Part shown: positions 1-64,000 of the stretch, piece by piece
Layout: each line of letters begins with the position of its first letter
How positions within the stretch are numbered: position 1 is the stretch's first letter
Source: Nocardioides marmorisolisilvae
GTDB taxonomy: Bacteria; Actinomycetota; Actinomycetes; Propionibacteriales; Nocardioidaceae
Direction of reading: 5' to 3'
Assembly (NCBI RefSeq): GCF_031656915.1
Contig: NZ_CP134227.1
Location: 744,001-808,000, forward strand
Length of the DNA stretch: 64,000 bases
Position numbers and translations under genes: made by a program
The notes under the pieces: generated by a model
Databases searched by the model: none
The model's input: only the letters and a program-made list of their open reading frames with translations
What the model was told of the DNA's origin: nothing

Positions 1-1
1 G

Positions 2-682
2 CTGCTCGAGGGCAAGTGGAAGCGCGCACAGCAGCGCTGCGCGGACAACAAGGACCTCGCAGAGATCGCCAACGTCGTCGGCGCCGACCGGTCCGAGCAG
101 CTCCTCGGGTACGTCGGGCACGACCTGGCCGACGACTACCAGTGCGCGCGCTTCACCGTGCACTTCGACTCGCGTGCGACGATGACCGGGACCGGTGGCG
201 TGAGCGGCACCATCCAGCTGGAGTACGCCGCCGACCCGATCGTGAGGTTCGACAGCTCGCTGACCCACCTGACCGGTGCCGCCGTGGGTGGCAGCTACAA
301 GACGTGCTCGGGAAGCGTCTCGAACGCTGACGGAAGCTATGGTCCCAGCAGCTGTACGCCGGCCTCCTTCTCGGTGCAGAGTCTGGTCATCGACAATCTG
401 TTGGGCGAGGGCGGCGCGAGCGGGGGCACGATCTCGGTGGACGTCGGCAAGCCGTCGGAGACCTACACCGCGGCGACGGCGCTGGGGTCGCGCGACTACC
501 AGGCGTCGTACTGGCTGGGCTGCTTCCAGAACACCTTCGTCCAGCCGTTCCAGCTCACCGCCGGTAGTGGATCCACCGTGGTCACCGGAACGTCCACGGG
601 TGACTACGCGAAGGGCGACTTGAGCTGCTCGATGGTCACCTCGATCGACGTCGAGCTGACCCCGCCGGCACCGCCCCGGTAG
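2..682 (+). CDS. Unrecognised protein, 3' part only
   Basis: The reading frame is open from base 2 to the TAG at 680-682, so the gene starts upstream of the window and about 226 residues are visible. No family was recognised. The visible part is rich in Gly, Ser and Thr, has several cysteines in its last 130 residues (around TCSGS, SSCTP, LGCFQ, LSCSM) and ends in PPAPPR. This composition suits an exported beta-rich protein, but the N-terminus that would show a signal peptide is missing. A short stretch, LEYAADPI, recalls LEYAAQPI in the secreted protein at 59186-60541; that is too little to call them homologous. It converges on the acyl-CoA dehydrogenase gene, with a hairpin between the two stop codons. 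Confidence 0.6.
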   Translation: MLEGKWKRAQQRCADNKDLAEIANVVGADRSEQLLGYVGHDLADDYQCARFTVHFDSRATMTGTGGVSGTIQLEYAADPIVRFDSSLTHLTGAAVGGSYKTCSGSVSNADGSYGPSSCTPASFSVQSLVIDNLLGEGGASGGTISVDVGKPSETYTAATALGSRDYQASYWLGCFQNTFVQPFQLTAGSGSTVVTGTSTGDYAKGDLSCSMVTSIDVELTPPAPPR

Positions 683-689
683 TCCCCAT

Positions 690-714
690 GGCCCGGGCAG
701 CACGCTGCCGGGCC
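690..714. terminator. GC hairpin between convergent genes
   Basis: An inverted repeat (GGCCCGGGCAGC, then GCTGCCGGGCC) lies between the stop codons at 682 and 727. It can fold from either strand and has one bulged G. There is no U-tract. It is inferred to be a bidirectional terminator for the partial gene and the acyl-CoA dehydrogenase gene. Confidence 0.5.
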
Positions 715-726
715 CGGACCGGACGG

Positions 727-2838
727 TCAGCGGGGCATGCCCAGGATGCGCTCGGCGGCGACGTTGCGGAGGATCTGGGTGGTGCCGCCGGCGATCGACA
801 GGCACCGGGTGTTGAGCAGCTCCCACACGTCGTCGCGTACCTCCTCGTCGCCCACGACCGCGCGCTCGCCGTGCATCCTGACCACCAGCTCGGCACCGTC
901 CTGGCGGTTCCGCACGCCGAGGAGCTTCGCGACGCTCGACTCCGCGCCCGGCCCTTGGCCGGCCAGCGACCGCAGCACCGTGCGCACGGCGAGCAGCGAG
1001 CACACCGTCGACAGCGCCACCGAGTGGCCGACCTGCACGCGCTGTGCCGCCGGCGTCGCGTCGTCCACCAGCGCCACGGCACGCTCGGTGGACTTGCTCA
1101 GCTTGTTGCCGGCCATCGCCACCCGTTCGTTGACCAGGGTGGTCCGGGCCAGTCGCCAGCCGTCGTCGACCTTCCCGACCACGCAGTCGTCGGGCACGAA
1201 CACGTCGTCGAGGAACACCTCGTTGAACAGTGACTCCCCGGTGATCTCGCGCAGGGGCCGCACCTCCAGGCCGGGGCTGTTGCGCATGTCGACGAGGAAG
1301 TAGGTGATCCCCCGGTGCTGCGGGACGTCCGGGTTCGTGCGGGCCAGACAGATTCCCCAGTCGGCGCGCTCGGCGACCGAGGTCCACACCTTCTGGCCGG
1401 TCAGTCGCCAGCCGGCGCGCTGTCCTGAGCTCGGCGAGGGCTCGACCCGCACGGCGCGGGTGCGCAGCGAGGCCAGGTCGGAGCCGGAGCCCGGCTCGGA
1501 GAAGAGCTGGCACCAGACCAGCTCGCCGAGCAGCGAGGGCCGGACGAACCGATCCCGCTGCGCGTCGGTGCCGTGCTCGAGGATCGTCGGCAGCGCCCAG
1601 CCCGCGATCACGATGTCGGGCCGCACGACGCCCGCCCGGTCGAGCTCCTGATCGATGACGATCTGGGTCACGGGATCGGCGCCCACGCCGTACGGCGGCG
1701 ACCAGTGCGGCGTCAGGTATCCCGCGTCCACCAGCGCCCGCCGCTGCTCGTGGTCGGGCGCGGCTGCGATCGCCTCGCAGCGGGCCCGCACCTCGGAGCG
1801 CACCGCCTCGTCGCGCCCCTCGAGGTCGAGGTCGATCCGCCGGCGTACGCCGGCCGCCGCCCGGCCGGCGAGCCGCTCCGCCGCCGCGTCAGCGTCCCCC
1901 ACCAGCGCCCGGAGCGAGACGGCCCGGCGCAGGTAGAGGTGCGCGTCGTGCTCGAAGGTGAAGCCGATGCCGCCCAGCACCTGGATGCATGCCCTGGCGT
2001 TCTCGACGGCTCCGTCGAAGGCCACCGCCAGGGCCACGTCGGCGGCGAAGTCCCACTGCTCCTCGTCACCGACGGCGGCGGCGTTCGCGACATCCCAGCC
2101 CGCGGCGGTCACCGACTCGGCCGTCTCGAGCATCTCGGCGCACAGGTGCTTGATCGCCTGGAAGCTGCCGATCTTCTTGCCGAACTGCTCCCGGACCCCG
2201 GCGTACTCGACGGCAGTGGCCAGGCACCAGCGCGCCACCCCGGCGGCCTCGGCGGCGGCGAGGGTGACCGTCATCCGTCGTACGGCGGCATTGGCGAGTC
2301 CGTCGACCCGCACCGATCCGGCGACCGAGCCCGGCTCGATGACCTCATGGGCACCGAACCGCCTGGTGAGGTCAAGGCCGACGCGTGGCTCGAGGTCCAC
2401 CGCGGCAGCCGGCACCAGCCACCAGCGGTCTGCCGGATCCGGCAAGAGGAGGTGGGTGGCGCTCGGCGCGTCCCACACCCGTCCGCGGGTCAGCCCGAGG
2501 CCGACCACGCTGTCCGGCGCCAGTCCCGCGCCTGCTGACGTACCGGAGAGCAGCAGCCTGGCCACGGTGCTGCCGAGCAGCGCACCGGGCACGAGCGCGT
2601 GCGCACAGGCCTCGAGCGCGACGGCGACGTCGAGGACGGAGCCATCGCCGCCACTGTCGGACTCAGGCAGCCCGATGGTCGCGACCCCCATCTCGGCGAC
2701 GGCGCGCCACACCCCGCCGAATCCGGCAGCGGTCTCCGCCTCGGCAGCCCGGGCGCTCGCGATCCCGTTGATACCGTCGGCCCACTTGCGCAGGCTGGCC
2801 GCCAGCTCGACGTGCTCGTCGGAGATCCCGATCGACAT
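727..2838 (-). CDS. fadE34: Tandem-domain acyl-CoA dehydrogenase, FadE34-like
   Basis: This 703-residue protein is two acyl-CoA dehydrogenase units in one chain, about 1-330 and 340-703. The first unit has the C-terminal-type signature QVLGGIGF near 286-293. The second has the flavin-site motif QLFSEPGSGSDLASL near 444-458 and ends with the typical GGTTQILRN...ERILGMP tail. Length and architecture match mycobacterial FadE34 (ChsE3), which dehydrogenates a sterol side-chain CoA ester and sits beside kstR in M. tuberculosis; FadE6 and FadE22 have the same layout, so the orthology is inferred. The ATG at 2838 is chosen because GGAAGG lies about 7 nt upstream and a TAGTTT -10 box (2867-2862) abuts the KstR operator. 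A longer frame reading back to 3444 runs through another gene and is rejected. Confidence 0.75.
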   Translation of the reverse strand: MSIGISDEHVELAASLRKWADGINGIASARAAEAETAAGFGGVWRAVAEMGVATIGLPESDSGGDGSVLDVAVALEACAHALVPGALLGSTVARLLLSGTSAGAGLAPDSVVGLGLTRGRVWDAPSATHLLLPDPADRWWLVPAAAVDLEPRVGLDLTRRFGAHEVIEPGSVAGSVRVDGLANAAVRRMTVTLAAAEAAGVARWCLATAVEYAGVREQFGKKIGSFQAIKHLCAEMLETAESVTAAGWDVANAAAVGDEEQWDFAADVALAVAFDGAVENARACIQVLGGIGFTFEHDAHLYLRRAVSLRALVGDADAAAERLAGRAAAGVRRRIDLDLEGRDEAVRSEVRARCEAIAAAPDHEQRRALVDAGYLTPHWSPPYGVGADPVTQIVIDQELDRAGVVRPDIVIAGWALPTILEHGTDAQRDRFVRPSLLGELVWCQLFSEPGSGSDLASLRTRAVRVEPSPSSGQRAGWRLTGQKVWTSVAERADWGICLARTNPDVPQHRGITYFLVDMRNSPGLEVRPLREITGESLFNEVFLDDVFVPDDCVVGKVDDGWRLARTTLVNERVAMAGNKLSKSTERAVALVDDATPAAQRVQVGHSVALSTVCSLLAVRTVLRSLAGQGPGAESSVAKLLGVRNRQDGAELVVRMHGERAVVGDEEVRDDVWELLNTRCLSIAGGTTQILRNVAAERILGMPR

Positions 2839-2865
2839 GCGTGCCCTTCCGGTCGCGCCCAAAAC

Positions 2866-2879
2866 TAGAACCTGTTCCA
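2866..2879. promoter_or_regulatory. KstR-type operator 1 (exact match)
   Basis: The sequence TAGAACCTGTTCCA fits the published KstR consensus TnnAACnnGTTnnA at every fixed position. It lies in the 60-bp divergent region between the fadE34-like gene and the methyltransferase gene at 2899. It touches the minus-strand -10 (TAGTTT, 2867-2862) and sits just upstream of the plus-strand -10 (TAGGCT, 2887-2892), so one bound repressor could block both genes. Confidence 0.75.
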
Positions 2880-2886
2880 ATGCTAC

Positions 2887-4635
<1,749 letters not shown>

Positions 4636-4641
4636 CGCGCG

Positions 4642-5364
4642 CTACTCCGGCTTGTGGAAGTACAGCACCATGCTCTTGCCGACCAGCGGGTTCAGCAGCT
4701 TCTCGGCGCCGCGGGTCAGGGTGCTCCAGCCGCGAGCGCGCATGATGTCCCACACCAGCACCTGGTGATAGGCCTTCACCAGCGGGTTCTGGTCGTTGGA
4801 CACACCGACGGCGCACTTGAGCCACCAGTACGGCGAGTGCAGGCCGTGGGCGTAGTCGATTCCGTCGTACTCCAGGCCGGCGTTGACGGCCTTGCCGATC
4901 AGCTCCTTGTCGGAGTAGATCCGGATGTGCCCACCGGGAGTGTTGTGGTAGTCGTCGGACAGCTTCCAGCAGACCACCTCGGGCAGCCAGCGCGGCACGG
5001 TCAGCGCCATGGTGCCGCCCGGACGCAGCACGCGGACGAGCTCGTCGATCGCCCGGATGTCGTTCGGGATGTGCTCGAGCACCTCGGAGGCGACCACCCG
5101 GTCGAACTCACCGTCGGCGAACGGCAGCTCGAGCGCGTCGCCCTCCTTGATGTCGGCCTCGGCGCCGGCCGGCACCTCGCCGGCCTCCTTCATCGCGCCG
5201 AACAGGTCCAGCACCTCGGCAAGCGCATCTGCGTCCTGGTCGAAGGCGACCACGTCGGCCCCACGGCGGTACATCTCGAAGGCGTGCCTGCCGGCACCGC
5301 AGCCCATGTCGATGACCCGGTCACCCGGTCGTAGGCCGAGCCGGTCGAAGTCAACGGTCAGCAT
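4642..5364 (-). CDS. Class I SAM-dependent methyltransferase (UbiE-like)
   Basis: This 240-residue enzyme shows motif I as VIDMGCGAGRHAFE near 20-33. An acidic motif II (VVAFDQDAD), GEFDRVVASEVLEHI and LRPGGTMALTVP follow, the standard order for small-molecule methyltransferases. The C-terminal half, rich in Trp and Tyr, probably forms the substrate lid. The ATG at 5364 (MLTVDF) is preferred to upstream codons because it leaves a 14-bp overlap with the end of the glycosyltransferase gene and the protein begins right at the fold; a longer frame reads through a short DNA repeat. It is co-transcribed between the glycosyltransferase and the toroid protein. The substrate is unknown. Confidence 0.8.
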   Translation of the reverse strand: MLTVDFDRLGLRPGDRVIDMGCGAGRHAFEMYRRGADVVAFDQDADALAEVLDLFGAMKEAGEVPAGAEADIKEGDALELPFADGEFDRVVASEVLEHIPNDIRAIDELVRVLRPGGTMALTVPRWLPEVVCWKLSDDYHNTPGGHIRIYSDKELIGKAVNAGLEYDGIDYAHGLHSPYWWLKCAVGVSNDQNPLVKAYHQVLVWDIMRARGWSTLTRGAEKLLNPLVGKSMVLYFHKPE

Positions 5365-6652
5365 TACTGGCTCCTGATGGTTGGGGGGCTCCTGATGGTT
5401 GAGGGCTCCTGGTGGTCGAGCGCTCGAAGTCCTCGATGACACGTTCGTAGGCCGCGGCGGTCGCGACCGCGACGGCGCGCCAGCTGAACCGCTCCTGGGC
5501 CCGGGCCCGGGCGGCCCGGCCCATCCGGTCGCGACGCTCCGGGTCGTCCAGCAGGGCCGCGATGGTCGCGGTCAACTGGCCGACGTCGCCGGGGGCGACC
5601 ATGTCCGCACACTCACCGTCCGGTCCGACCACTTCGGGTATCGCACCAGTCCGGCTGACCACAAGGGGGGTCGCACAGGCCATCAGCTCGGCGGTCGGCA
5701 GCGAGAATCCCTCGTAGAGCGACGGCACGCAGCCGATCTCGGCGGACCCCATCACCCGGACCAGCTCCTCGTCGCTGATCCCGTTGACGAAGCTCACGTC
5801 ATCGCCGATGCCGAGCTGCTCGATGAGCTGCTCCGTGCGGCCGCCGGGCGTGGGCCGGGTGACCAGCAGCAGCTCCACCTCGCGTTCGGTGCGCAGCTTC
5901 GCGAAGGCCTCGAGCAGGGTCGCGATGCCCTTCATCGGCGCATCCGCGCTGGCCATCGCCACGATCCGGCCGGGCACCCGAGGCTCGAGCGGAGGCACGA
6001 AGCACTCGTCGACACCGAGCGGGATCACCTGCATCCGCTCCGGGTCGACGCCGAAGTCCTTGGCGACGTCGCGCTTCGAGGACTCCGACGGCAGCAGGAT
6101 CCAGCGGGCTCGGCGGGCCACCGCGCCCTGCATCCGCAAGAAGCCGTACCAGCGACGCAGGGTCAGCCGCTTGCGCCAGGAGGTCGCCGCGGCGAGGTCC
6201 ACCCGGCGGTCGAACGTGATCGGGTGATGCAGGGTGGTGAGCACCGGGAGCCCCAGCTCGCCCTCGATCCGGGCGATGCCGTGGGCCAGCACCTGGTTGT
6301 CGTGGACGACGTCGAAGTCGCCCGCCCGGGAGCGCAGGACCCGCAGCACCCGCCTGCCGAAGGTGCGCGGCTCGGGGAATCCTGCGGTGCACATGATGGC
6401 GAACTCCTGCGCATCGACCAGGTCGCGGAACTCCCAGGGCCAGACCATCCGGAACGGGTCGGGCTCGCGGTACAGGTCCAGGCTCGGCACCGGGGTGAGC
6501 GCGACGCCGGGGTCCAGCTCTGGGTACGGCTGGCCCGAGAAGACCTCGACCGTGTGTCCGAGAGCGGTGAGCTCGCGACTGAGGTGGCGTACGTAGACGC
6601 CCTGACCGCCGCAGTGGGGCTTGCTGCGATACGACAGGAGTGCGATGCGCAA
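5351..6652 (-). CDS. GT4-type glycosyltransferase
   Basis: The 433-residue protein begins MRIALLSYRSKPHCGGQGVY, the glycine-rich N-terminal loop of GT-B enzymes. Its C-terminal half has the nucleotide-sugar motif EGFSLPTAELMACATPLVVS followed by TGAIPEVVG, which places it among GT4 retaining glycosyltransferases acting on a cytosolic nucleotide sugar. The start is a TTG at 6652, supported by GGAGGGG seven bases upstream; no ATG fits the conserved N-terminus. The C-terminus carries a repeat (PQPSGA twice) encoded by a local DNA duplication. It heads the operon with the methyltransferase and toroid genes and diverges from kstR across a KstR-like site at 6691. Confidence 0.8.
   Translation of the reverse strand: MRIALLSYRSKPHCGGQGVYVRHLSRELTALGHTVEVFSGQPYPELDPGVALTPVPSLDLYREPDPFRMVWPWEFRDLVDAQEFAIMCTAGFPEPRTFGRRVLRVLRSRAGDFDVVHDNQVLAHGIARIEGELGLPVLTTLHHPITFDRRVDLAAATSWRKRLTLRRWYGFLRMQGAVARRARWILLPSESSKRDVAKDFGVDPERMQVIPLGVDECFVPPLEPRVPGRIVAMASADAPMKGIATLLEAFAKLRTEREVELLLVTRPTPGGRTEQLIEQLGIGDDVSFVNGISDEELVRVMGSAEIGCVPSLYEGFSLPTAELMACATPLVVSRTGAIPEVVGPDGECADMVAPGDVGQLTATIAALLDDPERRDRMGRAARARAQERFSWRAVAVATAAAYERVIEDFERSTTRSPQPSGAPQPSGASNADR
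5369..5418. repeat. Three short tandem copies of GGCTCCTGATGGTTG
   Basis: Copies lie at 5369-5383, 5387-5401 (identical) and 5404-5418 (two changes). They are spaced 18 and 17 bp apart, spanning the 3' end of the glycosyltransferase gene and the leader of the methyltransferase gene. They encode the PQPSGA repeats in the glycosyltransferase tail. Confidence 0.8.
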
Positions 6653-6690
6653 AGGGAGCCCCTCCGGGAGGAAAACAGCCGCGGAGCGAC

Positions 6691-6704
6691 TGGAACGTGT
6701 TTCT
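6691..6704. promoter_or_regulatory. KstR-type operator 2 (one mismatch), in front of kstR
   Basis: TGGAACGTGTTTCT fits TnnAACnnGTTnnA except for the last base. It lies 33 bp upstream of the kstR start and 38 bp upstream of the divergent glycosyltransferase start. It could serve autoregulation, which is known for KstR in mycobacteria, and control of the glycosyltransferase operon. Confidence 0.6.
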
Positions 6705-6724
6705 ATTCTACCGAATCCGGCTGT

Positions 6725-6730
6725 TAGCCT
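6725..6730 (+). promoter_or_regulatory. -10 box of kstR, leaderless type
   Basis: TAGCCT lies 7 nt before the GTG at 6738 with no ribosome-binding sequence between. It supports the short kstR start, and a transcript beginning at the start codon. Confidence 0.5.
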
Positions 6731-6737
6731 AACCGTC

Positions 6738-7352
6738 GTGAGCACGGTGAACTCGTTGACGGCCGACGATCTCGGGTCGGCGGCCCAACGCGACCGTCGT
6801 CGCAGGATCCTGGATGCCACGACGGAGATCGCGTCGCGGGGCGGCTTCGACGCCGTACAGATGCGCGCTGTCGCCCAGCAGGCCGACGTCGCACTGGGCA
6901 CGCTCTACCGCTACTTCCCGTCCAAGATCCACCTCCTGGTCTCGGCCCTCGCGGTGCGCTTCGAGACCAACCAGGCGGCGCTCGGCAGCCGGCCGATCCC
7001 CGGCGACACCGCGGCCGAGCGGGTGATCCAGGTGCTCAAGCGGGCCACCCGCGGCATGCAGGGCGACCCGCACCTGACCGAGGCACTGACCCGGGCGTTC
7101 ATGTTCGCGGACAAGTCCGTGGCCGGCGAGATCCATGTGGTCGGGATGCAGCTGACCTCGATGCTGACCCGGGCGATGCAGGGATCTGACTACGTCGAGG
7201 GCGCCGAGCCCACCGAGGACGACATCGCGATCGCCCGGGTGATCAGCGACGTCTGGCTCTCGGCGCTGGTCTCGTGGGTGACCGGACGGGCCACGGCCGA
7301 GGAGGTCGCCGACCACATCGAGACCGCCGTCCGGCTGCTGCTGCGCGACTGA
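6738..7352 (+). CDS. kstR: TetR-family sterol-catabolism repressor KstR
   Basis: The 204-residue regulator closely follows remembered mycobacterial KstR: RRRILDATTEIAS, GGFDAVQMRAVAQQADVA, GTLYRYFPSKIHLLVSAL, LTEALTRAFMFAD and ARVISDVWLSALVSWVTGRA all have near-identical counterparts. The helix-turn-helix lies at about 39-62; the rest is the ligand-binding and dimer domain. In mycobacteria KstR represses upper cholesterol catabolism and mce4 and is released by a 3-oxo-4-cholestenoyl-CoA-type thioester. The GTG at 6738 is chosen over the TTG at 6621 because it fits the leaderless promoter and KstR length. Its own upstream site plus three others in the window support the assignment. Confidence 0.93.
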   Translation: MSTVNSLTADDLGSAAQRDRRRRILDATTEIASRGGFDAVQMRAVAQQADVALGTLYRYFPSKIHLLVSALAVRFETNQAALGSRPIPGDTAAERVIQVLKRATRGMQGDPHLTEALTRAFMFADKSVAGEIHVVGMQLTSMLTRAMQGSDYVEGAEPTEDDIAIARVISDVWLSALVSWVTGRATAEEVADHIETAVRLLLRD

Positions 7353-7356
7353 CCGG

Positions 7357-8124
7357 CTAGCCACCGAACGCGTGCGTGGCGGTGGCTCCGCCGTCGATGG
7401 CGATCTCGGCGCCGGTGACGAAGCTCGACTCGTCGCTGGCCAGGTAGACGTAGAGCGGGGCGATGTCCGCAGGCGTCCCGACCCGCTTGAGGGCCACCTT
7501 CGACGCACCGAACTCCATCGCGGCGTCGCCGCCGTGCGGCCGGGTCATCGGAGTGTCGATCATCCCAGGGTGGATCGAGTTGACCCGGATGCCCTTCGGA
7601 CCGAGCTCGAGGGCTGCCGCCTTGGTCATCCCACGGATGGCGAACTTGGTGCCGGCGTACGCCGTGCACATCGGCATCCCGGCCAGGCCCTCGATCGAGG
7701 AGGCGTTGATGATCGAGCCGCCGCCGTTCTTGCGCATCGTCCGCGCCACCGACTTCATGCCCAGGAAGCAGCCCATCGCATTGACCCGGAAGAGCAACTC
7801 GAACTCGGCCTGCTCCATCCGCTCCACTTCGGCGAAGCGCAGGATCCCGGCGTTGTTGGCGAGCACGTTGACCGGGCCGAAGCGCTCGTTGACGTCGGCG
7901 ACGAGCGCGATCCAGGAGCTCTCGTCGCTGACGTCGTGGTGCCGGAAGTACGCCGCTCCCGGTGCCTTCTGCTCCAGGTCCTTGGCCAACAGCTCGCCCA
8001 GCTCGTCGGCGACGTCCGCGATCACCACCTTCGCGCCCTCGCCGACGAAGGCGCGGCAGATCTCCGCGCCCTGTCCCTGCGCACCGCCGGTGACGATCGC
8101 CACCTTGCCGTCGAGTCGTCCCAT
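7357..8124 (-). CDS. SDR dehydrogenase, 3-alpha(20-beta)-hydroxysteroid dehydrogenase-like
   Basis: The 255-residue classical SDR has the cofactor loop VTGGAQGQGAEI near 11-22, NNAG, the active-site region INASSIEGLAG with Tyr and Lys in YAGTK, and NSIHPG after it. The combination SIINASSIEGLAG plus GIRVNSIHPGM resembles mycobacterial FabG3/Rv2002, an NADH-linked hydroxysteroid dehydrogenase, so a steroid alcohol or keto group is the likely substrate. The gene converges on kstR with 4 bp between stops. Some 67 bp separate it from the SDR gene upstream on the same strand, so it may be the last gene of the run that starts at the KstR site at 10801. Confidence 0.8.
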   Translation of the reverse strand: MGRLDGKVAIVTGGAQGQGAEICRAFVGEGAKVVIADVADELGELLAKDLEQKAPGAAYFRHHDVSDESSWIALVADVNERFGPVNVLANNAGILRFAEVERMEQAEFELLFRVNAMGCFLGMKSVARTMRKNGGGSIINASSIEGLAGMPMCTAYAGTKFAIRGMTKAAALELGPKGIRVNSIHPGMIDTPMTRPHGGDAAMEFGASKVALKRVGTPADIAPLYVYLASDESSFVTGAEIAIDGGATATHAFGG

Positions 8125-8191
8125 GGTCGTCTTCCTGCCTGTCGTGGTGTGACCTGTCGTGATGTTGATCGTGTCTCGCGCCGATGCGCGG

Positions 8192-9109
8192 TCAGTCGCG
8201 CGCGCGGAGCCTGCCGACCTCGTCGGCCGCGAAGCCCACCGCTGGGTCGCGGTCGGCGAAGTAGCTGCCGATCTGCTTGTCGAGGCCGTCGAGATCCCAG
8301 GTGTCCGCGCCGGTCAGGTCGAACCGCTCGGCCACGGTGGGAGCCGCCAGCAGCGCCACCATGCCGCCGTACACGACGAACACCTGACCGGTGATCCGTG
8401 ACGCCGCCGGCGAGGCCAAGTAGGCGACCAGCGGAGCGACGTGCTCGGGGCTGTAGGGGTCGATGCCGTCGCCCGGCTCCGCAGCGCCGAACACGTCGGC
8501 AGTCATCGCTGTGCGCGCTCGCGGGCAGATCGCGTTGGCGCGGACGCCGGAGCGACCGAGCGCCCGCGAGGTGGAGAGGGTGAGCGCCACGATGCCCGCC
8601 TTGGCAGCGGCATAGTTCGGCTGGCCCGGCGGTCCGAAGAGGAACGCCTCCGAGGCGGTGTTGACCACGCTGGCGTTCACCGGCTCCCCGGTCTGCTTGG
8701 CGCGGTCACGCCAGTACGCCGCTGCGTTGCGGGACAGCAGGAAGTGGCCGCGCAGGTGGATGCGGACGACGAGGTCGAACTCCTCGTCGGTCATGTTGAA
8801 CAGCATCTTGTCGCGGGTGACGCCGGCGTTGTTGACGACGACATCGAGGCTGCCGAACCCATCGACGGCCGCCGCCACCATCGCGTCAGCGGTACTGCGC
8901 TCCCCCACATCGCCCTCCACCACCCGTACGTCGCCGCCACCGGCCCGGATCTCGTCCGCGGCCTCGTCGGCCGCTCCGGGCAGGTCGTTGAGCACGACCC
9001 GGGCACCCGCGCGACTCAGCGCCAGGGCCTCGGCGCGCCCGAGTCCCGCGCCGGCTCCGGTCACGACGGCGACGCGGCCGTCCAGGTCGTGGGCTGGGGG
9101 CACGCTCAC
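8192..9109 (-). CDS. hsd4A: Steroid SDR, Rv3502c/Hsd4A-like
   Basis: This 305-residue SDR has VTGAGAGLGRAEA, NNAGVTRDKMLFNM, the active-site segment NYAAAKAG, and ICPRARTAMTADVFGAA, followed by an unusually long C-terminal tail ending near YFADRDP. These features and the ferredoxin next door match M. tuberculosis Rv3502c-Rv3503c, which flank mce4. In mycobacteria the Hsd4A protein is reported to act on both the 17-hydroxyl and a side-chain beta-hydroxyacyl-CoA of sterols; activity here is inferred. The GTG at 9109 shares GTGA with the ferredoxin stop, pointing to translational coupling; a second in-frame GTG at 9103 is possible. Confidence 0.8.
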   Translation of the reverse strand: MSVPPAHDLDGRVAVVTGAGAGLGRAEALALSRAGARVVLNDLPGAADEAADEIRAGGGDVRVVEGDVGERSTADAMVAAAVDGFGSLDVVVNNAGVTRDKMLFNMTDEEFDLVVRIHLRGHFLLSRNAAAYWRDRAKQTGEPVNASVVNTASEAFLFGPPGQPNYAAAKAGIVALTLSTSRALGRSGVRANAICPRARTAMTADVFGAAEPGDGIDPYSPEHVAPLVAYLASPAASRITGQVFVVYGGMVALLAAPTVAERFDLTGADTWDLDGLDKQIGSYFADRDPAVGFAADEVGRLRARD

Positions 9110-9306
9110 TCGTCCTCGACGATGCTCAGGGCGGACTTCGGGCATGCCGCGACCGCTTGCTCGATGCGAGCACGGTTCTCGTCGGTCACCGTCGGGTCGT
9201 CGACCTGTAGGTAGTCGTCGTCGTCGATCCGGAACACGTCGGGTGCCACCGCCTCACACAGGGCGTTGGACTCGCACAGGTCGTAGTCGACCTTCACCTT
9301 GGCCAT
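9106..9306 (-). CDS. fdxD: Small [3Fe-4S]-type ferredoxin, FdxD-like
   Basis: The 66-residue protein has cysteines at 11, 17 and 55 in the pattern C-x5-C...CP, with the intervening APDVF segment. This is the signature of actinobacterial 3Fe-4S ferredoxins that donate electrons to P450s and related oxygenases. The ATG at 9306 has AAGGAG 7 nt upstream. It sits between the Hsd4A-like SDR and the split-barrel protein and belongs to the KstR-controlled run that also encodes a ferredoxin reductase. Rv3503c (fdxD) holds the same position in M. tuberculosis. The acceptor enzyme is not in this window. Confidence 0.85.
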   Translation of the reverse strand: MAKVKVDYDLCESNALCEAVAPDVFRIDDDDYLQVDDPTVTDENRARIEQAVAACPKSALSIVEDE

Positions 9307-9323
9307 CGATTCGCTCCTTGTCG

Positions 9324-9812
9324 TCATGCCCCGTTGTCATGCCTGGGCAGGGCCCCGTTCATCTTGCGGTGGTCCCAGCTGGCGACCTTGACGGGCTCGA
9401 CGACGACGCCGACCCGCTTGCGCGCCTGGCCGTCGACGATCTGGTCGCCCAACTCGCCGAGGTCGGCGCCGCCGGCCATCGCCGAGACGACCCTCGTTCC
9501 GAGGGCGCGCACCTCGTCGAGCTCCTCGACGAGTCGCGCGGTCCCCTGGATGCTGACGCCGCGCAGCTCGGCGTACTCGGTGCCGTCCTCCACCAGGCAG
9601 CTGATCCGCGCGTCGCGGCGCAGGTTGGCGATCTTCTGGGAGCTGCGGTAGGTCCAGAACGCGATCCGGCCGTCGACGAGCGTGTAGAACAGCGTGGTCA
9701 GGTGGGGGGCGCCGTCCGGGCCCACGGTCGCCACCTGCACCTTCAGGTTGGCGGCGAGGAAGTCGTCGAGCTCCCGCTCGGTGAGCCGGACCGCGCTGCG
9801 TCCGCTGGCCAT
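9324..9812 (-). CDS. PPOX-class split-barrel flavin/F420 protein
   Basis: The 162-residue protein has the small split-barrel pattern VATVGPDGAPHLTTLFYTLVDGRIAFWTYRSSQK, the core of the pyridoxamine-5'-phosphate-oxidase-like fold that binds FMN or F420. A C-terminal VVVEPVKVASWDHRK segment is also typical. It probably catalyses an NAD(P)H- or F420H2-dependent reduction; which cofactor cannot be read from sequence. Two base pairs separate its start from the reductase stop, so it is operonic with the reductase, ferredoxin and SDR. A role in steroid reduction is inferred from context only. Confidence 0.75.
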   Translation of the reverse strand: MASGRSAVRLTERELDDFLAANLKVQVATVGPDGAPHLTTLFYTLVDGRIAFWTYRSSQKIANLRRDARISCLVEDGTEYAELRGVSIQGTARLVEELDEVRALGTRVVSAMAGGADLGELGDQIVDGQARKRVGVVVEPVKVASWDHRKMNGALPRHDNGA

Positions 9813-9814
9813 CG

Positions 9815-10786
9815 CTAGCTCCCCTCGCTGGAGTGACCGGGGAAGACGTGCGCCTCGGGGTCGATCACCACGGCGGCATTGTTGACCGCAGTGGCAACCT
9901 CACCGAAGCCGGTGGCGATCAGCCGCACCTTGCCCGGGTACTCGTTGATGTCTCCGGCGGCGAAGACCCGCGGAAGGTTGGTGCGCATCGCCGAGTCGAC
10001 CACGATGTGCCGCTTGTCCAGCTCGAGGCCCCAGTCCTTCATCGCCGAGAGGTCCGCGACGAAGCCCAGCGCGGCGACGACCGACTGTGCGGGTCGGGTG
10101 AGCACCTCGCCGTCCTTGCGGCTGATCTCGACACCCTCGACCCGGCCGTCGCCCAGAATCCGGGTCACCTCGGCGTTGACCACCACCTCGGTGGGCCCCG
10201 CGAGGACCGCGTCGACGGTCGCCTGGTGGGCTCGGAACGCGTCACGTCGATGCACCAGGGTGACCGACTTCGCGATCGGCTGCAGGCTGTGGGCCCAGTC
10301 GAAGGCGCTGTCCCCTCCACCGACGATCACGACCTCGCGGCCGGCGTACTCGGCGAAGGACGGCACGAAGAACACCAGTCCGCGACCCTCCCAGCCGTCG
10401 CCGGCCGGCAGAGCCCGCGGCGTGAACTTGCCGATGCCGGCGGTGATGATGACGGCCTTGGCGGTGACGGTGGCGCCGTCGTCGAGGGTCATGGTCACCC
10501 CGGTAGCCGCGTCGGTCTCCAGGCCGACGGCCGTGCGCTCGAGGAGGTACGTCGGGTTCGCGCTGGCGGCCTGCTGCACCAGCTGCTCGACCAGCTCGCG
10601 GCCCTTGATCATCGGGAAGCCGCCGACGTCGAGGATCTCCTTCTCCGGGTAGAGGGCGGAGACCTGACCACCGAGCTCGGGCAGCGAGTCGACCAGGGTG
10701 ACGCGGAAGCCGCGGAAACCTGCGTAGTACGCACCGAACAGGCCGGCAGGGCCCGCGCCGACGATCAGCAGATCGGTGTCGACCAT
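9815..10786 (-). CDS. Thioredoxin-reductase-like ferredoxin-NADP+ reductase
   Basis: The 323-residue flavoprotein has the FAD loop GAGPAGLFGAYYAGFRG near 8-24 and the NADPH loop VIVGGGDSAFDWA near 150-162. Its C-terminal FGEVATAVNNAA motif is typical of the FAD-dependent, TrxR-like ferredoxin reductases (Bacillus YumC / Chlorobium type). The CxxC redox pair of true thioredoxin reductases is absent. It most likely transfers electrons from NADPH to the ferredoxin encoded at 9106. The ATG at 10786 is preferred because GAGGAG precedes it; an in-frame ATG at 10798 has no such site. An exact palindromic KstR operator begins 15 bp upstream, making this the first gene of a KstR-regulated operon. Confidence 0.85.
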   Translation of the reverse strand: MVDTDLLIVGAGPAGLFGAYYAGFRGFRVTLVDSLPELGGQVSALYPEKEILDVGGFPMIKGRELVEQLVQQAASANPTYLLERTAVGLETDAATGVTMTLDDGATVTAKAVIITAGIGKFTPRALPAGDGWEGRGLVFFVPSFAEYAGREVVIVGGGDSAFDWAHSLQPIAKSVTLVHRRDAFRAHQATVDAVLAGPTEVVVNAEVTRILGDGRVEGVEISRKDGEVLTRPAQSVVAALGFVADLSAMKDWGLELDKRHIVVDSAMRTNLPRVFAAGDINEYPGKVRLIATGFGEVATAVNNAAVVIDPEAHVFPGHSSEGS

Positions 10787-10800
10787 CTCGCTCCTCATAG

Positions 10801-10814
10801 TAGAACAGGTTCTA
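10801..10814. promoter_or_regulatory. KstR-type operator 3 (exact, perfectly palindromic core)
   Basis: TAGAACAGGTTCTA matches TnnAACnnGTTnnA fully, and its TAGAAC/GTTCTA arms are perfect inverted repeats. It lies directly upstream of the ferredoxin reductase gene, the first of the reductase / split-barrel / ferredoxin / SDR run. Confidence 0.8.
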
Positions 10815-10819
10815 ATTTA

Positions 10820-11560
10820 TCAGAATGCATCCAGCTTCGACATCAGCCACTGGCCATTGTCGCGGGTGAGGGTGACCACGACCCGGTTCTCGTTCAGCTG
10901 CTGGGTCTTGACCCCCTTCGCCGTCGTCGTCTGGTTGACGAACTCGAGGACCCGCGCCTCGTCGCTCGTCGCGCTGATGAGGGCGCTGGAGCGCACCGTC
11001 GCGTCGAGCACCAGCCCGCGCTTGATCACCTGGCTGCGCACCTTGGACAGGGTGCTGGCGTACTCCTTCTGCATCGACGCCGTCATCGACTTCTCTGCGG
11101 CCGCGGTGTCCTTGTCGAAGGTCTTCGCGTGGTAGGACAGCGCCGCCTTGGTCATCCGCGCCGCCTGGTCCATCAGCACCGCGCGAGTGGCCGGCGAGGT
11201 GATCTCGCCACCGGGCGCGGTGTCACGATGGTTGTGCCGGTAGGTGAGCACCAGGGCCACCGCGGCCACGACGATCGCCACCGACAGCACGACGGTCACC
11301 AGCGGATGAGAGGCGCGGGAGGCGGCGCTGGGTGCGTGCTCGGAGGGTGCCGGCTCGAGAGGTGCCAACTCGGGCGCTCGCTCGGGTGCCGGTTCGGGTG
11401 CCGGCTCGGGTGCCGGTGCCGCCTCGGAGGGTGCCGGTTCGGGTGCCGGTGCCGCGGCGAGGTCCGATCCGCAGTAACGGCACCGGATCGCGGCGGCCTT
11501 GATGACCTCCGCGCAGTACGGGCAGAGCTTCTCGTCCGGGGCCAGGTCGGGGGTGGTCAT
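10820..11560 (-). CDS. Mce-associated membrane protein with N-terminal zinc ribbon
   Basis: Three parts can be seen in the 246 residues: a zinc-ribbon-like C13-x2-C16...C27-x2-C30, a low-complexity linker made almost wholly of Pro, Ala and Glu (about 35-85), and one membrane helix (about 88-112). An external domain typical of Mce-associated (Mas) proteins ends in NGQWLMSKLDAF. Mas proteins stabilise or assist Mce importers on the outer face of the membrane; the cytoplasmic zinc ribbon is an uncommon addition. The ATG at 11560 overlaps the preceding stop as ATGA, so it is the last gene of the mce4-like operon. Its stop lies 6 bp from a KstR operator that serves the next operon. Confidence 0.75.
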   Translation of the reverse strand: MTTPDLAPDEKLCPYCAEVIKAAAIRCRYCGSDLAAAPAPEPAPSEAAPAPEPAPEPAPERAPELAPLEPAPSEHAPSAASRASHPLVTVVLSVAIVVAAVALVLTYRHNHRDTAPGGEITSPATRAVLMDQAARMTKAALSYHAKTFDKDTAAAEKSMTASMQKEYASTLSKVRSQVIKRGLVLDATVRSSALISATSDEARVLEFVNQTTTAKGVKTQQLNENRVVVTLTRDNGQWLMSKLDAF

Positions 11561-12108
11561 GAGACGAAGTCCAGTCCGCTCATCTTCCAGCCCTGGGCGG
11601 TGTGCGTCATCTCGATCTTCAGACGGTAGTAGCGGCACACCGCTCCGGCGTGCGGGCACTGCTTGGTTGCCCTCTGCTTGCCCGTGGAGCTGTTCTTGAC
11701 CACCGCGTCCGCCGCGACGAACACCGTCGCTGTGCTCGCGCCGACGTCCGTGAGCCCGACCTGCCGGACCTTCCCGGTGGAGACCGACTTGGCCGCCTCG
11801 GCGGCAGCCTTGAGGTTCACCTTGGTGTGGGAGTACTGCGCGCGGAACTTCCCGGTCGCGCCGGCCAGCACCTTGGCGATGAGCGGGTCCATGTCTCGGT
11901 AGTCGACGTCGAGGAACGCCGCCACCTCCTTGCTGGTCGCGGCCTTGACCGCGGCGTACCGCTGCGATGCCCCGCGCGTCGCCTCTGCCTGCGGCGAGGG
12001 CCCCTGGACCAGCACGATGACCAGGGCTGCAACCACGCCCAGGAGGACAGCGCCCAGCACCAGGTTCACCGGGCCGAGGGTGCGCCCGGTGTCACGATCT
12101 CCAGTCAC
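11557..12108 (-). CDS. Mce-associated membrane protein
   Basis: The 183-residue protein has one N-terminal membrane helix (NLVLGAVLLGVVAALVIVLV, about 14-33) and an external domain with VAAFLDVDYRDMD, TGKFRAQYSHTK and a final WKMSGLDFVS, the usual pattern of Mas proteins downstream of mceF. Two cysteines (CPHAGAVC) could form a disulfide outside. The GTG at 12108 overlaps the mceF stop as GTGA, and the gene overlaps the zinc-ribbon Mas gene by 4 bp. It is presumably a subunit or stabiliser of the adjacent Mce4-type importer. Confidence 0.8.
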   Translation of the reverse strand: MTGDRDTGRTLGPVNLVLGAVLLGVVAALVIVLVQGPSPQAEATRGASQRYAAVKAATSKEVAAFLDVDYRDMDPLIAKVLAGATGKFRAQYSHTKVNLKAAAEAAKSVSTGKVRQVGLTDVGASTATVFVAADAVVKNSSTGKQRATKQCPHAGAVCRYYRLKIEMTHTAQGWKMSGLDFVS

Positions 12109-13415
12109 CGGGCCGCGCCCGACCTTCCCGCGCCCGACGCCACCGGACCGATCAAGAGCTGCTGCCACGCGTTGCTGCCGAACACCGAGTCCAGACCTCC
12201 CTGTGAGCTCACCCTGACCCGACGGCCGTTGCCGGCGTAGGCCACTCCCGTACGGGCATCGTACGGGGCGACCCGGTACGCCGAAGACGTCGACGCGTCG
12301 AGCCCCGGTGCCATGTTCACGCCTCGTTGCTCGATGGGGTCGGACCCGGTGTAACCCGGCTGCGCCCGCGGGTCGGTGCACTTGGCCGGGAAGAGCGGCA
12401 GGTCGCGCAGGTCGTTCCCGTTCGGCCAGTCCTTAGCCGGCATGTAGCCCTGGGTGCACGGCGGTGTGGTGTAGGAGTACTGCATGTTGAGGTGCCCGTA
12501 GCCGTCGCCCGGGGTGCCGGTGAAGCCGTTGGAGACCACAGCGGGGAAGGTCACCAGGGTCTGCTCCAGGGCAGGCAACCGGGCGGTGACCACCTGGTTC
12601 ACCGTCACCAGGTTGCTGATGAAGACCGGCAGCACCGGCTCCAGGCCGGTGAGCAGGGAGTTGACCTCCCGCACCGCCGGGCCGCCGCCCTGCAGGATCG
12701 TGCGCAGCTGTGGGTCGGAGACCTTCAGCGTCTGGCTCAGCCGGGCCAGGCCGCGGGCGAACGACACGATGTCACCCTTGTGGGCCTGCTGGGTGCGGAG
12801 CACGTCCTTGCCGGAGTCGAGCAGCCTGATCGTGGCGTCCTGGTGCGCCCGCGCCTGTTGCACGAAGGTGCTCCCCGAGTCGACGATCCGGCCCAGGGCA
12901 TCGGCGTTGCCCTGGAAGACCTGCCCGAGCTCCTTGACGACCGAGCGCAGGTCGTTTCCGTTGACCGAGCTGACGAACCTGGACAGCTTCGTGAGCAGGT
13001 CGTTCGTCGACTCCGGGAGGCTCGCACGGGTGCCGACGAAGGTGTGGCCGGCGCCGGCGTACGGGCCCTGCGACGAAGGCGGCTCGAAGTCGAGGTACTG
13101 CTCGCCTACCGCAGTCAGGTTGTGCACCGAGAACGGCGAGTCCACTGGAATGTGGGTGCCCTGCGCTAGCGACAGGGTCGCCCGCACGCCGTCACGGGTG
13201 ACCTGCATGCCGGACACCTTGCCCACCTTCACGCCCCGGTAGTCGACCTCGCTGCCGACGTAGAGACCGCCGGAGCCGGGCAGGGTGGCATGCACGGTCA
13301 GCCCACGGCCGAGCACGCGGTCGACGATGCCGAGATAGCTGGCCGCGACGTAGACGATGCCCACGGCCGCGAGCAGCACGAAGGTGATCAGCCGGACCTT
13401 CACTCCCCGGGTCAT
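12105..13415 (-). CDS. mce4F: Mce-family substrate-binding protein, MceF position
   Basis: The 436-residue protein has an N-terminal membrane helix (about 8-28), an MCE/MlaD domain at about 38-115 with GSEVDYRGVKVGKV, and a long helical tail of about 200 residues. A Cys/Pro/Tyr-rich C-terminal segment (PPCTQGYMPAKDWP) is usual for MceF proteins. In Mce complexes six such chains form a tube carrying lipid between cell envelope and permease. The ATG at 13415 overlaps the mceE stop as ATGA. The mce4 type is inferred from the KstR operator ahead of the operon and from the neighbouring Rv3502c/Rv3503c-like genes. Confidence 0.88.
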   Translation of the reverse strand: MTRGVKVRLITFVLLAAVGIVYVAASYLGIVDRVLGRGLTVHATLPGSGGLYVGSEVDYRGVKVGKVSGMQVTRDGVRATLSLAQGTHIPVDSPFSVHNLTAVGEQYLDFEPPSSQGPYAGAGHTFVGTRASLPESTNDLLTKLSRFVSSVNGNDLRSVVKELGQVFQGNADALGRIVDSGSTFVQQARAHQDATIRLLDSGKDVLRTQQAHKGDIVSFARGLARLSQTLKVSDPQLRTILQGGGPAVREVNSLLTGLEPVLPVFISNLVTVNQVVTARLPALEQTLVTFPAVVSNGFTGTPGDGYGHLNMQYSYTTPPCTQGYMPAKDWPNGNDLRDLPLFPAKCTDPRAQPGYTGSDPIEQRGVNMAPGLDASTSSAYRVAPYDARTGVAYAGNGRRVRVSSQGGLDSVFGSNAWQQLLIGPVASGAGRSGAAR

Positions 13416-14788
13416 CGGCCACCTCCCAGCAGCCCGAGCAGGCCGCCGGACGGAGCCGACGACCCGAGACCGAGTCCGCCGAGCAGACCGCCTGACGACG
13501 ACCCGCTGCCCAGGCCGAGCCCGCCGAGGTCGATCCCCTTCAAGGGGTTGGACCGAGCCTTCGCGTGGGTCCTGATGCGCCGTGGCGTGCCCGATGTCGT
13601 GGTTGAGGCGCTGGACGCGGGCACCGGGGCGCAGAACAGGTTCACCTTGAGTGCGCTGCACAACGCCGACATCAGTTGGCCGCACGACTCCTGACCGGCG
13701 TAGACCGCACACAGCTGGCTGACGTTCGGCAGCCCCGTGTCACCGCCCTTGAGCGCTGCACTAAGGACCTTGTTGAGGTCGAAGTCCATCGCGAACAGTG
13801 CGTTCGAGTAGTCACCCTTGGCGAGTGACGCGGCCTCCTTGGGGAACGGGAAGCTCGCCATCATCATCACACCGCGGGGCAGGGAGTTGCCGGCATCGGC
13901 CAGCCGACGAAGCGTCGGCGCGAGATGGCGCAGTGTCCCCACGATGTTGGCCTTGCTGCGGTGGATCACCCGGGTGCCGACCCTCCCGAGCTCGTCGAGT
14001 GAGCGCAGCATCTTCATCAGAGCACCGTGCTGCTGGTTGAGCACCTTCAGCGCCGGCCCGAAGGAGTCGATGGCGGCGCCGACCGTCTTCTTCTCCCTGT
14101 TCAGGGTCGCTGTCAGCCGGTTGATCGACTCCATCGCGCTGATGATGTCGTCCTTCTGGCCGTCCAGCGAGGTAGCCAGCGCGTCGACCTGGCTGAGCAG
14201 GTCGCGGATGTCGGACTGTCGTCCGTCCATCATCTTGTTCAGCTCCGCGCTGATCGTCTTGAGCTGCCCGACGCCTCCGCCGGAGAGCAGGAACGACAGC
14301 GCGCCCAGCACCTCCTCCACCTCGGGGTTGCGAGTGGTGCGGGAGAGCGGGATGAAGGCACCGTCGGTCAACCGGCCGTCCTTCGCGACGCTCGCACCGG
14401 GCGGCTTCAGCAGCGCGATGTACTTCTCCCCCAGCAGGCTGGTCTGGCGTACGTCGGCCTCTGCGTTGCTCGGCAGCACGATGTCCTTGCGGACGGTCAT
14501 CGTCACGCGGGCGTGCCAGCCGACCCGACGGACCGAGTCGACCTGCCCGACCGGGACGTCGTTGGCCATCACCAGCGTGCGCGGCACCACGTTGACCACG
14601 TCGTTGAAGTCGGCGGTGACCTGGTAGCCGTCGGAGCTGCTCACCACCTTGCCGGGCAGAGGCAGGTCGTAGGCGCCGTGGAAGCCGCAGCCGCTCAGGG
14701 CCAGCGCACCCACGGCGGCGAGGATCACGAGGGTCCAGTGCGCCCGCGGTCGCGAGGCGACGGCTCGGCGAGGGGTCCTTCGTGTCAT
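13412..14788 (-). CDS. mce4E: Mce-family lipoprotein, MceE position
   Basis: This 458-residue Mce protein carries a lipoprotein signal: a hydrophobic stretch ending in LALSGC with Cys34 as the acylation site, as in LprN-type MceE proteins. The MCE domain follows (TADFNDVVNVVP..., about 55-130), then a helical coiled region, and a Gly/Ser/Leu-rich tail with repeated GLGLGS and GGLLG motifs. It anchors one chain of the hexameric lipid tube in the membrane. The ATG at 14788 overlaps the mceD stop by one base (TGATG); an in-frame GTG one codon earlier is equally possible. Confidence 0.88.
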   Translation of the reverse strand: MTRRTPRRAVASRPRAHWTLVILAAVGALALSGCGFHGAYDLPLPGKVVSSSDGYQVTADFNDVVNVVPRTLVMANDVPVGQVDSVRRVGWHARVTMTVRKDIVLPSNAEADVRQTSLLGEKYIALLKPPGASVAKDGRLTDGAFIPLSRTTRNPEVEEVLGALSFLLSGGGVGQLKTISAELNKMMDGRQSDIRDLLSQVDALATSLDGQKDDIISAMESINRLTATLNREKKTVGAAIDSFGPALKVLNQQHGALMKMLRSLDELGRVGTRVIHRSKANIVGTLRHLAPTLRRLADAGNSLPRGVMMMASFPFPKEAASLAKGDYSNALFAMDFDLNKVLSAALKGGDTGLPNVSQLCAVYAGQESCGQLMSALCSALKVNLFCAPVPASSASTTTSGTPRRIRTHAKARSNPLKGIDLGGLGLGSGSSSGGLLGGLGLGSSAPSGGLLGLLGGGR

Positions 14789-15948
14789 CACAGACCTCCC
14801 CCGAGCAGCCCGCCGAGCCCGTTCGCCGGGGCGGCCGCCCCCATCCCACTGGTGCCCGGGGTCGGCGCCGACAGCAGCCCGGCACCGAGATCGGCGGCGT
14901 TGGGCAGCAGCGCCTTGAGCAGGGTGCAGGCCTGGTCTGCGTTGGGCATGTGGTTGACCTGGACCACGTTGCAGATCATGTTGCCGAAGTCGAGCGCGGT
15001 CGGACCGAGCTGCAGTCGGATCCCGACGGTCCCGGTCTTCGGGTCGAACGCCTCGGCCAGGTTGCCCAGACCGAGCGGTGCCAGCGTGAGCACCTTCGCC
15101 AGGGTCTGCTTCTTGCGGGCCAGCACACCGACGGTGGTGGTGAGCTGCTTGATGTCGCCCACGAGCATGCCCTTGTTGTCGTGCACGAAGTTGCGCACCG
15201 TCGAGAGCGCGTTCGCGATCGCCACCAGTGCCTTGCGCAGGTCGCCTCGCTCACCGGCGAGCTGGGTCGAGGCCTGGGACAGGTGGTCCATGAACCGGCC
15301 GACCACCTTGTCGTTGGCCTGCAGGGTCTGGGTGACGGACGCCAGGCTGTCGACGGTGTCGAACAGCTGGCCGGAGTTGTCGCCGAGCGTCTGCACCGCG
15401 CCCGCCAGGTTGGCCAGCATCTGGTGTCCGAGCCTGCCGTTTCCCTTCAACGCGTGCGCACCCGACCGCAGCAGCTGGTTGAGTGCGCCGGACTTGTTCG
15501 CCCCGTTGGGGCCGAGCGCGTTGGTCAGGTCCGCGAGGCTGGAGTAGATCTGGTCGAGCTCGACCGGGACCGCGGTACGCGAGATCGGGATGTCGCCACC
15601 GTCGGGCAGCGTCGCGCCGCCGCCGTACGCCGGGGCCAGTTGCACGAACCGGTCCGCGACGAGCGTCGGGGTGACCACCGCTGCCTTCACGTCGGCCGGC
15701 AGCCGGTACTTCGCGTCGTACTCGATGTCGACCCTGACGCTGTCGCCCTCGGGCACGACGGCGGTGACGCGTCCCACCGGCACTCCCATGATGTCGACGT
15801 CGGTGCCCTTGTAGACGCTGACCGCCTGCGGGAAGTGGGCGGTGACGGTCCGGGTGCCGGAGCCGCCGGAGAACGCGAGGAAGCCGGCAACCACTGCGAG
15901 GGCGAGTACGACGGCGGCGAGGACACGACCGTTGATCCGGGAGAGCAT
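14788..15948 (-). CDS. mce4D: Mce-family protein, MceD position
   Basis: In this 386-residue protein an N-terminal membrane helix (about 8-27) is followed by the MCE domain with VYKGTDVDIMGVPVGRV (about 45-61) and ISRTAVPVELDQIY. A helical region and a Gly/Ala-rich tail ending in GLGGLLGGG come after. It is expected to be a transmembrane-anchored chain of the Mce hexamer. The ATG at 15948 overlaps the mceC stop in a TGATG junction; a GTG at 15951 is the alternative. Order and overlaps within the operon fit mceA-F exactly. Confidence 0.88.
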   Translation of the reverse strand: MLSRINGRVLAAVVLALAVVAGFLAFSGGSGTRTVTAHFPQAVSVYKGTDVDIMGVPVGRVTAVVPEGDSVRVDIEYDAKYRLPADVKAAVVTPTLVADRFVQLAPAYGGGATLPDGGDIPISRTAVPVELDQIYSSLADLTNALGPNGANKSGALNQLLRSGAHALKGNGRLGHQMLANLAGAVQTLGDNSGQLFDTVDSLASVTQTLQANDKVVGRFMDHLSQASTQLAGERGDLRKALVAIANALSTVRNFVHDNKGMLVGDIKQLTTTVGVLARKKQTLAKVLTLAPLGLGNLAEAFDPKTGTVGIRLQLGPTALDFGNMICNVVQVNHMPNADQACTLLKALLPNAADLGAGLLSAPTPGTSGMGAAAPANGLGGLLGGGL

Positions 15949-16931
15949 CACTTGTACGTCCTCTTCCCCGGCGCGAACTCACCGGTCGCGAGGTTCACCA
16001 GGTTCGGCACGTAGGCGTCGAACCAGGGGCCGGTCCCGATGATGTTGATCAGGATCGACGCGTAGGGACCGTAGTTCTTGATCGTGTCGCTCAGCTCCTG
16101 CTTGCGCTGGTTCAAGAACGTGAGGGCGCGGTGCAGCTCGTCGAGTGCCGGCCCGATCTGCTTCTGGTTGTCCGCGGCCAGTCCGCGCAGCTGTACGGCG
16201 AGCGTGCGGGCGTTGACCAAGAGCGAGTGGATGGCTGCGCGCCTGCGGATCAGCTCGCGGAACACCAGGTCGCCCTGCTTCATCAACGTGACCAGGTCGC
16301 CCTTGCGCTGGTCGATGAGGTGGGTGACGTGCTGGGCGTGGGTGAGGAGCGCGCTGATGTCACCGTCACGCGACGCGATCGTCCGGGACAGCCGCGAGAG
16401 ACCGGTGAAGCTCGACCGCACCTGCGGCGCCGCCGCGTCGATGGTCGTGGCAAGCGTGCTCAGCGCCTTCGAGAGCTGAGGCTTGTTGATCTTCTCGGTG
16501 GTGTGGGTCAGCTCGCCGAGCGTGCCCACGATGTCGTAGCCGGCACTGGTCCGGTCCAGCGGGATCGTCGAGCCGCCCGATAGCGTCCCCGACCCCTTCG
16601 GCACGAGTTGGAGGTACTTCTCACCGAGGAGGTTGAGCACCTGCACCGAGGCCGTCGTACGGTCCCCGAGCTCGGCGTGATGGACGTCGAAGTCGACCAC
16701 CACCTTGGTCCCCTCGACATGCAGCGCGTTCACGCGCCCCACGCGGATCCCGGCGATCTCGACGATGTTGCCGACGTGCAGCCCACTGGCGTCGGTGAGC
16801 TCGGCGTGGAAGCCGGTCCCCCGGAAGCCCGGGAACTTCTGCAGGTTGAACGAGGCGGCCATCGCCAGCGCCAGCACCAGCAGCGCGATGGCGCCCATCC
16901 TCATCAGGTGGCGGTCGGTACGGCGGGCCAT
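15948..16931 (-). CDS. mce4C: Mce-family protein, MceC position
   Basis: The 327-residue protein has a membrane helix at about 12-30, an MCE domain (ASGLHVGNIVEIAGIRVGRV, about 47-66), VLNLLGEKYLQLVPKGSG, and a helical tail without low-complexity extension. The family role is one chain of the lipid-transfer hexamer between YrbE permease and outer envelope. The ATG at 16931 overlaps the mceB stop (TGATG). The C-terminus ends shortly after GTGPWFDAYVPNLVN, a motif commonly found at the end of MceC proteins. Confidence 0.88.
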   Translation of the reverse strand: MARRTDRHLMRMGAIALLVLALAMAASFNLQKFPGFRGTGFHAELTDASGLHVGNIVEIAGIRVGRVNALHVEGTKVVVDFDVHHAELGDRTTASVQVLNLLGEKYLQLVPKGSGTLSGGSTIPLDRTSAGYDIVGTLGELTHTTEKINKPQLSKALSTLATTIDAAAPQVRSSFTGLSRLSRTIASRDGDISALLTHAQHVTHLIDQRKGDLVTLMKQGDLVFRELIRRRAAIHSLLVNARTLAVQLRGLAADNQKQIGPALDELHRALTFLNQRKQELSDTIKNYGPYASILINIIGTGPWFDAYVPNLVNLATGEFAPGKRTYK

Positions 16932-18034
16932 CAGTCGCACCTCTTGGCCGTGCTGTAGACCGACATGTTCTCGTTGATCTGCTGCTGGAGCTTGACCATC
17001 ATCTGGTCCAGCGGGGCTCCGGCGGCGCCGAGTCCGAGCAGCTGCCCGAGCTTGGGCAGGATCACCTTCCCGGTGAAGTCGCAGAGGTAGTAGTTGTACC
17101 AGGAGCCGAAGGTGCCGATCCTGGCCTGGCGACGAAGCGTCGTCGGCAGCCGCTTGAGGGTGTCCGACATCAGCTTCTGGTTGGCCGGTCGGTTCAGGAT
17201 GCTCATCACCCGGCGCAGCTGGGCGATGTCCTGCTTGGCGTAGGGGCGCGCGCCGGTGACGAGGCCGGCGACCTCATGGGTCAGGCTCGAGACGTTCTGC
17301 AGCGACGCCCCGATCGCCTTCCTGTCGGTGGAGAGGTGGCCGAGCCAGTCCCGCAGCTGGACGACGAGCCGGGTGAGCTGTTGATGCCGGTCGTCGACGG
17401 TCTTCAGGGTCCCGGAGAGGTTGGAGATCACCTCGCCGACGAGCTGGTCACGGTCCGCCAGTGCGTTGGTCAGCGATGCGGTCCGGGCCAGCAGTCCCTG
17501 GATCGTGCCGCCCTCGCCCTGCAGGACCCGCACGAGGTTCATCGACAGCTTGTTGACGTCGGCGGGGGTGAGTGCCTGGAACAGCGGCTGGAAGCCGTTG
17601 AAGAGCGCGGTGAGGTCCAGCGCCGGGGTGGTCTGCGACATCGGGATCGTCGCCCCCGGTCGGAGCCTCGGTGCTCCGGGCTTGCCCTGGGTGAGTGCCA
17701 GGTAGCGATCGCCGACCAGGTTGAGGAACCGCACCTGGGCGCCGGAGGCGGTGGTCATCGGCACTCCGGACTGGACCTTGAACGTCACGATCGCGTGGTC
17801 ACGGCCCTCGAGTGAGACGTCCTTGACCTCTCCGACCGAGACACCGGCGACGCGTACGTCATCGCCCTTCTTCAGCTCGCTCGCGCTCGAGAACAGCGCG
17901 TGGTACTGGCTCTGGCTGCCGAAGCCGAAGTGGCCCATGATCACCGCCAGCAGCCCCGTGACCAGGATCGACACCAGCGTGAAGATGCCCAGCTTGACCG
18001 CCGCGATCGCGGTCTTCGTGTTCCGCCCGCTCAT
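16931..18034 (-). CDS. mce4B: Mce-family protein, MceB position
   Basis: This 367-residue protein has a membrane helix at about 12-34 and an MCE domain with ELKKGDDVRVAGVSVGEV (about 52-69). VRFLNLVGDRYLAL and the MceB-typical helical region with VLQGEGGTIQGLLA follow. Near the C-terminus, SWYNYYLCDFTGKV matches the conserved WxNxYxC ending of MceB proteins. The ATG at 18034 overlaps the mceA stop as ATGA; a longer frame to 18133 lies inside mceA and is rejected. Confidence 0.88.
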   Translation of the reverse strand: MSGRNTKTAIAAVKLGIFTLVSILVTGLLAVIMGHFGFGSQSQYHALFSSASELKKGDDVRVAGVSVGEVKDVSLEGRDHAIVTFKVQSGVPMTTASGAQVRFLNLVGDRYLALTQGKPGAPRLRPGATIPMSQTTPALDLTALFNGFQPLFQALTPADVNKLSMNLVRVLQGEGGTIQGLLARTASLTNALADRDQLVGEVISNLSGTLKTVDDRHQQLTRLVVQLRDWLGHLSTDRKAIGASLQNVSSLTHEVAGLVTGARPYAKQDIAQLRRVMSILNRPANQKLMSDTLKRLPTTLRRQARIGTFGSWYNYYLCDFTGKVILPKLGQLLGLGAAGAPLDQMMVKLQQQINENMSVYSTAKRCD

Positions 18035-19170
18035 GGCGCGGTCCCCGGCGGGTTGTCCTGCGGCGTACCGTCCTTGAGGGGTACGTACGGCAGAGGTGGA
18101 CCCTGCTTGGGATGCGGCAGCCCGAGGCACCACGGCCCGTGCCCGACCTCGCCGTAGACCGGTCGGTCGGCGCGGCCGTACGCCGGGCGCTGGTCGCCGC
18201 TGAGGATCATGGTCTGGCTCACCCGGCTGTGCCGGAAGATCTGGTTGAGCCGGCCGGTGTAGCGGTCCAAGCCCTTGAGCAGGCAGGGGAACTCGGGAGA
18301 GTAGGTGTCCAGCAGCCCGGTCAACGGCACGGCCAGAGCGGCCTCCTCCTCGATCCCGGGGCCATTGCGGGACAGCACGCGGGTGGCGGTGTCGGACATC
18401 GTGGTCAGGTCGGTGAGGAAGCCGCCGAGCCTGGTCTGCTGGGTGGTGACGGTGTGCGCGGTGGTAGTCGCGTTGCGCAGCAGCCGGACCAGGTCGGGCG
18501 CAGCCAGCGAGTAGGTGTTCGCCACGTCGGCCAGCTCGCGCATGTCGGTGCGCAGCGTCGGCAGGTGGACGTTCATCGTGCGCAGGTAGGCGTCCAGCTC
18601 CTGCATCGTGCGGCCGATCTGGTTGCCGCGCCCGGTGAGCGCGGTGGCCAGCGCGTGCAGCGTCGTGTCCAGATCGGCCGGACGCACCGAACGCAGCAGC
18701 GGGAACAGCCTCGCCAGGATCGACTCGAGCTCGACACTGGTCTGCACCCGCGACGCCGGGATCACGGTGCCGTCGGTCAGCGGCTGGGCCGCAGGCACCT
18801 TGGGGTCGACGAACTCGACGTACTTCTGGCCGAACAGCGTGGTGGGCAGGATCTTCACCGACACGTTGTCCGGGATCTCCCTGGCCTGCGAGGGCTGCAG
18901 CCCGAGCTTGATCACCGCCTGATGGCCGTCCTGGGTGATCGACCGGATCTGGCCGACCAGCACCCCGTGCATTCGCACGTCGCCGAACCGCGCGAGCTGC
19001 AGACCGGCGCGATCGGCCTTGACCGTGACCATGGTGACGGGCGTGAAGACCTTCTGGTAGATCGCGATGGACAACCCGATCAGCAGCGCGACGACCGTGA
19101 GGTAGGCGACTCCGGCCACGAACAGTCGGGTGTGCTCGCGTCCCGTGTCGTGGGTGATGTTCACCAGCAT
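18031..19170 (-). CDS. mce4A: Mce-family protein, MceA position
   Basis: The 379-residue protein has a membrane helix at about 17-39 and an MCE domain (GDVRMHGVLVGQIRSI, about 63-78) followed by LPTTLFGQKYVEFVDP. A long helical domain and a Pro/Gly-rich tail end in DNPPGTAP. It is the first of six mce genes after the two permease genes, the invariant actinobacterial order. It starts 18 bp after the yrbEB stop. With the KstR operator upstream, uptake of cholesterol-like sterols is the best guess, by analogy with mycobacterial and rhodococcal Mce4. Confidence 0.88.
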   Translation of the reverse strand: MLVNITHDTGREHTRLFVAGVAYLTVVALLIGLSIAIYQKVFTPVTMVTVKADRAGLQLARFGDVRMHGVLVGQIRSITQDGHQAVIKLGLQPSQAREIPDNVSVKILPTTLFGQKYVEFVDPKVPAAQPLTDGTVIPASRVQTSVELESILARLFPLLRSVRPADLDTTLHALATALTGRGNQIGRTMQELDAYLRTMNVHLPTLRTDMRELADVANTYSLAAPDLVRLLRNATTTAHTVTTQQTRLGGFLTDLTTMSDTATRVLSRNGPGIEEEAALAVPLTGLLDTYSPEFPCLLKGLDRYTGRLNQIFRHSRVSQTMILSGDQRPAYGRADRPVYGEVGHGPWCLGLPHPKQGPPLPYVPLKDGTPQDNPPGTAP

Positions 19171-19188
19171 CGGCTCAGCCCCGCCCGC

Positions 19189-20028
19189 TCATCCGGTGAT
19201 CCGCACGGTGGTCGTCGAGCCCCAGATGGCGAAGCTGAGGAAGAAGTCGGCCACAACCACAGTGACGATCGAGGTCCGGATCGCCCTGCCGACGGCCATC
19301 CCGACGCCAGCCGGGCCACCCGACGCGGTGTAGCCGTAGTAGCAGTGGATCAAGATGATGGCCACCGCGAGCACGATCAGCTTGCCGAACGACCACAGCA
19401 CGTCGCCGGGTGGCAGGAACTGGATGAAGTAGTGATCGTAGGTGCCTGGCGACTGGTGGTAGATCAGTGTGGTGATCAGCCGCGGCGAGAGGTACGACGC
19501 GCACAGCGCCACGATGTAGAGCGGGATCACCGCGAGGAACGCCGCGATCATCCGCGTGGTGACCAGGAACGGCAGCGACGGGATGCCCATCACCTCGAGG
19601 GCGTCGATCTCCTCGCTGATCCGCATCGCACCCAGGCGCGCGGTGTAGCCGCAGCCGACGGTCGCGGCCAGCGCGATCGAGGACACCAGCGGGGCCACCT
19701 CACGGGTGTTGAAGTAGGCGGAGATGAACGCGGTGAACTTCGCGACGCCGATCTGGCTCAGTGATGCGTAGCCCTGGATGCCGACCTCGGTCCCGGCGAA
19801 GAACGCCAGGAACGCGATCACGCCGACGGTGCCGGCGATCACGGACAGGCCACCCACCCCGAACGCGACCTCGGCCAGGGTGGCCCAGATCTCGCGGCGG
19901 TACCGGCGCACCGCTCGCGGGGTCCAGGCCAGTGCCTTGGCGTAGAAGAGCAGTTGGTCGCCGTACTGCTCGATGCGGTAGCGCTGCTCCTTGACGAGGG
20001 CGGCGCCGACCTCGGTCACCTGTGCCAT
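19189..20028 (-). CDS. yrbE4B: YrbEB/MlaE-type permease of the mce4-like importer
   Basis: The 279-residue MlaE-family integral membrane protein has about five to six hydrophobic helices and the ATPase-coupling segment RISEEIDALEVMGIPSLPFL near 145-164. The C-terminal HCYYGYTASGGPAGVGMAV resembles the M. tuberculosis YrbE4B version of this stretch. It pairs with YrbEA to form the transmembrane part of an ABC-type lipid importer. One base separates it from the yrbEA stop. The cognate ATPase (MceG/Mkl) is not in the window. Confidence 0.9.
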   Translation of the reverse strand: MAQVTEVGAALVKEQRYRIEQYGDQLLFYAKALAWTPRAVRRYRREIWATLAEVAFGVGGLSVIAGTVGVIAFLAFFAGTEVGIQGYASLSQIGVAKFTAFISAYFNTREVAPLVSSIALAATVGCGYTARLGAMRISEEIDALEVMGIPSLPFLVTTRMIAAFLAVIPLYIVALCASYLSPRLITTLIYHQSPGTYDHYFIQFLPPGDVLWSFGKLIVLAVAIILIHCYYGYTASGGPAGVGMAVGRAIRTSIVTVVVADFFLSFAIWGSTTTVRITG

Positions 20029-20029
20029 C

Positions 20030-20830
20030 TCACAGCCCGTTCTGCGGGACGACCTGGAAGTAGATCGCCGTCAGGATCGAGTTGAGCAGGAACAGCAGCA
20101 TGAACGCGACGATCACGGACTCGTTCACGGCGCGCCCCACACCACTGGGCCCGCCGCCGGCGTTGAGGCCCTTGTAGGCACCGACGACCGCAGCCAGGAA
20201 GCCGAAGATCCCGGCCTTGATCATCGAGATGTAGAGGTCCGGGAGCGTGGCAAGCGCGGTGAACGACGATAGGAACGCGCCGGCGGAGCCGCCCTGGACG
20301 ATGACGGTGAAGAAGTAGCCGCCACCGATGCCGGCGGCGATCACGATTCCGTTGATCATCAGCGCGACGAAGAGGGTGGCCAGCACGCGTGGCACGACCA
20401 GGCGGGCGATCGGGTCGACGCCGAGCACCTCCATCGCGTCGATCTCCTCACGGATCTTCCGAGCCCCCAGGTCCGAGCAGATCGCCGAGCCGGCGGCACC
20501 GGCGATGATCAGTGCCGCTGCGATCGGCGCCGCCTCGCGCACCACGGCGAGGACCGCGGTCGCGCCGGCGAACGACTGGGCTCCGAGCTGACCGGTCAGG
20601 TTGCCCACCTGCAGCGAGATGACGGCACCGAACGGGATCGACACCAAGATGGTGGGCATCAGCGTCACGCTGGTGATGAACCAGGCCTGCTCGATGAACT
20701 CCCGGGCCTGGAACTTCGTAGTGAAGGCCGCCTTGGTGACGTCGACCACCATTGCGGCAATCTCCCCCGGCCCACGAACGACAGAAGCAGCGGAGACTGC
20801 CACTCCTACCCCCTTCGATGGCAGGGCCAA
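20030..20830 (-). CDS. yrbE4A: YrbEA/MlaE-type permease of the mce4-like importer
   Basis: The 266-residue MlaE-family permease has the coupling motif RKIREEIDAMEVLGVDPI (about 128-145) and five or more membrane helices. The C-terminal KGLNAGGGPSGVGRAVNESV is diagnostic of the family. It is the first gene of the mce4-like operon. The listed start is a TTG at 20830, which leaves about 31 bp to the KstR operator; a GTG at 20803 is an alternative because the family's first 20 residues vary. It forms the membrane channel with YrbEB and is presumably repressed by KstR. Confidence 0.88.
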   Translation of the reverse strand: MALPSKGVGVAVSAASVVRGPGEIAAMVVDVTKAAFTTKFQAREFIEQAWFITSVTLMPTILVSIPFGAVISLQVGNLTGQLGAQSFAGATAVLAVVREAAPIAAALIIAGAAGSAICSDLGARKIREEIDAMEVLGVDPIARLVVPRVLATLFVALMINGIVIAAGIGGGYFFTVIVQGGSAGAFLSSFTALATLPDLYISMIKAGIFGFLAAVVGAYKGLNAGGGPSGVGRAVNESVIVAFMLLFLLNSILTAIYFQVVPQNGL

Positions 20831-20861
20831 CGCCGGACCGGCGCACGCTGACGGATCAATC

Positions 20862-20875
20862 TAGAACGTGTTCTC
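20862..20875. promoter_or_regulatory. KstR-type operator 4 (one mismatch), in front of the mce4-like operon
   Basis: TAGAACGTGTTCTC fits TnnAACnnGTTnnA except the last base, and its GAAC/GTTC arms are inverted. It lies about 31 bp upstream of the yrbE4A start and is the only clear operator ahead of the ten-gene mce4-like operon, as expected if the importer is part of the KstR regulon. Confidence 0.7.
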
Positions 20876-20958
20876 GTTTTCCACAAGCGGACACGCTCGC
20901 CCCGCCCAGCAAAACGACCCGCGCCGCGCGGAGGTCACGCGAGACCCCCTGCCATTCC

Positions 20959-20964
20959 TAGACT
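20959..20964 (+). promoter_or_regulatory. -10 box of a leaderless promoter
   Basis: TAGACT ends 6 nt before the GTG start codon at 20971 with no Shine-Dalgarno sequence. It marks the promoter of the channel-like membrane protein and is separate from the KstR site 84 bp away. Confidence 0.45.
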
Positions 20965-20970
20965 CGGTGC

Positions 20971-21645
20971 GTGTCCCGAACCCAGAACCCCCTCACCCAG
21001 CGCCTCGAGCGGCACCCCTCGGCGGCACTCCTGCTGGCCCAGCTGCTGGCCGTGGTCCTCAGTCCGTTCTTCGGCGACCACGGCGCGGGCAAGGCCGTCC
21101 TGGGAGTCGTGTCGACCCTGGTCGTCGGGACCGCACTCTACGCGGTACGGCGGACCCCGGCGCTCACCGTGGTCGCCCTCTGCCTCGGCGTGCCCGCGAT
21201 CCTCTTCGTCGTCCTCGAGGCGATTCACCCGCACTCGGACTGGATCGTGTTGACCAACGCGCTTCTCCACGCGCCGTTCTACTTCTTCGTCTCCTACGGC
21301 CTGATCCGGTACCTCTATGACGACGACCGGGTCAGCACCGACGAGCTCTACGCGGTCGGCGCGGCCTTCACGGTGGTCGCCTGGGGCTTCGCCTACCTCT
21401 ATGTCGCCGTGCAGGTGGTGTGGCCCGGTTCGTTCTCAGGTCCGGGTCCGGGTCCCTACTCGTGGTTCGTGCTGCTCTTCTTGTCGTTCTCGAACCTGAC
21501 CAGCTGCGGGCTCTCCGACGTCCTGCCGGCGTTGGGCCAGGCGCGCGCGGTGATGATCATCGAGCAGGTGACCGGCGTCCTGTACATCGGAATGGTGATC
21601 TCCCGGTTGGTCGGCCTCGCCGTGCGGCGCAGCCAGGTGCCGTGA
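20971..21645 (+). CDS. Two-pore-helix ion-channel-like membrane protein with unusual filter
   Basis: The 224 residues contain about five or six hydrophobic helices. The last third has the layout of an Ion_trans_2 pore: helix, pore loop, filter, helix. The loop reads SWFVLLFLSFSNLTSCGLSD (about 164-183) and is followed by EQVTGVLYIGMVISRLVGLAV. Bacterial two-TM potassium channels have TLGYGD or TVGYGD where this protein has TSCGLSD, so potassium selectivity is doubtful. It may be a channel with changed selectivity or a relative no longer used as a channel. GTG start, leaderless promoter, three bases from the uvrB stop on the other strand. Confidence 0.65.
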   Translation: MSRTQNPLTQRLERHPSAALLLAQLLAVVLSPFFGDHGAGKAVLGVVSTLVVGTALYAVRRTPALTVVALCLGVPAILFVVLEAIHPHSDWIVLTNALLHAPFYFFVSYGLIRYLYDDDRVSTDELYAVGAAFTVVAWGFAYLYVAVQVVWPGSFSGPGPGPYSWFVLLFLSFSNLTSCGLSDVLPALGQARAVMIIEQVTGVLYIGMVISRLVGLAVRRSQVP

Positions 21646-21648
21646 CCC

Positions 21649-23772
21649 CTAGCGGGTCGCCTCGATCATCTGGCGGAGCTCCTTCTTCAGCTCGGAGATC
21701 TCGTCGCGCAACCGGGCCGCCACCTCGAACTGCAGCTCCGCGGCGGCCGCGTGCATCTGCTCGGTGAGCTGCTGCACCAGCTCGGCGAGATCGCTGGACG
21801 GCAGTCCGGCCAGGTCCGGAGCGGTGCGGCGGGCGTCCAGCTTCGACAGGCCGGGAACCGGCGCCTTCTTCGATCGGTCGCCGCGCGCACCGGTGCCCTG
21901 CCAGGTGGCGAGCAGCTCCTCAGTGGTCTCGTCCTCACGAGCCAGCATCTCGGTGATGTCGGCGATCTTCTTGCGCAGTGGCTGCGGGTCGACCCCGTGA
22001 GCCTGGTTGTAGGCGACCTGCTTGACGCGCCGCCGGTTGGTCTCGTCGATAGCCGAGGCCATGCTCGGCGTGATCCGGTCGGCGTACATCACCACCTGGC
22101 CGGACACGTTGCGCGCGGCCCGGCCGATCGTCTGGATCAGCGACTTGTCCGACCGCAGGAAGCCCTCCTTGTCGGCGTCGAGGATCGCCACCAGAGAGAC
22201 CTCGGGCAGGTCCAGGCCCTCCCGGAGCAGGTTGATGCCGACCAGCACGTCGTACTCCCCGAGCCGGAGGTCGCGCAGCAGCTCGATCCGCTTCAGGGTG
22301 TCCACCTCGGAGTGCAGGTAGCGACACCGGACGCCGTTCTCGAGGAGATAGTCGGTGAGGTCCTCCGACATCTTCTTGGTCAGTGTGGTCACCAGCACCC
22401 GCTCGTTGCGCTCGACCCGGGTGTTGATCTCGTCGATGAGGTCGTCGATCTGCCCCTTGGTCGGCTTCACGATCACCTCCGGGTCGACCAGTCCGGTCGG
22501 TCGGATGATCTGCTCGACGGCGTGGTCGAACCCACCGGTCTTGGCCAGCTCGTAGTCCCCCGGTGTCGCGGACAGGTAGATGGTCTGGCCGATCCGGTCG
22601 AGGAACTCCTCCCACTTCAACGGGCGGTTGTCCATCGCACTGGGCAGCCGGAACCCGAAGTCGACCAGGTTGCGCTTGCGCGACATGTCGCCCTCGTACA
22701 TCCCGCCGATCTGCGGGACGGCGACGTGCGACTCGTCGACGACCAGGAGGAAGTCCTCGGGGAAGTAGTCGAGCAGGCAGTTGGGTGCACTCCCCCGGCT
22801 GCGCCCGTCGATGTGCATCGAGTAGTTCTCGATCCCGGAGCAGGAGCCGACCTGGCGCATCATCTCCACGTCGTACGTCGTGCGCATCCGCAGCCGCTGC
22901 GCCTCCAGCAGCTTGCCCTGGCGCTCGAACGCAGCGACCTGCTCCTCGAGCTCGGCCTCGATGCCCCGGATGGCGCGCTCCATCCGCTCGGGGCCGGCGA
23001 CGTAGTGGGTGGCCGGGAAGACGTAGAGCTCCTCGTCGTCGGTGATCACCTCGCCGGTGATCGGGTGCAGCGTCATCAACCGCTCGACCTCGTCGCCGAA
23101 GAACTCGACCCGGACCGCGTGCTCCTCGTAGACCGGGAAGATCTCGAGGGTGTCGCCGCGGACCCGGAAGGTGCCGCGGGTGAACGCGAGGTCGTTGCGG
23201 GTGTACTGGATCTCCACGAGCCGGCGCAGCACGGAGTCACGGTCGTGCTCCTGGCCCACCCGCAGGCGGAGCATCCGGTCGACGTACTCCTGGGGGGTGC
23301 CGAGACCGTAGATGCAGGACACGGTCGAGACCACGATGACGTCGCGACGGGTCAACAGCGAGTTGGTCGCGGAGTGCCGGAGCCGCTCGACCTCGTCGTT
23401 GATCGAGGAGTCCTTCTCGATGTAGGTGTCGGTCTGCGGGACGTAGGCCTCGGGCTGGTAGTAGTCGTAGTAGGAGACGAAGTACTCCACCGCGTTGTTC
23501 GGCATCAGCTGGCGCAGCTCGTTGGCGAACTGGGCGGCAAGCGTCTTGTTGGGCTGCATCACGAGCATCGGGCGCTGGAGCTGCTCGGCCACCCAGGCGA
23601 CGGTCGCGGTCTTGCCGGTACCGGTGGCGCCGAGCAGCACAATGTCCTGGACGCCGCCCTCGACGCGCTGGGTGATCTCGGCGATGGCGGCCGGCTGGTC
23701 GCCCGAAGGCACGTAGTCGGAGATGACCTCGAACGGCGCCACCCGGCGCTCGAGGTCGGTCACGGGACGCAT
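21649..23772 (-). CDS. uvrB: Excinuclease ABC subunit B
   Basis: UvrB is the damage-verifying helicase-like subunit of nucleotide excision repair. The 707-residue protein has Walker A GATGTGKT at 48-55, and the DNA-clamping beta-hairpin region with [21 protein letters not shown] near 100-120. The DEAD-like DESH box and helicase motifs such as QTIGRAARN follow, with a C-terminal UVR motif ([21 protein letters not shown]) that contacts UvrC. The length is normal for actinobacteria. The ATG at 23772 is preceded by TAGTCT six bases upstream, a leaderless arrangement. Confidence 0.98.
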
Positions 23773-23778
23773 ATGACG

Positions 23779-23825
23779 AGACTACGGGGCGCCACCGACA
23801 CCTTTCCCGGTCGCGGACCTACCAT
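23779..23825. promoter_or_regulatory. Divergent leaderless promoters of uvrB and the heptad protein
   Basis: A minus-strand TAGTCT (23784-23779) lies 6 nt before the uvrB ATG, and a plus-strand TACCAT (23820-23825) lies 7 nt before the ATG at 23833. The 60-bp gap therefore holds two back-to-back -10 elements. No SOS (LexA) box was recognised. Confidence 0.45.
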
Positions 23826-23832
23826 CGGCGCC

Positions 23833-24123
23833 ATGGCCCTGAACCCCGTCGCCGACGTGCTGAAGAAGGCCGGTCGCACGCTCGCGAACGCCGATGAGAC
23901 GCTCACCACCGTCGAGAAGACGCTGACCACGGTCGACGGCACCCTGGTCGCCGTCGATACCAAGCTCGGCACGGTCGATACCACCCTCGCCGAGACCCGG
24001 GCGGTGCTCGAGCAGGTCAAGGGTCTGTTGTCCGATCTGGAGGCCGAGCTCGGGCTGCTCAAGCAACTCCCTGCGATGCAGCGCCAGCTCGCCGAGATCC
24101 ACGCTGCGGTCACCGACCGCTGA
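23833..24123 (+). CDS. Small heptad-repeat coiled-coil protein
   Basis: No family was recognised. The 96 residues are almost wholly amphipathic helix: from about 18 to 75 the chain steps in sevens with Leu and Val at the core positions (TLTTVEK, TLTTVDG, TLVAVDT, KLGTVDT, TLAETRA, VLEQVKG). The matching DNA shows an imperfect 21-bp repeat. A single long coiled coil, as in phasin-like or structural proteins, is plausible. There is no signal peptide or membrane helix. It starts 60 bp from uvrB on the opposite strand and 25 bp before the phospholipase-D-like gene, which appears to have its own leaderless promoter. Confidence 0.7.
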   Translation: MALNPVADVLKKAGRTLANADETLTTVEKTLTTVDGTLVAVDTKLGTVDTTLAETRAVLEQVKGLLSDLEAELGLLKQLPAMQRQLAEIHAAVTDR

Positions 24124-24148
24124 CCACCCAGACCGGTAGGTTTGCCGC

Positions 24149-25393
<1,245 letters not shown>

Positions 25394-25431
25394 GCCTCAC
25401 CCAGTCCCCACGCAGTCCGCAGGGGCAGGAA

Positions 25432-26625
25432 TCAGGGCGCCGGCTCGGTGATCCGCTCCGTCTCGGGGCTCAGGCCGAAGCGGGTCACGTAGCGGTGCAT
25501 GGCCGGGAGCGCCCAGACCGCCTCCGCGGTGTAGCCGTAGGAGCCGTACGTCGGGGGCGGTGTCGCGCGACCGCCCTGGCGCTGGCGTCGTACGAATCCT
25601 CGGATCTCCTCTCCCGTCTCGGGCGACACCGCAATGTCGAGCTGTTCGTAGGCGCGGACGACGGCGGCGACCGGGTCGGCCATCAGGTCGGGATAGCGCA
25701 CGTTGACCACCCGGTCGGGGAAGGCGTCGGCAACGTCGACCATGGCGTCTGCGCAGACGAGCGGAATCCTGATCGCCTGGCCACGATCGTCACGTCCGGG
25801 GTCGCGGGGATCGACCAGCCAGGGGTTCTGGACGACGTCCTTGATGTGGCAGCTCGAGGTCACGATGCGATGGGGGTCGCGGTGGCAGAGGACCAGGCTG
25901 GCCTCGGGGAACGCCTCGAGGAAGGTCGCGGCCTGGTCGACGTCGGTGGGGCACTTGAGGACGAGTACGCCGTCGGCGGGCAGTGGGTTGTGCCAGAGCA
26001 GGAGCTGCACGAGCGCGCGGTACTCCTCGTAGGCCTGCCGGCGCGGTCGGCCCGGGAACACGGTGGCGGTCCAGGTGCTCATCAGGTCGGTGGGGCTGCG
26101 GCCCATGAGGCCGCTCAGGTCGAAGAACCCCCAGGCGCATTCCTCGGGGTCGGTCGCCTCGACCCAGTGCATGTGCTCCAGCTCGCTGCCGCGCAACGCA
26201 TCCACCCCGCGCTGGACCTTGCCGATGCGCGGATCTGTGGCATAGGTGTCCGCCTCGGGCGGCGGGACCGGTGCGACGAGCTCCCAGCGGAGCAGGGAAC
26301 GGGAGCCGGGCCGTCGTGCCATCAGGTTGTGCAGGAGCGTCGTCCCGGAGCGCGGGAACCCCATGATCCGGACCACTCGGGGCAGCTGCACGTCGTGGAT
26401 CTCGGGGTGGCGCTCGAGCGTGTCGATGACTCCCAGGCGGACCTGCAGGTTCCGCTCCGCCTGCCGGGCCAGCTGCGAACGACCCGAGTCGGACAGCAAC
26501 GGGGAGGTGAGGTCGTCGCACCATGCCTGAAGCACAGGCTCGAAGTGCGGGTCACCGAGGTCTCGGAGCTCGGTGGCTGCCATTGCGCGGTCGACCAGCC
26601 AGGTCGGGGTGACAACGGCATCCAT
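25432..26625 (-). CDS. Sulfotransferase-family protein
   Basis: This 397-residue protein has the PAPS 5'-phosphosulfate loop as IMGFPRSGTTLLHNLMA near 87-103. A later LVLCHRDPHRIVTSSCH is the 3'-phosphate-binding strand-turn usual in Sulfotransfer_3 proteins. Members move sulfate from PAPS to a lipid, sugar or steroid hydroxyl; the acceptor here is unknown. The ATG at 26625 has GGAGGT upstream and starts the conserved DAVVTPTWLVDRAM segment; a 16-residue extension is open. It lies 68 bp downstream of an acyl-CoA synthetase gene on the same strand, so joint transcription is likely. Confidence 0.75.
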   Translation of the reverse strand: MDAVVTPTWLVDRAMAATELRDLGDPHFEPVLQAWCDDLTSPLLSDSGRSQLARQAERNLQVRLGVIDTLERHPEIHDVQLPRVVRIMGFPRSGTTLLHNLMARRPGSRSLLRWELVAPVPPPEADTYATDPRIGKVQRGVDALRGSELEHMHWVEATDPEECAWGFFDLSGLMGRSPTDLMSTWTATVFPGRPRRQAYEEYRALVQLLLWHNPLPADGVLVLKCPTDVDQAATFLEAFPEASLVLCHRDPHRIVTSSCHIKDVVQNPWLVDPRDPGRDDRGQAIRIPLVCADAMVDVADAFPDRVVNVRYPDLMADPVAAVVRAYEQLDIAVSPETGEEIRGFVRRQRQGGRATPPPTYGSYGYTAEAVWALPAMHRYVTRFGLSPETERITEPAP

Positions 26626-26693
26626 CGCGATGACCTCCGCAAGGATCTTCCCGCCGCCGGCACGGCCTGGCAACAGATCTGCGCCCTAGCGCC

Positions 26694-28385
26694 TCACGAC
26701 GCCGACTGGCCGACCGCTCCCGACTCGGATCCGGGCCGGACCACCTGGACCTCACCCTCGGCGTACCACTTCCGGATGACCTTCTTGTCGAACTTCCCGA
26801 CCGAGGTCCGTGGGACCTGCTTGATGAAGGCGAACGCGTCGGGCAGCTGCCACTTGGCGAAGTCCTCGGCCAGGAAGTCGCGAAGCTCCGCGACGGTGGT
26901 GGTCGCGCCCTCCCGCAGGACGACGGAGGCCAGGGGCCGTTCCTGCCACTTCTCGTCGGGGATGCCGATCACCGCGGCCTCGACCACGTCAGGATGCGCC
27001 ATCAACGCGTTCTCCAGGTCGACCGAGGAGATCCACTCGCCGCCGGACTTGATCACGTCCTTGGCCCGGTCGGTGAGGGTGATGTAGCCGAGCTCGTCGA
27101 GGGTCCCGACATCCCCCGTGCGCAGCCAGCCGTCGTGGAACTTCGCCGCGGCCTCGTCCGCGTCGGCCGCCTCCGGCCGGTAGTAGGCCGCGGTCACCCA
27201 GGGTCCGCGCACCTCGACCTCACCGACCGCCTCGCCGTCCTCGGGCAGCGCTGTCAGGTCGTCGCCGACGATGCGAGCCTCGACCCCGCACACCAGTCGG
27301 CCCTGGCCGCCGCGATAGCGCCACACCTCATCCCCCTCGACGCCCAGCGGTACGCCGGCCGCGGTGGCGACCGGCGAGGTCTCCGTCATCCCCCACGCCT
27401 GCCGCACCTCGATGCCGTGGCGTTCCGCGAGCGCCTTCTGCAGGCTGACCGGCACCGCGGATCCCCCGCAGAGGATCAGGTGCAGGCTGTCCAGCGCCAC
27501 CTCGGGGTGCTGGTCGAGGTAGCCGAGCACGTCGTTCCACACCGTCGGCACCGCCCCGGAGATGGTGGGCCCGGTCTCGTTGATGAACCGAACCAGCGGC
27601 TCGGCCTGGAGCCAGCGGTCCGGCATGCACAGCGATGCCCCGCTCATCAGTCCGGCGTAGGCGAGGCCCCAGGCATTGGCGTGGAACATCGGCACGATCG
27701 GCAGGATCCGGTCATGGTAGGAGAGCCCCGCGACGGCGCCGGTGCATGCCATCTGGGAGTGCAGCCAGGCCGAGCGGTGGCTGTAGACGACGCCCTTCGG
27801 GTTGCCCGTCGTACCGCTGGTGTAGCACATCGCCGCAGCGTCCCGCTCGTCCACCTCCGGCCAGTCGAAGTCCTCGGGCTGGTCGGCGAGCAGGTCCTCG
27901 TAGAGCAGGACCTCCTTGCCGCTGGACCGGAGCGAGTCGAGGTCGGCGGCTGCCGCGTCGGGACCGGCCACCAGTACCTGCCGGACGGTGCTCATCGACG
28001 GCAGGTGCGGCGCGAGGAGCGGCACCAGCGAGTCGTCCACGATGACCAGCTGGTCCTCGGCATGGTTCGCGATGTAGACCAGCTGATCGGGAAACAGCCG
28101 GATGTTGAGCGTGTGCAGCACCGCGCCCATCGAGGGCACCGCGAGGTAGGCCTCGAGGTGCTCGACGTTGTTCCACTGGAACGTGCCGACGCGCTGGTCG
28201 CCGGAGATGCCGAGGCTGCGCAGCGCGTTCGCGAGCCGGGCGACACGGGCGCCCAGCTCGCCGTACGACGTCCGGCGCGAGCCGTCCGGTGTGGCGGTCA
28301 CCACCTCGGAGTCACGGTGCACGGTCGTGCCGTGCCGCATGATCGAGCCGATGGTGAGCTGGGCGTCCTGCATCGTGCTGCGCAT
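26694..28385 (-). CDS. Acyl-CoA synthetase, AlkK/FadD type
   Basis: The 563-residue ANL-superfamily enzyme has the AMP-binding P-loop YTSGTTGNPKGVVYSH near 188-203. It also has WGMTETSPV, the adenylate motif GWLRTGDVG and the C-terminal lysine region PRTSVGKFDKKVIRK. Overall it resembles AlkK-type medium- and long-chain fatty acid CoA ligases (QWNNVEHLEAYLAVPSMG; HTLNIRLFPDQLVYI). It should activate a fatty or steroid side-chain acid with ATP and CoA; the exact substrate cannot be read. ATG 28385 is used; ATG 28373 is in frame. Confidence 0.88.
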   Translation of the reverse strand: MRSTMQDAQLTIGSIMRHGTTVHRDSEVVTATPDGSRRTSYGELGARVARLANALRSLGISGDQRVGTFQWNNVEHLEAYLAVPSMGAVLHTLNIRLFPDQLVYIANHAEDQLVIVDDSLVPLLAPHLPSMSTVRQVLVAGPDAAAADLDSLRSSGKEVLLYEDLLADQPEDFDWPEVDERDAAAMCYTSGTTGNPKGVVYSHRSAWLHSQMACTGAVAGLSYHDRILPIVPMFHANAWGLAYAGLMSGASLCMPDRWLQAEPLVRFINETGPTISGAVPTVWNDVLGYLDQHPEVALDSLHLILCGGSAVPVSLQKALAERHGIEVRQAWGMTETSPVATAAGVPLGVEGDEVWRYRGGQGRLVCGVEARIVGDDLTALPEDGEAVGEVEVRGPWVTAAYYRPEAADADEAAAKFHDGWLRTGDVGTLDELGYITLTDRAKDVIKSGGEWISSVDLENALMAHPDVVEAAVIGIPDEKWQERPLASVVLREGATTTVAELRDFLAEDFAKWQLPDAFAFIKQVPRTSVGKFDKKVIRKWYAEGEVQVVRPGSESGAVGQSAS

Positions 28386-28481
28386 GGACCGATCTTGGCC
28401 CTAGGAGCAGTAGCCGGTCCAGAGGTCATCTCGCAGGGCACACAGATGTGACCGCGCCATCGCACGCACTACCGTGTCGCC

Positions 28482-29366
28482 ATGTCCCGACGTCTGCGTC
28501 CTGCCCCCGACCGCGAGGTCTTCCTGACCGGCGCCGCCAGCGGCATCGGCAGGGCCACCGCCGAGCTGGTGGCGAGCCACGGCTCCCGGGTGCACCTGAC
28601 CGACCGCAACGGCCCCCAGCTGGACGAGGTCGCCGCCGGCATCCGCCGTTCGGGGGGTCGGGTCGGCCTGGTCGAGACGGCCGACATCGCCGACCACGAC
28701 GCGATGCACGCACTCGCGACGCGGCTCACCGCCGAGTACGGCGCCATGGACGTCGTGATGAACATCGCCGGCATCGCCGCCTGGGGGACGGTCAGCGCGA
28801 TGCCCCACGAGACCTGGCGACGTCTGGTGGAGATCAACCTGATGGGCCCGATCCACGTGATCGAGGAGCTCGTCCCACCCATGATCGACGCGCGGCGCGG
28901 CGGACACCTGGTCAACGTCTCCTCAGCCGCGGGAATCATCGGGATGCCCTGGCACGCCGGCTACAGCGCCAGCAAGTTCGGCCTCCGTGGCGTCTCGGAG
29001 GTGCTTCGGTTCGACCTCGCCCGAGACCACATCGGGGTCAGCCTGGTCTGCCCGGGCGGCGTGGACACCGGCCTGACCGAGACGGTGGAGATCGCCGGCG
29101 TCGACAACGCCAGCCCGCGGTTCCGCAAGGCCCGGGAGCGCTTCCGCAGCCACGCCGTCAGCCCTGAGCAGGCGGCCGCGTCGATCGTGCGCGGACTCGA
29201 GCGCAACCGCTACTGGGTCTACACCTCGCCCGACATCCGGATGGCTCACCTGGCGCAGCGCTACTTCCCACCGGGCTACAGCGCGGCGATGCATGTGCTG
29301 AACCGCGCGGCGAACCGTGCGCTCCCCGACGTGCAACGGGCCCGCAGGCCGGAGGTCCAGGGGTGA
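28482..29366 (+). CDS. SDR-family oxidoreductase
   Basis: The 294-residue classical SDR has the cofactor loop LTGAASGIGRATAE near 15-28, NIAGIA, active-site VSSAAG and YSASKFG, and a long C-terminal extension ending in RRPEVQG. The ATG has a leaderless -10 (TACCGT, 28470-28475) 6 nt upstream. Its stop overlaps the next start as GTGA, so it is translationally coupled to a carboxymuconolactone-decarboxylase-family gene. Its substrate is unknown; the surrounding lipid and steroid genes favour a hydrophobic alcohol or ketone. Confidence 0.8.
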   Translation: MSRRLRPAPDREVFLTGAASGIGRATAELVASHGSRVHLTDRNGPQLDEVAAGIRRSGGRVGLVETADIADHDAMHALATRLTAEYGAMDVVMNIAGIAAWGTVSAMPHETWRRLVEINLMGPIHVIEELVPPMIDARRGGHLVNVSSAAGIIGMPWHAGYSASKFGLRGVSEVLRFDLARDHIGVSLVCPGGVDTGLTETVEIAGVDNASPRFRKARERFRSHAVSPEQAAASIVRGLERNRYWVYTSPDIRMAHLAQRYFPPGYSAAMHVLNRAANRALPDVQRARRPEVQG

Positions 29367-29902
29367 CCGGCCCCCGCATCACGCCCGGAGGTCTCCGCGA
29401 GAACGGCCCGCTGATCTGGGGCTTCGCCCAGATCGCCGGCAGGGTCACCGGCACCACTCCGCCGAACGTGTTCAGCACGCTCGGCCGGGGCCGTGGGCTG
29501 TTCTGGGGCTGGCTGCACTTCTCCGGCAAGCTGATGCCCGGCGGCAAGCTCCCCCGCCGACTCACCGAGCTCGCGATCATCAGGGTGGCCCATCTGCGCG
29601 GGTGCCAGTACGAGCTGGACCATCACGTCCGCCTCGGCCGACGGGCCGGGGTGACTGCAGAGGACCTCGAACGGGTGTACGCCGGCCCGGACACCGACGG
29701 TTGGACACCTGCCGAGCAGGCCCTGCTCCGAGCCGTCGACGAGCTGGTGCACGAGAAGGACATCTCCGACCCGACGTGGACGGCGCTCCGCTCGGCGTAC
29801 GACGACCGCCGGGTGCTCGAGCTGGTGATGCTGGTGGGCCACTACGACGCCCTGGCCACCACTCTTCTCACGCTGCGCGTGCAGCCCGACCGCCGTCGCT
29901 GA
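29363..29902 (+). CDS. Carboxymuconolactone-decarboxylase/AhpD-like protein
   Basis: The 179-residue protein carries the helical CMD domain with LPRRLTELAIIRVAHLRGCQ and YELDHHVRLGRRAGV (about 65-100). Only one cysteine is seen where AhpD has CxxC, so a peroxidase-reductase role is unlikely, while decarboxylase- or hydrolase-like members share this layout. It is coupled to the preceding SDR gene by a GTGA overlap and converges on the second mce operon with 4 bp between stop codons. Function is unassigned. Confidence 0.75.
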   Translation: MTGPRITPGGLRENGPLIWGFAQIAGRVTGTTPPNVFSTLGRGRGLFWGWLHFSGKLMPGGKLPRRLTELAIIRVAHLRGCQYELDHHVRLGRRAGVTAEDLERVYAGPDTDGWTPAEQALLRAVDELVHEKDISDPTWTALRSAYDDRRVLELVMLVGHYDALATTLLTLRVQPDRRR

Positions 29903-29906
29903 GCGG

Positions 29907-30410
29907 CTATCCGCTGGAGTCCTCCAGCTGGACCGTGTCGACCAGCCAGCGTCCGCCGTCGTGGACCATCTGCATGCTGATCCGGGGCTCCTCGGTGTGC
30001 GAGCCCTTGGTGTCCCGCGCTGAGACCACCTGGTCCACGAAGAGCAGCACGCGGACATGTGAGGTGTCCCGCACCAGGGGCGCCGCCGCGATCACGCGGC
30101 CCCTGGCCGTCACGTGCAGGCTGCGGACCACGGCTGCCGACTTCGCTCCCACCGAGGCGAAGTAGCTGCGGAAGCGCGGCGTGCCCAGCGCTGCCACCCG
30201 GGCGTGGTCGGCCTTGACCGTCCGATAGTCGTAGGTGGTCAGGTCGACCGCGACCGTCCGAGCAGCCGCGGTGGCAGACGTGCCGGCGGACCGGAGAGCA
30301 GACTGGTGCCGTTCCGCGCGCCAGGCCAAGGCGAGCGCCACCAGGGCGGCGATCAGCACCACGGTCAGCACGACCACGACCGCCCGATGCCGGCGTACGG
30401 CGTCCCCCAA
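29907..30410 (-). CDS. Mce-associated membrane protein of the second mce operon
   Basis: This 167-residue protein has one membrane helix (about 10-29) followed by an external Mas-type domain with TTYDYRTVKADHARVAAL, TPRFRSYFASVG and a final GGRWLVDTVQLEDSSG. It is shorter than the two Mas proteins of the first operon and has no zinc ribbon. The start is a TTG at 30410, one base after the mceF stop. It is the last gene of the second mce operon and is presumably needed for stability of that importer. Confidence 0.75.
   Translation of the reverse strand: MGDAVRRHRAVVVVLTVVLIAALVALALAWRAERHQSALRSAGTSATAAARTVAVDLTTYDYRTVKADHARVAALGTPRFRSYFASVGAKSAAVVRSLHVTARGRVIAAAPLVRDTSHVRVLLFVDQVVSARDTKGSHTEEPRISMQMVHDGGRWLVDTVQLEDSSG
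29913..29928. terminator. Inverted repeat at the end of convergent genes
   Basis: GCTGGAG and CTCCAGC arms with a 2-nt centre begin 11 bp after the stop codon at 29902 and lie inside the last codons of the Mce-associated gene on the other strand. A terminator role is possible, but the loop is very short, so extrusion would need the inner pairs to open. Confidence 0.3.
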
Positions 30411-30411
30411 G

Positions 30412-31497
30412 TCAGCGCACCGGTCCAGGCGCGTGCATCGCGCCGCGCTGGAGGTACTTGCCGGGGTCGGCGCACCGACCGTTCGGGTTCATCGGCCGTC
30501 GCACGACGCTCTTCGGGTCCCGCTCGCTGGTGCCGTAGGAGCAGTAGTGGTCGCGCTGGCCGATGATGTTGAGCTGGAGCGACCTGCCCCGGATGGCCTT
30601 CGCGAGCACGCCCAGGCCCGGCGAGAAGTTCGCCAGCAGCGCCCGCAGATGCGGGTCGTAGGAGGCCAGCAACCCGGTCAGCTCGGCCCCCACGGAGAGG
30701 AACCTCGGCAGCACCGCGTCGGCGTCACGGACGATCCTGCGGATCTGAGCGATCTGGTCCGGAGCAGCCTTGAGGGTCCTGGTCAGCTCCGGGTTGTAGC
30801 CCTTGAGGAATGCTGCGAACGTCTTGAAGTCCCGCGAGAGCCGACGAATCCGTGCGGCGTTGTCGGTGCCGATGTCGAGCACCGTTCGCCCGTTGGTGAT
30901 CAGACGGTCGGCCTGCGGCCAGTAGCGGTTCAGGTCGTTGACGAGCAGCCTGCCCTGGTCGGTGAGCTGCGCCAGGTCGCCGCTGGTGCCCGAGAACGCC
31001 TTGCTCGCCTCGTCGAGGACGGTGTGCAGCTTCTTCGGGTCGATCTGGCCGAGCAGCTTGTTGACCGCGATGACGGTGGTCGCCAGGGTCTTCGGGATGT
31101 CGGTCGACGTCGCCGCGATGGTGCTGCCGTCCTGAAGCCACGGGCCGTGGTCGTCCGGCGGCTGGAGGTCCAGGTACTGCTCGCCCACCGGGGACAACGA
31201 GCGGACGACGGCACGGGTGTCGCTCGGGATCTTCGTCGAGCTGGTCAGCTCGGCCGTCGCCTGGACGCCGGTCGGGGTGAAGTCGATGTGGGTCACCCGC
31301 CCGACGTGCACGCCCCGGTAGGTCACCGCCGAGCCCTCGAAGAGGCCGCCCGTCGCGGTCAGCTCGACCTTGACGTTGCGGGGCCGCGACGTCAGCGGAG
31401 TGCCCAGCACACCGCTGACGATGTACGCGACGCACAGGACGAACACCACGAACACGCCGACTGCGCTCACGAGCAGTTTGTTGGGAGCGAATCTCAT
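30412..31497 (-). CDS. mceF: Mce-family protein, MceF position, second operon
   Basis: The 361-residue protein has a membrane helix (about 9-32), an MCE domain (EGSAVTYRGVHVGRV, about 53-67), LSPVGEQYLDLQPP, and a helical tail. Its C-terminal RDHYCSYGTSERDP recalls the Cys-containing ending of MceF proteins. It lacks the extra 75-residue Pro/Gly-rich end of the first operon's MceF. The ATG at 31497 overlaps the mceE stop as ATGA; a 774-residue open frame extending to 32736 is a read-through of overlapping genes. Confidence 0.87.
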   Translation of the reverse strand: MRFAPNKLLVSAVGVFVVFVLCVAYIVSGVLGTPLTSRPRNVKVELTATGGLFEGSAVTYRGVHVGRVTHIDFTPTGVQATAELTSSTKIPSDTRAVVRSLSPVGEQYLDLQPPDDHGPWLQDGSTIAATSTDIPKTLATTVIAVNKLLGQIDPKKLHTVLDEASKAFSGTSGDLAQLTDQGRLLVNDLNRYWPQADRLITNGRTVLDIGTDNAARIRRLSRDFKTFAAFLKGYNPELTRTLKAAPDQIAQIRRIVRDADAVLPRFLSVGAELTGLLASYDPHLRALLANFSPGLGVLAKAIRGRSLQLNIIGQRDHYCSYGTSERDPKSVVRRPMNPNGRCADPGKYLQRGAMHAPGPVR

Positions 31498-32723
31498 TGG
31501 CCACCTCCGAGGAGCCCACCGAGCAGGCCACCGACCACGTCGGAGCCGCCTGACGTGGCACCGGACTTCGAGCCGGTCCCGCTGCCGGCCTTGCGCTGAC
31601 CGCCGGTGAGCCCGGAGAGCAGCTCCTGGGCAACTCCGGTGCTGAGGTTGTTGGCCAGGTTCGTGCTGACCTTGGTGCCGAGGCTGCCCAGCAGGCCGCC
31701 GAGGAGTCCGCCGCCCGTGCCGGTGCCGCCCAGCAGCGTGCCGACGCCGATCGTCTTGCCTCCGAGGATGAACTGGTCCACGCGCAGGTGCGTGCCCAGG
31801 TTGAGGTAGTCGCCGGGTGCGACCCGGTCGATCAGCTTGCTCAGCGCGACGATGGCCTGCAGCGTCGCCGGGAACACGCTGCGGACCGAGACCAGCTCCT
31901 GAAGGATCGGACCCGCCTTGCGGATCATCGACAGCAACTGGGTCCGGGTCTGCCGGACCACGGAGTTCGCCGTCCCCCCGAACTTCTCCAGGCTGGACAG
32001 CAGGTTCGTGATGTTCGCCAGGTTCGCCCGCAGCACCCGGGAGGCAGGGCGTACGTCGACCAGGGCCCGATGGATGATCTGCCGACGCTGGTGCAGCATC
32101 AGCGACACACTGTTCAGGGCATTCAACGTGCGGTCGATGTCGCCCGAGGCGGCGTTGACCTGGGTCAGCATCCGACCAGACCGCTCCAGCAGGTCGCGGA
32201 TGTTGTTCTCGTGTCCCCCCAGGGCCTTGTTTGCCTCGGTGGTGATCGTCTGCAGCTGGGACAGTCCGCCACCGTTGATCAGCAACGACGCCGAGGCCAG
32301 CGCGTCCTCGACGGTCGGTGCCGTGCTGGTGCTGTGCTCGCCGAGCACGGCGCCGTTCGTGAGCAACGCGCCCGTCGTGGGGTTGCGCAGGTCGACGAAG
32401 AGCTCGCCGAGCGGCGTGGTGTAGCGCAGTCGGGCCGTGGCGCCGGACCGCACCTTCGCGTCCGTGCGGATGTCCATGGTCACCCGCGCCTTGAAATCGT
32501 GGGCGGTGACCTTCGTGACGCGCCCGGCGTCGACGCCGTTGACGCGGACCGCGGCGCCGTTCGCGAGGTTGAGCGCCTCGCCGAAGTCGGCGGTCACGGC
32601 GATGGTCTTCCCGGACTGCCCGGAGCCCGGGAGCGGCAGCGAGGAGAACGTCGGGCCGGCGCAGCCGCTGAGCACCAGGGCCAGCACGCTCGACACGACG
32701 ATCAGGATCGGAGCTCGGCGCAT
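31494..32723 (-). CDS. mceE: Mce-family lipoprotein, MceE position, second operon
   Basis: This 409-residue protein has a lipoprotein signal with LVLSGC (acylated Cys21), an MCE domain with NGAAVRVNGVDAGRV (about 55-69) and YTTPLGELFVDL. A helical region and a Gly/Ser-rich tail ending in GGLLGGLLGGGQ follow, a parallel to MceE of the first operon. The ATG at 32723 shares one base with the mceD stop (TGATG); a GTG at 32726 is an alternative. It is the lipid-anchored chain of the second Mce hexamer. Confidence 0.87.
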   Translation of the reverse strand: MRRAPILIVVSSVLALVLSGCAGPTFSSLPLPGSGQSGKTIAVTADFGEALNLANGAAVRVNGVDAGRVTKVTAHDFKARVTMDIRTDAKVRSGATARLRYTTPLGELFVDLRNPTTGALLTNGAVLGEHSTSTAPTVEDALASASLLINGGGLSQLQTITTEANKALGGHENNIRDLLERSGRMLTQVNAASGDIDRTLNALNSVSLMLHQRRQIIHRALVDVRPASRVLRANLANITNLLSSLEKFGGTANSVVRQTRTQLLSMIRKAGPILQELVSVRSVFPATLQAIVALSKLIDRVAPGDYLNLGTHLRVDQFILGGKTIGVGTLLGGTGTGGGLLGGLLGSLGTKVSTNLANNLSTGVAQELLSGLTGGQRKAGSGTGSKSGATSGGSDVVGGLLGGLLGGGQ

Positions 32724-33817
32724 CACTTCGCACCACCTAGCAGGTTGCCGAGCACGTCGCTGAGCGCATTCGGATCCAGCCCGATCGCGTTGCACAGGTC
32801 ACCGGGCATTGTCGTGCAGATCTGGCTCAGCAGCGGCCCGATCACCGGAAGCAGCTTGGTGATGTCCAGCCGCACCACCAACCGGTTCCCCGGTCCCAGC
32901 ATCCGCTCGAGGTTCTGCACCGCGAGCGGCATCACCCGGAGTACTTCACCCACCGACCGTCTCTTGTCCAGCACGGTGCGCATCACGTCGTTGGTACGCC
33001 GCACCGTGGTGTTGATCTCGCCCCGGTTCTCCTTCGCGAACTGAGCCACCACCCGGATCATCCGAGTCACGGAGCGCAACGACGTGCGGAAGTTCTGCCG
33101 CTCGGAGGCCAGCAGCGAGCTCGCCGAGGCGACCTGCTTGATGAACTGGCGGACGGTGCCCTGGTTGGTCGCGAGGGTCTGGGTGAGCTTGTCCAACGCG
33201 ACCAGCGAGGACGTCGCATTCTGGCGCTGCGCGGAGATTCCGTTGGCAGCCGCGGCCAGCGACCTTATCGACCGGTTGATCAGGTCACCCTTGCCCCTGA
33301 GAGCCGTGGACTGGGTGTCGAGCAGCCTCTTGATGGCGTTGCGGGTCGACGCCTTGCCGCTCAGCCCGTTCGCGAGCTTGCTCAGCGAGGCCAGCACCTC
33401 ATCGAACTCGACCGGCGTCCTGGTGCGATCCACAGGGATCACCGCGCCGCTCTGCATCCGCGGACCGGATCGGTAGACGGGGGTCAGCTCGATGTAGCGG
33501 TCCGTGGCCACCGACCGTGGGACCACGACGGCGGCGGCCCCTGCCGGGATCGGCTGGTCACCGTCGACCTCCATGGTCACCTTGACCCGGGGGCCCTCCG
33601 GCACGATCGAGGTGATCTTGCCGATCGGCACGCCGAGCACTCCGACGTCGTTGCCGACGAAGACGCCCGCGGTGTCGGTGAAGTACGCCGTCACCTCCGT
33701 CTTCTTGCTGCCCACCGAGAACGTCCCGACCGAGCACGCAGAGGCGCACACCAGCATCACCAGGACCAGCACGGCGGCCCCGGCGGTTCGCGCACGGCTC
33801 ATCGTCGCGGTCGCCAT
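32723..33817 (-). CDS. mceD: Mce-family protein, MceD position, second operon
   Basis: The 364-residue protein has an N-terminal hydrophobic stretch (about 13-26) ending in VCASACS, which resembles but does not match a lipobox; if Cys28 is acylated this operon would have two lipoproteins. The MCE domain has FVGNDVGVLGVPIGKI (about 52-67). A helical part and a short Leu-rich end (LSDVLGNLLGGAK) follow. The ATG at 33817 overlaps the mceC stop in TGATG. A 701-residue frame running back to 34828 crosses the mceC gene and is rejected. Confidence 0.85.
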   Translation of the reverse strand: MATATMSRARTAGAAVLVLVMLVCASACSVGTFSVGSKKTEVTAYFTDTAGVFVGNDVGVLGVPIGKITSIVPEGPRVKVTMEVDGDQPIPAGAAAVVVPRSVATDRYIELTPVYRSGPRMQSGAVIPVDRTRTPVEFDEVLASLSKLANGLSGKASTRNAIKRLLDTQSTALRGKGDLINRSIRSLAAAANGISAQRQNATSSLVALDKLTQTLATNQGTVRQFIKQVASASSLLASERQNFRTSLRSVTRMIRVVAQFAKENRGEINTTVRRTNDVMRTVLDKRRSVGEVLRVMPLAVQNLERMLGPGNRLVVRLDITKLLPVIGPLLSQICTTMPGDLCNAIGLDPNALSDVLGNLLGGAK

Positions 33818-34803
33818 CAGCAGTTCCCCGCAAGCTTGCAGCCGATGCCGTCGTTGGGCGGGATTATCCCGGCGTTGTTGTAGGTGTGCAGGTCGCCGTA
33901 CGGCGCGTTGCCGGAGGCGTTGGCGATGTATCGCACCGCCGGAGCCATCGTGTCCAGCACATGGCGCAACGTGCCGTCCTGACGGTGCAGCTCGGCGAGG
34001 GCCCCGTTGAGTGCCCGGAGTGCGGGGTGCACGTCGGCCTTGGTCTGGCCGATGACCGCGTTGACGTTGTGCGCCAGCCGACGTGCCTCCACGAGCAGCC
34101 GGTGGATCGCAGCGCGGCGGGCGGTGACCTCGGAGACCACGAGATCGGTCTGTTTCATCAGGCCGATCAGGTCCCCGCTGCTCGCCGACAGCTGTCCGGT
34201 CACGCTGCGCGCCGCCTTCAGCAGTGCGCCGAACTGGTCGCTGCGCCTGGCCACGTCGTCGGACAGCCTGACCACCCCCTGCAAGGCGGGGCCGAACTGC
34301 TGCGTCGACGGCGCGAGCTCCCGTGCCATGGTGGAGAACAGCTTCGCGAGCTTGGCGGAGTCGAGCTGCTCGACCCGATGGGTGCCCTGGTCGAGCACGT
34401 CCTGCAGATTGAACGGCACCGACGTCCGCGAGATCGGGATGGTGTCGTGGGGGAGGTTGCCGCTCCCCTCCGGCGTCACCGCGAGCAGGTGGGTCCCGAG
34501 CAGGGTGGCGACCTTCACCGCGGCCGTCGTGCGCGACCCGAGATGGATGCCCTTGTCGACGGTGAAGGTGACGTGGACGGCCGAGCCGACCAGCTTCACC
34601 GAGCGCACCTCCCCGACGCGCACGCCGCTGACCTGGACGTCCTCCTTCGCCCGCAGACCCGCCGACTGCTCGAGCACCGCGGTGTAGGTGCTCTTGCCGA
34701 AGGGGATCACCGAGATCAGGAGTACCCCGAGGCCGAGGACGACTCCGACGGCGATCGTGACCAGTCCCAGTCGGAACGGATCGCGGTTGGCGAGCGCCTT
34801 CAT
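33817..34803 (-). CDS. mceC: Mce-family protein, MceC position, second operon
   Basis: The 328-residue protein has a membrane helix (about 12-35), an MCE domain with GLRAKEDVQVSGVRVGEV (about 49-66), LLGTHLLAVTPEGSG, and a helical domain. It ends in IGCKLAGNC, whose two cysteines could pair outside the membrane. The ATG at 34803 overlaps the mceB stop as ATGA. The role is one chain of the second Mce lipid tube. Confidence 0.86.
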   Translation of the reverse strand: MKALANRDPFRLGLVTIAVGVVLGLGVLLISVIPFGKSTYTAVLEQSAGLRAKEDVQVSGVRVGEVRSVKLVGSAVHVTFTVDKGIHLGSRTTAAVKVATLLGTHLLAVTPEGSGNLPHDTIPISRTSVPFNLQDVLDQGTHRVEQLDSAKLAKLFSTMARELAPSTQQFGPALQGVVRLSDDVARRSDQFGALLKAARSVTGQLSASSGDLIGLMKQTDLVVSEVTARRAAIHRLLVEARRLAHNVNAVIGQTKADVHPALRALNGALAELHRQDGTLRHVLDTMAPAVRYIANASGNAPYGDLHTYNNAGIIPPNDGIGCKLAGNC

Positions 34804-35819
34804 CGGCACGCCTCCGTCCAGGGCCCACCGGACTGGTGTCCGCTCAGGTTCACCTCGGGGCCCCCCAGCTTCAGCCACAACGTGCACAGGTAGACGTTGA
34901 CCGCGTTGCCGTAGGACGACACCCGGCCCAGGTCGCCGAAGGCCACCCCGAAGCTCTTGAGCGCGGCCGTGAGCTGGGTCTTCTGATCGTCCAGGGTCTG
35001 TGCGACCTGACGGAACATGTGTGTGTTGGTAACCAGGGGGCGGCGCGACTGGGCGAGCAGGTCCGACGTCGAGCTGATCAACCGGCTCAGGCCGCTGATG
35101 GAGGTGCCGATGCTGGTGCGGTCCTTGGCCAGCCCGGTCATCAGCAGCCGCAGCTCGTGCACGGTGGACTTCAGCTCGCTCCCCTGTCCGCTCAGGTCGT
35201 TCAGCACGGGCGTGAGGTTGGTCAGCACCTTGCCGAAGATCGTGTCGCGGTCTGCGAGGAAGTTCGTCAGCCTGGTCGTCTGGGCGAGCAGCTGCTCGAT
35301 CGAGCCGCCCTCGCCCTGCAGCACCTGGATGATCGAGGTCGCGAGCTTGTTCACGTCGGCTGGCTGAAGCACGTCCAGCAGTGGACGGAAGCCGTTCAGC
35401 AGCTCGGTCAGATCGAAGCCGGGGCTGGTGCGGGAGCGGGGTACGTCGGCGCCCGCCGCCAGGGGCGCACCGTGCCGAGCGCCCTGGACCAGCGACAGGT
35501 ACCGCTGACCCAGAAGGTTCTGGTAGCGCATCACGATGTGCGTGTTGTCCAGCAGCGGCTGGTCGTCCTGCAGCTCGAAGGTCACCTTCGCCCCTCCGGG
35601 CACGATCCCGATGTCTGTCACCTTCCCGACCCGGACGCCGGCCACCCGGACGTCGTCGCCGGTGGCCAGTCCGCTGACGTTGGTGAACTCGGCGGTGAAG
35701 TTCCGGGTGTGCCCGGGGACGCCGTTGACCATCGTGTTGTAGAGCAGCGCGAGCAGCGCCAGCGAGATCGCGGCGAACAGCAGGAACTTCCAGAGGATCT
35801 GCCTGAACCCGGTGATCAT
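34800..35819 (-). CDS. mceB: Mce-family protein, MceB position, second operon
   Basis: This 339-residue protein has a membrane helix (about 10-27), an MCE domain with GLATGDDVRVAGVRVGKV (about 50-67), MRYQNLLGQRYLSLVQG, and a helical region with VLQGEGGSIEQLLAQ almost identical to the first operon's MceB. The C-terminal NAVNVYLCTLWLKLGG corresponds to the MceB Y-x-C ending. The ATG at 35819 overlaps the mceA stop as ATGA. Confidence 0.87.
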   Translation of the reverse strand: MITGFRQILWKFLLFAAISLALLALLYNTMVNGVPGHTRNFTAEFTNVSGLATGDDVRVAGVRVGKVTDIGIVPGGAKVTFELQDDQPLLDNTHIVMRYQNLLGQRYLSLVQGARHGAPLAAGADVPRSRTSPGFDLTELLNGFRPLLDVLQPADVNKLATSIIQVLQGEGGSIEQLLAQTTRLTNFLADRDTIFGKVLTNLTPVLNDLSGQGSELKSTVHELRLLMTGLAKDRTSIGTSISGLSRLISSTSDLLAQSRRPLVTNTHMFRQVAQTLDDQKTQLTAALKSFGVAFGDLGRVSSYGNAVNVYLCTLWLKLGGPEVNLSGHQSGGPWTEACR

Positions 35820-36910
35820 CGGCCACCCCCGAGCATGCTGCCGACCCCGGCGCGTCCCAGTCCTGGGCAGTTGTCACCGCGCGCACTGCCGTAGCGGGGG
35901 CAGTCCGAGGCCGTGTAGTACGGCGGCGCCTGCCCCTGGATCACCAAGGTGTTGTCCGCCCACCCGTGATGCACGATCTGGGCGAGCTTGCGACGGACCT
36001 CGCGCAGGGTGGCGAAGCTCTGCGTGATGGCCTGGTGCCGCAGGTCGTAGTAGATGTCCTCCACGACGCTGGCGTTCTTCAGGAAGGTGACCAGGTCGGG
36101 ACGGACCTTGGTGAGGAACGCGTTCGCCTCGTCGGTCACGCTCCGCCCACCGGTGAGAAGGGTGGCGATCGCTGCCTTCTGGGCGGCGATCGTGTGCAGC
36201 GTGCCCAGGCTGTCCCGGACCCCGTCGAGCAGGTCAGGCGCGGCGCTCCGCACCAGCTCGAGGTTCGAGGCGAGCTTGGCCAGGTCTGTCCGGATGGCGG
36301 GGATCCGGGGCTCGACCTTCCTGAGGAGCCGGTCGAGGTCGTCGATGATGCCGCCGATCTCCGCACCGCGGCCGTCGAGCGCCATCGCGATCGAGCTGAG
36401 CGTGGAGTTGAGCTGCGCCGGTCGCAACGCCTTGACCAGGCCGTCGATGTCGTCGAGGGCCTGCTGGAGCTCCAGGGTGCCCTGGGTGCGGTCGGGCGGG
36501 ATGATGGCGCCGGCGTGCAGCATCTGGCTGGCGGACCGCCCGTGGGTGGTCAGGTCGAGGAACGACGTACCGAAGACCGTCGCCGGCAGGATCCGCGCGA
36601 CGACGTTGTCCGGGATGTGGCCGAGCTCGCCGGAGTTCATCGACACCTTGATCCGCACCCCGCCGTGCGGTCCGGTGGCCAGACCCGCCACCCTGCCGAT
36701 GATCACGCCGCGCATCTTGACGTCAGCGCCCTTGGCCAGCGAGCCGCCGGCGTCGGCGACCTGCGCGGAGACCGTCTCGGGTCCCCCGATGATGCCCTTG
36801 GACTTCGCACCCAGCAGCAGGAGGATCAGCGCGACCGCCAGCAGGGTCACCAGGCCCCGCTTGGCGAGCGCGTTGCGGGTCAGCTCGACCCGGACCTTCT
36901 TCGTCGACAT
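35816..36910 (-). CDS. mceA: Mce-family protein, MceA position, second operon
   Basis: The 364-residue protein has a membrane helix (about 18-34), an MCE domain with LAKGADVKMRGVIIGRV (about 58-74), ILPATVFGTSFLDL, and a helical region. The C-terminus, with YYTASDCPRYGSARGDNCPG, is Cys- and Gly-rich, as in many MceA proteins. It begins 8 bp after the yrbEB stop. It belongs to a different mce type from the first operon, since no KstR site precedes its operon. Confidence 0.87.
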   Translation of the reverse strand: MSTKKVRVELTRNALAKRGLVTLLAVALILLLLGAKSKGIIGGPETVSAQVADAGGSLAKGADVKMRGVIIGRVAGLATGPHGGVRIKVSMNSGELGHIPDNVVARILPATVFGTSFLDLTTHGRSASQMLHAGAIIPPDRTQGTLELQQALDDIDGLVKALRPAQLNSTLSSIAMALDGRGAEIGGIIDDLDRLLRKVEPRIPAIRTDLAKLASNLELVRSAAPDLLDGVRDSLGTLHTIAAQKAAIATLLTGGRSVTDEANAFLTKVRPDLVTFLKNASVVEDIYYDLRHQAITQSFATLREVRRKLAQIVHHGWADNTLVIQGQAPPYYTASDCPRYGSARGDNCPGLGRAGVGSMLGGGR

Positions 36911-36917
36911 CGCGCGC

Positions 36918-37757
36918 CTACCCCGAGACCCTGAAGCCGGAGTTGCCGCCCCACATCACCAACGTCATCACCATGTCGAGCACGACGATGCTGACGATGC
37001 TGGCCCGGATCGCACGACCGGTCGCCTCACCGACCGCCTGGGGGCCGCCGCCGGCGCTCATCCCGTACCAGCAGTGGATCAGCGAGATGGCAACCGCGAA
37101 GACGATGATCTTGATGACGGAGAACCAGATGTCGCGACCCTGGATGAAGGTGGAGAAGTAGTGGTCGTACTGCCCCGGCGACTGGTGGAAGATCAGCACC
37201 ACCGACAGGTACGACGAGACGTAGGACCCGATCAGGCCGATCAGATAGAGGGGCAGGATCGCGAACGCCGTCGCCAGCACCCTGGTGGAGACCAGGTAGT
37301 GCATCGGATTGACGCCCATGACCGCGAGAGCATCGACCTCCTCGCTGATCTTCATCGAGCCGAGCTGGGCGGTGAACCGGCAGCCGACCTGAGCGCCGAG
37401 CGCCAGCGCGGCGATCAGCGGCGCCAGCTCACGGGTGTTCGCGCTCGCCGAGATGAAGCCGGTCAGCGGCGACAACCCGACGAGCTGCAGCCCGGTGAAG
37501 CCCTGGATGCCCAGCGAGGTGCCGGCCGCGAGGGACAGCAGCACCATGATGCCGACGGTGCCGCCTCCGACGATGAGGGCCCCGCTCCCCCAGGCGATGT
37601 CCATCAGCTGGCGCAGCGTCTCGTCGCGATAGCGCTTGAAGCTGTAGAGCACCGAGCCCAGGGCCTTGACCGAGAAGGTCCCGAAGTCGCCGATCTGGGC
37701 GAGCACCTCCATCACCTTGTCCAGCGACTTGACGCCGGCGTCGGCGATCGCGGACAT
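36918..37757 (-). CDS. yrbEB: YrbEB/MlaE-type permease, second operon
   Basis: This 279-residue MlaE-family permease has five or six helices and the ATPase-coupling segment KISEEVDALAVMGVNPM (about 145-161). The C-terminal HCWYGMSAGGGPQAVGEATG differs from the YYGYTASGGPAGVG of the first operon, which supports a separate mce type. The ATG shares one base with the yrbEA stop (TGATG at 37757). It forms the membrane core of the importer with YrbEA; the ATPase is elsewhere. Confidence 0.9.
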   Translation of the reverse strand: MSAIADAGVKSLDKVMEVLAQIGDFGTFSVKALGSVLYSFKRYRDETLRQLMDIAWGSGALIVGGGTVGIMVLLSLAAGTSLGIQGFTGLQLVGLSPLTGFISASANTRELAPLIAALALGAQVGCRFTAQLGSMKISEEVDALAVMGVNPMHYLVSTRVLATAFAILPLYLIGLIGSYVSSYLSVVLIFHQSPGQYDHYFSTFIQGRDIWFSVIKIIVFAVAISLIHCWYGMSAGGGPQAVGEATGRAIRASIVSIVVLDMVMTLVMWGGNSGFRVSG

Positions 37758-38584
37758 CAGCTGATCCTCTGCGGGACGAGCATCACGTAGCCCTGGGTGA
37801 TCAGCACGTTCGCCACCGCCAGCAGGATCACGCTCAGCACGACTGCCTGGTTGACCGCGTCCGCGACCCCCTTCGGGCCACCCTTGGCGGTCAGCCCCTT
37901 GTGGCAGCAGACGACCACGGCGAGAAAGCCGAAGACGAGCGCCTTCCCCTCCGCGACGATCAGATCGGTCGGGTGGCTGAAGGACACGAAGGATCCGATG
38001 TAGGCGCCAGAGGAGACCGTGCCGCCGCCGACGTTCATGACGTAGGCGGTGATCATCGCGGTCATCGCAACGATGACCGTGAGCAGGAACGCCACCACAA
38101 GGGCGGCGAGCATCCGGGGAGCGACCAGCCGCTGGATCGGCGAGATGCCCATCACCTTGAGCGCGTCGATCTCCTCACGCACCGTGCGCGCCCCGAGGTC
38201 GGAGGTGATCGCGGAGCCCACGGCGCCCGCGATCAGCAGCGACGTGACCAGCGGTGCACCTTGCTGCAGCACGCCCGCGCCGTTGACGGCACCGGTGAAC
38301 GACGTCGCCCCGATCTGCGCGGCAACGGCGCCGATCTGCACAGAGATGATCACCCCGAAGGGGATCGACACCAAGATGGTCGGGAGCAGCGATACCCGCG
38401 TCATGAAGGAGCACTGGAGGATGAACTCCTCCCAGGAGAACCGTCGCGCGAGGATGTCGGTGAACAGGAAGCGGATGGTCTCGAGCGCGAGGACGGTGAG
38501 CCGGCCACTGGTCTCGACGCCCTGCCGGAGGCGCCCGACGAACTCGAGCGTTCCGGCACGTCCGAGTTGCGCGATCGAACTCAT
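37757..38584 (-). CDS. yrbEA: YrbEA/MlaE-type permease, second operon
   Basis: This 275-residue MlaE-family permease has the coupling motif RTVREEIDALKVMGISPI (about 140-157) and the C-terminal KGLTAKGGPKGVADAVNQAV typical of YrbEA. The ATG at 38584 has GGGAGG about 9 nt upstream. It heads the nine-gene second mce operon. The 82-bp region ahead of it carries a set of GTTAC repeats but no KstR-type site, so a different regulator is expected. Confidence 0.9.
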   Translation of the reverse strand: MSSIAQLGRAGTLEFVGRLRQGVETSGRLTVLALETIRFLFTDILARRFSWEEFILQCSFMTRVSLLPTILVSIPFGVIISVQIGAVAAQIGATSFTGAVNGAGVLQQGAPLVTSLLIAGAVGSAITSDLGARTVREEIDALKVMGISPIQRLVAPRMLAALVVAFLLTVIVAMTAMITAYVMNVGGGTVSSGAYIGSFVSFSHPTDLIVAEGKALVFGFLAVVVCCHKGLTAKGGPKGVADAVNQAVVLSVILLAVANVLITQGYVMLVPQRIS

Positions 38585-38636
38585 CCCCGATCCTCCCTAC
38601 CGCCCGTCAGACCGAGAACGAAGCGGGCTCGCGAAG

Positions 38637-38663
38637 GTTACCGTTACCGGCGTTACAAGGTAA
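38637..38663. promoter_or_regulatory. GTTAC repeats upstream of the second mce operon
   Basis: GTTACC occurs at 38637-38642 and again at 38643-38648, and GTTACA at 38652-38657. The last makes TTAC-aag-GTAA, an inverted repeat. They lie 53-80 bp upstream of the yrbEA start in the only intergenic space ahead of the operon. This looks like a regulator site or stacked half-sites; no known consensus was recognised. Confidence 0.4.
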
Positions 38664-38666
38664 GTC

Positions 38667-39587
38667 TCATTTCGGAAGATGGACGCGCGGAGCCATCCGG
38701 GGGCCGCGCCGCGGGCGTCCGAGGCCTGCTGCGACCACCAGGCGCTGCACCCGGTGCCGGTGCGGCCGGTACTCCTCCAGCAGCTCCTCCAGTCCGTCAT
38801 CGTCGACCTCGGCACCGGTCAGCGCCCAGCCGACGTCCCGAGCCACGTGATAGTCGCCGAAGCTGACCGCGTCCGCGTCCCCCTGCGACCGGACCCGCAC
38901 CTCGGCGCTCGTCCAGCGGCCGATGCCGGGGACGCTGCACAGGGCGCGGTCGAGCTCGGTCGCGCCGCGTGCCCCGGCCCGCTCGAGCCCGTCCGCCACG
39001 CGAGCCGCCCGGAGGACCGCCGTCGACCGGGCCCGATCGACCGGCAGCCGGATCCAGTCCCAGCTCGCGATGCTGCGCAGGGTCGTCGGCGACGGCTGGA
39101 CGAGCAGGCCGAGGTCCGCTCCGGGTCCCGGTGCAGGCTCGCCGAAGCGACGGACCAGGCCCCGATAGGCACCGAACGCCTCCTGACCCGTCACCTTCTG
39201 TTCGATGACAGCGGGCACCAGGGACTCCATCACCAGTCCGCTGGCACCGATTCGAAGGTGGCCGTGCCGCCGCCACGCGCGCTCGATCACGTCATGTCGC
39301 GGGCGGAACCCGCTGGGGTCGTCCTCCGCGCCGAGGAGGCGAGGCATCGTGTCCAGCGCCCACTCTGCGCCTGCACCCCAGGCCGCTCCGGACACCGTCC
39401 CGCCACCCTCGTCTGCCGAGAGGCGCAGCGTCGCCGTACCCACCGGTGTGCGGATGCCCCGCCAGTGCGCCCCGTCCGGTGCCACCCGGTAGGTGGGATC
39501 GCCCGCGCCGTGGCGGTACGGCGCCAGCGCCGCAGCCAGGGAGCACGGCCACCCGGGCTGCCAGCGGCGCTCGGTCGGAGATGTCAC
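38667..39587 (-). CDS. HhH-GPD DNA glycosylase, AlkA-like
   Basis: The 306-residue protein has the helix-hairpin-helix of base-excision glycosylases at about 219-228 (VPGIGRWTSAEV), followed by DADAVSFGDYHVARDVG, where Asp239 or Asp245 would be the catalytic acid. ESLVPAVIEQKVTGQEA (about 121-137) is the conserved first half of the GPD domain. It should remove alkylated or damaged bases. It has no Ada domain. GTG start with a leaderless TAGGCT six bases upstream, shared palindromically with the divergent DNA ligase gene, which suggests a joint repair role. Confidence 0.8.
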   Translation of the reverse strand: MTSPTERRWQPGWPCSLAAALAPYRHGAGDPTYRVAPDGAHWRGIRTPVGTATLRLSADEGGGTVSGAAWGAGAEWALDTMPRLLGAEDDPSGFRPRHDVIERAWRRHGHLRIGASGLVMESLVPAVIEQKVTGQEAFGAYRGLVRRFGEPAPGPGADLGLLVQPSPTTLRSIASWDWIRLPVDRARSTAVLRAARVADGLERAGARGATELDRALCSVPGIGRWTSAEVRVRSQGDADAVSFGDYHVARDVGWALTGAEVDDDGLEELLEEYRPHRHRVQRLVVAAGLGRPRRGPRMAPRVHLPK

Positions 39588-39593
39588 CGCACG

Positions 39594-39603
39594 AGCCTAG
39601 GCT
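39594..39603. promoter_or_regulatory. Palindromic bidirectional promoter AGCCTAGGCT
   Basis: The 22-bp gap between two GTG start codons (39587 on minus, 39610 on plus) holds the perfect palindrome AGCCTAGGCT. It gives a TAGGCT -10 box on each strand, each exactly 6 nt from its start codon. Neither gene has a Shine-Dalgarno site, so both should be leaderless and compete for one overlapping -10 element. Confidence 0.6.
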
Positions 39604-39609
39604 GTCCGC

Positions 39610-41115
39610 GTGCTGTTGGAGGAGCTGGTCAGCAGGTCCGCGGAGGTCGCTGCGAGCCGGTCGAGGCTGGCCAAGCGCGACCTGCTCGCAGAGCTCCTCC
39701 GACGGGTTCCCGAGCCGGAGATCGAGATCGCCGCCGCGTACCTGTCCGGCAGCCTGGTGCAGCGTCGCACCGGCGTCGGGTGGCGCAGTCTCGGTGCCCT
39801 TCCCGAGCCGGCCGCCACCTCGACGGTCCATGTGGCTGACCTCGACGCGACCCTGGACCGACTGAGCCGGCTCGTCGGGCCCGGCTCCGCGACCGCCCGT
39901 CGCCAGGAGCTGGCCGACCTGTTCGGCCGGTTGACCCGGAGCGAACAGGAGCACGTCCGTGCGCTCCTCACCGGGAACCTTCGTCAGGGTGCGCAGGACG
40001 CTGTCGTCCTCGAGGCCGTCGCGCACGCGTCCGGGCTCCCGGTGTCGCTGGTCAGGCGTGCTGCGATGTTCAGCGGACCGACCGGTCCGGTTGCCCGTTC
40101 GGCGCTGTTCGGCGGGGCGCAGGCTTTGGCCCGCTTCACGTTGGTCGTCGGCCGACCGGTCCGACCCATGCTCGCCGGCTCGGCTCCCGACCCGGCCGGC
40201 GCCGTCGGCAAGGTCGACGGGCCGTTCACGGTCGACACCAAGCTCGACGGGATCCGGATCCAGGTCCACAAGGGCGGCGACAACGTGCGCGTGTTCAGCC
40301 GCAGCCTCGACGACCTCACCGATCGGCTGCCGGCCGTCGTCTCCGCCGCGCGTGCCCTGCCTGCGCAGACCCTCATCCTCGACGGCGAGGCGATGCTGGT
40401 CGATCGGTCGGGCCGGCCGCGTCCGTTCCAGGAGACTGCTTCGTCGTCCGCGAGCCTCGACGGCACGAGCGAGGTGCAGCCCTTCTTCTTCGACCTGCTG
40501 CTCCGCGATGGCCGCGCGCTCCTCGAACAGCCATTGTCGGAGCGACTCGAGCAGCTCGACGCCGTCGTCCCGGCGGCTGCCTCGGTGACGCGCGCCACCG
40601 GCACCACTGTCGAGCAAGCCGCGACCTTCTTAGACGCCGCCGTCGCCTCCGGCCAGGAGGGAGTCGTCGTCAAGCGGCTCGACTCGCCGTACGCCGCCGG
40701 CCGACGCGGGTCGGCTTGGGTGAAGGTGAAGCCGAGGCACACCCTCGACCTGGTCGTCCTTGCTGTCGAGTGGGGCTCGGGGCGCCGCCGGGGGCTGCTC
40801 TCCAACATCCATCTCGGCGCGCGGTCGGAGGACGGCTGGGTGATGCTGGGCAAGACGTTCAAGGGGATGTCCGACGAGATGCTGGCGTGGCAGACCGAAC
40901 GCTTCCTAGCCCTCGAGACCCACCGCGACGGTCACGTCGTGCATCTGCATCCGGAGCAGGTCGTCGAGATCGCCTTCGACGGCGTGCAGCGCTCCACGCG
41001 ATACCCGGGCGGCGTCGCGCTGCGCTTCGCCCGGGTCCTGCGCTACCGCGACGACAAGACCGCCGACGAGGCGGACACCATCGAGAGCGTTCGCGGCCTG
41101 CTGGTGCGTGGCTGA
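39610..41115 (+). CDS. ligB: ATP-dependent DNA ligase, LigB type
   Basis: This 501-residue ligase has the nucleotidyl-lysine motif I as DTKLDGIRIQ (Lys211) and motif Ia/III elements including LILDGEAML and FFFDLLL. Motif IV/V follow as GVVVKRLDSPY and SAWVKVKP, with an OB-fold C-terminus. An N-terminal helical DNA-binding domain of about 180 residues precedes them, the architecture of mycobacterial LigB and archaeal ligases. It seals nicks using ATP. It is divergent from an AlkA-type glycosylase. GTG start, leaderless. Confidence 0.88.
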   Translation: MLLEELVSRSAEVAASRSRLAKRDLLAELLRRVPEPEIEIAAAYLSGSLVQRRTGVGWRSLGALPEPAATSTVHVADLDATLDRLSRLVGPGSATARRQELADLFGRLTRSEQEHVRALLTGNLRQGAQDAVVLEAVAHASGLPVSLVRRAAMFSGPTGPVARSALFGGAQALARFTLVVGRPVRPMLAGSAPDPAGAVGKVDGPFTVDTKLDGIRIQVHKGGDNVRVFSRSLDDLTDRLPAVVSAARALPAQTLILDGEAMLVDRSGRPRPFQETASSSASLDGTSEVQPFFFDLLLRDGRALLEQPLSERLEQLDAVVPAAASVTRATGTTVEQAATFLDAAVASGQEGVVVKRLDSPYAAGRRGSAWVKVKPRHTLDLVVLAVEWGSGRRRGLLSNIHLGARSEDGWVMLGKTFKGMSDEMLAWQTERFLALETHRDGHVVHLHPEQVVEIAFDGVQRSTRYPGGVALRFARVLRYRDDKTADEADTIESVRGLLVRG

Positions 41116-41134
41116 TCCGCTCCCGGCGGGTCAG
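41112..41134. terminator. Hairpin between convergent ligase and TetR genes
   Basis: CTGATCCG pairs with CGGGTCAG across a 7-nt loop (8 pairs including one G-T). It spans both stop codons (41113-41115 and 41131-41133), so the two genes share a compact bidirectional terminator. There is no U-tract. Confidence 0.5.
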
Positions 41135-41808
41135 CGGACGGCGAGGGCCCGAGCCGTGGCGACCAGGAAGGAGCGCACCTGGTCGGGCGAGAGCGGGACG
41201 ACCTCCGGGACGCCGGGTGCGGCCTCGCGCACGAGCATCCCGACACGCGCCAGCTGCAGGGCCCCGAGGCCGGAGGCATACATGTGGTTGGCGAGCAACG
41301 CGCTGTCGATCTCTCGGAACTCTCCGCGCCGCTGACCCTCGTCGAGGAGGGTGGTCAGCTCCTTGAGGCAGCCGGCGATCGCGCGGCCGAGCCGGAACAT
41401 CGCGCCCTCCGAGATCTCGTCGAGCAGCTCGGGGCCCGTCCGCCGCATCAGCGCCTGTGCGCAGTCGACGAAGGCGGGATGGGCGACCCCGAAGTCGACG
41501 AACACACCGATCAGGTCGGCGAGCCGCGCGGCGGCGGCTCCGTCCTCGACCGAACCGTCCACTGGAGCGACGGCGTTCAATTGGGCGGCCAGCTCGTCCA
41601 AGTAGCCGACCAGGGTCAGCGCGAAGAGCTCCTCCTTGCCGGTGAAGTGCCGGTAGATGATCGCTCGGTTGACGCCGACGGCCCTGGCGATGTCCTCGAT
41701 CTGGGCATCCCGCACGCCGTTGGCGTCGAAGAGCTCACGGGTCGCAGCGAGGATGTCGTGCTCCCGCTGGCGCCGTCGTGCGGCTGCCTGTGCCCGTGCA
41801 CCGGTCAT
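41131..41808 (-). CDS. TetR-family transcriptional regulator
   Basis: The 225-residue regulator has a TetR N-terminal helix-turn-helix (ILAATRELFDANGV, IEDIARAVGVNRAIIYRHFTGKEELF, about 19-64) and a variable helical ligand domain. The ligand is unknown. A leaderless -10 (TAGGCT, 41820-41815) lies 6 nt before the ATG, directly adjoining a GTGCAA/TTGCAC palindrome, so autoregulation is likely. The thiolase gene fadA2 ends 58 bp away on the same strand; control of that gene would have to act elsewhere. Confidence 0.85.
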   Translation of the reverse strand: MTGARAQAAARRRQREHDILAATRELFDANGVRDAQIEDIARAVGVNRAIIYRHFTGKEELFALTLVGYLDELAAQLNAVAPVDGSVEDGAAAARLADLIGVFVDFGVAHPAFVDCAQALMRRTGPELLDEISEGAMFRLGRAIAGCLKELTTLLDEGQRRGEFREIDSALLANHMYASGLGALQLARVGMLVREAAPGVPEVVPLSPDQVRSFLVATARALAVR

Positions 41809-41814
41809 GGTGGG

Positions 41815-41839
41815 AGCCTAGTGCAACTCGTGTTTGCAC
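41815..41839 (-). promoter_or_regulatory. Promoter and likely operator of the TetR gene
   Basis: The minus-strand -10 TAGGCT (41820-41815) is followed without a gap by GTGCAA-N7-TTGCAC (41821-41839), an inverted repeat with 6-bp arms sitting between -10 and -35. Its place and symmetry fit a TetR autoregulatory operator. Confidence 0.55.
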
Positions 41840-41865
41840 GAGCCGTACAGATCAGCCACCCGCCG

Positions 41866-43146
41866 TCAGCGCTCGAGGATGGCGACGACACCCTGCCCGC
41901 CGGCCGCGCAGATCGAGATCAGTGCGCGGCCCGAGCCCTTAGTGGCGAGCAGCTTCGCGGCGTTGGCCACGATGCGGCCGCCGGTGGCGGCGAACGGGTG
42001 ACCCGCGGCGAGGGAGGACCCCTTGACGTTCAGCTTCGCCCGGTCGATCGAGCCCAGCGGCGCGTCGAGGCCGAGGCGCTCCTTGCAGAACACCGGGTCC
42101 TCCCAGGCCTTCAGGGTCGAGAGCACCTGCGAGGCGAACGCCTCGTGGATCTCGTAGAAGTCGAAGTCCTGCAGCGACAGCTCATTGCGGGCGAGGATCC
42201 TCGCCACGGCGTACGCCGGAGCCATCAGCAGGCCCTCGCCGCCATGCACGAAATCGACCGCAGCGGTCTCGCAGTCGACGAAGAACGCCTGCGGCTCGAG
42301 TCCGTGCTCCTTCGCCCAGTCCTCCGAGCCGAGCAGGACGGCCGAGGCGCCGTCGGTCAGCGGGGTGGAGTTGGCCGCGGTCATCGTGGCCGCCTCGCCC
42401 TTGCCGAACACCGGCTTGAGGGTGGCGAGCTTCTCCAGCGAGGAATCGGCGCGCAGGTTGTTGTCGCGCTCGACACCGTGGAACGGGGTCACGAGGTCGT
42501 CCTGCCAGCCCTCGTCGTACGCGCGCGCCATGTTGTGGTGCGAGGCGACCGCAAGCTCGTCCTGCGCCTCGCGGGTGATCTGCCACTCGAGGGCGGTGAG
42601 GGCCTGGTGGGCACCCATCGACAGACCTGTGCGGGGCTCACCGTTCTGCGGAATCTCCAGGCCGATGTCTCCCGGACGGATGTCGGCCAGTGCCAGCAGC
42701 TTGCTCTTGGTGTCGCGCTTGGCGTTGACCTTCATCAGCTTCTTGCGCAGCCGGTCGGAGATGGCGACCGGCGCGTCCGAGGTGGTGTCCGACCCTCCGC
42801 CGACACCCGCGTCGATCTGTCCGAGAGCGATCTTGTTCGCGATGTAGTTGATCGCCTGGAGGCCGGTTCCGCAGGCCTGCTGGAGGTCCACGCCAGGGGT
42901 CTCCGGGGCGAGCTTCGAGCCCAGCACCGACTCGCGGATCAGGTTGAAGTCGCGGGCGTGCTTGAGCACCGCGCCTCCCGCGACCTCGCCGAGGCGCTCA
43001 CCTTGCAGGTTGAAGCGGGTCACCAGGCCGTCGAGGGCGGCGGTGAACATCTCCTGGTTCGACGCCGTCGCGTAGACGGTGTTGGAGCGGGCGAACGGGA
43101 TCCTGTTGCCACCGAGAACGGCGACGCGACGAGTGGTGGAGTGCAT
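41866..43146 (-). CDS. fadA2: Acetyl-CoA acetyltransferase (thiolase), FadA2-like
   Basis: The 426-residue thiolase has the acyl-carrying cysteine in QQACGTGLQA (about 88-97), the catalytic His in SSLAAGHPFAATGGR and the second Cys in CAAGGQGVV near the end. The loop with SDTTSDAPVAISDRLRKKL is as in mycobacterial FadA2. It cleaves or condenses 3-ketoacyl-CoA. Its divergent partners here are fabG4 and htdX, the same trio as M. tuberculosis Rv0241c-Rv0243, which strongly supports the identity. ATG 43146 has AAGGA 7 nt upstream; GTG 43152 is in frame. Confidence 0.88.
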   Translation of the reverse strand: MHSTTRRVAVLGGNRIPFARSNTVYATASNQEMFTAALDGLVTRFNLQGERLGEVAGGAVLKHARDFNLIRESVLGSKLAPETPGVDLQQACGTGLQAINYIANKIALGQIDAGVGGGSDTTSDAPVAISDRLRKKLMKVNAKRDTKSKLLALADIRPGDIGLEIPQNGEPRTGLSMGAHQALTALEWQITREAQDELAVASHHNMARAYDEGWQDDLVTPFHGVERDNNLRADSSLEKLATLKPVFGKGEAATMTAANSTPLTDGASAVLLGSEDWAKEHGLEPQAFFVDCETAAVDFVHGGEGLLMAPAYAVARILARNELSLQDFDFYEIHEAFASQVLSTLKAWEDPVFCKERLGLDAPLGSIDRAKLNVKGSSLAAGHPFAATGGRIVANAAKLLATKGSGRALISICAAGGQGVVAILER

Positions 43147-43216
43147 GCTCACATCCTTGCGCCCAAGGGGCGGGAAAGGAACGCTGTGAGGGGCACATCA
43201 CGAAAATGGACGCTGA

Positions 43217-43234
43217 GTTACACCCGCAGTTACA
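43217..43234. promoter_or_regulatory. Direct GTTACA repeat in the fadA2/fabG4 divergent region
   Basis: GTTACA occurs at 43217-43222 and 43229-43234, 12 bp apart (about one helical turn), within the 141-bp region between fadA2 and fabG4. It resembles the GTTAC repeats ahead of the second mce operon. A shared regulator is possible but rests on short motifs only. Confidence 0.35.
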
Positions 43235-43287
43235 TTGGATAGCCCTAGCCTCGTCACCGACCCCCCTGTCATTCGAAGGAAGTTCCC

Positions 43288-44625
43288 ATGAGTGATCGCT
43301 ACCAGACCTTCACCTCCACCCCGGTCGGCAAGCTGCTGGTGAAGAACCTAGGCCTGCCCAACCCGGTCAAGCTGGAGCGCTGGACCGAGGGCGCCCCCGT
43401 CGTCGACGGAACGGTCGTCGTCGGCGGCGAGGGTCGGCTGCGCAGCTCCATCGCCACCGCGCTGGACAACCTGGGCGTGGCCACCACCGTCGTCCCCACC
43501 GAGGGCGAGAAGTACAAGGCGCTGGTCTTCGACGCGAGCGGGATCGCCAGCTCGCCGGATCTGGTCGCGCTCCAGGAGTTCTTCACCCCGCTGCTGCGCA
43601 GCCTGACGAGCTGCGCCCGCGTCGTGGTGCTGGGCACCGTCCCCGAGCTGACCGGCTCCGCTGAGGAGCGGGTCGCCCAGCGTGCCCTGGAGGGCTTCAC
43701 GCGCTCGCTGAGCAAGGAGATCGGCAGGGGCTCGACCGTGAACCTCGTGTACGTCGCACCCGATGCAGCGAGCACTGTCGAGTCGACGCTGAGCTTCTTC
43801 CTCTCCCCCAAGTCCGCCTACGTGTCCGGCCAGGTCACCCGGATCGGCGCCACCGGCACCAAGAAGGCCCAGCCGGTGACCGACCCGGCCAAGCCGCTGA
43901 CCGGCACCGTCGCGATCGTGACCGGCGCCTCGCGCGGCATCGGCGAGCAGATCGCCCGCGTGCTGCACCGCGACGGCGCGACAGTGCTCGGCATCGACGT
44001 ACCGCAGGCCGCCAGCGACCTGCAGGCGCTGATGCGCGAACTGGACGGTGACCACCTCGCCCTGGACATCACCGGCAAGGACGCGCCGCAGCGGATTGCC
44101 CAGCATGTGAAGACGAAGTTCGGCCAGGTCGACGCCGTCGTCCACAACGCCGGCATCACCCGTGACAAGAAGCTCGCCAACATGGCCGAGGACCGGTGGT
44201 CCTCGGTGATCGCGGTCAACCTCACCGCCCCCGAGCGGATCACCCGCGAGCTGCTCGACCAGGGCCTGATCAAGAAGAACGGCCGGATCGTCGGGGTCTC
44301 GTCGATCGCCGGGATCGCCGGCAACCTGGGCCAGACCAACTATGCGGCCTCCAAGGCGGGAGTGATCGGGTTCGTCGACGCGCTGGCTCCGGAGCTCAAG
44401 GACGGCATCACCGTGAACGCGGTGGCCCCGGGCTTCATCATCACCCAGATGACCGCGGCAGTGCCGTTCGCGACCCGCGAGGTCGGGCAGCGCCTGAACG
44501 CGATGGCGCAGGGCGGCCTGCCGGTCGACGTGGCCGAGACGATCGCGTGGTACCTCAACCCGGGCTCCACCGCCGTCAACGGCAACGTGGTCCGGGTCTG
44601 CGGCCAGATGATGCTGGGCGCCTGA
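43288..44625 (+). CDS. fabG4: Two-domain 3-ketoacyl-CoA/ACP reductase FabG4
   Basis: The 445-residue protein has an N-terminal flavodoxin-like domain (about 1-200, with VVVGGEGRLRSSIATALDNL) that is not catalytic in mycobacterial FabG4. A full SDR domain follows, with VTGASRGIGEQIA, NAGITRDKKLANM, SSIAG and the catalytic YAASK near 352-356. Length matches high-molecular-weight FabG4 rather than ordinary FabG (about 250). It reduces 3-ketoacyl thioesters with NADH or NADPH. GAAGGAAG lies before the ATG. The stop overlaps the next start (TGATG), coupling it to the dehydratase HtdX. Confidence 0.92.
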   Translation: MSDRYQTFTSTPVGKLLVKNLGLPNPVKLERWTEGAPVVDGTVVVGGEGRLRSSIATALDNLGVATTVVPTEGEKYKALVFDASGIASSPDLVALQEFFTPLLRSLTSCARVVVLGTVPELTGSAEERVAQRALEGFTRSLSKEIGRGSTVNLVYVAPDAASTVESTLSFFLSPKSAYVSGQVTRIGATGTKKAQPVTDPAKPLTGTVAIVTGASRGIGEQIARVLHRDGATVLGIDVPQAASDLQALMRELDGDHLALDITGKDAPQRIAQHVKTKFGQVDAVVHNAGITRDKKLANMAEDRWSSVIAVNLTAPERITRELLDQGLIKKNGRIVGVSSIAGIAGNLGQTNYAASKAGVIGFVDALAPELKDGITVNAVAPGFIITQMTAAVPFATREVGQRLNAMAQGGLPVDVAETIAWYLNPGSTAVNGNVVRVCGQMMLGA

Positions 44626-45497
44626 TGACCGACGAGCGCACTCTCGAGACCGTCCCCGGCGGTCTGCCCACCATGCTCAAGGCAGCGCTCCCGGTGCTGC
44701 CCGGGGTCAACCTGATCCCCGGCGTGGCCAAGAAGGGCGGCCCGCTTCCCGATCTGGTCCTCCACCGCCGTGCGGTGTCCGTCGACGCCTCGCACGTCAC
44801 GGCGTACGCCGGCGTCTGCGGGTTCGGACCGAGCGAGCACCTGCCGCTCCCCTATCTGCACATGCTGTCGTTCCCGCTGCAGATGGCGATCATGACCGAC
44901 GCATCGTTTCCGTTCCCCGCGATCGGCACTGTGCACCTGGCCAACGTGATCCACCAGGTGCGGCCGGTCTCCGCGCGCGAACGCTTCGACGTCACGGTCC
45001 GGGCGGCCGACCTGCGTCCGCACCCGAAGGGCAAGGTCTTCGACCTGCTCACCTCCGTCGCCAGCGACGGCGACACCGTGTGGGAGTCCACCTCGACCTA
45101 CTTGCGGCTCGGCAAGGGCGATGCTGCGGCCGAGACCGAGCGGGAGCCCTTCGACGTGGTCCCGGGCAACGGCGTCGAGTGGCGGCTGCCGGCCAACCTG
45201 GGTCGGCGCTACGCGGCCGTCTCGGGCGACCACAACCCGATCCACCTCTATCCGCTCACCGCGAAGGCGCTCGGGTTCAAGCAGCAGATCGCGCACGGCA
45301 TGTGGAGCCTGGCTCGATGTGTCGCCGCGGTCGACAGTCGGCTGCCCGACGAGGCCACCGTCGAGGTCGAGTTCAAGAAGCCGATCTTCCTGCCGGGGAA
45401 GGTCGCGTTCGGCTCCCACCTCGTCGAGGGCGGCATCGACTTCTCGCTGACCAGCCCGAAGAACGGCGCGCCCCACCTGGTGGGCCGGAGCCGCTGA
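44625..45497 (+). CDS. htdX: MaoC-like (R)-hydratase/dehydratase HtdX
   Basis: This 290-residue hot-dog-fold enzyme has the hydratase-2 motif YAAVSGDHNPIHLYPLTAKA (about 201-220), with Asp and His as the catalytic pair, then FKQQIAHGMWSLA. The N-terminal half is a second, degenerate hot-dog, giving the double-hot-dog layout. It hydrates or dehydrates 3-hydroxyacyl thioesters in the step next to FabG4. It starts inside the fabG4 stop (TGATG), so the two are translationally coupled, as in M. tuberculosis Rv0241c/Rv0242c. Confidence 0.9.
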   Translation: MTDERTLETVPGGLPTMLKAALPVLPGVNLIPGVAKKGGPLPDLVLHRRAVSVDASHVTAYAGVCGFGPSEHLPLPYLHMLSFPLQMAIMTDASFPFPAIGTVHLANVIHQVRPVSARERFDVTVRAADLRPHPKGKVFDLLTSVASDGDTVWESTSTYLRLGKGDAAAETEREPFDVVPGNGVEWRLPANLGRRYAAVSGDHNPIHLYPLTAKALGFKQQIAHGMWSLARCVAAVDSRLPDEATVEVEFKKPIFLPGKVAFGSHLVEGGIDFSLTSPKNGAPHLVGRSR

Positions 45498-45501
45498 CCG
45501 G

Positions 45502-46374
45502 TCACCGGGTCCGGGTGGGATCCACCTGCCGGATGAGGCCCTCCTGCGCGACGCTGGCCACCAGACGGCCGTCCTCGGTGAATACCCGTGCCATGGAGAG
45601 TCCCCGAGCCCCCGAGGCTGAGGGCGACACCTGGTCGTAGAGCCACCACTCGTCGGCGCGGAACGGCCGGTGGAACCAGATCGAGTGGTCCAGGGATGCG
45701 GCCTGCACCAGCGGCGAGGAGATGAAGACGCCGTGCGGGACCAGACTCGCGCCCAGCAGAGTCATGTCGCTGGCGTAGGTGAAGGCGGCCTGGTGCAGCA
45801 GCGGCTCGTCCGCCAGTCGACCGTTGACTCTGATCCACAGCCGCTGCCGCGCGGGCCGCTCGAGGTCCTCGAGCCCCCCGCCGGGTCGGGAGTCGCCCGC
45901 GAACCTCACCTCCAGCGCTGCCCACTCGCGCTCCCACTCCTCGTGGTCGCGGCCTGACTCAGGCGTCGCATCGACCAGGCTGCGGCACTGGTCCGGTGGG
46001 GGGACATCGGGCATCGCGTCCTGGTGGTCGAAGCCGCCCTCGTGCTTCTGGAAGCTCGCCGTGAGGCCGAAGATCGGACGCCCGTGCTGACGTGCCCGGA
46101 CCAGTCGGGTGGCGAAGCTGCGGCCGTCCCGCACGTCGTCTACGTCGTAGACGATCGGCACCGAGGTGTCTCCCGGGTGCAGGAAGTAGGCGTGCAGCGA
46201 GTGCGCGGTGAAGCCTTGGCCGACGGTCCGCGCACCAGCCACCAGCGCGTGCGCGGCGACCTGTCCCCCGAAGACACGCTGCATCATCGTGTCGGGCTGG
46301 CGCCCGCGGAAGAGGTTGTCCTCGATCGGCTCGAGGTCCAGCAGCTCGACGAGCTCCCCGACGTCGTGGGGCAT
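45502..46374 (-). CDS. tesB: Acyl-CoA thioesterase II
   Basis: The 290-residue double hot-dog thioesterase has RVFGGQVAAHAL (about 33-44), HSLHAYFLHPGD, and in the second half YASDMTLLGASLVPHG and SLDHSIWFHRPFRADEWWLY, the conserved TesB blocks including the active-site Asp. It hydrolyses medium- and long-chain acyl-CoA. The ATG at 46374 has AAGGAG about 5 nt upstream. It converges on htdX with 4 bp between the stop codons and so stands apart from that operon, but it sits beside other beta-oxidation genes. Confidence 0.9.
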   Translation of the reverse strand: MPHDVGELVELLDLEPIEDNLFRGRQPDTMMQRVFGGQVAAHALVAGARTVGQGFTAHSLHAYFLHPGDTSVPIVYDVDDVRDGRSFATRLVRARQHGRPIFGLTASFQKHEGGFDHQDAMPDVPPPDQCRSLVDATPESGRDHEEWEREWAALEVRFAGDSRPGGGLEDLERPARQRLWIRVNGRLADEPLLHQAAFTYASDMTLLGASLVPHGVFISSPLVQAASLDHSIWFHRPFRADEWWLYDQVSPSASGARGLSMARVFTEDGRLVASVAQEGLIRQVDPTRTR

Positions 46375-46428
46375 GCCTACTCCTTCTCGGGTCGGTACAC
46401 GGGATCGCCGGGGCGTCGACCTCTGCGG

Positions 46429-47343
46429 TCAGTCGTCATCGCCGTGCTCGAGGCCGGCGAGGAACTGCTCGAACTGCGCGCCGATCTCGTCCCCGGACGG
46501 TAGCGGCTGCTCGTCGGCGAGCAGGCTGGACCCGTGTCCGGCATTGAACGCGTCGTACTGCTGCTCGAGCCCCGCGACGACGTCGCGCACCTCGGGAGAC
46601 TCCGCGATCTGGGTGGCGATCTCGACCTGACGAGCCTCCCCCGCGGCGACCAGGGGCTGGAGGTCCCACTCGAGTCCGGTCACCTCCTCGACCCCCTCGA
46701 GCAGCGCGACGGCCGCCTGGGGATAGTCGAATTGGGCGAGGTAGTGCGGGATGTGCGCGACGAACCCCATCGCGTCGTATCCCCACTCACCCAGCCGCAG
46801 CTCGAGCAGGGCCTGCGCACTGCCGGGCACGCGGATCTCGCCGGACCAGATGTTCTCCCTGACCAGCAGCCGCTCGGCGGTAGCGTGGTTGGTGAGCTGG
46901 ACCGGGCGGGTGTGTGGCACTGCCATCGGTACCGAGCCCATCGAGACGACCAGCCGCACACCGAAGGCGTCGACGACGTCGCGGACCGCACGGGCGAACG
47001 CCTCCCACCGCACGTCGGGCTCCGGGCCGGCCAGGAGCAGATAGGCCTCGCCGCGCACGTCCGTCATCAGGCGTACGGCGAGTCGCGGCGCATCGTAGGA
47101 GTGGTACCTGTTCTCGTGGAACGACAGCGGCGGGCGACGGGCCCGATAGTCGTGCAGCTCGTCGACCTCGAAGCTGGCCACCACCCGGCCAGGATCCGAG
47201 TCACCGAGATGGGCGACCGCGAGGGCAGCCGCGTTGCCCGCGTCGAGGAAGCCGTCGAGCTGGACCACGAGCACCGGCCCGCCTGCGCGATCCTCGAGCT
47301 CGGGCACCTCGTCGACGATGTGCACCAGACGCTGCTGACTCAC
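46429..47343 (-). CDS. PAC2-family protein
   Basis: This 304-residue protein has the PAC2 core: VVQLDGFLDAGNAAALA (about 27-43), SFEVDELHDYRARRP, a middle GVRLVVSMGSVPMAVPHTRP and GFVAHIPHYLAQFDYP. PAC2 proteins resemble the eukaryotic and archaeal proteasome-assembly chaperones; in actinobacteria their role is not settled. Coding for a proteasome would fit, but none is in the window. The GTG at 47343 has AGGAGGA upstream and follows a TAGGCT element. Confidence 0.8.
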   Translation of the reverse strand: MSQQRLVHIVDEVPELEDRAGGPVLVVQLDGFLDAGNAAALAVAHLGDSDPGRVVASFEVDELHDYRARRPPLSFHENRYHSYDAPRLAVRLMTDVRGEAYLLLAGPEPDVRWEAFARAVRDVVDAFGVRLVVSMGSVPMAVPHTRPVQLTNHATAERLLVRENIWSGEIRVPGSAQALLELRLGEWGYDAMGFVAHIPHYLAQFDYPQAAVALLEGVEEVTGLEWDLQPLVAAGEARQVEIATQIAESPEVRDVVAGLEQQYDAFNAGHGSSLLADEQPLPSGDEIGAQFEQFLAGLEHGDDD

Positions 47344-47385
47344 GGGGTTCCTCCTGTTGCCTCGCCTCCAGCCTAGACGAGCACG

Positions 47386-48663
47386 TCAGCCGTAGATGCG
47401 TCGGATACGCGCCGCAGCGCGCTCGGCGAGCTGGTGGCTGTTCAGGCCGAGCACACGCTGGAGGACGGCGTCCTGTTGGTTGTCGCGGGTGCCGATCCCG
47501 CCGTTGTGGAACGCGTCCATCAGGGCCCACAGCGTCGACTCCCCGCGGGTCGCCGCGATGTAGTCGCACGCCATCCAGCTCAAGGCGTAGTGCCAGTCCT
47601 GGTCCGGGCCGTTGAAGCTCGACGACGCCGGCATCCCACCGATCGGCTCCCGTGCCCGGGTGAGCGCGACCGAAGCGATCCGTCGCTGGTCGCGCGGCAG
47701 TGGACGAGCGCCCATGTACTCGGCGATCCCCTCGGCGAACCAGACCGGCGCACCGTCGTCACGCGGGCCCAGCGCGACGTGGGTGAGCTCGTGGCGCACG
47801 ATCCGCCCGAGGAACGGCTGCCCGGCGCCGAGCGAGCTCGGCAGCAGGGTGAACCGCATGCCGACGGTCCGTTCCCGCGACCCGTTCTCCGAGCGCACCG
47901 GGAAGGTGAGGGCACCGAGGTGTCCGATGTTGCCGCCCGGTACGCCGGCGAAGGAGTTCAGCACCACCCTGTTCTCGAAGCAGTACACGACGACCCGGCC
48001 GGGCCAGCTGAACGGCAGTCCGGCCTGCACATCGTGCACCCCCGCCGCGACGACGGGCAGGATCCGGTCGGCGTCGGCGGCGGTGCTCCGACCGAACACG
48101 CCGAGGACCCCGTGGCTGCGACGTACGACAACCCGGACGAGGTCCCAGGGAGCCGGATCGTAGCCAGGGAACAGCGCACCGGTCCGGGTCCGGTCCGCGA
48201 CGATCATCAGCTGGCCGTGCCGTTGCGCGAAGACGAAGCCGGTGGTGCGACGTACCGGCCCGGTGTCGAACCCGCGCAGCTCGGTGACCTGCTGCACTCG
48301 TGGGATCCGTGCGCGTGCACCGAGCCCGGGCTCCGCCAGCCGGCCGGGCCAGGTTCGGTCGGTCACGACGTAGCGGAACCGTGCGAGGGGCAGCTGGACC
48401 ATGTTGGCGAAGTAGCGCCGCTGGCGGGCGACGAACGCCTTGTCACCCCGCGCAACGCCCTGCATGAAGAGCGCCTCGTCATGGGTGCGGATGCCCTTGG
48501 CGCGTACGTCGAGGAGGTGCTGCTCCTGGGCCCGCAGCCAGCCCGGGTCGTTCGCCGGGTAGGGGCTATCCGACGCGCACGCACCCAGTGCCATCAGCCC
48601 GGGCAGTACCAACAGCAGCAGGAGCAGACGGCGCGACAGCTGCCCCCGCGCGGGACTGGGCAC
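47386..48663 (-). CDS. Lipoprotein with HExxH metallopeptidase-like domain
   Basis: The 425-residue protein has a Sec signal with lipobox LGAC (Cys29 acylated), a beta-rich middle, and HELTH at 291-295 followed by FAEGIAEY with Glu311. The pattern HExxH...E is that of gluzincin zinc peptidases of the peptidase-MA type. All three zinc ligands and the catalytic Glu are present, so activity is plausible, outside the membrane. The upstream part (about 40-230) resembles NTF2-like or sensor segments and was not identified. It begins 4 bp after the dxs stop. Confidence 0.65.
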   Translation of the reverse strand: MPSPARGQLSRRLLLLLLVLPGLMALGACASDSPYPANDPGWLRAQEQHLLDVRAKGIRTHDEALFMQGVARGDKAFVARQRRYFANMVQLPLARFRYVVTDRTWPGRLAEPGLGARARIPRVQQVTELRGFDTGPVRRTTGFVFAQRHGQLMIVADRTRTGALFPGYDPAPWDLVRVVVRRSHGVLGVFGRSTAADADRILPVVAAGVHDVQAGLPFSWPGRVVVYCFENRVVLNSFAGVPGGNIGHLGALTFPVRSENGSRERTVGMRFTLLPSSLGAGQPFLGRIVRHELTHVALGPRDDGAPVWFAEGIAEYMGARPLPRDQRRIASVALTRAREPIGGMPASSSFNGPDQDWHYALSWMACDYIAATRGESTLWALMDAFHNGGIGTRDNQQDAVLQRVLGLNSHQLAERAAARIRRIYG

Positions 48664-48667
48664 GTCG

Positions 48668-50572
48668 TTAGTCCAGATCGAGGAGCGCCGGGATGGTGCC
48701 CACCTCGTCGAGGGCGGTGACGTCCTCGACGATGCTGCGGGCGATGGCCTGGGCGGTCAGGCCGATCCGCTCCAGGATGGCGTCACGCTTCGCGTGGTCC
48801 AGGAACTCCTGCGGGATCCCGTGCAACCGGAACGGCGTGCGCACCCCGTCGTCGGTGAGCAGCTGAAGCAGGTTCGCCCCGAAACCGCCGACCCGGCCGT
48901 TGTCCTCGACGCTGACCACGAGGCGGTGCCGCCCGGCCAGGTCGACCAGCGCGTGGTCGATCGGCTTGATCCAGCGCGGGTCCACCACGGTGACGCCGAT
49001 TCCCTGGTCGACGAGCCGGCCGGCGACCTCGACGGCCATCGCCACCATCGAGCCGGCCGCGACCAACAGCACGTCTTGGGCGCCCGTTCGGACCATCACG
49101 TCGCAGCCCCCGGCACGGTCCACCCGCTCGAGGTCCGGGTTCGGCGGGCCCTTGGGGAGCCGGAGCACCGTGGGGGCGTCGTCGACGCCGACCGCCTCCC
49201 GGAGCAGCTCGCGGACCCGAGCGCCGTCCCGAGGTGCGGCCAGGCGGATGCCCGGCACCACCTGCAGGATCGACATATCCCACATGCCGTTGTGGCTCGG
49301 GCCGTCGTCGCCGGTGACCCCCGCACGGTCCAGGACGAAGGTGACGCCGCAGCGATGCAGCGCGACGTCCATCAGCACCTGGTCGAAGGCGCGGTTGAGG
49401 AAGGTCGCGTAGATCGCGACCACGGGGTGCATACCGCCCATGGCCAGGCCTGCAGCGCTGGTCACCGCGTGCTGCTCGGCGATGCCCACGTCGAAGGTGC
49501 GGTCCGGGTACGCCGCGGCGAACCGGTCCAGGCCGACCGGGTAGAGCATCGCGGCGGTGATCGCGACGATGTCCTTGCGCTCGGCACCGAGCGCGACCAT
49601 CTCCTCGGCGAAGAAGTCGGTCCAGGTGCGCCCCTTCGGCCGGGCCTCTCCGGTCTCGACGTCGAACGCGCCGACCTGGTGGAGCTGGTCGACCTCGTTG
49701 CGCTGAGCAGGGTCGTAGCCGAAGCCCTTCTGGGTGATCACGTGGACGATCACCGGGCCACCGAACCGCTTGGCCTGGGTGAGCGCCTGCTCCACGGCCA
49801 CTCGGTCGTGGCCGTCCACGGGACCGACGTACTTCAGGCCGAGGTCCTCGAAGAGGCCCTGGGGGGCCAGCGCGTCCTTCATGCCCTTCTTCATGGCGTG
49901 CAGCGCGTCGTACACGGCCGGCCCGACGCCGCGGACGCCATTGAGCTTGGTCTTGACGAGATCGAGGACCTGCTCGTAGCGCGGGTTGGTGCGCAGCGTG
50001 GTCAGGTGGTTGGCCAGTCCCCCGACGGTCGGCATGTAGGAGCGGCCGTTGTCGTTGACGACCATCACCAGCTTGCGGTCCGGGGCGGCCGCGATGTTGT
50101 TCAGCGCCTCCCAGGCCATCCCGCCGGTGAGCGCGCCGTCACCGATGACCGCGACCACGTGCCGGCTCTCGCCGCGGATCGCGTAGGCCTTGGCCAAACC
50201 GTCGGCGTAGGACAGCGACGTCGATGCGTGCGAGTTCTCCACCAGGTCGTGCTCGGACTCGGCCCGGTTCGGGTAGCCGGAGAGGCCCCCCTCGGTGCGC
50301 AGCGTGTCGAAGTCCGCGGCACGTCCGGTGAGCATCTTGTGGACATAGGCCTGGTGACCGGTGTCGAAGACGACCTTGTCCCGCGGTGAGTCGAAGACGC
50401 GATGGATCGCGATCGTCAGCTCCACGACGCCGAGGTTCGGACCGAGGTGCCCGCCGCGGGGCGCGCACGTCCGGATCAGCTCGTCGCGGATCTCGGTCGC
50501 CAGCTCCTCGAGCGCGCGGTCATCGAGCCCGCGCAGGTCAGCGGGGCCCGAGATCTTCGCGAGATGCGCCAT
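48668..50572 (-). CDS. dxs: 1-deoxy-D-xylulose-5-phosphate synthase
   Basis: Dxs makes the first metabolite of the MEP isoprenoid pathway from pyruvate and glyceraldehyde 3-phosphate. The 634-residue enzyme has the thiamine-diphosphate motif [16 protein letters not shown]...NDNGRSY (about 142-180), the N-terminal [14 protein letters not shown] and [11 protein letters not shown] blocks. The transketolase-like [18 protein letters not shown] and the C-terminal domain [10 protein letters not shown] follow. Length and motifs are standard. The ATG at 50572 lies 8 nt after a TAAACT element. Confidence 0.97.
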
Positions 50573-50603
50573 GGCACCACAGTTTAGTGGCCGGACCGTG
50601 CGC

Positions 50604-51518
50604 TCAGCGCAACTCGGTCACCGCGATGGCCGGCTCGACCAGGCTCCCGAGCCAGATCCGGCCCTGATGCTCCCTGACTCCGGTGACCATGTGGTAGCCC
50701 GACGGGTCGCAGTCGACGTCGTGCACCAGGCCCCCGTCGGCGTCGTAGGCCTGTACCCGCGCGGTCCGCTTCGGCTTGGGCTGCAACGGCTCCGGGATCC
50801 GGGTGACCATCCGGCGGACGCCGGCCGGAGCGCGGTGCTGGAGCACCTCCACCACGGGGTCGCGGGGGGAGGCGATCGTGACCCAGACCAGACCGTCGCT
50901 GCCCAGCGCGATGTTGTCCGGGTAGCCCGGCAGGTCCCGGGCCAGGAAGTCTCGCTCGCCGCTGCGCGGACCGCTCAGCCACAGGCGTACGACGGTCCGC
51001 GCGCCGGTCTCGGCGACCGCGACCCAGGACTCGTCCGGAGCCAGCGCGACCCCGTTGGCGAAGGCGAGCCCGTCGAGGTGGACCTCGACCTCCCCGCCGA
51101 CCCGCCGGCACAGCAACCGGCCGGTGCGGGTGTTCTGGACGAAGTCGTCCTTCCACCGGTCGATGGAGTACTTCGTGCTGCTGTCGGAGAACCAGATGTC
51201 GCCGTTGCGTGCCACCGCGGCGTTGTTGCAGAACACCATCGGTCGCCCGGCAACCGTCTCGACGAGGCGTTCGACGCCGCCGCTTCGGTCCATCGCGAGG
51301 AGGCCGAGCCGGGCATCGGCGACCAGGATGCGGTCGTCGTACAGCTCGAGACCGAGAGGGCGGCCGCCGGTGTTGCCGATGCGGTCGATGCGACCGCCGT
51401 CGGCGCGCACCCGGAAGACATTGCCGTCCTCGGTGCCGGTCCATACGTCGCCGCGTGCGTCGACGACGACGTCCTCCGCGCCCGTGCCCGGCAGTGCTGT
51501 CACGGTGAGTTGGTGCAT
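50604..51518 (-). CDS. Beta-propeller protein, SMP-30/strictosidine-synthase-like
   Basis: The 304-residue protein has repeated blade signatures ([71 protein letters not shown]). [11 protein letters not shown]-type and NI-x-x-G-x-DG motifs characterise the SMP-30/gluconolactonase and strictosidine-synthase-like six-bladed propellers. It is probably a calcium-dependent lactonase or esterase; substrate unknown. No signal peptide. The ATG has TAGCGT (51530-51525) six bases upstream, a leaderless arrangement. Confidence 0.75.
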
Positions 51519-51527
51519 CCCGCCACG

Positions 51528-51977
51528 CTACTGCGTCGGGTGGGCGCCGTCGGCGTCCCGCAGTGCCCGGTAGAAGTCGGAGGCGAGGAACTGGGGCAGG
51601 AACTCGCGGGTGGAGTCGGCCAGGTCGAGGCCGGGGATGTCCTCGGGCGGGACGAACACGATCTGGCGGCCCTCGCCCACCACGATGTCGTCGTCGGTCA
51701 GCCGCGTGTGCGCGCCGTAGACGTGGTAGCTGCCGTGGTAGCCGTCGGGATAGGTGAACTCGGCCTCGATGCAGAGGGTCAGCTCGCCCGGTTGCAGCCG
51801 CAGGCCCGTCTCCTCCTCGAGCTCGCGGTAGGCCGCCGCCTCGAACTCCTCGCCGTCCTCGACGTGGCCACCGACCATTCCCCACTGGTCGGGGGCGCGG
51901 GGGGCGCCCTCGTCCCGCTCCTGCAGCAGGACGCTGCCGTGCTCGTCCACGAGCAGGATCACCGCGAGACGCTCCAT
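51528..51977 (-). CDS. Nudix hydrolase
   Basis: The 149-residue protein contains a complete Nudix box, GHVEDGEEFEAAAYRELEEE followed by TGL (about 37-59), which binds the metal that cleaves an X-linked nucleoside diphosphate. Substrate is unknown; the short N- and C-terminal parts give no specificity. The ATG at 51977 is used because the conserved strand RLAVILLVDEHGSVLL starts there; a 32-residue extension upstream overlaps the next gene. It lies 7 bp after the MTH1187-family gene stop. Confidence 0.85.
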   Translation of the reverse strand: MERLAVILLVDEHGSVLLQERDEGAPRAPDQWGMVGGHVEDGEEFEAAAYRELEEETGLRLQPGELTLCIEAEFTYPDGYHGSYHVYGAHTRLTDDDIVVGEGRQIVFVPPEDIPGLDLADSTREFLPQFLASDFYRALRDADGAHPTQ

Positions 51978-51984
51978 CGCGCGT

Positions 51985-52311
51985 CTACTCGGCCGACGCT
52001 GTCGGGCCGGTGGCACGCAGGTGCTCCTCCACCCGCTCGACCTTCGCGGTGAGCTGCCCGGTGTCGTGGCCACGGCGCAGGTCGGCCTTCAGGACCAGCC
52101 CGACCCGGGGCGAGGTCTCGGCGACCTTGAAGACCGCCTGCTTGACGACCGCCATCACCTCGTCCCACTCCCCCTCGATGTTGGTGAACATCGCGTTGGT
52201 CTCATGCGGAAGCCCGGAGGCGCGGATCACGCCGACGGCCTCGGCCACGGACTCGCTGACGCCACCGGTCTCGTCGGCGCCGGAGGGACTGATGCTGATT
52301 GCCACGATCAT
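51985..52311 (-). CDS. MTH1187/YkoF-like thiamine-binding protein
   Basis: The 108-residue protein is of the MTH1187 (DUF77) type: MIVAISISPSGADETGGVSE start, a middle HETNAMFTNIEGEWDEVMAVVKQ, and VGLVLKADLRRG. Members of this family form ferredoxin-like tetramers and bind thiamine or its relatives. It neighbours a YjbQ-type gene, another small family linked to thiamine phosphate, 36 bp upstream. Role is inferred from family and context. Confidence 0.75.
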   Translation of the reverse strand: MIVAISISPSGADETGGVSESVAEAVGVIRASGLPHETNAMFTNIEGEWDEVMAVVKQAVFKVAETSPRVGLVLKADLRRGHDTGQLTAKVERVEEHLRATGPTASAE

Positions 52312-52347
52312 GGTGCCACTGTGCCATCCCGCCACGGCACCGTCGGC

Positions 52348-52761
52348 TCACCCCTGGAGGAAGGACAGCCGGATCTCGCGCTCGGTGTTGTCGACGTTGA
52401 GGTCGACCAGGCAGATGCTCTGCCAGGTGCCGAGCTGGAGGCGACCCGCGAGCACCGGCACGGTCGCGTACGGCGGCAGCAGCGCTGGCATCACGTGCGA
52501 CCGGCCGTGACCGCGTGAACCGTGCCGGTGCCGCCACCGGTCGTCAGCGGGGAGCAGCTCGCCGAGGGCGGCCAGCAGGTCGTCGTCGGACCCGGCGCCG
52601 GTCTCGATGATCGCCAGGCCTGCGGTGGCGTGCGGCACGAAAACGTGGAGCAGCCCGTCGGCACCCTCGGCCTCCTCAGCCAGGAAGCGCCGACAGCGGT
52701 CGGTCAGATCGATGACGACGTCGTCGCCTCCCGTGTGGGTGCGGTGGGTCTGCGACCTCAT
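52348..52761 (-). CDS. yjbQ: YjbQ/UPF0047-family protein
   Basis: This 137-residue protein has the family core: DDVVIDLTDRCRRFL, GLLHVFVPHATAGLAIIE, LPADDRWRHRHGSRGHGRSHV, and a C-terminal LGTWQSICLVDLN. The conserved His residues in PHATAG and the GHGRSH loop form the metal/substrate site of YjbQ proteins, which have weak thiamine-phosphate synthase activity. The ATG at 52761 is the first start in frame. It precedes the MTH1187-family gene on the same strand. Confidence 0.85.
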   Translation of the reverse strand: MRSQTHRTHTGGDDVVIDLTDRCRRFLAEEAEGADGLLHVFVPHATAGLAIIETGAGSDDDLLAALGELLPADDRWRHRHGSRGHGRSHVMPALLPPYATVPVLAGRLQLGTWQSICLVDLNVDNTEREIRLSFLQG

Positions 52762-52770
52762 GGTCCCTCC

Positions 52771-52992
52771 TCACGCTCCCGGGCGACGGTCCGGCGGGAG
52801 CAGCTTGTGGGTGCCGTCGCACCACGGAAGGGTCCCACTCCGACTGCAGCGGCACACCGCACTGACCGGTCGCTCGGTCTCGTGGCGGCTGCCGTCTGCC
52901 GCCACGACGACGTGTTTCCCCCGCAGCAGCAACGGACCACCAGGGCAGACCTCGACCGTCGGCGCGACCGGCTGCTCCTCCCCGCCCGGCAT
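52771..52992 (-). CDS. CDGSH iron-sulfur protein
   Basis: In only 73 residues it carries one complete CDGSH motif, CRCSRSGTLPWCDGTH (about 47-62): C-x-C-x2-S-x3-P-x-C-D-G-T-H, the three Cys and one His ligands of a labile [2Fe-2S] cluster. Such mini-proteins carry electrons or clusters. The ATG at 52992 shares a base with the stop of the haem-oxygenase-like gene (TGATG), so the two are translated together. It is a natural candidate as electron donor to that enzyme. Confidence 0.9.
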   Translation of the reverse strand: MPGGEEQPVAPTVEVCPGGPLLLRGKHVVVAADGSRHETERPVSAVCRCSRSGTLPWCDGTHKLLPPDRRPGA

Positions 52993-53939
52993 CACGCGGA
53001 CTCGCCCCACTGGGTGAGCATCCGGCGGGCGTAGCGGTCCTCCAGGTCCAGGCAGGTCTGCGCGCCGTGCAGGACCTGCCCCACGAGTGCGGGGGTCCGA
53101 CCCAGGAGCGGCCCGCAGATCGACCGCAGCACCAGCTGCTCGTGCACGGCGTCCGCGACCACGTGCTCGTCGTAGTACTCGGCGGTCTCCTCCGGGAAGC
53201 CCAGCCGTCTCAGGCCCTGCGCCATCCAACGCGAGGGCAGCGAGCTGGTCATCTCGAAGGCGGCGAGGTGTCCGAGGGCGGCCCCACGCAGCCGCCGGTG
53301 CAGCCCGAAGAGCGACATGGCGTTGTTCATCTCGAGGATCTCGACCGGCGCCTCGTTGACGAACCAGCCGTACTCCGAGGGGATGCCCGCGGCCTGGAGT
53401 GCGCGGGCGAACAGGCCAGCGTGCAGGCGGGACGGGTCGCCGCCGCCGTACTCGTCGTACTGCAGCTCGACGAGCGCAGCGCGGCCCGCCACATCCAGGC
53501 GCGGGACCACCCAGGTCTGCGGGTCCGACTCCTTGAGGTGGTAGACCGACCGGTGGGCGAGCAGCTCGCGCACCTGCTCGACGGTGGCACTGCGCTGCAC
53601 GTGGCGCGCGAGCGATGGACCCTCGTGCCCCTCGACGAGCTCGGTGAGCGTGGCGATGGGCTCGTCGCCCGGCTCGACCACCGCAAGCCGCTGCGCCAGT
53701 CGGCCCTCGAAGTCCTGCTCGAGCCGGCGGCGGACCCCGATCAGCCCCGGGTCCCACTCCCAGTGGTCGGCGACGTCCTCGAACCCCTGGTAGTGCAGCT
53801 CGTAGGCCGCCCAGAGCACGATCTGCTCGTCGTCGACGCCGTCGGGGCGCAGATCCTGCAGCCCGTCGAGGGAGGTGTCGGAGTGAATGCGGGCGAACAC
53901 CTCGGCGCTCAGCGTGCCTCGCGGCTTCGGGGTCAGCAC
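52992..53939 (-). CDS. Haem-oxygenase-like iron-containing redox enzyme (HDO type)
   Basis: This 315-residue helical protein has the features of the Haem_oxygenas_2 group: an early AAYELHYQGFEDVADHWEWD, a central FVNEAPVEILEMNNAMSLFGLH, and late AAFEMTSSLPSRW and YYDEHVVADAVHEQLV. Its conserved Glu, His and Asp suit a non-haem diiron centre, as in UndA- or CADD-type oxidases. The substrate is unknown. The GTG at 53939 overlaps the end of the upstream methyltransferase gene, and its stop overlaps the CDGSH start. N-terminal extension upstream of 53939 lacks support. Confidence 0.75.
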   Translation of the reverse strand: MLTPKPRGTLSAEVFARIHSDTSLDGLQDLRPDGVDDEQIVLWAAYELHYQGFEDVADHWEWDPGLIGVRRRLEQDFEGRLAQRLAVVEPGDEPIATLTELVEGHEGPSLARHVQRSATVEQVRELLAHRSVYHLKESDPQTWVVPRLDVAGRAALVELQYDEYGGGDPSRLHAGLFARALQAAGIPSEYGWFVNEAPVEILEMNNAMSLFGLHRRLRGAALGHLAAFEMTSSLPSRWMAQGLRRLGFPEETAEYYDEHVVADAVHEQLVLRSICGPLLGRTPALVGQVLHGAQTCLDLEDRYARRMLTQWGESA

Positions 53940-54598
53940 GGCGGCCCCGCAGCGTCGGCCGGCCGTTCGCGCTCCAGCCGGGCGACCACGCCGTTCGGGT
54001 CGAAGCGGCGTGTCTCCGTCACCCGGAGGACGCCGGACGACGAGCTCAGCCAACGCTGCAGCTCGGCCACCTGAGCCTCGTCCCCGAGCTGGAGCAGACA
54101 GCTGCCGCCCTCCAACAGGTGTCTGCCGGCCAGTGCGACGCACTGCCGGGCCACCTCCAGGCCGTCGTCACCACCGTCGATCGCCCCGACCGGGTCGAGC
54201 GGGAAGCGAGAGACCTGTGCGCGCGGTACCCAGGGTGGGTCGGCGACCACCAGCGCGAACCGCTCGTCGGGTGCCAGCACCGAGTCCAAGAGCCCGTGAC
54301 GGACCTCGACCCGCGACCCGATGCCCGCTCGAACCGCGTTCCTCAGGGCGTACTCACAGGCCACGGGGTCGCGGTCGACGGCGACCAGCCGTCGGCCCCG
54401 CCGATGGAGCACCGACAGCAGGCCGATGTGCCCGGCGCCGGCGCACAGCTCCAACACCGGTCCCTCGGATGCGTCGTCGAGGAGCTCTGCAGCCCAGGCT
54501 GCCTGCGCAGCCGTCCACGGTCGGGGCTCCAGCAGCCCCTTCGCCCACTCGATCTCGAGCTCGCCTACCTGGACGCTCGGCATCGTCGTGGTGACCAT
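53933..54598 (-). CDS. HemK/PrmC-like SAM methyltransferase
   Basis: The 221-residue enzyme has motif I as LELCAGAGHIGLL (about 49-61), motif II VAVDRDPVACEYALRNA, and the catalytic VVADPPWVPRAQV, a variant of the NPPY motif of protein-glutamine and nucleic-acid amino methyltransferases. The substrate is unknown. It overlaps the haem-oxygenase-like gene by 7 bp, so a three-gene run of methyltransferase, oxidase and CDGSH protein is likely. ATG 54598 is used; ATG 54583 is also in frame. Confidence 0.75.
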   Translation of the reverse strand: MVTTTMPSVQVGELEIEWAKGLLEPRPWTAAQAAWAAELLDDASEGPVLELCAGAGHIGLLSVLHRRGRRLVAVDRDPVACEYALRNAVRAGIGSRVEVRHGLLDSVLAPDERFALVVADPPWVPRAQVSRFPLDPVGAIDGGDDGLEVARQCVALAGRHLLEGGSCLLQLGDEAQVAELQRWLSSSSGVLRVTETRRFDPNGVVARLERERPADAAGPPC

Positions 54599-54674
54599 GC
54601 TCGGCGGTTACCCGAGCCGCGAGCCGACAAACCGTCCGGCATCCTCTCCTCGGCGAGCGGGTACCTTCCGTTGC

Positions 54675-56048
54675 ATGGCCATCACCACGACAGACCCGCG
54701 CACCGGAGAGGTGCTCAAGACCTTCACCGAGCTCACCGACGCCGAGATCGAGGACCGTCTCGCTCGGGCTGCGTCGGCTGCGGCGTCGTACCGGCTGACG
54801 ACGTTCGAGCAGCGGGCCGGCTGGCTGCGCGCCGCAGCCGATGTCCTGGACCGCCGCACCGAGGAGGTCGCCACGCTGATGACCCTGGAGATGGGCAAGA
54901 CGAAGAGGGCCTCGGCCGCCGAGATCGACAAGTGCGCCAGCGTGCTCCGCTTCTACGCCGATCATGCCGCGGGCTTCCTGGCGGACGAGCCGGTCGACGC
55001 CGACCAGGTCAATGCGTCCACCGCGTATGCCCGCTACCTGCCGCTCGGTGTCGTGCTCGCGGTGATGCCGTGGAACTTCCCGCTCTGGCAGGCCATGCGG
55101 TTCGCCGCGCCCGCGCTCGCCGCCGGCAACGTCGGCCTGCTCAAGCACGCCAGCAACGTCCCACAGACCGCGCTCTTCATGGAGGAGCTCTTCGGCGAGG
55201 CCGGCTTTCCCGACGACGTTTTCCAGACACTGCTGATCGGAAGCGCGAAGGTCGACGCCGTGCTGCGCGACGACCGGGTCGCCGCCGCGACCCTCACCGG
55301 GAGCGAGCCCGCAGGCGCCGCCGTCGCGCGTACGGCGGGCGAGGTGATCAAGAAGGTGGTCCTGGAGCTCGGCGGATCCGACCCGTTCGTGGTGATGCCC
55401 TCCGCCGATCTCGCGCAGGCGGCGAAGGTCGCGACCACGTCGCGCTGCCAGAACAACGGCCAGTCGTGCATCTCCGCCAAGCGGTTCATCGTGCACACCG
55501 ACTGCTATGACGAGTTCGTCGACCTCTTCGTCAAGGAGATGGCCGCCCTCGTGGTCGGCGACCCCTTCGACGACGGCACCGACGTCGGACCGCTCGCCAC
55601 CGAGGGCGGACGTCAGGACGTCGAGGATCTCGTCGCGGACGCGGTCGACAAGGGCGCCCAGGTCCTGCTCGGCGCGGACCGTCCCGACCAGCCGGGCTGG
55701 TGGTACCCGCCGACGGTGCTGGCGGGGATCACCGAGGAGATGCAGCTGTACCGCGACGAGGTCTTCGGCCCGGTGGCCCAGGTCCATCGGGTGGCCGACA
55801 TCGACGAGGCGATCCGGGTCGCCAACGACACTCGCTTCGGCCTGGGCTCGAACGCCTGGACCAGCGAGCCCGAGGAGCAGGAGCGCTTCATTCGCGACCT
55901 CGACGCGGGACAGACCTTCATCAACGGCATGACCGCGTCGTTCCCGGCGCTGCCGTTCGGCGGCGTCAAGGCATCGGGGCACGGTCGTGAACTCGCGGCG
56001 CATGGCATCCGGGAGTTCACGAACATCAAGACCGTGTGGATCGGCTGA
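54675..56048 (+). CDS. gabD1: NADP-dependent succinate-semialdehyde dehydrogenase GabD1
   Basis: This 457-residue aldehyde dehydrogenase has VMPWNFPLWQAMRF (about 128-141), the catalytic Glu in VLELGGSDPF and nucleophilic Cys in QNNGQSCISAKRF. The C-terminal GGVKASGHGRELAAHGIREF ends in NIKTVWIG. Nearly every landmark and the length match M. tuberculosis GabD1, which oxidises succinate semialdehyde to succinate. Start ATG with TACCTT (54662-54667) seven bases upstream, leaderless. It converges on the aconitase gene. Confidence 0.93.
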   Translation: MAITTTDPRTGEVLKTFTELTDAEIEDRLARAASAAASYRLTTFEQRAGWLRAAADVLDRRTEEVATLMTLEMGKTKRASAAEIDKCASVLRFYADHAAGFLADEPVDADQVNASTAYARYLPLGVVLAVMPWNFPLWQAMRFAAPALAAGNVGLLKHASNVPQTALFMEELFGEAGFPDDVFQTLLIGSAKVDAVLRDDRVAAATLTGSEPAGAAVARTAGEVIKKVVLELGGSDPFVVMPSADLAQAAKVATTSRCQNNGQSCISAKRFIVHTDCYDEFVDLFVKEMAALVVGDPFDDGTDVGPLATEGGRQDVEDLVADAVDKGAQVLLGADRPDQPGWWYPPTVLAGITEEMQLYRDEVFGPVAQVHRVADIDEAIRVANDTRFGLGSNAWTSEPEEQERFIRDLDAGQTFINGMTASFPALPFGGVKASGHGRELAAHGIREFTNIKTVWIG

Positions 56049-56050
56049 CC

Positions 56051-56077
56051 CGGGGCCGACCACGCAGGTCGACCCCG
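56051..56077. terminator. Hairpin between gabD1 and aconitase genes
   Basis: CGGGG-C-CGACC and GGTCG-A-CCCCG arms flank a 5-nt loop (ACGCA), with one internal mismatch. It lies between the convergent stop codons (56048 and 56088). No U-tract; a bidirectional terminator is inferred. Confidence 0.5.
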
Positions 56078-56087
56078 AGGAGGCCGA

Positions 56088-58937
<2,850 letters not shown>

Positions 58938-59034
58938 CTGCGCGTCTCCTCATCCATCTGTCTCTGTCGCGCCCATCTTGCCCATCCCGACGGGTCCGCG
59001 GGAAGACAGGCTGATCTAAGGGGTCTCGTCCAAC

Positions 59035-59052
59035 TATCTTGATATCAAGATA
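59035..59052. promoter_or_regulatory. Perfect 18-bp palindrome TATCTTGATATCAAGATA
   Basis: The sequence is its own reverse complement over all 18 bases and is AT-rich in a GC-rich region. It lies 98 bp upstream of acnA and 134 bp upstream of the divergent secreted-protein gene. Its size and symmetry fit an operator for a MarR-family dimer. MarR-type TamR is reported to control aconitase in Streptomyces; that this is a TamR-like site is inference. Confidence 0.6.
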
Positions 59053-59185
59053 CATGAGATCGAGTAAAACCGCGAGCAGGCGCCCGCGGGGCTTCTCGAC
59101 CCCCCGGAACTAGTCCTCCCGTGCCATGTCGGGCCGCGCGGTAGCGGCCTAGGCTCTGCGCCACCCCGCATCAGGAGGCGTCACG

Positions 59186-60541
59186 ATGACGGCCGACTCG
59201 AACACCCCCCTCTCCCGGCCGCGTGGTCCGCGCTGGGCACTCCTCGCCCTGCTCGTCACCCTGGCGCTGACCGTCGCGACGTTCGCGCCGGGTGCCGGTG
59301 CAGCCCCCGCGCAGCCGAGCCCGAGCCGCCCCGCGACGAGCCGGATCCAGTACACGTCCAAGACCGTGCTGGTCCCGAAGAAGACAGCGCGACAGCAGCT
59401 GAAGTCGGTGTCGAAGGACGGCGCGACGTACACCTTCAAGAAGCGGACCGGCGCGCTGCGCAAGCTCAAGCCCGGCAGGGTCATGCTCCTGCCCCATCTG
59501 GCCGTGCGCGACGTGACCAAGGTGAAGAGGCATCACGGCCGGCTCGTGGTCCGCACCCGACCGGCCGCGATCACCGACCTGGTGAAGTCCGGCTCGATCT
59601 CCCTGAGCAGCCCGATCGACTTCAAGAAGGGCTTCGTCATCGGTCGGTCTGCTGTCCCACCAGAGGCACGCGAACGTGCCGGGTCGGTTGCCTCGAAGCT
59701 GGGCATGGTCCCGCTGTCCACCCCCGGAGGCGTGAAGGTCTCCGGGTCCGTGGAGGGCTATGACTTCGAGGCGACGTTCACCCAGGAGAAGAGCGCTGTC
59801 GCGGTCAGCATCACGGTCAGTCGCAAGACCCCGGTCAAGCTCGACGTCACCCTCACCGGCACCCTGGACAACCTTCGGACCGCAGGCAACGTCTCGGTCA
59901 GCAAGGGTCGGCTCACCCGGGCGAGGATGCTCGCCAACCACCTCCGGGGCTCGTTCAAGCTCGAGTACGCAGCTCAGCCGATCTCATCGTTCGGGCTCGG
60001 TCAGGCCGGAGGCATCAGGGTGGAGCTGCCGGCCGAGATCGTGGTTCCCTTCTTCGTCGGGCCGGTCCCCTTCTTCCTCGGCGTGCGGGTGGCGATCTTC
60101 GTCGGCGCCGGGTTCTCCAGCTTCGACCAGAAGCTCAGCGGCCAGTGGTCGATGACGTACGACGGCGAGGGGGGCATCACCGCATCCAGCTCCGGCGCCA
60201 CCTCGCCGGCAGGGGTCCTCGACGGCCTGGGCAAGATCATCCTGAATGCGATCAACGCCGTGAAGACCGGTCCGATCACCTTCGTCTTCGGGGCTCAGAT
60301 GCCCCAGCTCCAACTGGGACTCGGGGTCAAGGGCTTCAACGTGGCCGGCAACGTCACGCTGATCGGGAACACCGAGATCGCGACGTATGGATCGGGCTGC
60401 GACACCCGCAAGATGGAAGTCCTCGGCACCGCGGGAGCCAATGCCAGCTTCTTCGGGCTGTCCGCCGACTTCGGCACCGCGACGCTCTTCGACAAGACCG
60501 TCCGGGCGGCCTATCCCGCCGGGTGTGGAACCGCACCATGA
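59186..60541 (+). CDS. Secreted protein of unknown function
   Basis: The 451-residue protein has a long signal peptide: a basic start (RPRGPRWALLAL) and a hydrophobic core, with likely cleavage near AGAAPA at about 40. The mature part is beta-rich with alternating Val, Thr and Gly and ends with a GSGCDTRKMEV...YPAGCGTAP pair of cysteines that may form a disulfide. No family was recognised. GGAGG lies ahead of the ATG and a TAGGCT element some 25 bp further upstream. It diverges from aconitase across the palindrome at 59035. Confidence 0.7.
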   Translation: MTADSNTPLSRPRGPRWALLALLVTLALTVATFAPGAGAAPAQPSPSRPATSRIQYTSKTVLVPKKTARQQLKSVSKDGATYTFKKRTGALRKLKPGRVMLLPHLAVRDVTKVKRHHGRLVVRTRPAAITDLVKSGSISLSSPIDFKKGFVIGRSAVPPEARERAGSVASKLGMVPLSTPGGVKVSGSVEGYDFEATFTQEKSAVAVSITVSRKTPVKLDVTLTGTLDNLRTAGNVSVSKGRLTRARMLANHLRGSFKLEYAAQPISSFGLGQAGGIRVELPAEIVVPFFVGPVPFFLGVRVAIFVGAGFSSFDQKLSGQWSMTYDGEGGITASSSGATSPAGVLDGLGKIILNAINAVKTGPITFVFGAQMPQLQLGLGVKGFNVAGNVTLIGNTEIATYGSGCDTRKMEVLGTAGANASFFGLSADFGTATLFDKTVRAAYPAGCGTAP

Positions 60542-60554
60542 GTCGCAGTGCGCG

Positions 60555-61688
60555 TCACAGAGACGTCAGCAGCGCGACGCATTCGACGTGATGCGTCATC
60601 GGGAAGAGGTCGAGGCAGCGCAGCGCAGCGAGCCCGTAGCCGGACGCGGCAAAGTAGGCCAGATCCCGGGCCAGTGCGGCCGGGTCACAGGCGACGTAGG
60701 CGACCGCGCGCGGCGCCAGGCCCGCGATGTCCTCGACGATCCGACGCTTCGCACCGGCGCGCGGGGGGTCGAGGACCACCAGGTCGACCGGCTCCTGGCC
60801 GCGGTGCAGCCACCGGTCCACCCGGTCAGTCACCACGGACGCCTGGGGTAGGTCGGCGAGGTTGCCCGCGGCGTACGCCGACGCCCGCCGGTCGCTCTCC
60901 ACCGCGACCACCGAGCCGGCGGCCCCCACGGCGCCGGCGAGGAAGGCGCTGAAGAGCCCGACGCCGGCGTACAGGTCGAGCACCCGCTCCCCCGGGCGGG
61001 GCGCCAGCTGCTCGAGCACCGTCTCGACGAGCGCCCGCGGTGCACCGGGATGCACCTGCCAGAACCCGTCTGCGGCGACCCGGAACCGGCGGCCCAGGAC
61101 CGTCTCGACCGCGTCGTCGGGATCTTCCGGCCTGCCGCCGACCGTCACCCTGCCATCGGGATGCTCGATCGGGCAGTCAACGACCTCCACTACGTCGTGC
61201 GAGCGGTGCTTGCGCAGCCCGCGCCGTCCGCCCGGGAGCGCGACGTACTGCATCCGGGTCCGCCAGCGCAGACCGTGGTCGTCGCCCGGCACCGCCTCGC
61301 ACTCGACGTCGGCCTCGATTCCGGCGAGCCGCTGGAGCTGCTCGCGGACCACCGCTGTCTTCAGCCGACGCTGCTCGGCCACCTCCACGTGCTGGAAGTC
61401 GCAGCCGCCGCATCCGTCGGGTCGAGCCAGGGCGCACGGCGCCGACACCCGGTGCGGGGACGGCTCGAAAACCTCGATCGCGTCGGCGCGCAGGAACCGG
61501 CCGCCGCCTCCCGCCGGCTCCTCTGTGACACGTGCCCGGACCCGCTCACCGGTGAGTGCGTGCCGGACGAAGACCACCCGGCCCTCGTGCCGCGCCACGA
61601 AGTGACCGCCGTGCGCGACCGGACCGATCGTCAGATCGAGCTCGTCGCCCACCGCGGGCCCCGCCATCGGCTCGGAACCGCCGGTCAC
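60555..61688 (-). CDS. TrmA/RumA-type RNA (uracil-5-) methyltransferase
   Basis: The 377-residue protein has an N-terminal TRAM-type domain, a cysteine cluster CALARPDGCGGCDFQHVE with a later DCPIEHP (a likely [4Fe-4S] site), and SAM motif DLYAGVGLFSAFLA. VLDPPRAGAKR and the catalytic-Cys motif YVACDPAALARDL follow, the layout of RumA/RlmD-type uracil-5 methyltransferases for rRNA or tRNA. The GTG at 61688 shares GTGA with the permease stop; ATG 61667 is the alternative. M. tuberculosis Rv2689c occupies the same place next to an APC permease and ceoB. Confidence 0.85.
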   Translation of the reverse strand: MTGGSEPMAGPAVGDELDLTIGPVAHGGHFVARHEGRVVFVRHALTGERVRARVTEEPAGGGGRFLRADAIEVFEPSPHRVSAPCALARPDGCGGCDFQHVEVAEQRRLKTAVVREQLQRLAGIEADVECEAVPGDDHGLRWRTRMQYVALPGGRRGLRKHRSHDVVEVVDCPIEHPDGRVTVGGRPEDPDDAVETVLGRRFRVAADGFWQVHPGAPRALVETVLEQLAPRPGERVLDLYAGVGLFSAFLAGAVGAAGSVVAVESDRRASAYAAGNLADLPQASVVTDRVDRWLHRGQEPVDLVVLDPPRAGAKRRIVEDIAGLAPRAVAYVACDPAALARDLAYFAASGYGLAALRCLDLFPMTHHVECVALLTSL

Positions 61689-63724
61689 CGATTCGTCCGG
61701 TTGACCCGGCCGCGACGCACGTCGCCGGGACGGTAGCGGTAGAGCTCGCGGTCCTCGCGCAGCTTGCCCACCTCGCTGCCACGCAGCTGATAGGGCACCG
61801 ACGTCACCATCACGCCCGCGGCGAACAGCAGCCGACCCTTGAGCCGGAGCGCGGTCTGGTTGTGCAGCAGCTGTTCCCACCAGCGGCCGACGACGTACTC
61901 CGGGATGTAGACGGCGACCACGCCGCGCGGGTTGGCGTTCCGGATCTCGAGGGCGTACTCGACGATCGGCCGGATGATCTCCCGGTACGGCGAGTGCAGC
62001 ACCTTCAGCGGGATGTCGATGTGCTGGGCGTCCCACTCGGTGAGCAAGGCGTCGGTCACGACAGGGTCGGCGCCGACGTAGACCGCCTCGAGGACGTTCG
62101 GACGGGTCGCCTTGGCGTAGGCGAGCGCACGCATCGTCGGCTTGTGCAGCTTGGAGACCAGCACGATCGCGTGCACCCGGGTGGGCATCACCTGGTCCTC
62201 GTCACCGATGACGAGCTCCTCCTCGACGCGGTCGTAGTGCCGCCGGATCGCCTTCATCAGCGCGAAGAAGACCACCATGGCCAGGATCGCGATCCAAGCG
62301 CCCGCGAGGAACTTCGTGACCAGGATGACCACGAAGACGACGGCGGTCATGGCCAGGCCGATCGTGTTGATCACCCGCGACCGGATCATCCGCCGCCGCT
62401 CGCCCGGGTCACGCTCCGTCTTGAGGTGCCGGGTCCAGTGCCGGATCATCCCGAGCTGGCTGAGGTTGAAGGACACGAAGACGCCGACGATGTAGAGCTG
62501 GATCAACCGGGTCGGCTGCGCATCGAACGCGATGATGAGGACGATTGCGAAGCCGGCGAGGATCAGGATGCCGTTGCTGTAGGCGAGCCGGTCGCCCCGA
62601 GAGCCCAGCTGGCGTGGCATGAACCCGTCGCGGGCGAGGATCGAACCGAGCACCGGGAAGCCGTTGAAGGAGGTGTTCGCGGCGAGCACGAGGATGATCC
62701 CGGTGACCGCCACCACGAAGTAGAAGCCGGGCGAGAAGTTGCTGAACACCGCCCTGGCGATCTGCGCGACGACCGTGTGCTCGTCGAACGACGCGGGGAA
62801 CGGCCGGTAGTGCGCGTCCCGCAGCCGGCTCATCGCGTCCGGATCGGTGGGGTCGACGTACTTGATGCCCATCTGGTGCGCCAGCACGATGATGCTCATC
62901 AGCATCGTCACGGCGATGGCGCCCAGCAGGAACAGTGTCGACGCGGCGTTGCGGCTCTTCGGCTTGCGGAAGGCAGGCACGCCGTTGGAGATGGCCTCGA
63001 CACCGGTGAGCGCCGCACAGCCGGAGGCGAAGGCACGCGCGAGCAGAAAGATCAGTGCGCCCGTCGAGATCGCGTGGTCGTAGCCCGGCGCGGGCGTGAT
63101 GTGGTAGTTCGCGCTCTCCACCTGCGGCAGGGTGCCGGTGATCGAGCGGATCGCGGCGTACACCGCCATGCCGATGATCCCGACCATGAACCCGTAGACG
63201 GGGATGGCGAAGGTCTTCCCCGACTCCCGGACACCGCGCAGGTTCATCGCAGCGAGGACGACGACGAGGACCACCGCACACGGCGCGGAGTGCTTGGCCA
63301 TGAACGGGATCGCGGAGCCGGCGTTCTGCACGCCCGACGAGATCGACACGGCGACGGTGAGCACGTAGTCGACGAGGAGCGCGCTCGCCACGGTGACGCC
63401 GGCCGTCGGCCCGAGGTTGACCGTGGCGACCTCGTAGTCACCACCACCGCTGGGGTAGGCGTGCACGTTCTGCCGGTACGACGCCACGACGGTCAGCATC
63501 ACCAGTGCGACGGCTATGCCGATCTTCCAGCTGAAGGTGTACGCCGAGGCGCCCGCCAGCGAGAGCATGATGAAGACCTCGTCGGGCGCATAGGCAACCG
63601 ACGAGAGCGCATCGCTGGCGAACACCGGGAGCGCGATCCGCTTCGGCAGCAGCGTCTCCCCCAGCTGGGAACTGCGGAGCTTCTGCCCGAGCAGGATCCG
63701 CTTGGAGACGTTTCCCACACCCAC
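61685..63724 (-). CDS. APC-superfamily transporter next to TrkA/CeoB
   Basis: This 679-residue integral membrane protein has about twelve hydrophobic helices, beginning with ALPVFASDALSSVAYAPDEV (about 31-50) and YPSGGGDYEVA. A cytosolic C-terminal domain of about 200 residues with VLEAVYVGADPVVTDALL follows. It matches the 657-residue-class permeases (Rv2690c type) found beside ceoB/ceoC. Substrate may be an amino acid or potassium; not resolved. GTG start 63724, with TAGCCT 8 nt upstream. It is coupled to the RNA methyltransferase gene and divergent from the TrkA gene. Confidence 0.85.
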   Translation of the reverse strand: MGVGNVSKRILLGQKLRSSQLGETLLPKRIALPVFASDALSSVAYAPDEVFIMLSLAGASAYTFSWKIGIAVALVMLTVVASYRQNVHAYPSGGGDYEVATVNLGPTAGVTVASALLVDYVLTVAVSISSGVQNAGSAIPFMAKHSAPCAVVLVVVLAAMNLRGVRESGKTFAIPVYGFMVGIIGMAVYAAIRSITGTLPQVESANYHITPAPGYDHAISTGALIFLLARAFASGCAALTGVEAISNGVPAFRKPKSRNAASTLFLLGAIAVTMLMSIIVLAHQMGIKYVDPTDPDAMSRLRDAHYRPFPASFDEHTVVAQIARAVFSNFSPGFYFVVAVTGIILVLAANTSFNGFPVLGSILARDGFMPRQLGSRGDRLAYSNGILILAGFAIVLIIAFDAQPTRLIQLYIVGVFVSFNLSQLGMIRHWTRHLKTERDPGERRRMIRSRVINTIGLAMTAVVFVVILVTKFLAGAWIAILAMVVFFALMKAIRRHYDRVEEELVIGDEDQVMPTRVHAIVLVSKLHKPTMRALAYAKATRPNVLEAVYVGADPVVTDALLTEWDAQHIDIPLKVLHSPYREIIRPIVEYALEIRNANPRGVVAVYIPEYVVGRWWEQLLHNQTALRLKGRLLFAAGVMVTSVPYQLRGSEVGKLREDRELYRYRPGDVRRGRVNRTNR

Positions 63725-63808
63725 AACGGATCAGGCTAGAGCAACAGCGACCGAATCGTGGCACGCGCCCGTCCGTCCCACCGGCGGATCTCTAGTAGCG
63801 TCTGGACC

Positions 63809-64000
63809 GTGCACGTCGTGATCATGGGCTGCGGCCGGGTCGGCTCGGCCCTCGCGCGCTCGCTGGAGGACCGCAACCACACCGTCAGCGTGATCGACAC
63901 CGAGCCGGACGCGTTCAGGCGCCTCGGCCCGTCGTACAACGGGCTCAAGGTCACCGGCTACGGCTTCGACCGGGCGGTGCTGACCGAGGCGGGGATCGAG
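63809..64000 (+). CDS. ceoB: TrkA-N potassium-uptake regulator, CeoB-like, 5' part
   Basis: Only the first 64 codons lie in the window. They read VVIMGCGRVGSALARSLEDR, the Rossmann NAD-binding GxGxxG motif at the start of TrkA/KtrA proteins, followed by VIDTEPDAFRRLG with the acidic residue that ends strand 2. TrkA proteins bind NAD(H) and gate potassium uptake. In M. tuberculosis ceoB and ceoC lie beside the Rv2690c-type permease, as here. GTG start with TAGCGT (63796-63801) seven bases upstream, leaderless. The rest of the gene lies beyond the window. Confidence 0.85.
   Translation, partial: MHVVIMGCGRVGSALARSLEDRNHTVSVIDTEPDAFRRLGPSYNGLKVTGYGFDRAVLTEAGIE

Follow-up and report, generated by a model that had tools for sequence, protein, structure and literature searches.

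A family of six-helix channel-fold proteins from several bacterial phyla carries Gly-Leu-Ser-Asp (GLSD) in the selectivity filter, where its canonical relatives carry GYGD or GFGD. The member described here is encoded at positions 20971 to 21645 of the window, a stretch of 64,000 nucleotides (G000:C1:744001-808000) from the single-contig, 4.23 Mb genome of Nocardioides marmorisolisilvae. The preferred reading of its product, given a probability of about one half, is a stand-alone, presumably homotetrameric cation channel that is not voltage-gated, its outer filter rebuilt and its selectivity for K+ reduced; that it conducts is our inference. Since a family across several phyla shares the variant filter, it appears to be a maintained design rather than the mark of a broken gene. 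Altered filters are already known singly, in NirBac, NaKTs, NaK and TbIRK. In the open-licence literature, no paper combines 'selectivity filter' with GLSD, spellings of the motif lead to no channel paper as judged by title and start of abstract, and no earlier description of a GLSD family was found.

The gene and its surroundings

The reading frame is open throughout, begins with GTG and encodes 224 amino acids. The closest named relatives of the protein come from Nocardioides-type actinobacteria. The gene and its immediate neighbours are as follows.

20030..20830, minus strand: MlaE/YrbE-type permease, first gene of an mce-type operon, divergent neighbour, context only (ORF list and domain scan)
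20971..21645, plus strand: channel-fold gene, six transmembrane helices and a pore loop (ORF, Pfam, genome search, model)
21649..23772, minus strand: uvrB, convergent neighbour, context only (ORF list and domain scan)

The channel gene appears to be a unit of its own, because it is flanked by an mce-type operon and uvrB, both on the opposite strand, with the 3' end of uvrB three bases from its own end. The mce-type lipid-uptake operon lies at 13412-20830 (minus strand). Two MlaE/YrbE permeases and one Mce protein in it were confirmed by domain scan; the remaining genes we take, by look alone, to be Mce genes. At 24149-25393 (plus strand) the window also encodes a phospholipase-D/cardiolipin-synthase-like protein (244.2 bits against an NCBIfam cut-off of 290).

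A search of the whole genome finds the channel-fold gene in single copy. Besides it, Ion_trans_2 matches a single further protein there (E up to 0.1), which has two transmembrane helices, the filter TTGYGD and a long downstream region, presumably an RCK domain to judge by its look.

Gene order was compared at 72 loci with flanks of at most 4 kb. Of 25 Nocardioides-type loci, 19 retain UvrB and/or YrbE/Mce neighbours, 7 of them with both; none of the 47 other loci has either within these flanks, which are short enough that absence is not proof. No neighbour gene is shared among 11 representative loci, compared by their ORF lists, and three annotated plasmid loci from Pseudomonadota, in which the neighbours of the family gene are unrelated. 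No recurrent neighbour was seen, and therefore no function can be read from gene context. PADLOC gave no defence-system match to the gene.

Fold and domain architecture

A sequence-only reading had described a channel fold with TSCGLSD in place of the potassium filter. The motif is present at residues 177-183, and Pfam, profile and structural model agree on the fold. Ion_trans_2 (PF07885) is the only Pfam domain above cut-off and covers residues 134-215 (24.4 bits, cut-off 22.5); a weak acyltransferase match falls below its threshold (15.6 bits, cut-off 31). The structural work rests on A3, an alignment of 54 rows drawn from the window and from retrieved loci: 40 rows belong to the family and 14 to canonical relatives. 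All 54 match PF07885 individually at E 0.01. The AlphaFold monomer model built on A3 has a mean pLDDT of 93.7 and a pTM of 0.89. Its helices comprise a short N-terminal one (residues 7-14), five transmembrane helices (16-34, 38-59, 63-85, 90-117 and 123-150), a pore helix (165-176) and a last transmembrane helix (189-222). The same early reading had aligned the protein with two-transmembrane channels; the six helices of the model rule such a channel out. The elements of the gene are given below.

21016..21321, plus strand: four N-terminal helices (residues 16-34, 38-59, 63-85, 90-117), with a single Arg in S4 (model, charge count)
21337..21420, plus strand: S5 (residues 123-150), with the family hallmark F-T-x-x-A-W-G-F-A (profile, model)
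21463..21498, plus strand: pore helix (residues 165-176), with Leu171 at the place of KcsA Trp68 (KcsA alignment, column counts, model)
21499..21519, plus strand: variant selectivity filter T-S-C-G-L-S-D (residues 177-183; sequence, column counts)
21535..21636, plus strand: S6 (residues 189-222), with Gly202 and Arg212 (model, column counts)

The relation to solved K+ channel pores is clearest at the level of profiles. The A3 profile, to which the 14 canonical rows contribute, matches KirBac3.1 (E 2.5e-09), KCNK1 (TWIK-1; 1.2e-08) and KcsA (3e-07), and SthK as well. The single sequence aligns weakly with KcsA in phmmer (residues 155-222, E 0.1), placing TSCGLSD on TVGYGD. The modelled pore module superposes on KirBac3.1 (2wlj_A) with Z 9.2 and rmsd 2.2 over 102 residues at 21 percent identity, a Z near 9 being common for helical proteins. 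Foldseek alone finds no match in the PDB below E 0.001; the top whole-chain matches, at E 0.006 or weaker, are hERG (the best, E 0.0059), GORK and SthK.

The protein ends at residue 224, in the model two residues past S6. Model and Pfam give no cytoplasmic domain after S6, neither a Kir domain nor a cyclic-nucleotide-binding domain. Of 114 members, 28 have no Arg or Lys in S4, 85 have one and a single member has two; the window protein has one. A voltage sensor is ruled out, as S4 lacks a row of Arg or Lys in all 114.

Extent of the family

Membership was assigned with A1, a family profile of 20 rows that include the window protein, at a threshold of 200 bits. The window protein scores 307.5 bits, its filter fits G(L/I/M)(S/G/A)D and its S5 carries F-T-x-x-A-W-G-F-A, the three marks of the family. 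In the surveyed phyla, members score above 230 bits and other proteins far lower. Counts that each include the centre genome, chosen for the gene, are 6 of 296 genomes in Actinomycetota (next score 49.8 bits), 9 of 349 in Pseudomonadota (110 bits), 1 of 201 in Chloroflexota (73 bits) and 2 of 198 in the phylum of a Desulfobulbaceae member (102 bits). Record titles place further members in Chloroflexota, Thermodesulfobacteriota, Myxococcota and Pseudomonadota. In a scan of viral contigs, A1 matched three stretches, none of them a confirmed relative.

Within the taxonomic family of the window, 178 of 294 genomes match at E 0.001, a few of them weakly (E about 1e-4); this excludes chance for the window protein. 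In its genus, 13 of 24 genomes have a member above 200 bits, and one more, G060, has a C-terminal piece alone. Nocardioides-type bacteria thus often carry the gene, whereas its occurrence elsewhere is sporadic. Of the family member, the piece in G060 (L242, G060:C7:655533-655715) retains roughly 60 C-terminal residues with the pore and S6; its open frame has 96 amino acids, and it looks like a remnant.

For this taxonomic family, the locus counts draw on DNA from 115 of the 178 matching genomes (30 + 80 + 5), the other 63, such as the weak G266 and G287, being left out. The 223 loci above 200 bits give 184 distinct domain sequences. Two fragments fall below the threshold and are excluded, L242 (SSTGLSD, 101.5 bits) and L248 at a contig end (TSVGLSD, 83 bits); L073, with 31 residues matched, is likewise kept out of the 184.

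Filter and pore-helix residues

The filter tetrad is GLSD in 172 of the 184 distinct members. The remainder read GLGD (4), GIGD (3), GLAD (2), GISD (1) and GMSD (1), and one is cut by a contig end. A GYG or GFG filter occurs in none of them, so the TxGYG/TxGFG signature of K+ channels is absent. The conservation check proposed at the outset thus comes out in favour of a conserved variant, and the ordinary filters that would have spoken against it are missing from the family. At the place of KcsA Thr75, the site-4 threonine, members have Ser (154), Ala (13), Gly (12) or Asn (5) and never Thr. The Val76 place is held by Val (103), Thr (76), Leu (4) or, in the window protein alone, Cys. The sequence-only reading had stressed this Cys along with the missing Tyr-Gly pair: loss of the Tyr and change of the second Gly are family-wide, but Cys179 is private (1 of 184). 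By these counts, Leu and Ser are the family trait and Cys a change of the window protein. A second peculiarity is Val at residue 167, where 178 of 184 members have Glu or Asp.

The earlier view that the gene is not decayed holds up: the frame is intact, the fold confidently modelled and the same altered filter present in homologues of several phyla. That TSCGLSD is a single aberrant or decaying sequence has a negligible chance, for while Cys179 and Val167 are indeed private, GLSD in 172 of 184 members rules this out for Leu and Ser, and the open frame and a pLDDT of 93.7 argue against decay.

A closer comparison sets 114 members against 58 relatives, these 'canonical' 58 including single GAVD, GGGD and GMGD filters. 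The site-4 Thr is found in no member (S, A, G or N instead) and in 50 relatives; Tyr or Phe at the filter place in no member and in 55 relatives; the second Gly in 8 members and in 57 relatives. The three exceptional relatives, L170, L197 and L213, have the lone filters TTLGAVD, TTTGGGD and TTVGMGD among otherwise canonical six-helix channels. Among the 114 members, the first filter Gly, the Asp, pore-helix Ser172 and Gly202 of S6 are invariant where present; Gly202 and Arg212 each occur in all 112 that reach so far. Leu181 and Ser182 are among the better conserved columns: their entropies are 0.26 and 0.49 bits, the mean being 1.49, and just 24 and 37 columns lie lower. The derived filter of the family reads T/S-S/A/G/N-V/T/L-G-L/I/M-S/G/A-D. 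Throughout the family, just two elements of the K+ signature survive, its first Gly and its final Asp.

The surroundings of the filter differ too. An aromatic belt of Trp67, Trp68 and Tyr78 is described around the KcsA filter (PMC6328603). Leu occupies the Trp68 place in 107 of 114 members and in 2 of 58 relatives; the other 56 relatives have Phe or Tyr there. Belt and Tyr changes are both clade-wide, and their coupling would be confounded by ancestry. Nor is it strict, because three members with GLSD have Phe at residue 171, three have Val, and two relatives combine Leu with GYG.

Evolutionary history of the filter

A maximum-likelihood tree was computed with the seven filter columns removed. 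It holds 45 members, thinned by identity from the 114, and 58 relatives, taken from 95 other proteins (above 40 bits, at least 150 residues, rows with AFSPTD filters set aside). A branch supported at 100/100 separates all family members from the relatives. Their closest neighbours carry TTTGYGD (97/80 together with the family), followed by rows with TSTGFGD (99/89, a group of 49 rows). Ordinary filters start outside the clade alone, with none inside it.

Over all rows of the tree, the pattern of aromatic and aliphatic residues at the Tyr place requires four changes. These are read as one change on the family branch and three in the single relatives with GAVD, GGGD and GMGD, so the filter aromatic would have been lost once, at the base of the family. 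Within the family, the distribution of Ser or Ala and of Gly at the second-Gly place requires five changes, and at least four of these are forced by well-supported branches. They are counted without direction (Gly to Ser or the reverse), the root within the family being unsure. Given the repeated swaps, Ser and Gly look exchangeable in the family setting, which fits a pore that still works.

Proposed function and alternatives

The proposed channel may be summarized in steps. (i) The gene product would be one subunit of a presumed homotetramer in a six-helix branch of the Ion_trans_2 superfamily. (ii) The inner half of the filter may still coordinate cations, as in NaK with its S3- and S4-equivalent sites only. 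(iii) The outer half would be remodelled. (iv) The pore would pass monovalent cations, with weaker discrimination between K+ and Na+ than in GYGD relatives. (v) The conductance may be a leak or modulated by lipid or tension, because there is no S4 charge array, ligand domain or recurrent partner gene. Because the first Gly and the Asp never vary and the pore module is retained, the loop is taken to be in use. The loss of Thr75, Tyr78 and usually Gly79 implies that the four-site arrangement of a K+ filter has not survived unaltered. Precedent comes from NaK (TVGDG), reported as having an intact inner half, a changed outer half and two ion sites, and as non-selective (PMC8689586), and from the bacterial NirBac1.1 and 1.2, reported as non-selective with altered loops (PMC4607889).

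A more novel reading, which we hold tentatively and with somewhat less than even odds, is a leucine-packed filter of its own kind. The Tyr and the aromatic belt would have been replaced once, after which the second Gly became freely exchangeable with Ser, giving a working pore whose ion sites resemble neither the four of K+ filters nor the two of NaK.

The channel may instead still be K+-selective, Leu and Ser holding the outer-filter backbone well enough, so that the motif would be an ordinary K+ filter written in unfamiliar letters. We regard this as unlikely, though by some way the best of the alternatives. The invariant first Gly and Asp, the GLGD (4 of 184) and GIGD (3 of 184) members so close to GYGD, and the Ser/Gly interchange on the tree all suit it. 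TWIK-1 chains are among the best profile matches, and the second loop of this channel, as we take it, reads GLG. TbIRK is described as preferring K+ over Na+ more than 7-fold without the signature (PMC5429665), and because of this, motif loss need not mean loss of selectivity, by analogy a point against the weakened-selectivity reading. Set against these are the differences from relatives at three filter places and in the aromatic belt, and the lack of GYG or GFG in all 184 members.

A pore that does not conduct, its channel fold serving as sensor, scaffold or assembly partner, is improbable. hERG G628S, with Ser at the second-Gly place, is reported to reach the membrane and not conduct normally (PMC11974032), and the site-4 Thr is missing in 184 of 184 members. 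A dead pore, however, has little reason to keep the first Gly, Asp, Ser172 and Gly202 invariant, and neither a conserved partner gene nor a soluble domain was seen. The genome's other Ion_trans_2 protein, with two transmembrane helices and TTGYGD, is an unlikely heteromer partner. Among the sequence arguments, the repeated Ser/Gly exchange within the clade speaks most strongly against a pore that is silent.

Still more doubtful is a filter with a preference of its own, for instance for Na+, NH4+ or a larger organic cation. A new motif fixed over deep divergence does suggest a positive function and not mere loosening. Na+ and Ca2+ channel filters, however, carry an added acidic residue; the family filter gains none, and the gene contexts showed no recurring partner for transport or metabolism.

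Comparison with known channels

The weakly selective channel proposed here is most like the GYGD/GFGD six-helix Ion_trans_2 channels, most of whose chain is alignable with the family profile (104-124 bits). Its nearest six-helix rows, L159 and L161 (TTTGYGD) and L108 and L160 (TSTGFGD), group with the family at 99/89 and, unlike it, keep Tyr or Phe and the second Gly. KirBac and NirBac share the pore module and S6 with the window protein, but have a cytoplasmic Kir domain, which it lacks. NirBac is a precedent for a channel clade that changed its filter and became non-selective; its hosts as named are Anaeromyxobacter strains and Gemmatimonas aurantiaca, and the NirBac2.1 loop, TTGTD, is unlike GLSD (PMC4607889). 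NaKTs of Tsukamurella paurometabola is likewise an actinobacterial, K+-channel-like pore with an unusual filter, LPMGNGPLSP, and reported as non-selective (PMC5052707). It differs in having two transmembrane helices and a Pro-rich filter, and its authors state that they found no other such channel (PMC5052707); the GLSD motif, by contrast, marks a whole family spread over several phyla. NaK, CNG and HCN channels also keep the first Gly and have an altered outer filter, with two ion sites described for NaK (PMC8689586). The NaK filter letters differ (TVGDG), and the cyclic-nucleotide domain of CNG, HCN and SthK is absent here. The likeness to hERG G628S lies in the Ser at the second-Gly place; that, however, is one mutation in a canonical filter, whereas in the natural filter of the family Leu and an altered aromatic belt accompany the Ser.

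DUF1345-like pore-loop proteins with AFSPTD filters, such as L124, have a channel-like pore helix and S6 and no K+ signature, but are separate from the family (28-38 bits with its profile). Rows of the type A-(F/L)-S-P-(T/S)-D came from the Actinomycetota, Chloroflexota and Pseudomonadota searches (L124, L131, L178, L182, L183, L187, L189-L192, L195, L196, L198 and L199) and would form a second channel-like group without the K+ signature; the match of L124 to DUF1345 is weak (25.3 bits, cut-off 31.8). Pore-loop proteins with (F/V/I/L)TLG(L/M)GD filters and frames of 309-420 amino acids were also seen (L129, L130, L133, L185, L188, L193, L194, L200 and L229), with a long part after S6 in both of the two that were read.

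Significance

Few motifs are known to be as conserved as the K+ signature, and much of the knowledge of its tolerance comes from mutants. Among alignable proteins there is now a natural series, from GYGD/GFGD through GLGD/GIGD to GLSD, in which Ser and Gly swap repeatedly. With this series one can ask directly which positions of the filter govern selectivity, which ones merely support the scaffold, and whether a second-position Ser, silencing in hERG, can conduct in a rebuilt scaffold.
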